This document shows positions 1 through 47,377 of a DNA stretch of 47,377 bases, piece after piece. The translations under genes were made by a program, and so were the position numbers. The notes beneath the pieces are model-generated. The model searched no databases, was not told the DNA's origin, and was given only the letters and a program-made list of their open reading frames with translations. How positions within the stretch are numbered: position 1 is the first letter of the stretch; each line of letters opens with the position of its first letter. Source of the DNA: Chloroflexota bacterium (GTDB lineage Bacteria; Chloroflexota; Chloroflexia; Chloroflexales; Chloroflexaceae); assembly GCA_030550625.1 (NCBI GenBank), contig JAUQOZ010000384.1:1-47377 (forward strand), in the 5' to 3' direction.

Positions 1-962
<962 letters not shown>

Positions 963-988
963 GCGAATACTCCTTGGATTGGGTTATA

Positions 989-1013
989 CCGCTCTTAGTG
1001 TAGCATAGAGCGG
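989..1013. promoter_or_regulatory. Inverted repeat upstream of ettA (possible operator or 5' UTR hairpin)
   Basis: CCGCTCT (989-995) and AGAGCGG (1007-1013) form a perfect 7-bp dyad with an 11-nt loop. On the minus strand the loop reads TGCTACACT, which resembles an extended -10 element (TGnTACACT), so the dyad would straddle the ettA promoter. No convincing -35 was found. The regulatory role is inference. Confidence 0.3.
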
Positions 1014-1034
1014 CCAACCACATACAGCGCGCGA

Positions 1035-1066
1035 TTGACAACACAATTTCAAGCTTGTGGTATAAT
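1035..1066 (+). promoter_or_regulatory. Promoter of tRNA-Gln gene
   Basis: TTGACA at 1035-1040 and TATAAT at 1061-1066 lie directly before the tRNA. The 20-bp spacer is longer than the 17-bp optimum, but the -10 is preceded by TGG, giving an extended -10 (TGnTATAAT) that relaxes dependence on the -35. The predicted start falls a few bases before the mature tRNA 5' end at 1078. Confidence 0.7.
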
Positions 1067-1077
1067 ACTCAGCGTGA

Positions 1078-1151
1078 TGCCGGGTGGTGTAATGGTAGCA
1101 CAGCGGACTTTGGATCCGTTAGTCTAGGTTCGAGTCCTAGCCCGGCAGCCA
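1078..1151 (+). tRNA. tRNA-Gln (anticodon UUG)
   Basis: A full cloverleaf can be folded by hand. The acceptor stem TGCCGGG pairs with CCCGGCA, followed by discriminator G and an encoded CCA (1149-1151). The D loop contains AATGGTAG. The anticodon stem GCGGA/TCCGT encloses CTTTGGA, giving anticodon TTG. The T arm CTAGG-TTCGAGT-CCTAG is canonical. The gene sits between divergent ettA and downstream prs, with its own promoter. Confidence 0.97.
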
Positions 1152-1301
1152 CGGCAACAACCGTGCCACAGGCCATGAAACGACTGAACCCGCACAATCT
1201 ACTCTCGGCGATGGTGGTCAGGATTTCTGGCTCGGCCAATTGATACGTGCGCAGTGAGCATGCTCGCTGCGCGTTTCTATTCAAGAAAGAACGACTGCAT
1301 C

Positions 1302-2240
1302 ATGGATGGTCGCCTGCTCATTTTCACCGGCAACGCCAACCCGGCGTTAGCGCAAGAGATTGCCCGCAACCTGCGCATCAATCTGGGGCGGGCGCTGGTC
1401 GGCACGTTCAAGAACGGCGAGACGCGGGTCAAGATCCACGACAATGTGCGCGGCTGCGATGTGTTTGTGATCCAGCCCACCTGCACGCCAGTAGATCACC
1501 ATCTGATGGAACTGCTGATTATGATCGACGCTTTCCGGCGCGCGTCAGCAGCACGGGTAACGGCGGTCATTCCGTACTACGGCTACGCCAAGCAAGAAAA
1601 GAAAACATCGGGGCGCGAGCCGATTACGGCCAAGCTGGTCGCCAACTTGATCCGCACCGCCGGCGCCGATCGGGTGTTGACGATGGATCTCCACGCGCCG
1701 GCAATCGAAGGCTTCTTCGACATTCCGGTCGATCACTTGCAGGCGTCGCCACTCTTGGCCGACTATATTCGCGAGCTGAACCTGCCCAATCCGGTGGTGG
1801 TTTCGCCCGATGCCGGCGGCGTGGGGCGGGCCAACCGCTTCCGCGAACGGATCGGGGCCGGCTTGGCGATTATCGCTAAGCAACGGCTCGAACCCGACAC
1901 TGCCGAAGTGATCGAGATGGTCGGCGAAGTCGAGGGCAAGACGGCCATTATCGTTGATGATATGATCTCGACCGGCGGCACGCTGATCGAAGCAGCGCAT
2001 ACCCTGCTAGCTCGCGGCGCGCGCGCTGTCTACGCTTGCGCGACCCACGGCATCTTTGCCGATAATGCGTTGCAACTGATTGCTCAATCTGACCTGATCG
2101 AGACGATTGTCACCAACACAATTCCCCAACCGCCTGAGGCAACCGCAGCGCGGGTGCGCACCATTAGCGTCGCGCCGCTGTTTGCCGAAGCAATTATGCG
2201 GATCCACAAAGATCTATCACTCAGCGCGCTGTTTTCATAG
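1302..2240 (+). CDS. prs: Ribose-phosphate pyrophosphokinase (PRPP synthetase)
   Basis: Makes 5-phosphoribosyl-1-pyrophosphate from ribose 5-phosphate and ATP, feeding purine, pyrimidine, His, Trp and NAD synthesis in the cytosol. The chosen ATG at 1302 gives 312 aa, the usual family size; an in-frame upstream ATG at 1254 would add 16 unconserved residues. Conserved blocks visible are the N-terminal FTGNANPALAQEIA, the flexible-loop region YYGYAKQEKKTSGREPITAK, the catalytic histidine region LTMDLHAP, and the PRPP loop VDDMISTGGT. The canonical YARQDRK loop reads YAKQEKK, a conservative variation. Upstream there is only a weak purine stretch as ribosome-binding site. It starts about 150 bp after tRNA-Gln; no separate promoter is obvious. 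Confidence 0.95.
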   Translation: MDGRLLIFTGNANPALAQEIARNLRINLGRALVGTFKNGETRVKIHDNVRGCDVFVIQPTCTPVDHHLMELLIMIDAFRRASAARVTAVIPYYGYAKQEKKTSGREPITAKLVANLIRTAGADRVLTMDLHAPAIEGFFDIPVDHLQASPLLADYIRELNLPNPVVVSPDAGGVGRANRFRERIGAGLAIIAKQRLEPDTAEVIEMVGEVEGKTAIIVDDMISTGGTLIEAAHTLLARGARAVYACATHGIFADNALQLIAQSDLIETIVTNTIPQPPEATAARVRTISVAPLFAEAIMRIHKDLSLSALFS

Positions 2241-2336
2241 TTACGCAGGCTTGTTGCGCCCGAACGCGCTCTTGGCTTCGGGCGCTATAGCAGAGTGATC
2301 GCGCCATTCTGCACTGCGGAAAGGAGGATGATTCAC

Positions 2337-3680
2337 TTGGAGGACCCCGGCCCTAGTTCGTTGATCATCGGCATTGGCCTGTGCCTCATCTTCCTCGGCA
2401 TTACCTCGGCTGCCGATACAGTCTTGATGACGGTAAGCCGCCCGCGCCTGAGCGCCCTGCTCGCCTCGGCTGGTCTTGGCTCGCGCCGCTTCACGGCTCA
2501 TTTTCTCGATGAGCCGTACCGGATCAAGTCGGCCATTATCTTTCTGAATGCCGTTTTGACCATCACCATTACTGCGCTGACCATCCAACTCACCGCGCCG
2601 TATGGCGCCAACGCGATGATCGGCGGTCTAGCCACCTTGCTGTTTGCGATACTGTTGCTCAGCGAAGTGGTGGCCAAGGCGCTCGCGCGCCGCAACCCCG
2701 ACACCACCGTGGTGGTGCTAGCCCGCCCGCTAGTGATCGTCGCCACAATCTTGTGGCCGTTAATGGCCGTGATCAACGCCATTACTCGCCCCATTTTCAC
2801 CCTCTTGAGCGGCAAACCGGCCCCACCGACGCCACTGGTGACGGAAGAAGAGCTGCGCCTGATGATGAGCGCCGGTGAAGAGGCGGGTTGGATCGAGCAC
2901 GAAGAGCGCGAGATGATCGAGGGCGTGATGGATTTCGGCGACACGCTGGTGCGCGAGATTATGATCCCGCGGGTTGATGTCGCCGCGCTCGAAGTTAATA
3001 GTCCGCTCGATCGCGCGCTCGATATGGCGATCACGCGCGGCCACTCGCGCATTCCGGTCTACGAAGAGACGATCGACAATGTGGTCGGCATTCTGTACGC
3101 CAAAGACCTTATCCCCGTCTTGCGCGACGGCAAGCGCGATACGCCGCTGCGCGATCTACTGCGCCCGGCCTATTTTGTGCCGGTGACAATGAAGGTCAAG
3201 GCGCTGTTGGAAGATTTGCAACGCCGGCGTGTTCACATGGCGATTGTGGTTGATGAATACGGCGGCACCGCTGGCATCGTCACCTTAGAGGATTTGCTCG
3301 AACAGATCGTGGGCGAAATCCGCGACGAGTACGACACCGAAGAGCCGGCGATTGTGGAAGTGGGGCCACGCGAGTTTATCGTCGATGCCCGCGTCCCGAT
3401 TGATGATGTGGCCGAGTTGCTGGAAGTGGAATTCCCGGAAACGACTGCCGACCGGATTGGCGGCTTGGTGTACGAGCAGTTAGGCCGGATCCCGCGGGTA
3501 GGTGACGAAGTGACGTGTGGCGACGTTACGATCACGGTGCTCTCATTGAAAGGCATCCGCGCTGAACGGTTGCGCATTGTGCGGCACACGCCGGAAGAGG
3601 TAGAGGCGGCAGCGCCGGCGGAGGCCGAGAAGCTTATGTTGCCGCTGAGCAAAGAAGCGCATGGATCAAGCAGTCCTTGA
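2337..3680 (+). CDS. CNNM/CorC-type membrane protein (DUF21 + CBS pair + CorC_HlyC)
   Basis: Member of the hemolysin-III-unrelated HlyC/CorC (CNNM) family, associated with Mg2+/Co2+ homeostasis. The N-terminal ~160 residues form a DUF21 domain with about four hydrophobic segments (LIIGIGLCLIFLGI; a second around IIFLNAVLTITITAL). Two CBS motifs follow (REIMIPRVDVAAL and VPVTMKVKALLEDLQ...VVDEYGGTAGIVTLEDLLE). The last ~85 residues, up to an Ala/Glu-rich tail, are a CorC_HlyC domain (FIVDARVPIDDVAELLEVEF...). Start choice: a perfect AGGAGG (2322-2327) abuts the ATG at 2328 with zero spacing but is 9 nt from an in-frame TTG at 2337, so TTG is preferred (447 aa). The 3' end overlaps cdd by 20 bp, implying translational coupling. 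Substrate is not deducible. Confidence 0.9.
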   Translation: MEDPGPSSLIIGIGLCLIFLGITSAADTVLMTVSRPRLSALLASAGLGSRRFTAHFLDEPYRIKSAIIFLNAVLTITITALTIQLTAPYGANAMIGGLATLLFAILLLSEVVAKALARRNPDTTVVVLARPLVIVATILWPLMAVINAITRPIFTLLSGKPAPPTPLVTEEELRLMMSAGEEAGWIEHEEREMIEGVMDFGDTLVREIMIPRVDVAALEVNSPLDRALDMAITRGHSRIPVYEETIDNVVGILYAKDLIPVLRDGKRDTPLRDLLRPAYFVPVTMKVKALLEDLQRRRVHMAIVVDEYGGTAGIVTLEDLLEQIVGEIRDEYDTEEPAIVEVGPREFIVDARVPIDDVAELLEVEFPETTADRIGGLVYEQLGRIPRVGDEVTCGDVTITVLSLKGIRAERLRIVRHTPEEVEAAAPAEAEKLMLPLSKEAHGSSSP

Positions 3681-4071
3681 TCGACTCGTGGCCGCAGCGT
3701 TGGCGGCCCAAAGCCGCGCCTACGCGCCCTATTCGCAGTTTGCCGTTGGCGCAGCCGTACTCACGGCGGATGGACAGATCTTTAGCGGCGCGAACATCGA
3801 GAATGCCTCGTACCCGCTGACCATCTGCGCTGAGCGGGTGGCGCTGTTTAGCGCGCACATGGCCACAACCGAACCGGTGACGGCGCTAGCGGTGGTGACG
3901 CCGACCGCTACCGTTGCCAGCCCGTGCGGCGCATGCCGGCAGGTGATTTTTGAATTAGCCCCACGCGCCCAGATCATTCTGCTCAACGCCGATGCGAGCG
4001 AACGCCGCCTCACCACCCCGGCGGAGTTGTTGCCCTTCGGCTTTGGCCCTGAACAACTGCGCGGGGTGTGA
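3661..4071 (+). CDS. cdd: Cytidine deaminase
   Basis: Zn-dependent hydrolytic deaminase converting (deoxy)cytidine to (deoxy)uridine in pyrimidine salvage. At 136 aa it is the short homotetrameric type. The Zn site is seen as C56-x-E58 in TICAER plus C89/C92 in SPCGACRQ, with E58 the proton shuttle; the substrate-binding GANIENASYP lies just before. The ATG at 3661 lies inside the upstream CNNM-type gene (20-bp overlap), so expression is probably coupled to it. A convergent stem-loop follows at 4084-4121. Confidence 0.96.
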   Translation: MDQAVLDRLVAAALAAQSRAYAPYSQFAVGAAVLTADGQIFSGANIENASYPLTICAERVALFSAHMATTEPVTALAVVTPTATVASPCGACRQVIFELAPRAQIILLNADASERRLTTPAELLPFGFGPEQLRGV

Positions 4072-4083
4072 GCGCAGGCGACA

Positions 4084-4121
4084 GCGATGGATGGCAGCAG
4101 CATTGCGCCGCCATCCATCGC
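4084..4121. terminator. Bidirectional terminator-like stem-loop between convergent genes
   Basis: GCGATGGATGGC (4084-4095) and GCCATCCATCGC (4110-4121) form a perfect 12-bp inverted repeat with a 14-nt loop, in the 74-bp space between cdd (plus) and the minus-strand gene ending at 4146. There is no T-run on either side, so termination efficiency is uncertain. Confidence 0.55.
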
Positions 4122-4145
4122 GTGACCTACACTTCTAGAGACGAT

Positions 4146-4793
4146 TTATTGCGGCTTGCTGCTATCCGGCGGGATCGCCGGCATCGGCAACAATGGCGCG
4201 ACCGGCTCGACTAGCCGATCGACAATCGCGCTGAGCCGGGTGAACTGCGGCCCCAGTTCGGTCTCGGCGAGCGGGATATTCACCGGCACATCAAGTTCAA
4301 CCGGGATCGATGTCACCAGCTTGACATTCATATTCAAATCGACCGGCAATTCAAGGCCGGCGGGCAAAACGATCGCCACGCTGGCATTGAGATTGCCGCC
4401 GCCGCCGGGAAACGCGATTTGGGCGGGCGCTTGCAACGAAACCGGCTCGGTCAACTTCACCACATTCCGCTCGGTCATGATGGTAGCGCCATTGATCGGC
4501 ACATCCAGCTCGATGGGCAGGCGTGTGCTCAGTGGCACCGTGTAGACAATCGTCGCTGACTCAAGATGGTTCACGACATCTTGCAGTTCAGCCAAATTAT
4601 TGGCGGCAAAGACCGGCAAATTCTCGGCCAATTGCGCCACTTGGCGCTGATTCATCACCAAAATCCCAATCACAATCCCCAGCACCACGAGCAGCACCGC
4701 GTTCATGATGAACGATGTCCAGATCAGCGCTTTGTAGAGGGGGGCAATGCGCGCGTAACGCTTGACAGGGCGAGGCGTGGTTTCGTTGCTCAT
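4146..4793 (-). CDS. Single-pass membrane protein of unknown function
   Basis: No family recognised. The ATG (4791-4793) is preceded by AGGAGG (4797-4802, minus strand), giving 215 aa; longer upstream starts would run through the promoter. Residues ~1-20 are basic/polar, ~23-47 form one hydrophobic helix (WTSFIMNAVLLVVLGIVIGI), and the rest would be external. The outside part repeats a motif of the type hP(V/I)ELDVPhN several times (LPIELDVPINGA, LELPVDLNMNV, IPVELDVPVNIPL), suggesting a beta-rich repeat fold, and it ends in a Pro-rich tail. It has its own promoter, divergent from SRP RNA. Membrane topology is prediction from composition; the function is unknown. Confidence 0.75.
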   Translation of the reverse strand: MSNETTPRPVKRYARIAPLYKALIWTSFIMNAVLLVVLGIVIGILVMNQRQVAQLAENLPVFAANNLAELQDVVNHLESATIVYTVPLSTRLPIELDVPINGATIMTERNVVKLTEPVSLQAPAQIAFPGGGGNLNASVAIVLPAGLELPVDLNMNVKLVTSIPVELDVPVNIPLAETELGPQFTRLSAIVDRLVEPVAPLLPMPAIPPDSSKPQ

Positions 4794-4803
4794 GCGTCCT
4801 CCT

Positions 4804-4850
4804 ACAACTACAGTTGTCTCGAATAATACCACGCCTATTCGTAGATGCAA
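4804..4850 (-). promoter_or_regulatory. Promoter of the one-TM protein gene, with dyad at the start point
   Basis: On the minus strand TTGCAT (4850-4845), a 16-bp spacer, then TATTAT (4828-4823) preceded by TGG (extended -10). A dyad ACAACT-AC-AGTTGT (4804-4817) coincides with the predicted transcription start (~4816), so it may be an operator or a 5' hairpin. It is divergent from the SRP RNA promoter; the -35 boxes are only 3 bp apart. Confidence 0.6.
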
Positions 4851-4853
4851 GAG

Positions 4854-4881
4854 TTGCGCAATCGCGATTTTGGGGTATAAT
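4854..4881 (+). promoter_or_regulatory. Promoter of SRP RNA
   Basis: TTGCGC (4854-4859), a 16-bp spacer and a perfect TATAAT (4876-4881), with the RNA beginning about 6 nt later at ~4888. The same TTGCGC -35 recurs at 25752 and 38121 in this window. Confidence 0.8.
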
Positions 4882-4887
4882 GAGTTA

Positions 4888-4979
4888 GTGCCGCGAACGG
4901 CAGATACTTGCGGAACCCCGCCAGGACCGAAAGGTAGCAACGGTACGCGAGTTCCTCTGGGTGTTCGCGGCGCTTTGTT
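4888..4979 (+). ncRNA. ffs: Signal recognition particle RNA (4.5S-type, small bacterial)
   Basis: RNA scaffold of SRP, binding Ffh for co-translational membrane targeting. The apical conserved segment CCAGGACCGAAAGGTAGCAA (4920-4939) contains the symmetric and asymmetric Ffh-binding loops and a GAAA tetraloop. The ends pair over 11 bp: GTGCCGCGAAC (4888-4898) with GTTCGCGGCGC (4963-4973). A T-rich run (TTTGTTTTT) follows the closing stem and probably terminates transcription. There is no Alu domain, so this is the short form of ~90 nt. It begins just after a clear promoter. Confidence 0.93.
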
Positions 4980-5039
4980 TTTGGCAGATGCGAAGAGGGC
5001 TGGAAGGCGATACTGCCGGCTAGCCGAACGCTGGATACG

Positions 5040-7997
5040 CTAAGCGCGATCATCGGCGACAATCGCCGCCGCCAGTTCGGCCAACAATGGCGTACCACCC
5101 ATGCGCTGCAACATTGGTACGACTAAGCTCAGCGCATGAAACATTTCCTCGCGCCCAATGGCCGCCTTGCCGAGTGTGCTTGCCAGCCGGTGCAGCGTCA
5201 TCGGATCGGCAGGATCGAGCGCGGCCACAATCGCCAATTCAGCGCGCACCCGTTCATTGCGGCGGCGGATCCGGCGCGCAATCGCGGCAGCCGTTGTCAC
5301 CTCGCCCCGCTCGACGAGCGCCACAGCCAGCGCCGCGCGGTAGCGATTGCGCGCTTCGCCAGCCAGCAATTCTTCAGCCAAACGGTCGGCCAACCCAGTA
5401 TCGGTGGTCGCCAACAACGGCGCAATCATGATCAACGCGCGCCCGCGTTCGGCAGCTACCTCGATTGCGCGGATCATATCGACGGCAACGAGCACATCAC
5501 CGGCCCGCGCGCGGGCAATCGCCAGATCAGCGCTTGTGCGCGCCCGTTGATCCGCGGCCACAATTGCCGCGGCTTGCGCGCTTGCCGCATCCCAATCACC
5601 AATCGCCGCTAATGAACGCGCAATCTCGTCACGAGCCCAGTCACGCTCATCATCATCGGTCATCGCGGCCAACACCTCTTGCGCGCTGGTGTAATCACCG
5701 GCCTGAGCGCAGGCCACTGCGACCCGCGACAAGGCGCGTTCCAACTCTTCGCCGCTCAACTGATGAGCAATCGCTAGCGCCCGATCCTTGCGACCAATAG
5801 CGGCATGGGCCGAGGCCAAGGCCGCAAGCAAGATGGGCCGATCCTCGCCTTGCAGAGCATCAATCTCGCGCGTCGCACGCTCGGTGGCGAGATTGGCGAC
5901 CAACCCTTGCAACAACAACCGCAACTCAAGCAGCGTCGTTACCCGTAACTCGCGATTGCTAATCCGTTCGGCAGCAGCCAGCGCATCACCATCCTTTTCA
6001 GCTAGCGCAAACACACGCGCAAGGCGAGCCAAGCCTCGATCACGCTGATGCGGGCTAGCCAAGGCCGCTATGCGTTGTAACGCCGCCTCTTCGTTGCGTA
6101 ATGCGAGGTCACACGCTAACTCGATCTCGGCCCATGCCCGCGCCGTCTCCACTTTCAACTCTTCCAGCAGCATCTCACCCCGTGGATCGCCGATCCGGGA
6201 CAATGCCACCGCCACCTCGGCCTGCGCCCATGCGGCCCGGTTTTCATGCAGAATCGCACGCGACAGCCGCCATGCGTAATCATACTGGGCATCGGCCAGC
6301 AACCGGCGCACCACGAGCGTCTCAACATGGGCGCGGCGCTCAAGTAAATCGATCTGTTCAGCGCAAGCCAGCGCTCGCTCAATATCACCCGCCTCAAGGC
6401 AAGCCGTCGCCAAGGCCTCAATCGCCTGATCGCGCGCATCACGCCATGCCCGTGACACCGGTTGCGCTTCGAGATCAAGCGCGCGCGAGAGTAAGCGCAT
6501 TGCGGCACTGCGCATATTGACGCTGTAGCATGCTTCGCCGAGCTGGCGCAGCACAGCGGCTTTTGGCACGCCATCGGGCAACTGTTCGACGATGGCCGTC
6601 ACCCGGCGCAGACTACCCTCGCGACCACCGGTTTTAATCGCAGTGAGGAACGCCGCCGTCACCACTTCACCGCTCAATTGGCGGGCGCGGGTCGCGAGCG
6701 TACCGGTGATCGCCGCGGTGCGGGCTAACGCTAACGGCGGGCCGTGCGCGGCATCGTGCAGCATCCAACCAGCATCACGCAACGCACCGGTCAGCCCTTC
6801 GCGCAGCTCGCGTTCGCGCAACCACGCAGTTTGATTAGCGGTCGGCAGATGAGCCGGTCGCTGAGCCGGCGGGCACAGCGCGGTGTGGCGCGCCAGTTGG
6901 CGCACAAGGTAACGGTTGACCGGATCGAGGGGATTACGCCGCAAGCGTTCGGCGCACCACTGCGCCAATTCACCGTGAGCGGCATCCATTTCGCGAGGCA
7001 CGTGACGAGCCAGAAAGAGGCGCACGGCGCGATGCGCATAGCGCACCAGCAACAATGAATCTTCATCGCTCAAGCGACGAAGGTTGATATGCACCAGCCC
7101 CTGCTCTTCCCACCGATCGAGCACCAAATGCGGATGCTCGGCGCTAATCTCGGCCAACGCCGCTACTGGCAACGGTTCACCGCTCGCGGCCAGCAACACC
7201 GCTAGCCGTCGCTCAGTTGGATTCAACGCTTGCCACCAATCCAGCAACAAATGGTGTAAATCGGCAGGCAGATCGGTGCTATTGAGCAGACCGAGGTGGA
7301 GCCAGCGTTCAGCCCAGCTCAAGTAGAGCAGATTACCCTGCGCCGCGGCCAGCAACGGCGCACGCCATGGCGGCGGACAATGGCGCCGTTCGAGCAAGGT
7401 CGTCTGGGTTTGGATCAACTCACTATCAGCAACAGGCAAAACCAGACGCGCATCCGGCTCGACCGGCAATGAACCGTGCATCACCAGCGTCACACCGGCG
7501 GGGAGATCAAACGGCAATGGCAGGGGTAGCGAGCGTAACGGCTGCCGATCGCGGTCGGGAGCACTGACCAACAACACCAAGGGCTGGGAGGGATCGGCTA
7601 CCTCGGCCAACAGACGTTCACAAGCGGTAGGATCGGTCAACGCCGCTGGGTCGATCAACGGCAGCGAGGGGCGGCGCAGGGCAGCAATCTGGGCATAGAA
7701 CGCCAGCGCGCCGCCGCCGTCATCATCATCAGCTAGCCAGAGCGGCCAATCGTAGCGCACTGCCAATTGGCAGAGCAAGGTGGTTGCGCCAACGCCGATC
7801 GGCGCCTCGAGGGCGACAATGCCTTGCTGATCGCGCAGGGTAGCGACAACAGCATCAAGCAACGCCGGCCGGTCGATAGCCGAGCGCAAGCAAGCTTGCA
7901 CCCGTTCTTGCTGCGCGCGCAACGACGGGGCGACAGTGGCATACAGTTCGCTAAATTGCTCGACGGCGCAAAAAGCGCGTGGCAGTACTGGAGTCAT
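5040..7997 (-). CDS. STAND-like ATPase-fold protein with degenerate P-loop and C-terminal helical repeats
   Basis: 985 aa from ATG 7995-7997. Residues ~1-60 are a leader, ~60-250 look like a STAND/AAA-type nucleotide-binding domain, ~270-400 a winged-helix-like and helical connector, and ~450-985 a long run of TPR-like helix pairs rich in ALA, RAL and AIA patterns. The P-loop reads APIGVGATTLLCQ, so the invariant Walker A Lys is Ala71 (codon GCA, 7785-7787); the Walker B-like strand LVLLVSAPD lacks the usual acidic pair. ATP hydrolysis is therefore doubtful. The gene follows rplL, where rpoB is often found. An extended -10 lies only 10 nt before the ATG and no Shine-Dalgarno is visible, suggesting a leaderless mRNA. 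Function unknown; a scaffold or regulator is inference. Confidence 0.8.
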   Translation of the reverse strand: MTPVLPRAFCAVEQFSELYATVAPSLRAQQERVQACLRSAIDRPALLDAVVATLRDQQGIVALEAPIGVGATTLLCQLAVRYDWPLWLADDDDGGGALAFYAQIAALRRPSLPLIDPAALTDPTACERLLAEVADPSQPLVLLVSAPDRDRQPLRSLPLPLPFDLPAGVTLVMHGSLPVEPDARLVLPVADSELIQTQTTLLERRHCPPPWRAPLLAAAQGNLLYLSWAERWLHLGLLNSTDLPADLHHLLLDWWQALNPTERRLAVLLAASGEPLPVAALAEISAEHPHLVLDRWEEQGLVHINLRRLSDEDSLLLVRYAHRAVRLFLARHVPREMDAAHGELAQWCAERLRRNPLDPVNRYLVRQLARHTALCPPAQRPAHLPTANQTAWLRERELREGLTGALRDAGWMLHDAAHGPPLALARTAAITGTLATRARQLSGEVVTAAFLTAIKTGGREGSLRRVTAIVEQLPDGVPKAAVLRQLGEACYSVNMRSAAMRLLSRALDLEAQPVSRAWRDARDQAIEALATACLEAGDIERALACAEQIDLLERRAHVETLVVRRLLADAQYDYAWRLSRAILHENRAAWAQAEVAVALSRIGDPRGEMLLEELKVETARAWAEIELACDLALRNEEAALQRIAALASPHQRDRGLARLARVFALAEKDGDALAAAERISNRELRVTTLLELRLLLQGLVANLATERATREIDALQGEDRPILLAALASAHAAIGRKDRALAIAHQLSGEELERALSRVAVACAQAGDYTSAQEVLAAMTDDDERDWARDEIARSLAAIGDWDAASAQAAAIVAADQRARTSADLAIARARAGDVLVAVDMIRAIEVAAERGRALIMIAPLLATTDTGLADRLAEELLAGEARNRYRAALAVALVERGEVTTAAAIARRIRRRNERVRAELAIVAALDPADPMTLHRLASTLGKAAIGREEMFHALSLVVPMLQRMGGTPLLAELAAAIVADDRA

Positions 7998-8006
7998 CGG
8001 GTATGT

Positions 8007-8015
8007 ACTATACCA
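8007..8015 (-). promoter_or_regulatory. Extended -10 promoter of the 985-aa gene (possibly leaderless transcript)
   Basis: On the minus strand TGG-TATAGT (8015-8007) matches an extended -10. A start ~7 nt downstream falls at ~8000, three bases before the ATG at 7997, and no ribosome-binding site exists. No clear -35 was found. Confidence 0.45.
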
Positions 8016-8032
8016 CACCCTTGCCGAAACAG

Positions 8033-8063
8033 TGTACGGGCACAGCACTGCTGCGCCCGTACA
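8033..8063. terminator. Palindromic hairpin downstream of rplL
   Basis: TGTACGGGC (8033-8041) pairs with GCCCGTACA (8055-8063), and inner CAGCA pairs with TGCTG around a central C, making an almost perfect 31-nt palindrome. It lies 21 bp after the rplL stop and is the probable terminator of the ribosomal block; on the minus strand only TTT follows. A related hairpin sits at 8527-8555. Confidence 0.6.
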
Positions 8064-8083
8064 CCATTGCGAGACGAAACAGC

Positions 8084-8482
8084 TTACTTAATCTCGACCA
8101 CAGCACCAGCTTCAGCCAGCTTGGCCTTAGCCGCCTCAGCCTCTTCCTTGCTCACACCCTCGCGCACGGGCTTGGGCGCACCCTCAACCAGATCCTTCGC
8201 CTCCTTCAGGCCAAGGCTGGTCAGCTCGCGCACGACCTTAATGACCTGAATCTTGTTGGGGCCAGCCTCCTTGAGGATGACATCAAACTCAGTCTTCTCC
8301 TCAACCGGAGCAGCAGCGGCAGCGCCATCACCAGCGGCAGCCACCGGCGCAGCCACACCCATCGCCATCACCGGCGCCGCTGCGGTCACGCCCCACTTCT
8401 CCTCCATCTTCTTCTTCAGCTCGACCAGCTCGAGGACATTCAGACCCTCGATCATCTCGATAATGGAATCGATCTTCGACAT
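8084..8482 (-). CDS. rplL: 50S ribosomal protein L7/L12
   Basis: Stalk protein that recruits translational GTPases. At 132 aa it is slightly longer than usual. The N-terminal dimerisation helices ([20 protein letters not shown]) are followed by an Ala/Pro/Val-rich hinge (about residues 35-60) and the conserved factor-binding C-terminal domain ([39 protein letters not shown]). AAGGAG lies about 10 nt before the ATG. It follows rplJ by 75 bp containing a hairpin, and is the last gene of the block. Confidence 0.97.
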
Positions 8483-8526
8483 GGTATGTATACTCCTTTA
8501 TGTGATACTAATAACCTTATTCCCTG

Positions 8527-8555
8527 TACGGGCACAGCGTTGCTGTGCCGCTACG
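8527..8555. repeat. Hairpin between rplJ and rplL, related to the one at 8033-8063
   Basis: GTACGGGCACAGC, spacer GTT, GCTGTGCCGCTAC: the inner 7-bp stem GCACAGC/GCTGTGC is perfect and the outer part imperfect. The left arm is identical to the palindrome after rplL, so both are copies of one short dispersed element. It may modulate the rplJ:rplL ratio (inference). Confidence 0.55.
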
Positions 8556-8557
8556 CA

Positions 8558-9100
8558 TTACGAATTCTGCGGCTGCAACTGATCAATCCGGGCCTGCAAG
8601 ACGTACAGCACATTAGTGATCGCGGCGTTGAGCACGCCAACCACCCCGGAAACCGGCGCTGCGATCCCGCCGACCACCTGCGCCAGCGCCTGCTCGCGCG
8701 ACGGCAGCTTCGTCACCTGCTCGAGGGCATCGGCTGGCAGCAGCGTCTTGCCGAGTAATGCACCACGGACGGTAAAGCTCTTATTGCCCGACTTGAGATA
8801 ATCGAGCAGCGCCTTGGCGACCTTGCCCGCATCATCGTAAGCAAAGGTCACCGCGGTAGGGCCGGAGAGCAACGGATCAAGCGCCTCGCGACCGGTATGA
8901 TTGGCAGCAATCTTGAGCAGCGTATTCTTCGCCACCACGACTTCGCCGCCGTGCTCGCGCAACTTCCGGCGCAGTTCAGTCATATCAGCCACGCTCATAC
9001 CGCGACCATCGCCACGATAGTCGGCCACCACCACCAACTGAGCGCGACTCAGCTTCTCGGTCAGCTCGTGTACTGTTTCAATTTTGCGCTGCGTTGGCAT
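8558..9100 (-). CDS. rplJ: 50S ribosomal protein L10
   Basis: Base of the L7/L12 stalk and autoregulator of rplJL in many bacteria. 180 aa. The N-terminal domain MPTQRKIETVHELTEKL...VVVADYRGDGRGMSVADMTELR with VVAKNTLLKIA is characteristic, and a C-terminal helix (~last 20 residues) would bind L7/L12 dimers. AGGAGGT stands 7-8 nt before the ATG. It is preceded by a 223-nt leader carrying an attenuator. Confidence 0.97.
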   Translation of the reverse strand: MPTQRKIETVHELTEKLSRAQLVVVADYRGDGRGMSVADMTELRRKLREHGGEVVVAKNTLLKIAANHTGREALDPLLSGPTAVTFAYDDAGKVAKALLDYLKSGNKSFTVRGALLGKTLLPADALEQVTKLPSREQALAQVVGGIAAPVSGVVGVLNAAITNVLYVLQARIDQLQPQNS

Positions 9101-9323
9101 CTATCTCACCTCCTCTCTGGTGAAGTCACAATAAAAATGGTCGCTCGCGTCCTGAGACCGAGCGACCGAGATGAGCGCAGCCAAACACTGCGCACTATCG
9201 ACAGAGCGAGCGCAACGCTCACGGCTATCGCACCTCAGACGCCACCTCGGCCGGCGACCCAACGGGCCATTACGAGCGCATGCTCACCGGCTGTCTCAGG
9301 CAGCCACGAGATAGATATCACTG
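9101..9323 (-). promoter_or_regulatory. L10 leader (ribosomal autoregulatory region of rplJL)
   Basis: This 223-nt gap between rplA and rplJ contains no ORF but many possible stems. It ends in an intrinsic terminator structure (9133-9167) just before the rplJ ribosome-binding site. Position and architecture match the L10(L12)4-binding leader known from Firmicutes and others, where L10 binding promotes termination. I could not align the kink-turn motif by eye, so the L10-leader identity rests on context and the attenuator. Confidence 0.65.
9133..9167 (-). terminator. Attenuator hairpin in the rplJL leader
   Basis: On the minus strand GGTCGCTCG (9167-9159), an 11-nt loop, CGAGCGACC (9147-9139), then ATTTTTAT. 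This perfect 9-bp stem plus U-run is a good intrinsic terminator, 33 nt upstream of the rplJ start. Confidence 0.8.
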
Positions 9324-10037
9324 TTACGGCTTAAAGGTCTGCGCCGCGGCCGGATCAACCGGCACACCGGGACCCATCGTGCTAGTCAGGGTCACGGTGC
9401 GAATGTACGTTCCTTTCGCGCCACTTGGCTTCGCGGCCTTGACCGCATCCATCAAGGCGGCAAAATTCTCAGCCAACTGCTGAGGGGTAAAGCTCACCTT
9501 CCCGATCGCCACATGCAGAATGCCGGTTTTGTCGTTGCGGAACTCAACGCGGCCACCCTTCACTTCGCGGATAGTGCGGGCGAGGTCGGCAGCCGGCACA
9601 ATCGTACCGCTCTTAGGGTTCGGCATCAGACCGCGAGGACCGAGCTTGCGACCAATGCGACCGACCTTACCCATCATATCGGGGGTTGCGATCGCCACAT
9701 CGAAATCGAAGAAATTCTCGCGATCGATCTTGGCAATCAGATCATCGCTCCCAGCGTAATCAGCACCGGCATCGAGCGCTGCCTGCACCGCCTCACCCTG
9801 CGCGAAGACGAGCACCCGCACCGTCTTACCGGTACCGTGGGGCAGCGCAACTGTCGTGCGGATATTCTGATCGGCGTGACGCGGATCGATACCAAGACGC
9901 AAGTGCGCTTCGACCGTCGCATCAAACTTAGCATACGACGTCTCTTTCACCAGCGCGATCGCCTCAGCCGGGGCATACAAGCGAGAGCGGTCAACTTTCG
10001 CCAGCGCGGCGAGATATTTTTTTCCGTGCTTTGGCAT
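9324..10037 (-). CDS. rplA: 50S ribosomal protein L1
   Basis: L1-stalk protein controlling E-site tRNA exit, and a translational repressor of the L11 operon in E. coli. The ATG at 10035-10037 ([12 protein letters not shown]) with GGAGTG upstream gives 237 aa, matching family length; upstream in-frame starts add unconserved residues. Motifs visible are [35 protein letters not shown] and [22 protein letters not shown]. It follows rplK by 57 bp. Confidence 0.97.
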
Positions 10038-10094
10038 GGTAACACTCCGGGTGGTGATGGCGGATCGAACGATCCTCCCACCAACTAACAACGC

Positions 10095-10520
10095 TTATTC
10101 AACGATCTTGATGCCCATGCTGCGGGCAGTACCGGCAATAATCCGTTCCGCCGCCTCAATATCATTTGCATTCATATCGGGCAGCTTCTGCTGGGCAATC
10201 TGGCGCAACTGGGCGCGGGTAATAGACCCCACCGTGGTGCGCTTCGGATTGCTCGCACCTTTCTGAATGCCAGCAGCCTTGCGCAACAGGTCAGCAGCCG
10301 GCGGCGTCAACAGGCGAGCAACGAAGGAGCGATCGCTATAGATCGAGATTTCGACCGGGACAATGCTGCCGGCTTGCGAAGCCGACTTCTCATTGTACTC
10401 CTTCACGAACGCCATGATATTAATGCCGTACTGACCGAGCGCTGGGCCAACAGGCGGCGCCGGCGTCGCCTTACCAGCCGGCAATTGCAGCTTGACAACT
10501 GCGACAAGTTTCTTAGCCAC
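10095..10520 (-). CDS. rplK: 50S ribosomal protein L11
   Basis: Binds the 23S GTPase-associated centre with L10; the target region for thiopeptides and RelA signalling. 141 aa, standard length. It begins [38 protein letters not shown], with the conserved Pro-rich N-terminal domain and the C-terminal RNA-binding part ending [11 protein letters not shown]. Encoded between nusG and rplA, with AAGGAG upstream. Confidence 0.98.
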
Positions 10521-10604
10521 AACACTACTCCTTACATAGCGGGAAGCAGTGGAACGCCTTCCCTCCCTCGCGCAGCCGGCGAGGTCACGGATAACGGAAC
10601 AACC

Positions 10605-11162
10605 TTACTCAACCAACCGGGTCACTTGCAAGAAGTCAAGCTCCACCGGCGCTTCACGACCAAAGAACGAGACCAGCACCCGCACACGGCCCCGCTCATG
10701 GTCGATCGCATCAACGATACCCTCGAAATCGGTGAACGGGCCATCGATAATCTTGACAGCCTGCCCCTTCTGGTAGCTAACGCGCACCTTCGGCGCTTCA
10801 CCCTCCATCTGGCGCAGGATGGCCTTTACCTCTTCCTCCTCAAGCGGGGTCGGCTTATTCCCATGCCCGACAAAGCTCGTCACACCCGGCGTATTGCGCA
10901 CCACATACCACGAATCGTCAGTCAGGCGCATTTGCACCAACACATAACCGGGATAGATCTTCTTGTTGACTGTGCGGCGCTGGCCATTCTTGATTTCAAT
11001 CTCTTCTTCGGTCGGCACAATGACGCGAAAAATCTGGTCTTGCATCTCCATCGAGGCAATGCGATGCTCCAGATTTTGCTTCACTTTATTCTCGTAGCCT
11101 GAATACGTGTGAATCACGTACCAGCGCCGATCATCAGTCTCTTTTTCTTTTTCCTCAGACAT
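10605..11162 (-). CDS. nusG: Transcription termination/antitermination factor NusG
   Basis: RNA polymerase-associated elongation factor linking transcription to Rho and ribosomes. 185 aa: a short acidic N-terminal extension (MSEEKEKETDDR), the NGN domain (WYVIHTYSGYENKVKQNLEHRI...GYVLVQM...VRNTPGVTSFVG) and a C-terminal KOW domain (KGQAVKIIDGPFTDFEGIVDAID). It follows secE by 24 bp, the nearly universal order. Confidence 0.97.
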   Translation of the reverse strand: MSEEKEKETDDRRWYVIHTYSGYENKVKQNLEHRIASMEMQDQIFRVIVPTEEEIEIKNGQRRTVNKKIYPGYVLVQMRLTDDSWYVVRNTPGVTSFVGHGNKPTPLEEEEVKAILRQMEGEAPKVRVSYQKGQAVKIIDGPFTDFEGIVDAIDHERGRVRVLVSFFGREAPVELDFLQVTRLVE

Positions 11163-11186
11163 GGGCAGCCCCCGTTCGCGAACAGC

Positions 11187-11414
11187 TTACTGGACGAGGC
11201 TCACGAGGCTCGTGTAGAGGAAGGTAAAGATCGAATCACCAATAAACAGCAGCAACCCGATCACCAACGACACCGCAATCACGAGCACCGTCAGGCGAAT
11301 CGTCTCTTCGCGGCTTGGCCAAACGACTTGCCGTAACTCGCTGCGCGTCTCGCGAAACGTGCGCACGAGGATGTTTTCTTGAATGTCGCGCTCTGTATCT
11401 TTGGCCACGGCCAT
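11187..11414 (-). CDS. secE: Preprotein translocase subunit SecE
   Basis: Essential clamp subunit of the SecYEG channel. 75 aa: an amphipathic N-terminal helix containing the conserved FRETRSELRQVVWPSREETIR, then one transmembrane helix (LTVLVIAVSLVIGLLLFIGDSIF). It is encoded between tuf and nusG. No rpmG or tRNA-Trp gene is found in the 72-bp tuf-secE gap, where they often occur. Confidence 0.96.
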   Translation of the reverse strand: MAVAKDTERDIQENILVRTFRETRSELRQVVWPSREETIRLTVLVIAVSLVIGLLLFIGDSIFTFLYTSLVSLVQ

Positions 11415-11432
11415 TGTATACCCTTCACTTTG

Positions 11433-11466
11433 AAGCTGCCGGCGACGGCAAAGCCACCGGCAGCTT
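11433..11466 (-). terminator. Stem-loop between tuf and secE
   Basis: AAGCTGCCGG (11433-11442) and CCGGCAGCTT (11457-11466) form a perfect 10-bp stem 20 bp after tuf. There is no U-run, so it may act as an RNA-processing or partial termination site rather than a full terminator. Confidence 0.45.
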
Positions 11467-11486
11467 AGCGAATCCGGCCTTAGGCG

Positions 11487-12692
11487 TTAATCAAGGATCT
11501 TGGTCACGACGCCGGCGCCGACGGTGCGACCACCCTCGCGGATCGCGAAGCGGAGGCCCTCTTCGATGGCCACCGGCACGATCAGCTCGATCGTCATCAC
11601 CACGTTATCACCCGGCATCACCATCTCCATCCCCGCCGGCAGGCTAATCGCCCCCGTCACGTCGGTCGTGCGGATGTAGAACTGCGGCCGGTAGCCGGGG
11701 AAGAATGGCGTGTGCCGCCCACCCTCTTCCTTCTTCAACACGTAGACCTGCGCCTCGAACTTCTTGTGCGGCTTGATGCTCCCCGGCGCGCACAACACCT
11801 GCCCGCGCTCCACTTCGTTCCGCTCAATGCCGCGCAACAGACAGCCGACGTTGTCACCGGCGATACCCTCATCGAGCGTCTTCTGGAACATCTCCACGCC
11901 CGTCACCACCGTCCGCCGCGGCGCTTCGTCGGTCATGCCCACGATTTCGACCGTGTCACCCACCTTCACCTTGCCGCGCTCGATGCGGCCCGTCACCACC
12001 GTGCCGCGGCCCTTGATCCCGAACACGTCTTCGATCGGCATCAGGAACGGCTGGTCAACCGCCCGCTGCGGCGTCGGGATGTACTCATCGACCGCGTTCA
12101 TCAGCTCTAGGATGCAGGCGTACTCCGGCGCGTTGATGTCCTTGCTCGGGCTCTCCAGCGCATTGCGCGCGCTGCCGCGCACAATCGGAATCTCATCGCC
12201 GGGGAAGCCGTACTTGCTCAGCAGCTCGCGCAGCTCGAGCTCGACCAGCTCCAGCAGCTCCGGGTCGTCCATCATATCAACCTTGTTGAGGAAGACGACG
12301 ATCGCCGGCACCTGCACTTGGCGAGCGAGCAGGATGTGCTCGCGGGTCTGCGGCATCGGGCCGTCGGGCGCGCTGACCACGAGGATGGCGCCGTCCATCT
12401 GGGCCGCGCCGGTAATCATATTCTTGATGTAGTCAGCGTGGCCGGGACAGTCCACGTGGGCATAGTGGCGCTTGTCGGTCTGATACTCGACGTGACGGAT
12501 GGCGATGGTAATGCCACGGGCGCGCTCTTCAGGCGCGTTGTCGATCTGGTCGTAGGCCATAAACTGGGCGGCGCCCTTGAGCGAGAGCACCTTGGTGATC
12601 GCCGCCGTCAGCGTCGTCTTGCCGTGGTCGACGTGGCCGATGGTGCCGACGTTAATATGCGGTTTCGTCCGCTCGAATTTCTGCTTGGCCAT
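11487..12692 (-). CDS. tuf: Elongation factor Tu
   Basis: GTPase delivering aminoacyl-tRNA to the ribosomal A site. 401 aa with all G motifs: G1 [10 protein letters not shown], switch [17 protein letters not shown]3 [13 protein letters not shown]4 NKVDMMDD, G5 SARNAL (GSARNALE). Domains 2 and 3 are complete ([28 protein letters not shown]). GGAGG precedes the ATG. Most unusually placed: one methyltransferase gene separates it from fusA. Confidence 0.99.
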
Positions 12693-12749
12693 TGTGTTGT
12701 TCCTCCGCGTTTTTGCGCGATCTGCTTATCCTTGTTAGCCGGATGCGGC

Positions 12750-13631
12750 TTATTCCCGATCAGACCAAACGGCGTAAATCGCCGTGGGCAACAAGCGGCG
12801 AGTGGTTTGTTCTGGGATAGCCAACTCGCCGGCGGTTACATACCCATGGAATGGCGCCATCGTCTCGGCAAGCAGATTACCGATTGTCAGCGCCGAAATG
12901 GTTGTTGCATAGGCGCACACCAACACCCCCAACGGTTGCTGGCTGAGCAACGCAGCGCATTGGGCCAGCAATTGCGGCAATTGTTCGTGCAAGCGCCAAA
13001 TTTCACCATGTGGCCCGCGCCCAAACACCGGCGGGTCGAGCAAAATCAAATCGTAGCGATTTCCCCGCCGCAATTCGCGGGCGACAAATTTACCGACATC
13101 ATCGATCAGCCACCGGATCGGGCGGTCGGTCAGTTCGGCCAGCGCCTGATTCTCTTGCGCCCAACGTACGGCGGGCTTTGAAGCATCGACGTGCGTCACG
13201 TGCGCGCCGTAACGGGCAAGATGCAGACTGCTCAATCCGGTATACCCAAACAGCACCAACGCGCGCGGCTGGGTACGGCGCTGCACTTGCCGGGCCAACC
13301 ATTCCCAATGGGCGCTATGTTCTGGAAACACGCCCGTATGGCGAAACGGCGTCAAGCGCAACCAACAACGCACCCCATTGGCATTAATCGGCCACCGTTC
13401 GGGCAACGGGCGATGTTGTTGCCATTCACCCGGTCCCTCATCGCCGCGCGTGCGGCGAAACGTCGCATCAGCCTTCTGCCATTCGGTTGCCGGCAAATGC
13501 GGCGACCAGATCGCCTGCGTCTCCGGCCGGGCCAACACATACGGGCCAAACCGTTCCAATTTCGCGCCGTGGCCTGAGTCGATCAATTCATAATCAGCCC
13601 AAGGCGGCGGCGTCAGCAGGCGTAGTTCCAT
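12750..13631 (-). CDS. Class I SAM-dependent methyltransferase (RlmI/RlmK-like), lying between fusA and tuf
   Basis: 293 aa, predicted cytosolic RNA (or other) methyltransferase. The N-terminal ~100 residues form a small beta-rich region with the family-typical YELIDSGHGAKLERFGPYVLARPE start. The Rossmann domain begins near ALVLFGYTGLSSLHLARYGAHVTHVDAS (motif I, with VDAS the acidic ribose-binding position). The catalytic motif LILLDPPVFGRGP resembles the NPPY/DPPxF motif of 23S m5C methyltransferases, without the Cys of RlmI being evident. There is no PUA domain. A strong terminator ends only 8 bp upstream of the ATG, so expression of this gene and tuf must come from read-through or an unseen promoter. 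The RNA target cannot be deduced. Confidence 0.85.
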   Translation of the reverse strand: MELRLLTPPPWADYELIDSGHGAKLERFGPYVLARPETQAIWSPHLPATEWQKADATFRRTRGDEGPGEWQQHRPLPERWPINANGVRCWLRLTPFRHTGVFPEHSAHWEWLARQVQRRTQPRALVLFGYTGLSSLHLARYGAHVTHVDASKPAVRWAQENQALAELTDRPIRWLIDDVGKFVARELRRGNRYDLILLDPPVFGRGPHGEIWRLHEQLPQLLAQCAALLSQQPLGVLVCAYATTISALTIGNLLAETMAPFHGYVTAGELAIPEQTTRRLLPTAIYAVWSDRE

Positions 13632-13639
13632 CGTCGCAG

Positions 13640-13670
13640 AAAAGGGACGACCGCGCGGGGCGGCCGTCCC
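13640..13670 (-). terminator. Intrinsic terminator after fusA
   Basis: On the minus strand GGGACGGCCGC (13670-13660), loop CCCGC, GCGGTCGTCCC (13654-13644), then TTTT. This 11-bp GC stem (one G-U) is followed by U residues, between the fusA stop and the methyltransferase start. It probably reduces downstream transcription of tuf relative to rpsL-rpsG-fusA. Confidence 0.8.
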
Positions 13671-13682
13671 CGTCCTTCCTCA

Positions 13683-15791
13683 CTAATTTGCGCTGCGCTT
13701 CTCGATAATCTCCTTGGCCAACGCATCAGGCAGCGGCTCGTAATGGTCAAACTCCATCGACGAGGTAGCGCGGCCCTGCGTGGCCGAGCGGAGATCGGTC
13801 ATATAGCCGAACATATTAGCCAGCGGCACGAAGGCGCGCACCACCTGTGCATTGCCGCGAGCTTCCATACCTTCGATACGGCCACGGCGCGAGTTGAAAT
13901 CACCGATCACGGTACCGAGGAACTCCTCGGGAGTGACCGTCTCGACCTTCATAATCGGCTCGAGCAATTGCGGCTTACCGCGGCGAACCGCTTCTTTGAG
14001 ACACATCGAAGCCGCAATCTTAAAGGCCATTTCCGACGAGTCAACCTCGTGGTACGAACCGTCGTACAGCGTCGCCTTGATGTCAACCACCGGATAGCCA
14101 GCGATCACACCAGTCTGCATCGCCTCGCGCAGGCCCTGCTCGACGGCGGGGATGTATTCTTTGGGAATCACACCGCCGACGATCGCATTGACAAACTCGA
14201 AGCCACCGCCGGGGGGCAACGGCTCGAACTTAATCTTGACGTGGCCATACTGGCCCTTACCACCGGTCTGGCGCACGAAGCGGGTCTCGTGATCAACCGG
14301 GATGGTGATCGTCTCACGGTACGAAACCTGCGGCTTGCCCTGATTGGCCTCGACCTTATACTCACGGCGCATGCGATCGACGATCACCTCAAGGTGCAGC
14401 TCACCCATGCCCTTGATAATCGTCTGGCCGGTCTCAGGGTCGGTGTAGACACGGAAGGTCGGGTCTTCTTCGGCCAACCGGCTGAGCGCGATCGACATCT
14501 TGTCTTGGTCAGCCTTGGTCTTTGGCTCGATGGCCAGCTCGATCACCGGCTCAGGGAAGCGAATGCTCTCAAGCACGATCGGGTGATCGGGATCACAGAT
14601 CGTATCGCCGGTATAGGAATTCTTGGGGCCGACCATCGCCGCGATCTCGCCGGCATACACCTCATCGATATCTTCGCGATGGTTGGCATGCATGCGGAGG
14701 AGGCGGCCAAGGCGCTCACGTTGGCCACGGGTCGAGTTAAGGACATACGATCCCTTCTCGATCTTGCCGGCGTAGACGCGGAAGTAGGCCAGCTTGCCGA
14801 CATACGGGTCAGCGACAATCTTAAAGACCAGTGCGGTAAATGGCTCATCGTCGCTGACGCGGCGAGTAATCACCTCAACCCCCTCATCACCCATCACCTG
14901 ACCGGGCAAGGTACCGGTGATAGCGGGGCGATCGAGCGGCGAAGGCAGGTATTCGATAACAGCATCGAGCAGCTTCTGGACACCCTTATTCCGCAGAGCC
15001 GCGCCGCAGAGCACCGGCACCAGCTTGCGCTCGATAGTCGCCTTGCGCAGACCGCGCTTCAGCTCCTCGACGGTCAACTCTTGGCCTTCGAGGTAGAGCA
15101 GCGTCAGCTCATCGTCGGTCTCGGCGATCATCTCGATCAGCTCGTTGCGCGCCTTTTCAGCGGCGGGACGCAGCTCAGCCGGAATCTCCTCTTCGCGGAT
15201 ATCCTTGCCGAGGTCGTCATAATAGATCGTCGCCTTCATCGAGAAGAGGTCGATCGTGCCGCGGAACGTATCTTCGACGCCAATGGGCAACTGGACGATC
15301 GCCGGTTTCGCGCCGAGGCGATCCTTAATCATCTGCACGCAGCGCTCGAAGCTCGCGCCAACGCGATCCATCTTGTTGACGAAGCAGATGCGCGGCACGT
15401 TATACTTATCGGCCTGTCGCCAGACCGTTTCCGACTGAGGTTCAACGCCAGCCACGCCGTCGAACACGACGACGCCGCCGTCGAGCACGCGCAGTGATCG
15501 TTCCACCTCTACCGTAAAGTCGACGTGGCCGGGAGTATCGATAATATTGATTCGATACTCAACGCCATTAAGACGCCAAGGGGCAGTCGTCGCTGCGGCG
15601 GTGATGGTAATCCCGCGCTCCTGCTCCTGCGGCATCCAGTCCATCGTTGCGGTACCCTCGTGAACCTCGCCGATCTTGTACGTGCGGCCGGTATAAAACA
15701 GGATCCGCTCGGTCGTCGTGGTCTTGCCCGCGTCGATATGGGCAATAATGCCGATATTGCGTACCTTGTCGAGTTCGATCTGACGTGGCAT
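13683..15791 (-). CDS. fusA: Elongation factor G
   Basis: Translocation GTPase. 702 aa from the ATG at 15789-15791 ([20 protein letters not shown]). A GTG three codons upstream (15798-15800) is possible: AGGAG lies 3 nt from the GTG and 12 nt from the ATG, so neither spacing is ideal. G1 [16 protein letters not shown]2 [12 protein letters not shown]3 [10 protein letters not shown]4 NKMDR and domain [25 protein letters not shown] are intact. It follows rpsG by about 60 bp and is terminated by the hairpin at 13640-13670. Confidence 0.98.
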
Positions 15792-15854
15792 ACCCGTCAC
15801 ATACTCCTACGTGAGGCGACGCAAGTCGCCGTATCCTCTAAACCGAGACCGGCG

Positions 15855-16328
15855 CTAGAGCCGGCCATAGTGGGCGAAAGCACGGTTGGCTTCCGCCATG
15901 CGGTGAACATCTTCCTTCCGCTTAATCGTCGTGCCGGTATTGTTGTAGGCATCGATCAACTCGGCGGCAAGGCGCTCAACCATTGGCTTGCCCGAGCGAG
16001 CGCGGGCCGACATCAGCAACCAGCGCATTGCGAGCGAATAGCGGCGGTCGCTCTTGACCTCGACGGGCACCTGATAGGTGGCGCCGCCGACGCGCTTGGG
16101 CTTCACCTCGATCGAAGGGCTGGCATTGCGCAGCGCCTGCTCGAAAATCTCCATCTGCGGCTTCTTGAGCCGTTCGGCGGCAAGATCAAGCGCCTGATAG
16201 ACGATCCGTTCGGCGAGGCTCTTCTTGCCGCGCTCCATAACCTTATTAATAAACTTCTGCACGAGAACGCTGTTATAGCGCGCATCCGGCGGAACTGGCC
16301 GCCGTTCAACCGTACCGCGACGGGGCAT
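15855..16328 (-). CDS. rpsG: 30S ribosomal protein S7
   Basis: Primary 16S rRNA-binding head protein and str-operon repressor in E. coli. 157 aa, standard length, beginning [20 protein letters not shown]; the conserved [17 protein letters not shown] and [12 protein letters not shown]...ALRWL-type (LAMRWLL) motifs are present. GAGAGGTG precedes the start; 12 bp after rpsL. Confidence 0.98.
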
Positions 16329-16340
16329 ACCGCACCTCTC

Positions 16341-16796
<456 letters not shown>

Positions 16797-16922
16797 CTAA
16801 TGCTCTCCTTTAAACCGGCCTGCGATCAACAAGCTTTTGCAGACAAAATAATAACTGGCCCAAAGATCTGGTCGCAGTATGCCACTGCGCCTTAGAAGTG
16901 GGCCGCATGGCGCGCAAACATT

Positions 16923-16982
16923 CTGCTGCGCAATTTCTTCGCAGCAGTATCGGAGTATAGCACTGTCACTAGGCTTTGTCAA
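16923..16982 (-). promoter_or_regulatory. str-operon promoter with stem-loop at the predicted mRNA 5' end
   Basis: On the minus strand TTGACA (16982-16977), exactly 17 bp, TATACT (16959-16954): a near-consensus sigma-70 promoter. Transcription should begin at ~16947, precisely where a perfect 8-bp hairpin starts (CTGCTGCG/CGCAGCAG, 16923-16947). The leader to rpsL is ~150 nt and carries no ORF that I can support. A 5'-terminal stem of this kind can stabilise mRNA, but it may also be a regulatory site. Confidence 0.85.
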
Positions 16983-16989
16983 ACTGAAC

Positions 16990-17017
16990 AACGAATGGGG
17001 GAACGAATGAACGAATG
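16990..17017. repeat. Three AACGAATG direct repeats upstream of the str promoter
   Basis: AACGAATG at 16990-16997, 17002-17009 and 17010-17017, beginning 8 bp upstream of the -35 box of the str promoter. The spacing (12 and 8 bp) is irregular. They could bind an activator, or be chance low-complexity sequence. The rest of 16983-17120 shows nothing else I can support beyond a weak TATGAT before the next gene. Confidence 0.4.
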
Positions 17018-17120
17018 GGACTTAAGGGGTTTGGGTGGCGCCGCTGGACGGGGTTGTCTTCGTTTGTAGCCGGATGCGGTATGATGAGAGACGATACACC
17101 GCGTCAGAGCAGGAATAGCG

Positions 17121-17894
17121 ATGCGATCAGGCCGGATTGATATTCTGGGTATACCGATTGACGACGTAACCGAGCCGGAGGCGTTGGCGCGGGCGGCGGC
17201 GATGATCGAAGCCGGCGGGCCGCACCAGATCTGTACGGTCAATCCAGAGTTTATTATGGAAGCGCGGCGTCATCCGGCATTTCGCGCGGTGTTGCAGGCG
17301 TCTGATTTGAATACGCCCGATGGTTTTGGCGTGCTGCTCGCAGCGCGCTGGTTGGGCACGCCGTTGCGCGGGCGGGTAACCGGGGTGGAGCTGACGCAAC
17401 GGTTGGCCCAGCTCGCGGCGGAACGCGGCTACCGCATCTTCTTTTTAGGGGCGGGGCCGGGGGTGGCGGAAGCGGCGGCGGCAGTGCTGCGCCAACGCTG
17501 GCCGGGGTTGCAGATTGCCGGCTGTTATGCCGGTTCGCCGGCGCCGGAAGCTGATGCGCAACAGCGCGAGATCATCGCTGCGGCGCAGCCTGATATCTTG
17601 CTGGTGGCGTATGGCCATCCGCGCCAAGAGTTATGGATCGCGCGCAATCAGCCGTTCTTGCAGGTGCCGCTGGCAATGGGCGTAGGCGGGACATTTGATT
17701 ATCTGGCTGGGCGGGTGCCGCGCGCCCCGCGGGTGATGCGCCGGTTGGGCTTGGAGTGGGCCTTCCGCTTGGCGGTGCAACCGGCGCGCTGGCGGCGGAT
17801 TGTCGATGCGGTGCCGGCGTTTGCGTTGGCTGTGCTCTGGCAGGGCCGGCGGGGCAGCGCATCGGGCATGGGGAATGAGGGAGCAGGGAAATAA
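17121..17894 (+). CDS. WecG/TagA/CpsF family glycosyltransferase (GT26)
   Basis: Transfers N-acetylmannosamine(-uronate) or a related sugar from a UDP-sugar to an undecaprenyl-PP-GlcNAc-type acceptor in teichoic acid, ECA or exopolysaccharide synthesis; membrane-associated at the cytosolic face. 257 aa. Family motifs are ICTVNPEFIMEARRHP, LNTPDGFGVLLAARWLG, FFLGAGPGVAEAAA, LLVAYGHPRQELWIARN and GVGGTFDYLAGRVPRAPRVMRRLGLEW. AGGA sits 6-7 nt before the ATG. The gene stands alone between the divergent str promoter and an acyl-CoA carboxylase. Acceptor and polymer are unknown. Confidence 0.93.
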   Translation: MRSGRIDILGIPIDDVTEPEALARAAAMIEAGGPHQICTVNPEFIMEARRHPAFRAVLQASDLNTPDGFGVLLAARWLGTPLRGRVTGVELTQRLAQLAAERGYRIFFLGAGPGVAEAAAAVLRQRWPGLQIAGCYAGSPAPEADAQQREIIAAAQPDILLVAYGHPRQELWIARNQPFLQVPLAMGVGGTFDYLAGRVPRAPRVMRRLGLEWAFRLAVQPARWRRIVDAVPAFALAVLWQGRRGSASGMGNEGAGK

Positions 17895-18000
17895 GATCGA
17901 TTGCTCGTCGTCACGAGCGTGATGATACATTCAGTAAGAGTAAGCGCGACCTAAACCGTATTGCCGGCGGCGCAAGCCGGCGCTGGAAGCGAGGAGTGCT

Positions 18001-19554
18001 ATGGCGCAGACCACAGCGGAAAAGATTGCAGCGCTGCGCGAGCGGCGCGAACGAGCGCGCAATCAAGACCCGGCGGCAATTGCCCGCCAGCATGAGCGGG
18101 GCAAGTTGACCGCGCGCGAACGGATTGAGCGTCTGCTTGACCCCGGTTCGTTTGTTGAACTCGATGCTTTTGCTGTTCATCGCACTTCGGCGTTTGGCAT
18201 GGATCGGCGCAAGCCGTTGGGCGATGGTGTCATTACCGGTCACGGCACGATCGATGGCCGTCCGGTGTGTGTGTTTGCGCAAGACTTTACCGTCTTCGGC
18301 GGTTCGCTCGGTGAGGTGTTCGCCGAGAAGATCTGCAAAGTGATGGATCTCGCGTTGCGCATGGGCGTGCCTTGCATCGGGATTAACGACAGCGGCGGCG
18401 CCCGCATTCAAGAGGGTGTGGTGAGTCTGGGTGGCTATGCCGAGATCTTCTACCGCAACGTCCTCAGCAGCGGCGTCATTCCCCAACTCTCGATCATTGC
18501 CGGCCCTTGCGCCGGCGGCGCAGTCTATTCGCCGGCAATGACCGATTTTATCTTTATGGTCAAAAACATCAGCCAGATGTTTATTACCGGGCCTGATGTG
18601 ATCAAGACCGTAACTGGCGAAGAGGTCGGCTTTGAAGAGTTGGGCGGGGCGATGACCCATAACACGCGCAGCGGTGTGGCCCATTTTGCCGCCGATACCG
18701 AAGATGAGTGCTTTGACCAGTTGCGAACGCTGCTGTCGTTCTTGCCGGCGAATAATATGGAAGACCCGCCCTACCAGCCGCCAACCGATGATCCAGAGCG
18801 GATGGATGAGGAGTTGCAGAGCATTGTTCCTGACAATCCGCGCAAAGCCTACGACATGGTCAAAGTGATCGAATCGGTGGTGGACGATGGCTTCTTCTTT
18901 GAGGTGCAGCCGGCGTGGGCGAAGAATATTGTGATTGGCTTTGCCCGGCTCGATGGGCACGTGGTTGGCGTGGTCGGCAATCAGCCGTTGCAAATGGCCG
19001 GCACGCTCGATATTGACAGCTCGGTCAAAGCAGCGCGCTTTGTGCGCTTCTGTGATGCCTTTAATATTCCGCTTGTGACCTTTGTTGATGTACCGGGCTT
19101 CTTGCCGGGAACCCAGCAAGAGTACGGCGGGATCATTCGCCACGGCGCGAAGTTGCTCTACGCCTACTGCGAGGCGACGGTGCCGAAGTTGACGGTGATT
19201 ACGCGCAAAGCGTACGGCGGCGCGTATGACGTGATGGCGAGCAAGCATATTCGGGCCGATTTCAACTTCGCGTGGCCGACGGCTGAAATTGCGGTGATGG
19301 GGGTTGATGCCGCGGTGCGGATCATCTTCCGCAAAGAGTTGGCTGAAGCCGATGACCCGGCGGCGCGATTGGCCGAGCTGGTGGAAGATTACCAAAACCG
19401 CTTTGCCAACCCGTATGTCGCTGCCGAGCGCGGCTATATCGATGCCGTGATCGAGCCGCGCGAGACCCGTCCGGCCCTTATTCGCGCCCTACGCCTTGCC
19501 CGCACCAAACGGCAGAGCCTGCCCGCGCGAAAACATGGCAATATTCCGTTATGA
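18001..19554 (+). CDS. pccB: Acyl-CoA (propionyl-CoA) carboxylase, carboxyltransferase beta subunit
   Basis: Carboxyltransferase that moves CO2 from biotin to acyl-CoA (propionyl-CoA to methylmalonyl-CoA, possibly also acetyl-CoA). 517 aa, full length, PccB type, with both crotonase-like halves. It opens [41 protein letters not shown]. The oxyanion-hole glycines lie at [17 protein letters not shown] and the second site at [23 protein letters not shown] and [24 protein letters not shown] are hallmarks. GAGGAG lies 5 nt before the ATG. No biotin carboxylase gene is adjacent. In Chloroflexaceae this activity belongs to the 3-hydroxypropionate bicycle (context knowledge); propionate degradation is an alternative. 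Confidence 0.94.
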
Positions 19555-19630
19555 TTAGTGTGATCGCGGCTTAAGATCTGGTAACACGCTTGTTGATGCC
19601 TGTGCTATCATAAATGTGTTGTATCAACAT

Positions 19631-19659
19631 GTAGAGCCGTTGCGAAGCAACGGCTCTAT
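19631..19659. repeat. GTAGAGRCGTTGC-family hairpin
   Basis: AGAGCCGTTGC (19633-19643), loop GAA, GCAACGGCTCT (19647-19657): a perfect 11-bp stem extending one more pair. It lies between pccB and the anti-sigma gene and may terminate pccB. It is similar to the hairpin at 40391-40419. Confidence 0.65.
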
Positions 19660-19721
19660 GACCAATAGGGTTTCACCACAGTAGCTCTCCAAGCTAACGC
19701 TCGCAGGGTGGGAAGACAGGC

Positions 19722-20189
19722 ATGAGCGATGTCGAGGGCGCGACAGGACAGGTGATCGAACTGCGTCTGCCAAGCCGGCTAGGGTATGAACGGATCGCGA
19801 TGGATACAGCGGCGGCGCTGGCGCGGCGGATGGGTTTTGCTGATGAGCGGATTGACGCTTTGCGCACTGCTATCGGCGAAGCAGTGACCAATGCTATCGA
19901 GCATGGCAACCAAGCCGATGCAGCGATGAAAGTGGTGGTTGTGCTGACTGTGCGCCCCGATGAGCTGATTATTAGTGTGTCAGATCAGGGGCGGCGGGCG
20001 CTAGAGCTTGAACGGACGAGGACGCGGCCTCATATCGCTGATGCCTTTCAACGCGCTGATAAGGGTGGTTGGGGCATTTGGCTCATGCGTGAATTAATGG
20101 ATGAAGTAGAATTTACCCTAGCGCCGGGCGGTGGGAATCAGGTGCGAATGGTTGTCCATCTTGAACGCTCGCCGGTTGGTGATCAATAA
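19722..20189 (+). CDS. RsbW/SpoIIAB-like anti-sigma serine kinase (GHKL ATPase), first copy
   Basis: 155 aa with a HATPase_c fold: N box GEAVTNAIEHGN (Asn57), G1 region SVSDQG, and G2 region GGWGIWLMRELMDEV. Proteins of this family phosphorylate a STAS antagonist on Ser and/or sequester a sigma factor. It is 11 bp before a second GHKL gene and ~0.5 kb before a STAS gene, so the three form a partner-switching module. G1 lacks the usual DxGxG second glycine (SDQGRRA), so ATP binding may be altered. The target sigma factor is not in the window. Confidence 0.88.
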   Translation: MSDVEGATGQVIELRLPSRLGYERIAMDTAAALARRMGFADERIDALRTAIGEAVTNAIEHGNQADAAMKVVVVLTVRPDELIISVSDQGRRALELERTRTRPHIADAFQRADKGGWGIWLMRELMDEVEFTLAPGGGNQVRMVVHLERSPVGDQ

Positions 20190-20200
20190 GCCGGGACATT

Positions 20201-20632
20201 ATGCAAATCATCCTCCCCAGCATTCTCGGCTATGAAGTGATTGCGCGCGATGCGGTTGCTTCATTGGCTCGACGCTGCGGCATTTCGCCAGAGCGCGTCG
20301 AAGATGTAAAAACGGCGTTGTGCGAAGCGTGTACGAATGCGATTGAACATGGCAATCGATCTGACCCGCAGCGCAAAGTGCAGGTGCTCTGCACTGTGGA
20401 CGAACAACGTTTGGTGATCGAGGTCTACGATGAGGGCGGTTCGTTGCCGATGTTGCCGCGCAAGCCAGTTCAGTGGACGCTTGAGCAGCGCGCTTCATTG
20501 CGAGGGATGGGTCTCATGCTCATTGTTACGCTCACCGATGAGGTGAGTGTCGTGGCTGACCCGAACGATGGCACGTGTATGCGGCTCGTGTTTTACCGCA
20601 ATCTGGCAGGGGACAGCGTGAGCGCATCGTGA
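20201..20632 (+). CDS. RsbW/SpoIIAB-like anti-sigma serine kinase (GHKL ATPase), second copy
   Basis: 143 aa, HATPase_c fold: N box CEACTNAIEHGNRSD, G1 EVYDEGGSLP, and a shortened G2 around RGMGLMLIVTLTDEV. Similar in design to its upstream neighbour (both open with LPS-x-LGYE-x-IA and have TNAIEHGN), so the pair probably arose by duplication. Weak ribosome-binding site (GGGAC). Likely co-transcribed with the preceding and following genes. Confidence 0.88.
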   Translation: MQIILPSILGYEVIARDAVASLARRCGISPERVEDVKTALCEACTNAIEHGNRSDPQRKVQVLCTVDEQRLVIEVYDEGGSLPMLPRKPVQWTLEQRASLRGMGLMLIVTLTDEVSVVADPNDGTCMRLVFYRNLAGDSVSAS

Positions 20633-20669
20633 TACTGCCGGATGATGGTGGATGATTGAGGAGCGATCG

Positions 20670-21038
20670 ATGTTAGAAGATGAGTTGACCGTCAATATTC
20701 GCCATCGCGATGGCGTGGCGATTATCGATCTGATCGGTGATGTGACGACATTCGCCGAAGAGAAGATCAACGGCGCTTACCGGCAAGTAACGGCGAGGGG
20801 CGATCGGTTTATTCTACTCAACTTTCGCCAAAACGATTATATTAATAGTGCTGGGATTGCCATTCTGATCGGGATTGTCACCGAAGTGAATCAGAATGGG
20901 CAGAAGTTGGCGGTCAGCGGGTTGTCGCCTCATTTCCAAAAGATTTTTCGCATGGTCGGTTTGGCGCAATATGCCGAAATCTATCAGACCGAGGAAGATG
21001 CGCTCAGCGCGTTTAAGCGCCTAGGGGCAGTGGAATAG
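20670..21038 (+). CDS. STAS-domain anti-sigma factor antagonist
   Basis: 122 aa single STAS domain of the SpoIIAA/RsbV kind. The conserved phosphorylatable serine is Ser60 in DYINSAGIAIL; the strands VAIIDLIGDVTTF and KLAVSGLSPHFQKIF match the fold. The ATG at 20670 has GAGGAG (20658-20663) with 6-nt spacing and is preferred over the in-frame ATG at 20652. As substrate of the two upstream kinases it would release their bound partner when unphosphorylated. No PP2C phosphatase or sigma factor is adjacent. It is followed by a strong terminator. Confidence 0.9.
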   Translation: MLEDELTVNIRHRDGVAIIDLIGDVTTFAEEKINGAYRQVTARGDRFILLNFRQNDYINSAGIAILIGIVTEVNQNGQKLAVSGLSPHFQKIFRMVGLAQYAEIYQTEEDALSAFKRLGAVE

Positions 21039-21072
21039 TTCGTTGCACTAGTGTGTTTGCTGCGCCTGTTCG

Positions 21073-21105
21073 CCCTCTCGCACGAATCGCGAGAGGGTTA
21101 TTTTG
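21073..21105 (+). terminator. Intrinsic terminator of the partner-switching operon
   Basis: CCCTCTCGC (21073-21081), 7-nt loop, GCGAGAGGG (21089-21097), then TTATTTTG. The T-tract contains the stop codon (TAA on the minus strand, 21098-21100) of the convergent kinase gene. Confidence 0.88.
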
Positions 21106-22111
21106 TCTCAATGGCCGCGCTGGCGGCAGCTAATTCGTCTGGGGTAACGACAGCATTCCCCAACCGCCGCACGACCAACGCCGCCGCGATGTTGGCCAGC
21201 GCTGCTGCTGTGCGTCCGCGACAACCAGCAGCTAACGCTAGCGTGGCGACGGCAATGAAGGTATCGCCGGCGCCGGTGGTGTCGAAGACTTCGCTGACCC
21301 GGTGGGCCGGCAGTTGTTGGTACGGCTCGTCGTCGCCGATCAGCGCCAATCCTGCCGGGCCGCGAGTGACGATGACCAGCCGCGCAGCGAGTTCATGATA
21401 GAGACGGGCAATGCCATCCGCTATTGTCGTATCATCGAGCAAGGGTATGCCGAGGGCGGCTGCCGCTTCGGCATCGTTGCAGCGAAAGAGATCGGCGTGG
21501 CGGTAGTAGTGCGAATTGCCCTGCGCGTCAACGGCAAAAATGACTCCGTGTTGGCGGCAGTGATCGCGGATCGCGGCCACTACTCGCGGCGTGAGCAACC
21601 CCTGTTGGTAATCGGAACAGATAACGGCGTCAGCAGCCGGTAATTGCTGATCGAGCGCGGCAATCACCCGATCCTCTTCGGCAGGAGTCAGCGGGCGGCG
21701 ATCGAGCCGGTCGAGACGGGCGACTTGCTGGGGCAAGCGGGGAGCAGCGTCGGCCAGAATGCGCGTTTTGCGGGTGGTCATGCGATCGGTGACGGTGATC
21801 ACGCCGCTGTCGTCAATTCCTGCCGCACGCAACAGCGTGCGCAAATGCGCCCCTTCCTCATCGTTGCCGACGATCGCGATCAGGCTGGCCTGCGAGCCGA
21901 GCGCCACCACATTGCGGGCCGGATTGGCCGCGCCGCCGAGGATCGTTTCCCGCCGCAGAAATTCGAGCACGGGAATCGGCGCTTCGCGGGAAAGGCGGGT
22001 GGCTTTGCCGTACAGGTATTCGTCGAGGGTGATGTCGCCGACCACGACGATCCGTCGGCCAGCAAGGATGGATGGGTGCGGTAGGTCGTGGGAGGGTGGA
22101 GCGTCTGCCAT
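21098..22111 (-). CDS. PfkB-family sugar kinase, HldE/RfaE kinase-domain-like
   Basis: 337 aa from the ATG 22109-22111; longer upstream frames run through repeat DNA. It resembles D-glycero-beta-D-manno-heptose-7-phosphate kinases: VVVGDITLDEYLYGKATRLS, REAPIPVLEF, GGAANPARNVVALGS and the catalytic signature DTTGAGDTFIAVA (catalytic Asp in GAGD). HldE normally phosphorylates heptose 7-phosphate at C1 for LPS or S-layer glycans; there is no nucleotidyltransferase domain fused and no heptose pathway gene beside it, so the substrate is open. Weak ribosome-binding site. Convergent with the partner-switching operon. Confidence 0.88.
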   Translation of the reverse strand: MADAPPSHDLPHPSILAGRRIVVVGDITLDEYLYGKATRLSREAPIPVLEFLRRETILGGAANPARNVVALGSQASLIAIVGNDEEGAHLRTLLRAAGIDDSGVITVTDRMTTRKTRILADAAPRLPQQVARLDRLDRRPLTPAEEDRVIAALDQQLPAADAVICSDYQQGLLTPRVVAAIRDHCRQHGVIFAVDAQGNSHYYRHADLFRCNDAEAAAALGIPLLDDTTIADGIARLYHELAARLVIVTRGPAGLALIGDDEPYQQLPAHRVSEVFDTTGAGDTFIAVATLALAAGCRGRTAAALANIAAALVVRRLGNAVVTPDELAAASAAIETK

Positions 22112-22204
22112 ACTCAGGTTCGATGATTCTAACGGCCTCGTCCCGCTCTCGGCATACAGGCGGCAAGGAGAGATTGCCGGCTTAGCGGGTGAAGGCGGCG
22201 TTCT

Positions 22205-22605
22205 TACTTCCAGCCCCTTTCCCGCATGCGGGAGAAGGGCGCGGCAGAACATCTGATCCGGAACCCGGCCCTGAAGGGCCGGGCTAGGGTCACAAAGCCC
22301 GCTGCGCGGACTTGTAGCCCTCACCCCTAGCTCTCTCGCTCGCCGTCAGGTAGGAGCGGGGGCATTTTTTTACCGCAGAGGGTGCCGAGGACGCAGAGGG
22401 AAAAGGGGAGCGGTGATCCCAATCCCTTTGCACCTTTGCGAACTTTGCAATGGCCCCTCCCAGCCGCTCCTCGCTAGGGGGAGGAGTAAGATTCCCTTCC
22501 CCCGGCGGGTTTACGACATAAGCGCAAATGTGGTTGATGGTTTTGCGATGTGCCGGTGTACCTTCACCCCCAGCCCCTCTCCCGCCAACGCGGGAGAGGG
22601 GAGGG
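22205..22605. repeat. Cluster of C-rich hairpin repeats in a 540-bp gene-free spacer
   Basis: Between the kinase and aminotransferase genes no ORF is convincing. The spacer holds repeated units of the type ccctcacccccagccc...: hairpins CCCTTTCCCGC/GCGGGAGAAGGG (22215-22239) and CCCCTCTCCCGC-CAAC-GCGGGAGAGGGG (22574-22601, 12-bp perfect), plus degenerate relatives near 22319-22360 and 22452-22490. A stretch near 22370-22400 (taccgcagagg...gacgcagagg) also looks repetitive. Each unit resembles a dispersed palindromic element rather than a gene. Confidence 0.65.
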
Positions 22606-22651
22606 CAGCGCCGTGTGTTAAGAATCACACAGCGATCAAGCGTTAAGTGTG

Positions 22652-23866
22652 CTATCCGCCAAGCACAGCCTCGCGGAAGCGTTGCATACCGATCCGGATC
22701 TCTTCGCTGCTGGTTGCATACGACAGGCGCAGATAGCCGGGCGCGCCAAAGGCTTCGCCGCCGACGCAGGCAATGTGCGCCTCCTCAAGCAGGTACAGGT
22801 TGAGTTCGTCGCTCGTTGTACAAACCTTGCCGTTGCGCAGCGGACGGTTGAGCAGCGCGCTGACGTTGGGGAAGACGTAGAACGCGCCATCGGGCACGGT
22901 GCAGGTCACGCCGGGGATTTCGGCCAGCAGTTCGAGGATGAGATCGCGCCGGCGCTGGAACTCGGCGGTCATCGCTGCGACGGTGGCTTCGATCTCCGGG
23001 TTGGGCGTGTATGCCGCCAGCGCCGCGTCTTGCGAAATGCTGGAGGTGTGGGTGCTAGTATGGCTCTGGATAGCCTTGATCGCCTCGATAATCGGTTGCG
23101 GGCCGGCCACATAACCGACGCGCCAGCCAGTCATGGCGTAAGCTTTAGCAGCGCCGTTGACCACCAGCGTGCGATCGGCCAGATCGGGCGCGATGCGCAA
23201 CAGGCGAGCATACGGCACATACGAAATCGCATCGTAAATCTCGTCGGTAATGATAATCGCCGAGTGATCGCGCAATACCTCGGCTAACGCCGCCAACTCC
23301 TCGGCGCTGTAGACCGCGCCGGTTGGGTTCGAGGGCGAATTGAGCACCACGATGCGGGTGCGCTCGCTCAGACTGGCGCGCAGTTGGTCAGGCGTCAGCT
23401 TGAAGCCGGTCTGCTCGGTGGTTTGGGGCGTGATGGGAGTTGCGCCGGCTAGCTTGGCTTGCTCGACATAACTTACCCAGTACGGGGCGGGGATAACCGC
23501 CTCATCACCTTCGTCGCAGAGGGCTTGGAAGGCGAGATAGAGCGCCTCTTTCGCGCCGGTGGTGACGGTCACTTGGTTGATGCCATAGGTAATACCCTGA
23601 TCGGCGGTCACGCGAGCGGCCACGGCTTTGCGCAGCTCAAGCGTACCGCCGGTAGGAGTGTAGTGGGTATGGTTGGCATGAATGCCGGCGATGGCGGCCT
23701 GCTTGATCGGTTCAGGGGTGTCGAAATCAGGTTCGCCGACGCTGAATGAAATGACCTTAATACCGGCGGCGCGCATCTGGGCGACGCGGGCGGTCATGGC
23801 GGCGGTGGCCGAGGCTTCCAGCGCGGCGAGGCGGCGGGCAAGGCGATATTCCAGCTTCGCGGACAT
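22652..23866 (-). CDS. Class I/II pyridoxal-phosphate aminotransferase (aspartate aminotransferase type)
   Basis: 404 aa, fold-type I. The ATG at 23864-23866 has AGGAG 7 nt upstream. Motifs are FSVGEPDFDTPEPIKQAA, HYTPTGGTLELRKAVA, the cofactor site VVLNSPSNPTGAVYS, TDEIYDAI, and the Schiff-base Lys241 in NGAAKAYAMTGWRVGYVAGP. The C-terminal LRLSYATS carries the substrate-carboxylate Arg. It most resembles thermophilic bacterial AspC (1-beta or 1-gamma type) using aspartate/2-oxoglutarate; other amino donors cannot be excluded. It stands alone between repeat regions. Confidence 0.94.
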   Translation of the reverse strand: MSAKLEYRLARRLAALEASATAAMTARVAQMRAAGIKVISFSVGEPDFDTPEPIKQAAIAGIHANHTHYTPTGGTLELRKAVAARVTADQGITYGINQVTVTTGAKEALYLAFQALCDEGDEAVIPAPYWVSYVEQAKLAGATPITPQTTEQTGFKLTPDQLRASLSERTRIVVLNSPSNPTGAVYSAEELAALAEVLRDHSAIIITDEIYDAISYVPYARLLRIAPDLADRTLVVNGAAKAYAMTGWRVGYVAGPQPIIEAIKAIQSHTSTHTSSISQDAALAAYTPNPEIEATVAAMTAEFQRRRDLILELLAEIPGVTCTVPDGAFYVFPNVSALLNRPLRNGKVCTTSDELNLYLLEEAHIACVGGEAFGAPGYLRLSYATSSEEIRIGMQRFREAVLGG

Positions 23867-23967
23867 TGAACGCTCCTGTTTGGTTGGCTCTATGTGGCGC
23901 GCACATACCAAGTGTTGCAGGTACAATTACTGCGATTATACCAGAGACGGGTACAGGTGGCGACGGA

Positions 23968-24221
23968 CAGCGACGGAAGCGAGTTGGTTCCTTTGTTGTG
24001 GAGTGCGGCAGTGTAACTGCCGCATTCCATATTCCGAAGCCGTCGCAGGCCAGCGACGGAAGCGAGTTGATTCCTTTGTTGTGGAGTGCGGCAGTGTAAC
24101 TGCCGCATTCCATATTCCGAAGCCGTCGCAGGCCAGCGACGATTGGATGTAGTGATGGACAACGGCGGAAGCGGGTTGGTTTTGCTGGTTTGGAGTGCGG
24201 CAGTCATACTGCCGCACTCCA
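23968..24221. repeat. 83-bp direct repeat, 2 full + 1 diverged copy, each with a 31-bp palindrome
   Basis: Units start with cagcgacgg at 23968, 24051 and 24134. The first two are nearly identical 83-mers; the third is diverged. Each contains the palindrome TGGAGTGCGGCAGT-n3-ACTGCCGCAyTCCA at 23999-24029, 24082-24112 and 24191-24221. The array fills the 366-bp space between the aminotransferase and the glycosidase gene, where it could act as the glycosidase terminator. Nothing else was seen in this spacer. Confidence 0.9.
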
Positions 24222-24232
24222 TAGTTTGGCGA

Positions 24233-25348
24233 TTACGGATCTATCACCTCTGGCATGACCCCATGACGGGCATATTCCTGCACCGCCAAATAGATCGCGC
24301 GCGGCGTACCATCGGGATGGACAAAATTCCACGCATCGGGGTACGAACGGGTCAGGAAGGGTGTGCTGAATTGCCAGAGAATGGTCGCTTCGAGCCACGG
24401 ATAGCGCCGCGATTGTTCATAGGTGGCGATCGTCCAACGCAGCCGGTCGGCGGGACGCACCGCGCCGCTCCAGCGTGGATGGTCGTTGTAGCCGCCTTCG
24501 GTAATGATAATCCTCTTATCAGCGCCGCCGAGCCGGTCAAGCAGTTCGCGCACCAGCTCGATGCGGCGAAAATTGACTCGATCGAGGGCTGGTTCGGCTT
24601 CGGGCGGTTCAAGGCCGCCGTAGGCATGCACAGCCCACATATCAAAAAAAGGAAACGCACCGGCATCGGCTAGCGAAGCGAGGAATTGCATATCGTCCAT
24701 GCGCAGTGTGCCGCCTTCGAGACTGGGGCCGGGCGAGAGCGCACCGGCAATCACGATTGCCTCAGGGGCGACGGCCTTTATGGCTGGGTAGACATGCTTG
24801 AGCAGGTCGGTATACGCGCCGGGGTCAGGCGGGCGTTCACCCCACTCGAAGCGCAGATTTGGCTCATTCCAGATCACGATATGACGCACACCTTGCGGTG
24901 CATAGCGCGCAGCGAACGCGGCGGCGAAATTGGCAAAATCGGCGAAGTGATCGCGGTCGAGATAGCGGTCGGTGGTATTGGGCGGGCGGGCCCACGCCGG
25001 CACAATGTCGAGCCGGGCGACGACCTGTAACCCCTGCGCGCGGGCATGGGCAATCACCATATCGGCTCCCGTCCAATCAAAGCCGTAGCGCGAACGTGGT
25101 TGGATATAGGCCCACGGGAAGAGTTCGACGATCCAACTCGCTCCCATGTCGTGTACTTGGGCGAGCGTGCGGCGAATGTAGCCTTCGTCGCCAATACCGG
25201 TGAGGCGGGTATGAATCCCGATCAGGGGATTGGTCGTTATCACCGTGCGCGGCGGCGGTAGATCAAGCGGGCGGGGTAAGCGCGGGAGCAAGAATTGCCC
25301 GCTCATCAGTACGGCCAAGGCAAGAGCGAGCAAGACGCGGTGAAGCAT
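24233..25348 (-). CDS. Exported glycoside hydrolase-like protein (clan GH-A TIM barrel)
   Basis: 371 aa from the ATG 25346-25348. Residues 1-20 (LHRVLLALALAVLMSGQFLL) are an N-terminal hydrophobic segment, signal peptide or anchor. The remainder follows the clan GH-A barrel: strand 4 VIWNEPNLRFEWGE gives acid/base Glu162 and strand 7 IIITEGGYNDHPRW gives nucleophile Glu284. WYxxxP-type features (DIVPAWARPP, VHAYGG) fit GH5/GH39-like families. Substrate unknown. The stop is next to the palindrome at 24191-24221. Confidence 0.85.
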   Translation of the reverse strand: MLHRVLLALALAVLMSGQFLLPRLPRPLDLPPPRTVITTNPLIGIHTRLTGIGDEGYIRRTLAQVHDMGASWIVELFPWAYIQPRSRYGFDWTGADMVIAHARAQGLQVVARLDIVPAWARPPNTTDRYLDRDHFADFANFAAAFAARYAPQGVRHIVIWNEPNLRFEWGERPPDPGAYTDLLKHVYPAIKAVAPEAIVIAGALSPGPSLEGGTLRMDDMQFLASLADAGAFPFFDMWAVHAYGGLEPPEAEPALDRVNFRRIELVRELLDRLGGADKRIIITEGGYNDHPRWSGAVRPADRLRWTIATYEQSRRYPWLEATILWQFSTPFLTRSYPDAWNFVHPDGTPRAIYLAVQEYARHGVMPEVIDP

Positions 25349-25470
25349 AGGGCAGGCATCGGTGAGTGTAATGGTACCGGTTGCAGCGCAAACACACACT
25401 CGCATTGTACCATTCTGGGCGCTGATTGGGCCGGGCTGGGAAGGTTCTTTTGGGTTCTGGCAAAGCCAAT

Positions 25471-25703
25471 GTCATTGCAAGGGGGCGTGTTCGGCTGTCA
25501 TTGCGAGGGGGCGTGTGGTCAATTGTCATTGCGAGGGAGCGACGGCACCCAGCAGAGCGGGGTGCCGCGCGACCGAAGCAATCTCCTGCTCTAGCGCCAA
25601 GCACCCCGCTCAGCGCATACCTCCCGCGCTCGCGGGGGATTGCTTTGCCGCGCGAGGGCCGAGCGGCGCTCGGCCCCTACCGCGCGGCTCGCAAGGACAG
25701 AGG
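25471..25703. repeat. Composite dispersed repeat, locus 1 (gtcattgcgaggg type)
   Basis: Contains three tandem starts gtcattgc(a/g)aggg (25471, 25497, 25524), then cgaagcaatctcctgctctagcgcc, a run cctcccgcgctcgcgggggattgc, and gccgagcggcgctcggcccctacc. The same blocks occur in inverse order at 30385-30610 and again at 44838-45112. It fills most of the 484-bp space 25349-25832, which otherwise holds only a promoter. Confidence 0.85.
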
Positions 25704-25751
25704 GGGGTGTACTTGATGAGGTTCATCTTGTGCAAGGGCTGTTCATCTGCC

Positions 25752-25780
25752 TTGCGCGGCCATGCTAACCGTGCTATAAA
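25752..25780 (+). promoter_or_regulatory. Promoter of the desaturase gene
   Basis: TTGCGC (25752-25757), exactly 17 bp, TATAAA (25775-25780), with an expected start ~25787 and a ~45-nt leader to the ATG at 25833. Confidence 0.65.
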
Positions 25781-25832
25781 GATGTAGGTTGTTCATTTTT
25801 GCACATTGAATAGCGACAGGAATCACACGACT

Positions 25833-27224
25833 ATGCGGATTGTGATTGCAGGCGCCGGCCCAGCCGGTATGGTGGTCGCGCGGACAATGGTCGAGCGCGG
25901 TCACGATGTGATCGTGCTTGAGAAGCGGAACGTGCCCGGCGGCAAAGTGTCGGCGTGGCAAGATGCCGACGGCGACTGGATCGAAAGTGGTTTGCATGTC
26001 TTCTTTGGCGCATACCATAATCTGCTCGCTTTCCTTGAGCGGTACGGTTTGGGTGATACGTTCAATTGGAAGCCGGCGGAGATGATCTTTGCTTCAGAGC
26101 GCCATGGGTTGGCCCCGATCCGCTTTGTGCCGTGGCTGCCAACTCCATTTAATGGTCTGGCGGGCGTGCTGGCTTTCAAACCGCTCTCATTGGGCGATAA
26201 ATTGCGCATGGGCTTAGGGCTGATGCGCGTGATTTTTGGCGATCAAAAGTACGTTGACGAGCAGGATAACGAGACCTACGCTTCATGGCATCTCCGCCAC
26301 GGGATGGGCCAGCGTTCGATCGACGAAGTGATGCACACGATGGCGCTGGCGCTCAACTTCCAGCGCGCCGATCGGGTCTCGGCCAAGTTGCCGCTGACGG
26401 CGATGCTCCACTTTGCCCACGAGAAAGAAGCGCCGCGCATGGCGTTGGTGAAAGGTTCGCCTGATACCAACATTTGGCGGCCCCTGATTGCGCAGATCGA
26501 GCGGCTTGGTGGCCGGGTTGAGCTGAATGCGCGGGTGGCGGCGATTGAGTATGACGCTGAGACGAATCAGGTCAGCGGTTTCCGGCTCGATGATGGCCGC
26601 CTGATCACTGGCGATGTGTATGTCTCGGCGATGCCAGTGCATAATCTGCGGAAAGTCATTCCGCCTGCCTTGCGCGAGATGCCCTATTTTGCCAACTTGA
26701 GCCATTTGAAGGGTTCGCCGGTGATTACGATGCAGCTCTTCTTTGACCGGCGCATCGCTGGGGTGGATAACCTGCTGTTTAGCGCCGGCACCCATCTGAG
26801 CGTCTACGCTGATATGGCGATGGTGGCGCCAGAGTATCACAAGGGTGAACGCAGCATTATGCAGTTTGTGGTTGCGCCGGCAGCCGAATTGATCAATCTG
26901 CCCGATGATGAGCTGGTGCAGTTTGTGATGAGCGAGTTTGTCCGCTTGCATCCAATTGCCCGCGAAGCTAAGCTGCTCAAGCACACGATCGTGCGCATTC
27001 CCAACTCGGTGTATCAGGCCTTGCCGGGGGTTGATAAGTACCGGCCTGATCAGGCGACGCCAGTGCGCAATTTCTTCCTTGCCGGCGATTATACACGCCA
27101 GCATTTTCTGGCCTCGATTGAAGGGGCAGTGATCAGCGCCAATCGTTGCATCGAGCGAATTACCGAAGCGCAAGCGCGGGGCGATCTGATGCTGCAACCG
27201 CAAATTCTCGCCGCAGCCGATTGA
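25833..27224 (+). CDS. Phytoene desaturase-like FAD oxidoreductase (CrtP/ZDS type)
   Basis: 463 aa, amine-oxidase/phytoene-desaturase superfamily. N-terminal dinucleotide fold MRIVIAGAGPAGMVVARTMVERGHDVIVLE, then the desaturase-like GGKVSAWQDADGDWIESGLHVFFGAYHNLL; the mid-region (ALALNFQRADRVSAKLPLTAM) and the C-terminal FAD contact FFLAGDYTRQHFLASIEGAVISANRCIE match plant/cyanobacterial CrtP and zeta-carotene desaturases better than CrtI. It would desaturate phytoene or zeta-carotene at the membrane. The ATG at 25833 is chosen over an in-frame TTG at 25806, which has no ribosome-binding site. Its own promoter and terminator make it monocistronic. Exact substrate is inference. Confidence 0.87.
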   Translation: MRIVIAGAGPAGMVVARTMVERGHDVIVLEKRNVPGGKVSAWQDADGDWIESGLHVFFGAYHNLLAFLERYGLGDTFNWKPAEMIFASERHGLAPIRFVPWLPTPFNGLAGVLAFKPLSLGDKLRMGLGLMRVIFGDQKYVDEQDNETYASWHLRHGMGQRSIDEVMHTMALALNFQRADRVSAKLPLTAMLHFAHEKEAPRMALVKGSPDTNIWRPLIAQIERLGGRVELNARVAAIEYDAETNQVSGFRLDDGRLITGDVYVSAMPVHNLRKVIPPALREMPYFANLSHLKGSPVITMQLFFDRRIAGVDNLLFSAGTHLSVYADMAMVAPEYHKGERSIMQFVVAPAAELINLPDDELVQFVMSEFVRLHPIAREAKLLKHTIVRIPNSVYQALPGVDKYRPDQATPVRNFFLAGDYTRQHFLASIEGAVISANRCIERITEAQARGDLMLQPQILAAAD

Positions 27225-27255
27225 GATATCCCGTATACTGATGGTAGCACACGCT

Positions 27256-27292
27256 CCACCACCCGTCTGCCAGAGGGCGGGTGGTGGCTTTG
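27256..27292 (+). terminator. Terminator after the desaturase gene
   Basis: CCACCACCCG (27256-27265), 12-nt loop, CGGGTGGTGG (27278-27287): a perfect 10-bp stem followed by CTTTG. The short T-run makes it a moderate terminator. Confidence 0.65.
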
Positions 27293-27325
27293 GATTAGCG
27301 GTTGTCTATCTGCCAAAGGGCCGCC

Positions 27326-30300
27326 ATGCTCGCTATCGATACCTTACTCAATGGTCATTACCGCATTACCGTCGCGCTCGATGCCTATCCTGACGCCGAG
27401 CTGTATCGCGCGATCGATCAGCGTTCATCGCTGCGCGTGTTGATCACGGCTTTGCCTCAACCCAACCAGAACGCAGTGGCCGATGTCTTGCGGCTAGCGC
27501 GTGAGTTGGCGCAAGTCCACATGCCGGGGTTGCTGGCATTGCGTGACTATTTTGCGATCGATCAGGTCTGCTATCTGGTGGCTGACGATCCCGGCGGTGC
27601 TGACCTTGAGCGGTTTGCCCGCGAGCGCGGTGCGCCGCTGCCTGAAAGTGAGACGTTAGCGATTGTTGACCGGCTGTTGCAGGTGCTCGAACGCTTGCAC
27701 GCGCATCAGCCGCCGCTCTTGCTCGGCGATGTGCGCACGTGTGATTTCTGGTCGTCACCTGAAGGCGGTTTGAGTCTGGCCCCGTTTGCTTGTGCGCGTC
27801 ACGTTGGCTTTGAGGCTACGCCATACCGCGCGCCTGAACTGTACGATCATTCGGTTGAGCCGGCGCAGGTGAGTGATATTTATGCGATTGGCGCTGTGCT
27901 GTACCACTTGCTGACCGGTTGGCCGCCGCCGCCGGCCAATCAACGGCAGGCCGGTGTACCGCTCAATGCGCCGCGTGCGCTCAATCCGCAGGTGTCGGTA
28001 TTGGCTGAGCAGCTTACGTTACGGGCGCTCGAACTGAAGCCGGCCAATCGCTATCAGCGGGTGAGCGAGATGCGCAGCGCGCTTGAGACGGTGCGGTTGA
28101 TGGCCGGGCGACCGATGGGAGCGACGGCTCCGGTTGAGAAGATGGTTTCGGTTGCGCCAACCCCGGCTACGCTACCGCCAGTTGCGCCAACCCCGGCGAC
28201 GCCAGCGCCAGTTGCGCCAACTCCGGCTACGCCGCCGGTTGCGACGGCGCCTTTGCCGCCAGCTCCACCTCCCGTCGCGGCTCCGGCAGGAGCTCCCGCA
28301 ACGGCTGCTGCACCGTCGCGCCCATTCATTAGCACGTCGTGCCTGTTGGCTATCGTGGGTGGCCTTGCTGTCATTGCGCTTGGGGTTTGTGTCGTTGTTG
28401 CCGTGCTTTTAGGTCTCTACATGACCAATAGCTCGCTGTTTGGCTGGATCGGCGGCGCAGCAGCAATGTCGCCGACAATGCCGGCCTTGCCTACCCCGAC
28501 CGCGGCCACCGCGGCAGAGTTGTTGCAGCAGGTCGAAGCGATTACCCAAACTGCCCAGTTGCGCGAAGATGGATTGGGTGCGGCAGCGTATAGTCCTGAT
28601 GGCCAAGTGGCGGCAGTTGCAGTTGGCTCGACCGTGCAGTTGCGTAATGCCGAGACGCTGGTGTCACAGACGGCGCTCAATGGCCATACTGGTGATGTGA
28701 GTTCGCTGGCGTTTAGTCCCGACGGCGCGATCCTCGCTTCTGGCGCGCAAGATGATCCAGTCGTGCGGTTGTGGGATGTGCGGAATGGCCGTGAGCTGGC
28801 CCAGTTGCGCGGCCACGAGGATTGGATTCGTTCGCTGGCTTTTAGCCCCGATGGCCGTCTGCTGGCGTCGGGCAGCGCTGATCGCACCGTGCGCATTTGG
28901 GATGTGGCGAGCGGGCAGACGTTAGTTGTGCTGCGCGGTCACACCGATCTGCTCGGCAATGTCGCGTTTAGCCCTGATGGCCAACGCTTGGCCTCGGCCT
29001 CGCGTGATGGGACGGCGCGTTTGTGGGATGTAGCCAGCGGGCGGCAGATCGATGCCTTTCGCTTCAACGCGCCAGTTGACCCACAGAGCAATACGCCCTT
29101 TTGGTTGACCGGGATCGCTTTTTCACCCGATGGTCGCCAGATTGCGGTTGGTTCGATCAACGGCAACGTCTATCTGCTCGACGCCGCGACCGGCAATGTC
29201 CAGCACGAATTGCGCGGACACGACGGCTGGGTGGTTATTCGCGGCGTCGCTTATAGCCCCGATGGCCGCTTGCTGGCCAGCGCCAGCCTCGATGGCAGTG
29301 TGCGGTTGTGGAACCCGGCCAACGGCGCTGAGCGCGGGGTGTTGCGCCAGCGCGGCTTGCGGCTGCTAGGGTTGAGCTGGAATCCAGATGGCAAACGGAT
29401 TCTCGCCTCAAGCGATATGGGTGGCAATTTGGTGGTTTGGAATGTCGATACCACTGAAGTCATCCAGAGCTTTCAGGTCACGCAAGGGGTCGTGACTGGG
29501 GTGAGTTATGGGCCAGACGGCAGCTTACTGGCGGCAAGCGGCGCTAATGGCGCGGTGCGAGTGCATGTGTTTGAGAGCGGGCGAACCATCAGTCTTGACG
29601 GCGGGGCGGCGACGACGCGCTATATCGAGTTTATTAGCGATACCGAGGTGGTAGCGATTAGCGAAGCCGGCGAGATTGTAACGATCGATCTGACTAATCG
29701 CCGGCCCAACGAGCAATTGAGCGGCATGAATGGGTTTCCGCTCAATCTGGCGGTAAGCCCTGATCGCAGCCTGATCGCCGTCGGCAACGAGCGTGGAGAG
29801 GTGTACATCTGGGAGACTGCGAGTCGCCAATATCTCCGCCGGCTGAGCGGGTTAGGCGGGCCGATCTATACCCTTGCTTTTAGCGGGAATGGCGCCTATT
29901 TAGCGGCGGCTACCAATCAACCCGCCGATGCGCCGCAGATTGCCGTCTGGGAGATGGCGCGCGGCGGGAATCCGCAGATCCTGCGCGGCCATAACGGCCC
30001 GATCACGAGTATTGTTTTTTACAATACCTTCCTGCTCAGCTCCAGCAGCGACGGCTCGTTGCGCGTGCGCGACGTGGCGCGCAGTAATGCAGAAGTGTTT
30101 CAGATGAGCTTGCCCGCCGATCGCGGTTGGTTGAGCAGTCTGGCGGTGACGCCTGATGGCAACTTGCTCGTTGCCGGCACGATCAGCGGTCACTTGACGT
30201 TCTATCGCTTTAACGACGGCAAACTACTGCGCGAAATCGATCTTGCTGCTGGCGCGGTGCTGGCCGTAGCGATTGCGCCGGATGGTTCGCAGTTGGCAGT

Positions 30301-30352
30301 CAGCACCCGCGATGAAGGGATTTTGCTGTTTGATTTGACCCCGATGAAGTGA
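27326..30352 (+). CDS. Pseudokinase - TM - double WD40 beta-propeller protein
   Basis: 1008 aa; AAGGG stands 6 nt before the ATG at 27326. Residues ~1-260 have a Ser/Thr-kinase fold (YRAPELYDHSVEPAQVSDIYAIGAVLYHLLTGWPP covers the APE and DxWxxG region), but the catalytic residues are lost: VAIK reads RVLITAL, HRDxKxxN reads LGDVRTCD, and DFG reads APF. A Pro/Thr/Ala linker (~270-335) precedes one TM helix (~339-367). About 600 external residues carry 14 recognisable WD40 blades (SPDG...VRLWDV type), enough for two seven-bladed propellers. It looks derived from the PknB-WD40 sensor kinases of Chloroflexi and Cyanobacteria. Signalling by binding rather than phosphorylation is inference. Confidence 0.9.
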   Translation: MLAIDTLLNGHYRITVALDAYPDAELYRAIDQRSSLRVLITALPQPNQNAVADVLRLARELAQVHMPGLLALRDYFAIDQVCYLVADDPGGADLERFARERGAPLPESETLAIVDRLLQVLERLHAHQPPLLLGDVRTCDFWSSPEGGLSLAPFACARHVGFEATPYRAPELYDHSVEPAQVSDIYAIGAVLYHLLTGWPPPPANQRQAGVPLNAPRALNPQVSVLAEQLTLRALELKPANRYQRVSEMRSALETVRLMAGRPMGATAPVEKMVSVAPTPATLPPVAPTPATPAPVAPTPATPPVATAPLPPAPPPVAAPAGAPATAAAPSRPFISTSCLLAIVGGLAVIALGVCVVVAVLLGLYMTNSSLFGWIGGAAAMSPTMPALPTPTAATAAELLQQVEAITQTAQLREDGLGAAAYSPDGQVAAVAVGSTVQLRNAETLVSQTALNGHTGDVSSLAFSPDGAILASGAQDDPVVRLWDVRNGRELAQLRGHEDWIRSLAFSPDGRLLASGSADRTVRIWDVASGQTLVVLRGHTDLLGNVAFSPDGQRLASASRDGTARLWDVASGRQIDAFRFNAPVDPQSNTPFWLTGIAFSPDGRQIAVGSINGNVYLLDAATGNVQHELRGHDGWVVIRGVAYSPDGRLLASASLDGSVRLWNPANGAERGVLRQRGLRLLGLSWNPDGKRILASSDMGGNLVVWNVDTTEVIQSFQVTQGVVTGVSYGPDGSLLAASGANGAVRVHVFESGRTISLDGGAATTRYIEFISDTEVVAISEAGEIVTIDLTNRRPNEQLSGMNGFPLNLAVSPDRSLIAVGNERGEVYIWETASRQYLRRLSGLGGPIYTLAFSGNGAYLAAATNQPADAPQIAVWEMARGGNPQILRGHNGPITSIVFYNTFLLSSSSDGSLRVRDVARSNAEVFQMSLPADRGWLSSLAVTPDGNLLVAGTISGHLTFYRFNDGKLLREIDLAAGAVLAVAIAPDGSQLAVSTRDEGILLFDLTPMK

Positions 30353-30384
30353 TACAAGTTGTATCCGCTCCTGCCCCCTCTATA

Positions 30385-30610
30385 CATTGCGAGCCGAGCG
30401 GTAGGGGTCGAGCGCTGCTCGGCCCTCGCGCGGCGACGCCATCCCCCGCGAGCGCGGGAGGTATGCGCTGAGCGGGTTGCTTGGCGCTAGAGCAGGAGAT
30501 TGCTTCGGGGGCTACGCCCCCTCGCAATGACAACTGGACATGCGCCCCCTCGCAATGACAACTGGACACGCGCCCTCGCAATGACAGACGGGCTTGATGT
30601 CATTGCGCAC
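30385..30610. repeat. Composite dispersed repeat, locus 2 (inverted relative to locus 1)
   Basis: Reads cattgcgagccgagcggtaggggtcgagc..., cccgcgagcgcgggagg, ggcgctagagcaggagattgcttcgg, then repeated ccctcgcaatgacaactggac units. These are the reverse complements of the blocks at 25471-25703, in reverse order. It fills the space between the convergent WD40 and glycosyltransferase genes. Confidence 0.85.
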
Positions 30611-30632
30611 CATCATCATCTCTCACGACACA

Positions 30633-31886
30633 TTACCCTCTCGCAGCATCGGGTTGTCTGATTACCCATCGCTCAAGCTGCTCTACCGCAGCTATCACTC
30701 CGCCTTCCGAGTGCATCTGGCTGGCGATGTCTGCAGCGCGCGCGCGGTGGGTTGGCGATAGTGCCTGCTGTAAGGCGGCGCTGAGCCGTTCGACTGATAG
30801 TTCGCTAACCGGAATCGGGGCCGGATTGGCGCCGGTGAGATGCGCGCGCCATGCCCAAAACGGCTGGTCGGCGGCAAATGGCACGATCACCGCCGGCAGG
30901 CCAGCGCGCAGGGCGGCGGCAGTGGTGCCCGCCCCGCCGTGGTGGATCATCGCGGCGGCTTGGGGCAGCAGCCAGTCGTGGGGAATGTCGCCGGCGAGGT
31001 AGATGTGATCAGGTGTCCGTTTCGGCAGTAGATTGCCCCAACCGCGCTGCACGATCCCGCGCTGGCCGGTGCGCCGGAGGGTCTCGATCACGATGGTCGC
31101 AATGCGCGTTGTTTCGTGGCTCGCCATGCTGCCGAAACTGGCTACCACCGGCGGCGGCCCGCCGGCGAGAAAGGCGGCCAAATCGGGTGGTGGTTGCCAG
31201 TGTGGCTGATGGAGGCGCCATGGGCCGGTTTGGATGCTCAAAGGTGCTGTTCCCGGTGGCACTAGCGCCTTGCTGTAGGCCAGCAAGAGCGGAATGGCGC
31301 GGCCCGGCGCGGCCCATGGCAAGCGCGGCGGGCCGATGTCGGGGTTGCGCTGGCGCAAGATGCGATAGGCTACACTTTGACTGGTACGAAAGACATGGTG
31401 GGCAAAGACATGGCTCAACCGCCGCCAGCGGAAATCCATCTGGGTGGTTGGCCACATCAGGTTGGCCAGCTCGGCTGGCGGATCGAAGAAGGGAAACAGA
31501 TCAACAGCGCATTCGGGAATGCTGTAGTGTTGCGCGTACAGATGGCCGAGGGCGACCGTCAAAAAGGTATGCACAATCAGATCGGCGGATTTGGCTGCAT
31601 GTTGGATACGGCGCGCTACCTCCACCCCTAGCGGCAGGGCGAACCGGTAAATGATGCTGATCAGGCGCAATGGCCGGCCACGGGCTTCATCGGCAATCTG
31701 GCGCGCAAGGTGTTCGATGTCTCCCGGTAGGGGTACGAACGCGATCTGGTGCTCGGCAGCGAGCTGGCCAAAGCGCGCCGGTGCGGCCAAGACCGGCTGG
31801 TGGCCGGCAGCGCGCAGCGCCGCTCCCAGTGCGACAAAGGGTTGGACATCGCCGCGGCTGCCGTAAGTGAGCATTAAAACGCGCAT
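30633..31886 (-). CDS. GT1-family (UGT/MGT-like) glycosyltransferase
   Basis: 417 aa, GT-B fold of the kind acting on sterols, polyketides or carotenoids. The N-terminal acceptor half begins MRVLMLTYGSRGDVQPFVALGAAL. The donor half has VVASFGSMASHE, IYLAGDIPHDWLLPQAAAMIHHGGAGTTAAALRAGLP (the HGGxGT nucleotide-sugar motif) and PFAADQPFWAWRAHLTG. It is 10 bp downstream of a Rieske oxygenase gene, so the two are probably co-transcribed and may modify one hydrophobic compound by hydroxylation then glycosylation (inference). Chloroflexus is known to make carotenoid glucosides, but the acceptor here is undetermined. Confidence 0.9.
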   Translation of the reverse strand: MRVLMLTYGSRGDVQPFVALGAALRAAGHQPVLAAPARFGQLAAEHQIAFVPLPGDIEHLARQIADEARGRPLRLISIIYRFALPLGVEVARRIQHAAKSADLIVHTFLTVALGHLYAQHYSIPECAVDLFPFFDPPAELANLMWPTTQMDFRWRRLSHVFAHHVFRTSQSVAYRILRQRNPDIGPPRLPWAAPGRAIPLLLAYSKALVPPGTAPLSIQTGPWRLHQPHWQPPPDLAAFLAGGPPPVVASFGSMASHETTRIATIVIETLRRTGQRGIVQRGWGNLLPKRTPDHIYLAGDIPHDWLLPQAAAMIHHGGAGTTAAALRAGLPAVIVPFAADQPFWAWRAHLTGANPAPIPVSELSVERLSAALQQALSPTHRARAADIASQMHSEGGVIAAVEQLERWVIRQPDAARG

Positions 31887-31896
31887 AGATGATTGA

Positions 31897-33006
31897 TCAC
31901 TCCGCTTCCATCACCCGCAGATACTCTTGGTCAAATTGCCAGAGCAACCCTTCCGATTGCGCGTATGGGCCGGGCCGGTAGGCGCGTGAGCTAACCCCTT
32001 GCTGCGAGAGTTCGCAGACATGCCAATCTTGCCGGTTGGTGCGATCCCAGAATGTCACCGCGTCGGCGGGGTCAAAATCGGCGGCAGCCATCACTTCTGG
32101 CGCAAAGTACCATTCGCAGATGACGGTAGTGGCGTCAGGCCGGCGCGGAATGAGCCGGTGCGCCATGACGTAGTCGGGGTGCAGACTGAGCAATAGGTTG
32201 GGGAAAATGGAGTAATAGTAGACACGCCGTTGATCTGCCGCGGCGAGGCCGGGTAGCGGCGGGCGGCGGGTGTGGCCGTCGAGAGTCATGCTTTCGTGGG
32301 TCAGTTCCATATAGCCGCCCAAGAAGGGGCCGCTGGTCAAGTCGTTGCGCCCGCTTTGCCACGGCGAGACGGCCACCAGTTCGGGGTGGATCAGCGGGCA
32401 GTGGTAACATTCCGAATAGTTGGCGACGATCAGCTTCCAGTTGGCGGCTACCTCGTAGACGATCTGCGCGCCGCGTTGGAGCCGGGCCACATCCCATGCC
32501 TGAAACTTGCCGATCAGCGGCGCAAAGACTTGGGTGAACGGAGTTGGCTGATCAGCTAGTGACACAAACACAAATCCGTCCCATTCGGCGACGGCGGCGC
32601 TGATCAAAGGCCAGTCTTCACGCCGAAAATCGGGTGCATCTTGCATATAACGGGCCGTTGCCAGCGAACCATCGAGCCGGTACGTCCAAGCGTGGTACGG
32701 GCAGATAATACTCTCGCCGAGCTGGCCATGCGCCGCGGTACAGAGTCGCGCCCCGCGGTGGCGGCAGACGTTATAATAGGCGCGGAGTTGGCCGTTCTGA
32801 TCGCGGAGCAAGATCAAGTTTTCGCCAGCGACCTCGATTAAACGGTAATCACCGGCAGCCGGCACATCGGCGCTGCGTCCAGCGCAGATCCACTGGCGGG
32901 CAAAGATGCGCTCTTGTTCGCGGGCAAACACTTCCGCCGAGGTGAAGTAGAAACCGGGCAAGGTGTACGCCGGACGATCAAGCGAAGCGCGCACAAAGGT
33001 GGCCAT
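31897..33006 (-). CDS. Rieske [2Fe-2S] ring-hydroxylating oxygenase, alpha subunit (CntA/choline-monooxygenase-like)
   Basis: 369 aa from the ATG at 33004-33006 (AAAGGA upstream; an in-frame TTG at 33010-33012 is less likely). The Rieske cluster is ligated by C81, H83, C102 and H105 (CRHRGARLC ... CPYHAWTY). The mononuclear iron site is ANYSECYHCPLIHPE (His202, His207, with Glu199) plus an Asp in the C-terminal RQDWHVCELSQQGVSS. The layout is that of the one-component alpha-only subgroup that oxidises quaternary amines or similar; no reductase or beta subunit gene is adjacent. It is followed 10 bp later by a glycosyltransferase. Confidence 0.92.
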   Translation of the reverse strand: MATFVRASLDRPAYTLPGFYFTSAEVFAREQERIFARQWICAGRSADVPAAGDYRLIEVAGENLILLRDQNGQLRAYYNVCRHRGARLCTAAHGQLGESIICPYHAWTYRLDGSLATARYMQDAPDFRREDWPLISAAVAEWDGFVFVSLADQPTPFTQVFAPLIGKFQAWDVARLQRGAQIVYEVAANWKLIVANYSECYHCPLIHPELVAVSPWQSGRNDLTSGPFLGGYMELTHESMTLDGHTRRPPLPGLAAADQRRVYYYSIFPNLLLSLHPDYVMAHRLIPRRPDATTVICEWYFAPEVMAAADFDPADAVTFWDRTNRQDWHVCELSQQGVSSRAYRPGPYAQSEGLLWQFDQEYLRVMEAE

Positions 33007-33028
33007 ACCCAAATCCTTTCACATGCGA

Positions 33029-33034
33029 TATAAT
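33029..33034 (+). promoter_or_regulatory. Possible -10 element in the divergent spacer
   Basis: TATAAT (33029-33034) in the 79-bp space between the Rieske gene (minus) and the SUOX-like gene (plus). No -35 is recognisable. Confidence 0.35.
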
Positions 33035-33085
33035 GCCATTTGAAAAGGAACTGCTATCGATTATCCAGTGGCGAAGGAGGGACGA

Positions 33086-33700
33086 ATGTTCAACCCGTTC
33101 AAACGGAAGGATCAGACGCAATCCGAACCGGAAGGTCGCGTCCCGCCGGGACAATACGTTACCGAGAAGTTTCCGGTGTTGCACTATGGAACTGTCCCTC
33201 AGTATACCAATGTTGACGAACAATGGGATCTGCGCTGCTGGGGTGAATTGGCTGAACCAGCGCGGTTTAGCTTTCGCGAGTTTCGCGCCTTGCCGACTGT
33301 TACCATCAAGACAGACATTCACTGCGTGACGCGCTGGAGCAAGCTCGATACGGTGTGGGAAGGCGTGAGCTTCCGCGAGTTCTTGCGCCATATTCCGCCG
33401 CTGAAGCCGTCGGCCCGCTTCGTGATTGCCCACAGCGAGCAGGGATATACTGCCAATCTGCCGCTCGACGTGTTGCTCGATGATGATGTGCTGTTGGCCT
33501 ATAAGTATGATGGGCAAGAGCTAACACCGGAGCACGGCTACCCATTGCGCTTGTTAGTGCCGAAAAAGTACTTCTGGAAGAGCGCGAAATGGTTGCGCGG
33601 CTTAGAGTTCCTCGATCACGATCGGCTCGGTTTCTGGGAACGCTACGGCTACAGCAACAACGCCGATCCGTGGCGAGAAGAGCGGTATGCCGACGATTGA
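33086..33700 (+). CDS. Sulfite-oxidase-fold (SUOX/MsrP-like) molybdopterin protein
   Basis: 204 aa from the ATG at 33086 with AAGGAGGG about 5 nt upstream. A single oxidoreductase molybdopterin-binding domain: the probable Mo ligand is Cys80 in TDIHCVTRWSKLDTVWEGV; other family hallmarks are RFVIAHSEQGYTANLPLDVLLDDDVLLAY, GYPLRLLVPKKYFWKSAKW and the C-terminal GFWERYGYSNNADPWREERY. There is no signal peptide or Tat motif and no dimerisation domain, so it belongs to the small cytosolic branch of unknown substrate. It overlaps endonuclease V by 14 bp. Confidence 0.88.
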   Translation: MFNPFKRKDQTQSEPEGRVPPGQYVTEKFPVLHYGTVPQYTNVDEQWDLRCWGELAEPARFSFREFRALPTVTIKTDIHCVTRWSKLDTVWEGVSFREFLRHIPPLKPSARFVIAHSEQGYTANLPLDVLLDDDVLLAYKYDGQELTPEHGYPLRLLVPKKYFWKSAKWLRGLEFLDHDRLGFWERYGYSNNADPWREERYADD

Positions 33701-34358
33701 CGACCACGATGAGCGGATTGCGGCGGCGATTGCTGAGCAACAGGCATTGCGCCAGCGCGTCGTCTTGCGCGATGCGTTTGGCGAGTTGCGTTTGGTAGCC
33801 GGCGTTGATGCCGGTTTCGAGCAAGATGGCGCTGTGATCCGCGCCGCAGTAGTGGTGTTGCGTTTCCCTGAGTTGGCGCCGGTTGATTATGCACTGGTGC
33901 GCCAGCCGGTGACCTTTCCGTATGTGCCGGGCCTGCTTGCCTTTCGCGAAGCGCCGGCGATCATGGCCGCACTCGACCGGTTGCGGATGCCGCCCGATCT
34001 CGTGATCTGCGACGGGCACGGGATTGCCCATCCCCGCCGGTGCGGGATTGCTTGCCATATCGGGGTGTTGCTCGATCTGCCAACGATAGGGTGCGCCAAG
34101 CAACGTCTGATTGGCCGCTTTACCCCGCCTGCGCCTGAACGCGGCGCGCGTAGCCCGCTCTCCGATGGCCACGAACAGATCGGTTGGGTGCTGCGCACAC
34201 GCGCCGATGCCCAACCGGTCTTTGTCTCACCCGGCCATCGGGTCAGTCTCGATCGCGCCCCTGAGTTAGTAATGGCCTGCACCACGCGCTTTCGCCTGCC
34301 CGAAACCACTCGCTTCGCCCACCGGTTAGCCTCGCACGGCCAGTTGCCGCTCGTTTGA
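33687..34358 (+). CDS. nfi: Endonuclease V (deoxyinosine 3' endonuclease)
   Basis: Cleaves the second phosphodiester 3' of deoxyinosine, starting repair of deaminated adenine. 223 aa. Metal/catalytic acidic residues: Asp41 (VAGVDAGF), Glu88 (YVPGLLAFREAP), Asp109 (ICDGHGIAHPRRCGIACHIGV); YVPG is the wedge motif. It overlaps the upstream SUOX-like gene by 14 bp, so translation is probably coupled. Confidence 0.95.
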   Translation: MPTIDDHDERIAAAIAEQQALRQRVVLRDAFGELRLVAGVDAGFEQDGAVIRAAVVVLRFPELAPVDYALVRQPVTFPYVPGLLAFREAPAIMAALDRLRMPPDLVICDGHGIAHPRRCGIACHIGVLLDLPTIGCAKQRLIGRFTPPAPERGARSPLSDGHEQIGWVLRTRADAQPVFVSPGHRVSLDRAPELVMACTTRFRLPETTRFAHRLASHGQLPLV

Positions 34359-34453
34359 ACTAAGAAGGTGCAAATTGGCGGCAATTTCCGCGCATCTTTC
34401 GCCCACTTCGCGCGGTTTCTTTAGTAGAGCGATCAAACTACGGAGAAACTGCC

Positions 34454-36985
34454 GTGCGTTGGTGGGCAATAATCACAATCTTGCTCGTGCTGGCCGGAAC
34501 GTGGCGCCAACCGCTGCAAGCGCAACCGCCGTTAGTGCTGATCAACGAAGTGATGCACAATCCCAGCGCCGGCCCAGAATGGGTTGAGCTGTACAATCCC
34601 GGCCCGTTGCCGGTCGATCTGAGCGGCTGGCGGATCGATGACGCCACTATTGGCGGCCCGCATACCCTCATCGTTGAGGGAACGGTTATCTCGCCCGGTG
34701 GCTTGCTTGTGGTGCCATTAACGAGCGCCATCCTGAATAACGCTGATCCCGATCAGGCGCAATTGAGCGATCAAACAGGCCGGATCGTTGATCAAAGCCC
34801 CTTGACCGTCGTCCCGCGTGATCAAACCATTGCTCGCCAACCTGACGGCGAGGCAAACTGGCAGATCGGCGCACCTTCGCCGGGAGCGTGGAATAGTGGG
34901 GAACCACCTGCACCCGCCGCGACGGTGACGAATCCGCCCCCCAGTCCGTCTCCAGTGGAAGAGGGTAGCCCCTCCCCCAGCCCTGCTCCGCCAGAGGAGG
35001 GAAGTGATGCGACGGCGCCTGCCACCGCCACCGCAACGGCGACGAGCGCGGCGCCTGCCACCGCCACCGCAACGGCGACGAGCGCGGCGCCTGCCACCGC
35101 CACCGCAACGGCGACCGCGACCAGCACCGCAACCCCGGTTGCGGCATTCGATCAGGTCATCATCAACGAAATCGCAGCGGCAGGCGAGTATGAGTGGGTT
35201 GAAGTCTACAATCGTGGCGCGAGCGCGGTTGACCTCAGCGGGTGGGTATTAGAGCGGGTGAGTGCGAGCGGGAGTATGGTGCGCCGCGCATTGCCGGCGG
35301 TGATGATCCAACCCGGCGCCTACGTGGTGGTCGAGGTGGCGAAAGGGAGTTTGCCCGACGGTGGGGCCCGCCTCACTCTCTTCTGGGGGCAGACGGCGAT
35401 GAGTGTGCCGGTTGAGTACCCGGCGCTGACGGCGGCTACTGTCTATGCCCGGCGCGAAGATGGCGCTGGGTGGGTGATCAGCACCGAGCCAACGCCGGGT
35501 GAGCCGAACCCGATCCCAGAGCCGGCGGCGACGGCGACGAGCACGCCCACGGCGCCGGCAACGAGCACGGCAACGGCCACCGTGATGGCAACTACAGCGG
35601 CACTCGCAACGGCCACTCCCACGCCCACGGCGACCGCGACTCCGGTTGCGGCGTTCGATCAGGTCATCATCAACGAAATCGCGGCGGCAGGCGAGCATGA
35701 GTGGGTCGAGCTGTACAATCGCGGCACTACGCCGGTTAATCTCACGGACTGGGTGCTTGAGCGGGTGAGTGGCAGCGTCGTGCGGCGTAGTTTGCCGTCC
35801 ATTACGCTCCTACCCGGCGCCTATGTGGTGGTCGAGGTGGCGAAAGGGAGTTTACCCGACAGCGGCGCGCGCCTGACCCTCTTCTGGGGGCAGACGGCGA
35901 TGAGTGCGCCGGTAGAATACCCGGCGCTGACGGCGGCAACCGTCTATGCCCGGCGCGAAGATGGCGCTGGATGGGTGATCAGCACCGAGCCAACGCCGGG
36001 TGAGCCGAATGTGATCCCAGAGGCGACAGCTACAGGAATCCCGCCGGTACAGACTGATGGTACTGAGACACGGGAACCAACGGCGACGCGAGAACCGACT
36101 GCAACCCGCACGCCAACGGCGACGCGAGAACCGACCGCAACTCGCACGCCAACGGCGACGCGAGAACCGACTGCAACCCGCACGCCAACCGCTACTCGCA
36201 CGCCGACCGTCACTCGCACACCCACCGCGACCAACATGCCAACTGCCACCCGCGCGCCAACGGTAACGAAAACTCCCACGGTCACTAAGACGCCAACTGC
36301 GCTGCCAAGCGCTTTGCCAACGCCGTGGCCGGTAGGGAGCATCGTGATCAGTGCGTTGCTGCCAGCGCCGGTGAACGGTGAGAACGAATGGGTTGAAGTG
36401 ACGAGCCGGTCTTCGTTGCCGATCAATCTACGCGACTGGTTTCTGAGCGATGCAAGCGGCCAGCGCCGGTCATTGGCCGAACAGGAATTGGCGCCGGGGG
36501 CAACCGTACGCACTCTGATGACTCGCGCCTTGCTCAATAATGACGGCGATACGGTCATGTTGCACGATCCGTCAGGGACGGTGATCGATACCTTCACATA
36601 TACAGCAGCAGCGGTTGGCCAGATCATTTGGCGTCGCTCAGATGCGAGTCAGCCGAGGAGTGAGCAAACCGGCCCTGATACGCTTTCGCTTGCAGTGCCG
36701 GCAACCGATTCCGCACTCACGCCGGTGATGCTCCGACCGACAGCCGCACCCCGTCCGGCTTCGCTCTTGCCGCGGTCGCCAGCAGCCGCCTATTTGAGCG
36801 CCACGCTTCCACTCCCAACGCCAACCCGCTCGCCTACGGCGGAAGCGGACTGCGCTGATTGCGCGCAACCGGCGTGGCCATGGTCACGGATGGCAGCGGC
36901 AGCGTTAGGCGTTATCGCCTTACTGCTCTTTGTTGCCGAACCAACACCGGCAAAGGCGGCGCAACGCGATCAGGATATGCTATAA
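34454..36985 (+). CDS. Secreted/anchored multi-domain lamin-tail (LTD) protein
   Basis: 843 aa from a GTG at 34454 with GGAG 8-9 nt upstream. Signal peptide MRWWAIITILLVLAGTW. LTD domains, with WVE(L/V)YN...V(D/N)LS/TxW signatures, at about residues 27-150, 230-355, 400-525 and 630-740. Domains 2 and 3 are near-identical at DNA level. Between them lie low-complexity linkers: Ala-Thr (36-bp DNA repeats), Pro-Ser, and Glu-Pro-Thr-Ala-Thr-Arg repeats. A C-terminal hydrophobic helix (WSRMAAAALGVIALLLFV) followed by a charged tail suggests anchoring. LTD domains bind partners or DNA in some secreted bacterial proteins; here surface display or adhesion is inference. Confidence 0.88.
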   Translation: MRWWAIITILLVLAGTWRQPLQAQPPLVLINEVMHNPSAGPEWVELYNPGPLPVDLSGWRIDDATIGGPHTLIVEGTVISPGGLLVVPLTSAILNNADPDQAQLSDQTGRIVDQSPLTVVPRDQTIARQPDGEANWQIGAPSPGAWNSGEPPAPAATVTNPPPSPSPVEEGSPSPSPAPPEEGSDATAPATATATATSAAPATATATATSAAPATATATATATSTATPVAAFDQVIINEIAAAGEYEWVEVYNRGASAVDLSGWVLERVSASGSMVRRALPAVMIQPGAYVVVEVAKGSLPDGGARLTLFWGQTAMSVPVEYPALTAATVYARREDGAGWVISTEPTPGEPNPIPEPAATATSTPTAPATSTATATVMATTAALATATPTPTATATPVAAFDQVIINEIAAAGEHEWVELYNRGTTPVNLTDWVLERVSGSVVRRSLPSITLLPGAYVVVEVAKGSLPDSGARLTLFWGQTAMSAPVEYPALTAATVYARREDGAGWVISTEPTPGEPNVIPEATATGIPPVQTDGTETREPTATREPTATRTPTATREPTATRTPTATREPTATRTPTATRTPTVTRTPTATNMPTATRAPTVTKTPTVTKTPTALPSALPTPWPVGSIVISALLPAPVNGENEWVEVTSRSSLPINLRDWFLSDASGQRRSLAEQELAPGATVRTLMTRALLNNDGDTVMLHDPSGTVIDTFTYTAAAVGQIIWRRSDASQPRSEQTGPDTLSLAVPATDSALTPVMLRPTAAPRPASLLPRSPAAAYLSATLPLPTPTRSPTAEADCADCAQPAWPWSRMAAAALGVIALLLFVAEPTPAKAAQRDQDML
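35015..35122 (+). repeat. Three 36-bp tandem repeats in the LTD gene
   Basis: Units starting gcgcctgccaccgccacc at 35015, 35051 and 35087, exactly 36 bp apart, encoding APATATATATSA. The third unit drifts at its end. In-frame array, typical of copy-number-variable linker coding. Confidence 0.9.
36076..36193 (+). repeat. 36-bp tandem repeats encoding EPTATRTPTATR in the LTD gene
   Basis: GAGAACCGA landmarks at 36090, 36126 and 36162 are 36 bp apart; a degenerate first unit precedes and TP-rich degenerate units follow to ~36310. They encode the Thr/Pro/Arg-rich stalk before the fourth LTD domain. Confidence 0.88.
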
Positions 36986-36986
36986 T
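36978..36986 (+). promoter_or_regulatory. Extended -10 promoter of the ROK gene, overlapping the LTD stop codon
   Basis: TGC-TATAAT (36978-36986) lies 56 bp before the ROK start; the TAA at 36983-36985 inside it is the stop codon of the LTD gene. No -35 box evident. Confidence 0.6.
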
Positions 36987-37041
36987 CTCACAACACTGGT
37001 GCAGCCATCTGCTGAAGCGATAGTTCAGAGAGGAACCCCCT

Positions 37042-38013
37042 ATGAAAGATCTGCCTACCCTAATCAGTGAACGGTTAACGCAGAACCTGTGGGGAGTTCT
37101 CGGTAATCAGGGCTATATCCTTGGCATCGACCTCGGCAGTTACGGCTTGCGCGCGGCGCTGGTCGATCTGCAGCATCATACCTATCATAACGCTGCCATT
37201 GAGTCAGTTGATCACGAAGACCCGGAAACCACGGTGGCGAAGGTTATTGCACTGGTGCATGACTTGATGGCGCGGGAAGGCGTAACGGTCGATCGGTTGG
37301 TGCGGGTTGGGGTTGGCTTCAGCGGGCCGGTTGATCTCCGCCATGGCACGGTGCGGCTGGCGCCGCGGCGGCCCGGCTGGGAAAATTATCCGTTGCAAGA
37401 GCGGTTTGAGCAGGCGTTTGATGCGGTGACGTTGATCGATAACGATGCCAACCTGATCGCGCTCGGTGAGGCGACGTTTGGGGTTGGCAAAGGGTGCCAA
37501 CACCTCTTCTACTTTCACCTGAGCACCGGTGTGGGTGGTGGTGCGGTATTGAATGGCCGGCTCTACCACGGCGCCCATTCGATGGCCGGTGAGATTGGCC
37601 ATGCGGTCGTGGGCCACGGCTGGGATGGCGATGGCCGTCCAGAAACGCTAGAGGAGTTGGTTTCGATTAGTGGCTTATTGCGGCGGGCAACTGCCGAGGG
37701 AATGTCTGCTGAACGATTAGAGGATATCTTCAGCGATCATCCCGTGGCGCGGCGAGTCGTGCAACGCACTATTGATTTGATGGCTACTCGAATCGCGCAG
37801 GTGATTGCGTTGCTCGATCCCGAAATGGTGGTGCTAGGCGGCATTGTCGTGCGGATCGGTGGGGAACCGTTTGTTGAGGCGATCGCGGCTAAAGTCAATA
37901 ATTTCATCGCGCCGCAATTTGCGCTTCCCGTGCCGGTAGTGGCTTCAGTGCTGGGGCCCGATAGTGTTGCGATTGGTGCGTTAGCTATGGCGCTCGATAG
38001 CTTGTCTGATTAA
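37042..38013 (+). CDS. ROK-family protein (sugar kinase/repressor type), zinc motif absent
   Basis: 323 aa. ASKHA fold: GIDLGSYGLRAALVDL (phosphate-1), VGVGFSGPVDLRHGTV, NDANLIALGEATFG with the catalytic-type Asp, LSTGVGGGAVLNGRLYHGAHSMAGEIGH (ROK signature), and PEMVVLGG (adenosine site). There is no N-terminal HTH, so a sugar kinase rather than a repressor. The usual CxCGxxGCxE zinc motif after GEIGH is replaced by HGWDGDGRPETLEE. AGAGGA precedes the ATG. Sugar substrate unknown; it could serve peptidoglycan or amino-sugar metabolism given the downstream genes (inference). Confidence 0.9.
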   Translation: MKDLPTLISERLTQNLWGVLGNQGYILGIDLGSYGLRAALVDLQHHTYHNAAIESVDHEDPETTVAKVIALVHDLMAREGVTVDRLVRVGVGFSGPVDLRHGTVRLAPRRPGWENYPLQERFEQAFDAVTLIDNDANLIALGEATFGVGKGCQHLFYFHLSTGVGGGAVLNGRLYHGAHSMAGEIGHAVVGHGWDGDGRPETLEELVSISGLLRRATAEGMSAERLEDIFSDHPVARRVVQRTIDLMATRIAQVIALLDPEMVVLGGIVVRIGGEPFVEAIAAKVNNFIAPQFALPVPVVASVLGPDSVAIGALAMALDSLSD

Positions 38014-38120
38014 GCTAGCGCAATGATGGCTCGTCGTTGGTTTCGATGCCATCGCCTCGTGTTGCCACAGCATTTGTGAGTGTCTGACCACTGCGATGCG
38101 CTTCTGCTGATGAACGCTAT

Positions 38121-38149
38121 TTGCGCGTAGCGCCGAGCAATGCTACAAT
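38121..38149 (+). promoter_or_regulatory. Promoter of the 38.2-44.8 kb operon
   Basis: TTGCGC (38121-38126), 17 bp, TACAAT (38144-38149) preceded by TGC (extended -10). Start expected ~38156, giving an ~84-nt leader to the small ORF at 38240. Confidence 0.7.
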
Positions 38150-38182
38150 ACGGGAAGCTATATCGTACACCCTACGGATAGC

Positions 38183-38212
38183 AGGGAGGCAAGTTTCGCC
38201 TCTCTGTTTCCT
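38183..38212 (+). terminator. Attenuator-like hairpin in the leader of the small ORF
   Basis: AGGGAGGC (38183-38190), 7-nt loop, GCCTCTCT (38198-38205), an 8-bp stem with one G-U pair, followed by the T-rich GTTTCCTGTTGT. It lies between promoter and first gene, so it may be an attenuator; the T-run is broken. Confidence 0.45.
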
Positions 38213-38239
38213 GTTGTCTGTAAGTGTCATGGGGGCTGC

Positions 38240-38389
38240 ATGGACGCGAAGATGATCGTCTTTGGCGACACGGCTGTTGATCGCTTGCTCCAGTGGCTAC
38301 GAGCGAGCGGCGAGCCGAAAGATGTGCGCGAGTTGCTGGTGCAATACCTTGAGATCTTAAGCAAGCTGGTGATGGAGGAGAGCGAATGA
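38240..38389 (+). CDS. Small protein, 49 aa, overlapping the downstream winged-helix-like gene
   Basis: ATG at 38240 with GGGGG 4 nt upstream; stop TGA at 38387-38389 overlaps the next ATG (38386-38388) as ATGA, a strong sign of a real, translationally coupled gene. The product begins MDAKMIVFGDTAVDRLLQWL, is acidic, probably all-helical after residue ~10, and ends LEILSKLVMEESE. No family recognised. It may partner the 652-aa protein. Confidence 0.75.
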   Translation: MDAKMIVFGDTAVDRLLQWLRASGEPKDVRELLVQYLEILSKLVMEESE

Positions 38390-40344
38390 CCGCCACGACA
38401 GGAACGTTGGCCGATGAAGTATGGCGGCTGATGACCGCGCAAGGAATCCTCTTCGCCGTTGATGCCCCTATCCGCCAGACATTGCAGAATCTGGTCGAGT
38501 TTTTTGCCGCGCGCTGGCAGCGCGATCCTGCGCAGGTGCGCGCCGAACTCGAAGCGGCGCTGGCGGCTGACGAGCGTTTCACCCGCGAGGAGGTCAATGG
38601 TCAAGTTATTTTTGTGACCTCCCGACAAGGGCGTTACGTTCCCCGTGATACGACCGATATCCATACCTTCAAGCAGCGGCTCTATGAACCGGAGAAGCCG
38701 CTGCCGATCGATGATTTGAGCGTCGTGGTTTCGACCTCTCGCCCAGCGATTACGACGGTCGAGCCAGTGTACATTTCCGATTACTGGATCGAGCAGGCCC
38801 GGTTGGTTACGGCCAAAACTGCCGAGCATGAACCGGATGTCGAGACGCCAGCGCCGGTTGAGGCAGCTCCAGAAGTAACACCGGTGGTCGCCGAGCAGCC
38901 AGTTGCAGCGACGGTAACGCCAGTAACCGTCGAATCGCCGCCAGCAGCGCCGATCACTGCCGAACCTGAGGAGGCGCTAGCCGAGACGAAGCCAGTAGCT
39001 GAACCGGTCGAAACTGCGCCGAAGCCAGAGCCGGTGCAGCCTGCTGAACGCAGCACGGTCTTGGTGGTGGAGGGCATAGCTATCGATCTGAGCCGCCCGC
39101 CAGCCGAGATTGTGGCGGAATATGGCCCGGCCCTCGAACGGATTCTAGCCGAGCGGTTGGAACAAGATCCGCTGCGCCGGATCGTCAGCTTTGGCCGGAT
39201 GCATTATCCAGAAGATAAACTGACAAGCTTCGGCAAGAATGATCTGCGCAAGATCCGCGATTACATTCTCGAACGCAACGAGCCGTTGCTTGATACCGAG
39301 ATTGTCGCTGATCTGTATTATCACAATCCCCGCCAGTCTGACTATGAAGGCTTCCGTTTCTCGCTCAACTATCGGTTGTCACGTGAGAAGGATTTTGAGT
39401 TCGTCGGCGTAGAAGGGGCTAATATTTGGTCTACCAAGGGGTTGCCGGCAATTGGCTCGAAGCGGGTGAAAGCGGCAGAGATGGGCCAGTTGACGTCGTA
39501 CCTTATCGAAGGCTTCGATGATAGCCTTGCTGAGCAGAGCGCTGACTCAATTGTGGCTAGCGGCAGCGTCACGCGCTGGCTGACCTTCTTTGAGTGGGAG
39601 TTTGGCGTTCTGCCGCTTGACGCGGCACTGGCGGCGCTGTTGCCGAAGCCGCTCTTCCCCGACCAGCGTAGCGCAGTGCTCCGCTTCGAGTCGCCGCAGC
39701 ACTTTAGCACCTATCTGGTGGAAGTGCGCTATCCAACTGGCAATCGCGGCGGTTGGCTGCAAGGTTTGGAAGATTTCTTCCGCGAGCACCTTGTCCCCGG
39801 TGCGCTGATTACAATTAGCCGCGGCGAGGCCGTTAACGTCTTTACTATTACTTATGAAGAGGCGAGCGAGACGACTGGCCGCCTGTTGACACTGGATGAA
39901 AAGAAGAACAAGTTCGCGTTTGCGAATATGACGTTCTACTGCGCTGTCGATGATGATCTGCTGCCAGAGCAGAATCGTTACGGCAAGCTGCGCAATCTGA
40001 AGGCGTTCCCGATGGGTGAGCGGCGGAAGGCTGAGATGATCCTCGAACACGTCTGCGAGACGATGGGTGAGCGCGGCGGTAGCCGTGAACAGCCGGTGTA
40101 CCGCGTCAGCTTTGCCGACATCTTTATGGCGTACAATGTACTGCGTCCGGCGTCACGCTCTTTCTTGCTGGCGCTCCTCGATAACCATTCGTCGATCGCT
40201 GCTGATCCATCTGCTGATGGTGTCTATCTCTTTACGCCGCAGGTTGAAACTGAGGCCGAAGAAGATGTGGAGGACGAGGATCTGCCTGTGCAGCCAACGC
40301 TGCGCCGTCGCAGCGGTCGTTATATCGAGGATGATGACGAGTAA
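38386..40344 (+). CDS. Unknown protein with two winged-helix-like domains (HARE-HTH-like)
   Basis: 652 aa. Residues ~5-90 (ADEVWRLMTAQGILFAV...ERFTREEVNGQVIFVTSRQG) have the helix-helix-helix-wing pattern of HARE-HTH/RNAP-delta-like domains; ~140-225 is a Pro/Glu/Ala/Val linker; ~265-360 holds a second such pattern (EIVADLYYHNPRQSDYEGF ... VGVEGANIWSTKGLP). The remaining ~290 residues are predicted alpha/beta, with a very acidic C-terminal tail. No catalytic motif seen. It starts inside the stop of the 49-aa ORF. The winged-helix assignment is pattern-based and would need a profile search. I know of no named family. Confidence 0.7.
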   Translation: MTATTGTLADEVWRLMTAQGILFAVDAPIRQTLQNLVEFFAARWQRDPAQVRAELEAALAADERFTREEVNGQVIFVTSRQGRYVPRDTTDIHTFKQRLYEPEKPLPIDDLSVVVSTSRPAITTVEPVYISDYWIEQARLVTAKTAEHEPDVETPAPVEAAPEVTPVVAEQPVAATVTPVTVESPPAAPITAEPEEALAETKPVAEPVETAPKPEPVQPAERSTVLVVEGIAIDLSRPPAEIVAEYGPALERILAERLEQDPLRRIVSFGRMHYPEDKLTSFGKNDLRKIRDYILERNEPLLDTEIVADLYYHNPRQSDYEGFRFSLNYRLSREKDFEFVGVEGANIWSTKGLPAIGSKRVKAAEMGQLTSYLIEGFDDSLAEQSADSIVASGSVTRWLTFFEWEFGVLPLDAALAALLPKPLFPDQRSAVLRFESPQHFSTYLVEVRYPTGNRGGWLQGLEDFFREHLVPGALITISRGEAVNVFTITYEEASETTGRLLTLDEKKNKFAFANMTFYCAVDDDLLPEQNRYGKLRNLKAFPMGERRKAEMILEHVCETMGERGGSREQPVYRVSFADIFMAYNVLRPASRSFLLALLDNHSSIAADPSADGVYLFTPQVETEAEEDVEDEDLPVQPTLRRRSGRYIEDDDE

Positions 40345-40390
40345 GCGTCGCAGCCTCGTAATGTCGTAGCATGCAAGCTATTGCAACAAC

Positions 40391-40419
40391 GTAGAGACGT
40401 TGCAGCGCAGCGTCTCTAC
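40391..40419. repeat. GTAGAGACG-family hairpin
   Basis: GTAGAGACG (40391-40399) pairs with CGTCTCTAC (40411-40419), with inner TGC/GCA extending the stem. It lies between the 652-aa gene and the HEAT gene, so may attenuate downstream transcription. Same family as 19631-19659. Confidence 0.7.
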
Positions 40420-40440
40420 TATCCTCTATAAGGTATGATG

Positions 40441-41352
40441 ATGACCCCAAGTTTTGCCGAGCGGGTTGCCCAACTTGATGCCACTGAACAGGCTCCGACC
40501 CGCCTCGATCTGAAGCTGCTCGCGAATCTTGGCCCAGAGAGTGTATATATCTTCTGGGAACAGTGGCAGCGGTTTGGTCTTGACCGGCGGCGGCATATTA
40601 TGCGCCTGTTGGCCGAATTAGCCGAAGAACAGGTTCGGCTTGATTATCGGCCAGTGTTTCGCGCTTGTCTCGCTGACCAAGACCCTGAGATTCGGGTGCT
40701 GGCAATCGAAGGTTTGTGGGAAGATGACCACGAGCAGATGATGGATCGGCTGATCCGGATGATTCACGATCCAGCCGGCGAGGTGCGCGCCGCGGCCTTG
40801 CTCAGCCTTGCCCGCTTTGCCTATCGCGCTGAGATTGGCGAACTTGCCCTTGAGGCTTGCGAGCGGCTGCACACGGCGTTGCTCGACGCAGCCGATGACC
40901 CTGAACAGCCGTTAGAGGTGCGGCGGCGGGCGATTGAGGCGCTGGGGTATTTTGCCGGCTCGCGGGAAGCGCAGGCCGCGATCGGGCGGGCCTATAGTAT
41001 GGACGATATCCTGATGCGCGAGAGCGCGGTCTTGGCGATGGGCCGCTCGATGCGACCGAGCTGGTTCCCCTATATCGAGCGCGAGTTGAAAAGCCCCTCG
41101 CCGGCGCTGCGCTATGAAGCGGCGCGGGCCGTCGGCGAGATTGGCGAAGATGGCCGCGAGTTGTTGCCTTCGCTCTTGCCGCTGGTTGAAGATGATGATA
41201 CCGAGATTGCGCTGGCGGCGATCTGGGCGCTCGGCCAAGTCGGCGGCCCCGACGCGCGCCGGATTCTTAAGCGCATCGCCCGGTCGCGTGATGAGACCCG
41301 TGCGCAGGCGGCGCAAGATGCCCTCGCTGAACTCGATCTCGATACCCTCTGA
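40441..41352 (+). CDS. HEAT-repeat protein
   Basis: 303 aa from the third of three consecutive ATG codons (40435, 40438, 40441); AAGG at 40430-40433 is best spaced (7 nt) from the last. Residues ~60-300 are helical pairs with HEAT periodicity: DPEIRVLAIEGLWEDD, PAGEVRAAALLSLARFA, PLEVRRRAIEALGYFA, SPALRYEAARAVGEIGED, DTEIALAAIWALGQVGGPDARRIL. This is a protein-protein interaction solenoid of the E/F-CpeE or condensin-like sort, partner unknown. Six bp precede the next gene, so it is co-transcribed with the PIG-L gene. Confidence 0.85.
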   Translation: MTPSFAERVAQLDATEQAPTRLDLKLLANLGPESVYIFWEQWQRFGLDRRRHIMRLLAELAEEQVRLDYRPVFRACLADQDPEIRVLAIEGLWEDDHEQMMDRLIRMIHDPAGEVRAAALLSLARFAYRAEIGELALEACERLHTALLDAADDPEQPLEVRRRAIEALGYFAGSREAQAAIGRAYSMDDILMRESAVLAMGRSMRPSWFPYIERELKSPSPALRYEAARAVGEIGEDGRELLPSLLPLVEDDDTEIALAAIWALGQVGGPDARRILKRIARSRDETRAQAAQDALAELDLDTL

Positions 41353-41358
41353 GGCTGT

Positions 41359-42168
41359 ATGCCGCTTGTTACCGAACACGCCGCGGCTTTGCCCGGCAGC
41401 TATCGCCATGTCGTGCTGTCGCCGCATCTCGATGATGCGGCACTTTCCTGTGGCGGCATGATTGCCCGTGCTACCGCCGCCGGCGAGCCGGTGCTGGTGG
41501 TGAATGTCTGTAGCGGCAGTCCGCCGCCGGACGCGCCCTTCAGCCCTTTTGCCCAATCGTTACACGAACGCTGGGGGTTGCCGCCGGTAACGGTAGTGGC
41601 CCAGCGCCGGGCTGAAGATGCCGCGGCGTTGCGCATCCTCGGCGCGGATGCGCTGCTGTGGCCGGCGCTTGATGCGATCTATCGCCGGCCTGATTCCTAC
41701 TTCGATGAGACGAGCTTGTTCGGTTCGCCAGCGAGTGACGATCCGCTTGCGGCAGATGTCGCCAACCTTGTGGCGATGCTGGCGCGGCGTTATCCAGCCG
41801 CCGCTTTCTATCTGCCGTTAGCGGTAGGGATGCACGTCGATCACCAGTTGGTCTTTGCTGCGGCCACGGCGGCGCTGCTTGAGCGTGGCGCTTCCTGCTG
41901 GTATTACGAAGACTTCCCCTACGCGCGCACTGCTGGCGCGGTCGCGCAGCGACTGGCGATGATTGGGCAGGAGCGCTATGCGCCTCATCTTGTCCCGCTT
42001 GATGAGCCAGCGCTTTCGGCCAAGATTGCCGCGATTGGCGCGTATGCCAGCCAGTTGGGGGTGCTCTTTGGCGGTGCTGCGGCGATGCCAGCAGCGGTGA
42101 CAGCGTATGCCGTGCAGGTGGCGTCGCCGCCGCTGCGTTACGCTGAGCGGCTGTGGGTGCGGCTATGA
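41359..42168 (+). CDS. PIG-L/LmbE-family deacetylase
   Basis: 269 aa, Zn-dependent N-deacetylase of the GlcNAc-PI/MshB/BshB family. Metal motif HVVLSPHLDDAALSCGG (His23, Asp26; Asp25 as general base) and the third ligand in GMHVDHQLVFAA. It removes an acetyl group from a GlcNAc-type residue on a small thiol precursor, lipid or glycan. Its stop overlaps the FemAB start (ATGA), so the two are coupled, hinting at an envelope role; the substrate is not known. Confidence 0.9.
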   Translation: MPLVTEHAAALPGSYRHVVLSPHLDDAALSCGGMIARATAAGEPVLVVNVCSGSPPPDAPFSPFAQSLHERWGLPPVTVVAQRRAEDAAALRILGADALLWPALDAIYRRPDSYFDETSLFGSPASDDPLAADVANLVAMLARRYPAAAFYLPLAVGMHVDHQLVFAAATAALLERGASCWYYEDFPYARTAGAVAQRLAMIGQERYAPHLVPLDEPALSAKIAAIGAYASQLGVLFGGAAAMPAAVTAYAVQVASPPLRYAERLWVRL

Positions 42169-43223
42169 GCAGGCAGTGGCTGGTTGCGGAACCCTCTCCG
42201 GCCCAGTGGGATGCGTTTGTGGCTGCCCATCCCCACGGCAATTTGTTACAGGCCAGTCCGTGGGGGGCGCTGAAGGCGCGGTTTGGTTGGCAGTACCGGC
42301 GGCTGGTGGTGGCTGATCGGGCGGGCGCGATGGTCGCCGGCGCGCAGATCCTCTTCCGGCGCTATTACGGGTTGGCGTTTGGCTACGTTCCGCGCGGGCC
42401 GCTCTTTGCCGGCGATCCGGCGGTTGATAATTTGTTGCTGCGCGCATTGCGCCGGCTGGGTTGGCAAATGGCGGCGGTGCTGATCCGGCTAGAGCCGAAT
42501 GTGTTGCAAGATGCGCCAGATGCCGATGCGCTGATTGCATGGCTGAGCCGGCAGCGGTTGCCGATGGCAGAGACGATCCAACCGCGCAGCACCATTCTGG
42601 TTGATCTGCAACCAGATGAAGCAGCGCTGTTTGCTGCCTGCTCGAAAGGTCACCGCGCCGATATTCGCCGCGCCGAGCGTCTCGGTGTGGCGGTGCGCGT
42701 TGGCTCAGCCGCCGATCTGCCGGTGTTTTACGCTATCATGCAGGCGACTGGGGCGCGGGCCGATTTTGGCATTCATAGCGCCGAGTATTACGCTGCGGCA
42801 TGGCAGTTGCACCAACCGCGCGCGCGGTTGTTGATCGCCGAATTGAACGGTGCGCCGGTGGCGGCCCATCTGGTGTTTGCCGATGCGCGCTATGGCCGTT
42901 ACCTGTATAGTGGCGCGACCGCAGACGGGTTGCGCAGCGGCGCGAACCATCTGCTTGAATGGTATGCGCTGCGGTGGGCGCGTGAATTGGGGTGCATCGG
43001 CTACGATCTGTGGGGGATCCCCGATCCGTTGGGGCGGGCTGCGTTTGCCACCGATGAGTCAACCCGCGCCGCGCTCGAACAAGCAGCGCAGCATGACCCG
43101 TTGATCGGGGTCTATCGCTTTAAGAAAGGCTTCGGCGGGAGGGTGGCGCGGTTCGTCCCCGCCTTCGATCTGGTGCTGCTGCCGCCGCTTTACCCGCTGG
43201 CCCGGCGGAAACTGGCCGGGTAG
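42165..43223 (+). CDS. FemAB/FemX-type peptidyltransferase (double GNAT)
   Basis: 352 aa from the ATG at 42165 (ATGA overlap with the PIG-L gene). Typical FemX/FemAB: GNLLQASPWGALKARFGW, the first GNAT half YGLAFGYVPRGPLFAG, ACSKGHRADIRRAERLGV, then FYAIMQATGARADFGIHSAEYYAA and the second half AAHLVFADARYGRYLYSGAT...NHLLEWYALRWARELGCIGYDLWGIPDP. Such enzymes use aminoacyl-tRNA to add amino acids to the lipid II side chain. Forty bp upstream of murE, which strongly supports a peptidoglycan cross-bridge role. Confidence 0.9.
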   Translation: MSRQWLVAEPSPAQWDAFVAAHPHGNLLQASPWGALKARFGWQYRRLVVADRAGAMVAGAQILFRRYYGLAFGYVPRGPLFAGDPAVDNLLLRALRRLGWQMAAVLIRLEPNVLQDAPDADALIAWLSRQRLPMAETIQPRSTILVDLQPDEAALFAACSKGHRADIRRAERLGVAVRVGSAADLPVFYAIMQATGARADFGIHSAEYYAAAWQLHQPRARLLIAELNGAPVAAHLVFADARYGRYLYSGATADGLRSGANHLLEWYALRWARELGCIGYDLWGIPDPLGRAAFATDESTRAALEQAAQHDPLIGVYRFKKGFGGRVARFVPAFDLVLLPPLYPLARRKLAG

Positions 43224-43263
43224 TGGTTTGCAGTCCTTGACGATTCAGCTCTAGAAATACCGT

Positions 43264-44811
43264 ATGAGCAAAACGCTTGCCGACCTCTTGCCCGGTGTCG
43301 CCGTTCAACACGTGATCGGCGATCTGGCCGTTCCTATCCGTTCGCTCGTCTATGACTCGCGCCGGGTCGAGCCGGGCAGCTTGTTTGTGGCGATTCGCGG
43401 CCAGCACAGCGATGGCCACCAGTTCCTGCCCCAAGCGATCAGCCGCGGCGCCACGGCGTTGGTGGTCGATCAGCGCCATTGGCAAGGGCCGACCCCAGCC
43501 GGTGTGCCGGTGGTGGTGGTAGCCGATAGCCGGGTGGCGCTGGCCCCGCTCGCCGCCGCGTTTTACGATTATCCGGGGCGCGAATTGATCACGATTGGCA
43601 TTACCGGCACTAAAGGCAAGAGCACCACGACCGATCTGACCGCACAGCTCTTGGCTGCTGCCGGGCGAGCGGTGGGAATGATCAGCACGGTTGATTTTCA
43701 GATTGGCGCACGGCGCTGGCCGAACGATACCCGCCAGAGCACGCCGGAAGCGCCGGAAGTGCAAGCGCTGCTGCGCGAGATGGTGGCCTCCGGTTGCGAT
43801 ACGGCGGTGATTGAGGCGACGTCGCATGCCCTTTCGCCGCGTTGGGGTCGCTTGGTTGGCTGCGCCTTCGCCGTGGCGGTGATGCTCAATATCGGTCACG
43901 AGCATCTCGATTATCACGGCTCGTTTGAGCAGTACCGCGCCGATAAGGCGCAACTCTTTGCTCTACTCGCCGAACGCGCTGGCCCAACGTGGGCGATTGT
44001 CAATGCTGATGATCCGAACCATCACCACTTTCTCGCTGCTGCTCCCGCGACAGCAACGCGCCTCCGCTATGGTCTGAACGAGCCGGCTGAGGTGCAGGGG
44101 CAACTGATCCAGAGCGGCCCGCTGGGTAGTGTTGTGCGCGTGTCGTCGCCGTGGGGCGAAGCTGATCTCACAGTGCCGTTGCCCGGCCGGTTCAACGCCA
44201 GCAATGCGCTCGCCGCGCTGGCGGTGGCGCTCACGCAGGGGATTCCGCTCGCAACGGCAGCTACGGCGCTGGCCAGTGTGCGCGCACCGCGCGGGCGGAT
44301 GGTTCCGGTCAACGCTGGTCAGCCGTTTGGCGTGATCGTGGACTACGCGCATAATCCTGATTCGTTCGAGCAGATCTTTGCCATGCTCCGGCCACAGGTA
44401 CAGGGTCGGATGATTGCCGTCTTTGGCAGCGCCGGCGAGCGCGATGTCGCCAAGCGCGCCATTCAGGGCGAGATTGCTGGCCGGATGTGCGATCTGCTGG
44501 TGTTGACCGATGAAGATCCGCGTGGTGAAGATCGCGAGGCCATCATTGCTCAGATTGCTGCCGGGGCGGAACGAGCCGGCAAGCGGGCCGGCAGCGGCTA
44601 CCTCTGTATTCCTGACCGGGCGCAGGCGATTCGGGCGGCGCTAGCGGCGGCCCGGCCCGGCGATCTGGTGTTGCTGTTGGGGAAAGGCCACGAAGGCAGT
44701 ATCATCTACGCCGATTATTCCATTCCGTGGGATGAAGCGGGTGAAGCACGGCGGGCGCTGGCTGAGCTGGGGTATGGCAACCACGCAGAGATGCACAATT
44801 TATCCCGGTAG
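43264..44811 (+). CDS. murE: UDP-N-acetylmuramoyl-tripeptide synthetase (MurE), DEDPR motif
   Basis: Adds the third stem residue to UDP-MurNAc-L-Ala-D-Glu using ATP, in the cytosol. 515 aa. Mur ligase domains in order: N-terminal uridine domain (SLVYDSRRVEPGSLFVAI), ATP loop GITGTKGKSTTT (112-123), carbamylated-Lys region YRADKAQLF (Lys228), and C-terminal ligase domain (RMVPVNAGQPFGVIVDYAHNPDSF). The substrate-specificity motif is DEDPR (416-420) instead of mDAP-type DNPR; Arg420 is kept. Chloroflexus peptidoglycan is reported to contain L-ornithine, so ornithine is the favoured third residue, inferred only. Confidence 0.94.
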   Translation: MSKTLADLLPGVAVQHVIGDLAVPIRSLVYDSRRVEPGSLFVAIRGQHSDGHQFLPQAISRGATALVVDQRHWQGPTPAGVPVVVVADSRVALAPLAAAFYDYPGRELITIGITGTKGKSTTTDLTAQLLAAAGRAVGMISTVDFQIGARRWPNDTRQSTPEAPEVQALLREMVASGCDTAVIEATSHALSPRWGRLVGCAFAVAVMLNIGHEHLDYHGSFEQYRADKAQLFALLAERAGPTWAIVNADDPNHHHFLAAAPATATRLRYGLNEPAEVQGQLIQSGPLGSVVRVSSPWGEADLTVPLPGRFNASNALAALAVALTQGIPLATAATALASVRAPRGRMVPVNAGQPFGVIVDYAHNPDSFEQIFAMLRPQVQGRMIAVFGSAGERDVAKRAIQGEIAGRMCDLLVLTDEDPRGEDREAIIAQIAAGAERAGKRAGSGYLCIPDRAQAIRAALAAARPGDLVLLLGKGHEGSIIYADYSIPWDEAGEARRALAELGYGNHAEMHNLSR

Positions 44812-44837
44812 TTGCGCTGAACATCTTCCAGCCGCAG

Positions 44838-45112
44838 AAGGGGGAGATTGCTGCGGGCGCTGCGCGCCCTCGCAATGACAGATAGCCCATGTCATTGCGC
44901 GCCGCGCTGCGCGCGGCGAAGCAATCCCCCGCGAGGGCGGGAACAATCCCTCAGCGCCCGTTCCCGCTAGCGCAGGAGATTGCTTCGGTCGGGCGGCTCC
45001 CAGCTTCGCTGGTCGCCGCCGCTCCCTCGCAATGACATCAGAGCACGCCGCGCTCCCCGTCTGTCATTGTACTCCCTCGCAATGACATCAGAGCACGCCG
45101 CGAGCGCGGGAG
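44838..45112. repeat. Composite dispersed repeat, locus 3
   Basis: Contains ggggagattgctgcgggcgc, ctcgcaatgaca, catgtcattgcgcgccgcgctgcgcg, gaagcaatcccccgcgagggcgggaac, agcgcaggagattgcttcggtcgg and two ccctcgcaatgacatcagagcacgccgcg units. Blocks match 25471-25703 and 30385-30610. It fills most of the 368-bp murE-45180 spacer, otherwise empty apart from a possible TATAAT at ~45126. Confidence 0.85.
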
Positions 45113-45179
45113 CCAACGGTGTTATATAATAATCATCGCTCAATTTTGCGCCCCTTGTTCACGCTCTTCCTATCATGTC

Positions 45180-45986
45180 ATGATTGACCTTGCCCCCTAC
45201 AACCCGCACACGCTAACCATCGCCACCCCGGTCATCGCCGCTGCCGGCAGCCTTGGCGATGTGGTCAGCGTGGCGCGCTGGTTGGGGCTGGCGCAACCTG
45301 AGGCCGATCACGGCCTTGGCGCGATTATTTGCTCAACCGTGACCGTCGCCGGGAGGCGCGGCCAGCCGCAGGTGTTGGCCACCCCTGCCGGTGTGCTCTA
45401 CCACCACGGCGGCGCGAGTTTAGGCGTCAAACAGGTGCGCGAACGGTTGGCCCCCCGCTGGGCAGGCTATCACGTGCCGGTGCTGGTCAGCATTGCTGGC
45501 GCTGATGCGGCAGCGGTTGCCGCTGAACTCACCGATGTGCCGGGCATTGCCGGCTTTGAGTTGGCGCTGCCGGCACTGACCGCTGCCGAAGCTGCCCAGC
45601 GGGTCACGGCTGTGCGCCGGGCCACGCTGCTCCCCCTCTTTGTCCGGCTGCCCGGCGAGCTGCCCGATCCGGTGGCAGTGGCGCAGGCGAGCATTGCTGC
45701 CGGCGCTGATGCGATTGCACTGATTGGCGGGTTGCCGGCCTGTATGCCCCAAGCTGATGGCAGCCTCGTTTATGGCCGCCTTGGCGGCCCGGCGATCTTT
45801 CCGATTGGGTTGCGGTTGGTTGCAGCGGTGGCTGCTGCTGTGCAAGCGCCCGTGATCGGCATGGGTGGGGTAGCTACGCCGGAACATGCCCGCGCGATGC
45901 TCAATGCCGGCGCGCGGGCAGTGGCGCTGGCCAGTGCGTTGATGGCCGACCTGCGGCGCGCAAAGGTGATTGCCGAGAGTCTATAG
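45180..45986 (+). CDS. Dihydroorotate-dehydrogenase-like TIM-barrel protein lacking catalytic residues
   Basis: 268 aa, shorter than PyrD (~305). Family resemblance: PVIAAAGSLGD, LGAIICSTVTVAGRRGQPQVLATPAGVLYHHGG, GRLGGPAIFPIGLRLVAAVAAAVQAPVIGMGGVATPEHARAMLNAGARAVALASAL (FMN-phosphate end). Key DHODH residues are replaced: the FMN Lys in TKSVT reads CSTVT, the orotate Asn-rich loop reads GASLGV, the Cys/Ser base strand NISCPN reads ALPALT, and VK-L-x-PN reads VRLPGE. A poor ribosome-binding site precedes the ATG. Probably a paralogue of changed function, perhaps FMN-binding; not a normal pyrD. Confidence 0.7.
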   Translation: MIDLAPYNPHTLTIATPVIAAAGSLGDVVSVARWLGLAQPEADHGLGAIICSTVTVAGRRGQPQVLATPAGVLYHHGGASLGVKQVRERLAPRWAGYHVPVLVSIAGADAAAVAAELTDVPGIAGFELALPALTAAEAAQRVTAVRRATLLPLFVRLPGELPDPVAVAQASIAAGADAIALIGGLPACMPQADGSLVYGRLGGPAIFPIGLRLVAAVAAAVQAPVIGMGGVATPEHARAMLNAGARAVALASALMADLRRAKVIAESL

Positions 45987-45996
45987 GCGACGTTCG

Positions 45997-47377
45997 TTAC
46001 CGCCAGCGCACCTCGCGCACATGCACGTGCGCCGGTTCACCGGCGCCTCGTTGGAAGATGTCGAGCCGGAGGTTCGTTGCTAGCAGCGGTTGCGGGAGAT
46101 CAAACGTCACGGTGGGATCCGGCGGCAAATCGCGGTAGGGCTGGCGAAAGGCATGGGTCTCCCCGTCAGGGGTGGTCACCGTCACGGTTAAGTCGAGTTC
46201 CATCGTTCCCAGCGTTAGCTCAATCACACTGATTGGTTGGGGCGTAGGAAAGCGCAGTTCGATCACGAGCGGATTGGCTTCGAGACCGCGCGCGAGGGTG
46301 TTCGGATCGCCGTCGAAGAGATCGGCGATGCTGCCGATATCAAACCGCGAATGCGCGATGATCAACTCTTGCCCGCCAATCACGAGTGGCTCTTCCACCA
46401 GTGTAGCGCGCTCGACTCGCTCGGCGGCAAGAATCTCATCAATATTGGCGACATATTCCAATCGCGCCACGTAGAAGCCCGGATGGCCATCAGGATAAGG
46501 AATGATCTGTTCGGGAGGCATCATGATGAATTTACCGCTTTGCTGCGCGCGATCGAATTCGGCTGCCGTCATAATGAACAGATCGCGTTGCCGGTCGAGA
46601 TCACGGCGCTGGTACAGATATGCGTCAATCGTGATCAGTTCAATGCGGCGACGTTGGGGCGGGGTGAGGAAAAAATCGACAAAACTGTTTGGGTTATTCG
46701 CCCATGCGGTTGATACGCGCAGGATTGTTTGCGAATCACGGGCTAGGAGATCAGGTATCGTCTCGCCAAAGAGCTGTTGTGCGCCGTACTGCATCCCGTA
46801 CAGACCATAGTCTCGGAACCAGAGCGGCCCGCTGAGCACGGCGGTGCGGAGCATGACCAAACTGCTGAACGTTAAGGTGAGACCGAACAGCAGGGTTACG
46901 AGGCGTTGCCAACGGTGCGTGAGCCGTTCGATGAGGAAACTGGCCCCGATCACAGCCAGCAGCGCGGCAGGAATGACCATCGCCAGCGTGCGGGTGACGG
47001 CAATCCCCACCAAGGCGCTGCTGAACGGTGCGGCGAGGAGCGCGACAATTGGCAAGCGATAGATCGATTCGCGCCAGTGCCATACGCAGATCGCCAAGCC
47101 AATGAGGACGAATGGCAATAAGAAGAGCGGGAGATGGCCGCTATCGGGAAAGCGATGGCGGTCGAGGTCAATCGTGTTGGGCCAGAACCAGTAACGCGGA
47201 TCGAGACCTTGGGTATAGATGGTGACAAACTGCTCGATCTTCTCGGTGAGTGGCAGCGGTTTCAGCCAATACGAATGGAGCGTGCGCAAATGCTCCACTG
47301 TCGCGTCGGGCTGGAGCCAACGGAAACGAATTAGGGGCACGAGTACGAGCGCGAATATCCCAAAGGCGAGCCAGAGA
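45997..47377 (-). CDS. C-terminal part of a multi-pass membrane protein with discoidin-like domain (GT39/PMT-like)
   Basis: Truncated by the window edge at 47377; the frame is open through it (first codons encode LWLAFGIFALVLVPLI, a membrane helix), so a GTG at 47340 is not the true start. 459 residues are visible. Three to four hydrophobic helices (LPLFLLPFVLIGLAICVW, IVALLAAPFSSALVGIAV, LAMVIPAALLAVIGASFLI, LVTLLFGLTLTFSSLVML) are followed by a soluble ~300-residue part ending in a beta-sandwich (SIADLFDGDPNTLARG, ELRFPTPQPISVIELTLG), which looks like an F5/8-type C or galactose-binding domain. This suggests a GT-C glycosyltransferase-like membrane protein; the catalytic N-terminus is not seen. 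Confidence 0.7.
   Translation of the reverse strand, partial: LWLAFGIFALVLVPLIRFRWLQPDATVEHLRTLHSYWLKPLPLTEKIEQFVTIYTQGLDPRYWFWPNTIDLDRHRFPDSGHLPLFLLPFVLIGLAICVWHWRESIYRLPIVALLAAPFSSALVGIAVTRTLAMVIPAALLAVIGASFLIERLTHRWQRLVTLLFGLTLTFSSLVMLRTAVLSGPLWFRDYGLYGMQYGAQQLFGETIPDLLARDSQTILRVSTAWANNPNSFVDFFLTPPQRRRIELITIDAYLYQRRDLDRQRDLFIMTAAEFDRAQQSGKFIMMPPEQIIPYPDGHPGFYVARLEYVANIDEILAAERVERATLVEEPLVIGGQELIIAHSRFDIGSIADLFDGDPNTLARGLEANPLVIELRFPTPQPISVIELTLGTMELDLTVTVTTPDGETHAFRQPYRDLPPDPTVTFDLPQPLLATNLRLDIFQRGAGEPAHVHVREVRWR

What the first reader, a model, noticed from the sequence alone, without database searches (positions are those of the whole stretch)
38183..40344. A 49-aa small ORF coupled to an undescribed two-winged-helix-like protein
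The 49-aa ORF (38240-38389) ends by ATGA overlap with the 652-aa gene. A TTGCGC/TACAAT promoter and an attenuator-like hairpin precede it. Coupling of a tiny acidic helical protein to a large protein with two HARE-HTH-like domains and no enzyme motif looks like a toxin-antitoxin-like, transcription-regulatory or scaffold pair. I know of no named family for either.
Basis: partly seen in the sequence, partly recalled or inferred. Interest (0 to 1): 0.62.

Follow-up and report, generated by a model that had tools for sequence, protein, structure and literature searches.

The report
Split DNA-binding protein with B3-like domain
In green non-sulfur bacteria a tiny conserved gene is translated together with a large, unnamed, probably DNA-binding protein; in other classes of the phylum the two are one fused protein, so they are probably two pieces of a single chromosomal DNA-binding machine rather than a toxin and antidote.

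Summary
The 49-aa ORF and the 652-aa gene form an ATGA-overlapped pair: 41 of 45 non-redundant loci keep the overlap, and nearly every genome with the large gene has a recognisable small gene. The small protein is under purifying selection. The promoter (TTGCxx-17-TGnTAYAAT) and a leader hairpin, single-copy in this genome, are conserved too. Neither protein matches Pfam, NCBIfam, PHROGs or PADLOC.

New here: (i) other classes of the phylum carry one protein whose N-terminus is homologous to the small protein and whose body is homologous to the large protein's C-terminal two-thirds. The small protein is thus a split-off domain, not an antitoxin or leader peptide. (ii) Residues 391-495 of the large protein are predicted to fold as a B3 DNA-binding domain (plant transcription factors, bacterial restriction enzymes); a weak but control-beating sequence signal agrees. 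(iii) Residues ~282-354 are HARE-like; 1-88 and 545-618 are other winged helices. (iv) A HEAT-repeat gene follows in most loci, down to ~37% identity.

Best reading: a Chloroflexota housekeeping DNA-binding complex (small subunit, B3/winged-helix scaffold, HEAT partner), probably regulatory or nucleoid-associated. DNA binding and function are inferred.

The parts
38121..38149 (+). promoter: TTGCGC, 17-bp spacer, extended -10 TGCTACAAT
   Evidence: TTG-15..19-TANAAT in 29 of 45 leaders of relatives, spacer 17 in nearly all; extended -10 in 38 of 45; shuffle mean 0.4 for each. Below the threshold of the simple sigma-70 scan.
38180..38209 (+). leader hairpin AGCAGGGAGGC-loop-GCCTCTCTGTTT, lying in the presumed 5' UTR
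   Evidence: consensus structure with 11 pairs, 3 with double changes; single copy of the pattern in own genome; covariance model hits once strongly per genome upstream of the small gene in 30 of 41 family genomes; no Rfam match
38240..38389 (+). 49-aa small protein gene; split-off N-terminal domain of the fused form; its 3' end contains GGAGGAG, a likely Shine-Dalgarno for the large gene
   Evidence: purifying selection and homology to the N-terminus of fused proteins
38386..40344 (+). 652-aa large protein gene
38386..38649 (+). N-terminal winged helix, residues 1-88 (absent from the fused form)
   Evidence: AF2 pLDDT mostly 80s; winged-helix matches Z 6-8; not HARE-like by sequence
39229..39447 (+). 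HARE-like winged helix, residues 282-354
   Evidence: structural match to RNA polymerase delta 2m4k Z 7.2 on a low-confidence stretch; profile match to PF05066 domains, 0 of 150 shuffles
39556..39870 (+). B3-like DNA-binding pseudobarrel, residues 391-495
   Evidence: Foldseek: top 24 hits all B3 or B3-like, best E 4e-4; VIA-align Z 11.5 to ARF1, 9.5 to LlaJI.R1; sequence-profile score 22.1 against max 16.2 of 150 shuffles and 16.4 of 33 real controls
39733..39753 (+). conserved loop residues 450-456 (PTGNRGG), inferred position of the B3 C-arm
   Evidence: P450, R454, G455, G456 invariant in 27 sequences; aligned to the loop before the GW motif of B3
40018..40239 (+). C-terminal winged helix, residues 545-618
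   Evidence: confident (pLDDT about 85) in both AF2 models; winged-helix matches Z 7-8
40435..41352 (+). HEAT-repeat protein gene, conserved downstream partner
   Evidence: Pfam HEAT_2 E 1.4e-29; directly downstream in most loci, down to 37% identity in other families of the class

Best explanation
The pair is one DNA-binding protein in two pieces. The 652-aa protein is a multi-domain scaffold (winged helix, long Pro/Ala/Glu-rich linker, HARE-like winged helix, B3-like barrel, winged helix, acidic tail) that binds chromosomal DNA as a regulator or nucleoid-associated factor. The 49-aa helical protein is its detached N-terminal subunit, made in step with it by translational coupling, and docks on it. 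The HEAT-repeat protein encoded next is the likely third partner. The operon is probably regulated through its conserved promoter and leader hairpin, perhaps by its own product. Shown by computation: the gene pair, its conservation, the split/fused homology, the synteny, the leader. Supported by prediction: the B3-like and winged-helix folds. Inferred: DNA binding, docking, autoregulation, cellular role.
For: Pair and ATGA overlap conserved. Large and small profiles co-occur: strong large hits in 40 of 301 genomes, 35 of them with a small-profile hit beside it, and short related ORFs seen upstream in the divergent loci inspected. Fused homologues: large core aligns over 349 columns, hhalign prob 99.4; small protein aligns to the N-terminus of the same proteins, prob 89.7, score 31.3 against shuffle maximum 14.5; reciprocal search with the fused protein hits only the large protein in split genomes, down to E 3.5e-12. 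B3-like fold, HARE-like region, two further winged helices. Housekeeping synteny with HEAT, FemAB and MurE genes. Conserved leader.
Against: No DNA-binding assay or solved structure. AF2 models are poor overall (mean pLDDT 55 and 56, 16 sequences). The core-only model did not reproduce a clear B3 match (best ARF hit E 1.0). Pfam B3 and HARE models do not hit the protein. The predicted N-arm of the B3 region is acidic rather than basic. Neighbours (MurE, FemAB) suggest no specific regulatory target.
Confidence: 0.55

Rival explanations
1. The complex works in chromosome maintenance (replication, repair or segregation) rather than transcription: the B3 and winged-helix domains hold DNA and the HEAT protein is a scaffold.
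For: HEAT-repeat partner conserved next door; by inspection, some genomes place the pair beside replication, recombination or NAD genes (DnaB-like, RuvC-like, NAD kinase-like ORFs, not profile-checked).
Against: Those neighbours vary between families; no repair or replication motif; no damage-type promoter identified.
Confidence: 0.2
2. An RNA-polymerase-associated factor working like the delta subunit: HARE-like fold plus acidic disordered tail acting on polymerase.
For: Middle domain is HARE-like and matches delta 2m4k at Z 7.2; acidic C-terminus; no PF05066 match elsewhere in this genome.
Against: Delta has one HARE domain and no B3 or other winged helices; several relatives carry separate PF05066 proteins; low pLDDT in that region.
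Confidence: 0.12
3. The small ORF is only a regulatory leader peptide whose translation controls the large gene; its amino-acid sequence has no role of its own.
For: Upstream position, ATGA overlap, Shine-Dalgarno of the large gene inside its 3' end.
Against: Amino-acid conservation across families, pN/pS 0.03-0.15, and existence as a fused domain in other classes.
Confidence: 0.05
4. A toxin-antitoxin pair.
For: Small gene first, overlapping a larger one; DNA-binding domains.
Against: Single-copy, class-wide, syntenic, fused in relatives, no toxin or PADLOC match; the large partner is 652 aa.
Confidence: 0.02

Closest known systems
Plant B3 transcription-factor domains (ARF1, VAL1, FUS3, RAV1)
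   Same: Predicted fold of residues 391-495 (Z 9.5-11.5, about 100 residues, 16-23% identity) and the GL..FF..hLvPG.lI motif aligned with the GW..F....L..GD motif.
   Different: Bacterial; embedded between winged helices; not found by the Pfam B3 model; N-arm not basic.
Bacterial B3-like recognition domains of restriction enzymes (LlaJI.R1, BfiI, UbaLAI)
   Same: Same predicted fold (Z 9.5, 8.1, 6.7).
   Different: No nuclease or methyltransferase family hit in the protein or its conserved neighbours; single-copy housekeeping synteny instead of a defence locus.
HARE-HTH proteins, RNA polymerase delta subunit
   Same: Middle domain 282-354 resembles the HARE fold; protein also ends in an acidic tail.
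   Different: Several other DNA-binding-type domains; no PF05066 hit.
The fused ~530-aa homologues in other classes of the phylum (unnamed)
   Same: Same core and same N-terminal small domain in one chain.
   Different: Carry another segment in place of the first winged helix and linker; also unnamed, no Pfam hit above cut-off.

Membership tests
B3 DNA-binding superfamily | B3 pseudobarrel fold | tested here: inconclusive
   Met on the full-length model (E 4e-4, Z 11.5) but not clearly on the core-only model; model confidence moderate
B3 DNA-binding superfamily | sequence match to the Pfam B3 profile PF02362 | tested here: not met
   no match at E <= 10 at this locus; a profile-profile signal does exceed controls. 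Many bacterial B3-like domains are known for low sequence similarity (own knowledge)
B3 DNA-binding superfamily | sequence-specific DNA binding by N- and C-arms | not testable with these tools
   needs binding assays; conserved PTGNRGG loop sits at the inferred C-arm
HARE-HTH (PF05066) | profile match above cut-off | tested here: not met
   no match at E <= 10
HARE-HTH (PF05066) | HARE-like winged-helix sequence pattern | tested here: met
   hhalign score 24.2 against max 19.6 of 150 column shuffles for residues 262-360; weak in absolute terms, prob 32%
B3-type restriction endonuclease | nuclease domain or restriction-modification neighbours | tested here: not met
   no Pfam nuclease match in 27 members, none in PADLOC, conserved neighbours are ROK, HEAT, PIG-L, FemAB, MurE
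Toxin-antitoxin system | patchy, mobile distribution with a toxin domain | tested here: not met
   40 of 41 family genomes, class-wide, single copy, syntenic, fused in relatives
RNA polymerase delta subunit | single HARE domain plus acidic tail bound to RNA polymerase | tested here: not met
   domain architecture differs; polymerase binding not testable

The most novel reading that the evidence does not exclude
A lineage-wide, non-restriction bacterial DNA-binding factor built on a plant-type B3 domain, existing in split (small subunit plus scaffold) and fused forms, and controlling its own operon through a conserved leader hairpin.
Probability: 0.35. Interest if true: 0.75.

Novelty: new variant of a known kind. 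Interest (0 to 1): 0.55.

Why it matters
If the B3 call is right, bacteria use this fold in a chromosomal, apparently housekeeping protein outside restriction enzymes, which bears on where the plant B3 transcription factors came from. Independently, it gives a universal but unnamed operon of the Chloroflexota a testable role, and a clean natural case of one protein existing as a coupled split pair in one class and as a fusion in others.

Tried and rejected
Toxin-antitoxin and defence. Leader peptide only. Two HARE domains: the N-terminal domain fails (3 of 80 shuffles reach its score) and so does the C-terminal one (14 of 80). PDB profile searches with the whole alignment, the small protein, the B3 region and the HARE region gave no credible sequence match. 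Viral contigs: no relatives. Core-only AF2 model: no better. Literature searches found nothing on this family.

Full report
What is there. The window lies in a Chloroflexus-like genome (related loci are titled Chloroflexus). The 49-aa ORF at 38240-38389 ends in ATGA, sharing the start of the 652-aa ORF at 38386-40344. The end of the small ORF contains GGAGGAG about seven bases before that start, so the acidic tail of the small protein partly encodes the Shine-Dalgarno of the next gene (direct reading). Neither protein has a credible match in Pfam, NCBIfam or PHROGs or PADLOC.

Conservation. The large gene was found in 40 of 41 genomes of the family. With profiles, strong matches to the large protein occur in 40 of 301 genomes sampled across the phylum and the small one lies beside it in 35. 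Of the other five, I inspected three (loci L117, L119, L120): each has a short, divergent ORF just upstream; two were not inspected. Of 45 non-redundant loci, 41 have exactly the ATGA overlap; the exceptions have one-base overlap or short gaps. Against Chloroflexus genomes with 80-88% large-protein identity, pN/pS of the small ORF is 0.03 to 0.15. So the small ORF is a real protein gene.

Leader. TTGCGC-17-TGCTACAAT at 38121-38149 recurs in relatives: 29 of 45 leaders have TTG-15..19-TANAAT and 38 of 45 the extended -10; mononucleotide shuffles give 0.4 on average. The hairpin at 38180-38209 folds in a consensus of 23 sequences with three pairs showing double changes; one G-U pair is kept as G-U in 21 of 23. 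Because covariation is modest, RNA hairpin and DNA inverted repeat are both possible. The pattern occurs once in this genome, and a covariance model gives one strong hit per genome in 30 of 41 family genomes, upstream of the small gene. One genus (G013-G015) lacks it. Rfam has no match.

Split and fused forms. Distant homologues of about 530-620 aa in other families of the phylum (loci L125-L131) align with residues 237-606 of the large protein (hhalign prob 99.4, E 8e-22). Their first ~50 residues resemble the small protein. With the more divergent small proteins added, hhalign gives prob 89.7, E 1.9e-6, score 31.3, where 200 column shuffles reach at most 14.5. Searching with a fused protein finds 36 genomes carrying it, two of them only as a partial match, and in split-type genomes its only hit is the large protein. 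No genome seen has both. The small protein is therefore a domain that is separate in one group and fused in another, which is classical evidence for physical association. The first winged helix and the long linker of the split form are replaced by another segment in the fused form.

Domains of the large protein. The AF2 model is weak overall (pLDDT 55) but has confident parts. Foldseek's top hits are B3 DNA-binding domains: plant FUS3 (E 4e-4), VAL1, ARF1, RAV1, then the restriction enzymes LlaJI.R1, BfiI and UbaLAI. VIA-align puts residues 391-495 at Z 11.5 with ARF1, well above the unrelated rows at 7-8. A profile comparison of this region with plant B3 sequences scores 22.1 (prob only 12.5%) but beats 150 shuffles (max 16.2), its own reverse (13.7) and 33 blocks of real neighbour proteins (max 16.4). 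Against this, Pfam B3 does not hit, and a core-only model did not reproduce the match clearly. I rate the B3 call about 0.7. Residues 262-360 score 24.2 against HARE domains, shuffles at most 19.6; the N- and C-terminal winged helices do not. Both are nevertheless predicted winged helices.

Neighbourhood. The HEAT-repeat gene at 40435-41352 follows directly in most loci, including other families of the class at 37-40% identity, often with PIG-L, FemAB and MurE further on. One group (L048-L053, L135) and some distant families lack it. The ROK gene lies upstream in most Chloroflexus relatives. This is a housekeeping setting, not a defence or mobile one.

Verdict. The finding is a conserved, unnamed, Chloroflexota operon whose small and large proteins are two parts of one probable DNA-binding protein. 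I commit to a regulator or nucleoid-associated factor (0.55), with chromosome maintenance (0.2) and a polymerase-associated factor (0.12) as rivals; toxin-antitoxin is very unlikely. Distribution outside the phylum was tested only by one scan for close relatives, which found Chloroflexota-type records plus one record titled Gracilibacteria that looks mis-binned.

Noticed in passing
L044 (JAAUTF010000214.1): A record titled Candidatus Gracilibacteria carries the large gene at 64% identity followed by the same HEAT, PIG-L, FemAB, MurE order as Chloroflexus relatives; it looks like a mis-binned Chloroflexota contig.
   Followed up: partly
34454-36985: 843-aa secreted-looking protein with repeated VLINEV..EWVELYN modules (lamin-tail-like by eye) joined by long Thr/Ala/Pro repeats; gene upstream of the ROK gene, conserved in place but repeat-variable.
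   Followed up: no
L126-L131: Fused homologues contain a conserved block 'GexLvFPal...GxVvxvRpGxNP..GxFxVixVxfedGxxrxFAA' between the small domain and the core, with no Pfam hit above cut-off; may be an unnamed SH3/KOW-like domain.
   Followed up: no
L028, L030, L047 leaders: One genus lacks the usual leader hairpin but has a different 9-bp hairpin (GCCCTGCTC...GAGCAGGGC) at the same place, again built on AGCAGGG.
   Followed up: partly
19722-21038: Three small ORFs in a row that look by eye like two anti-sigma-type kinases and an anti-sigma antagonist.
   Followed up: no
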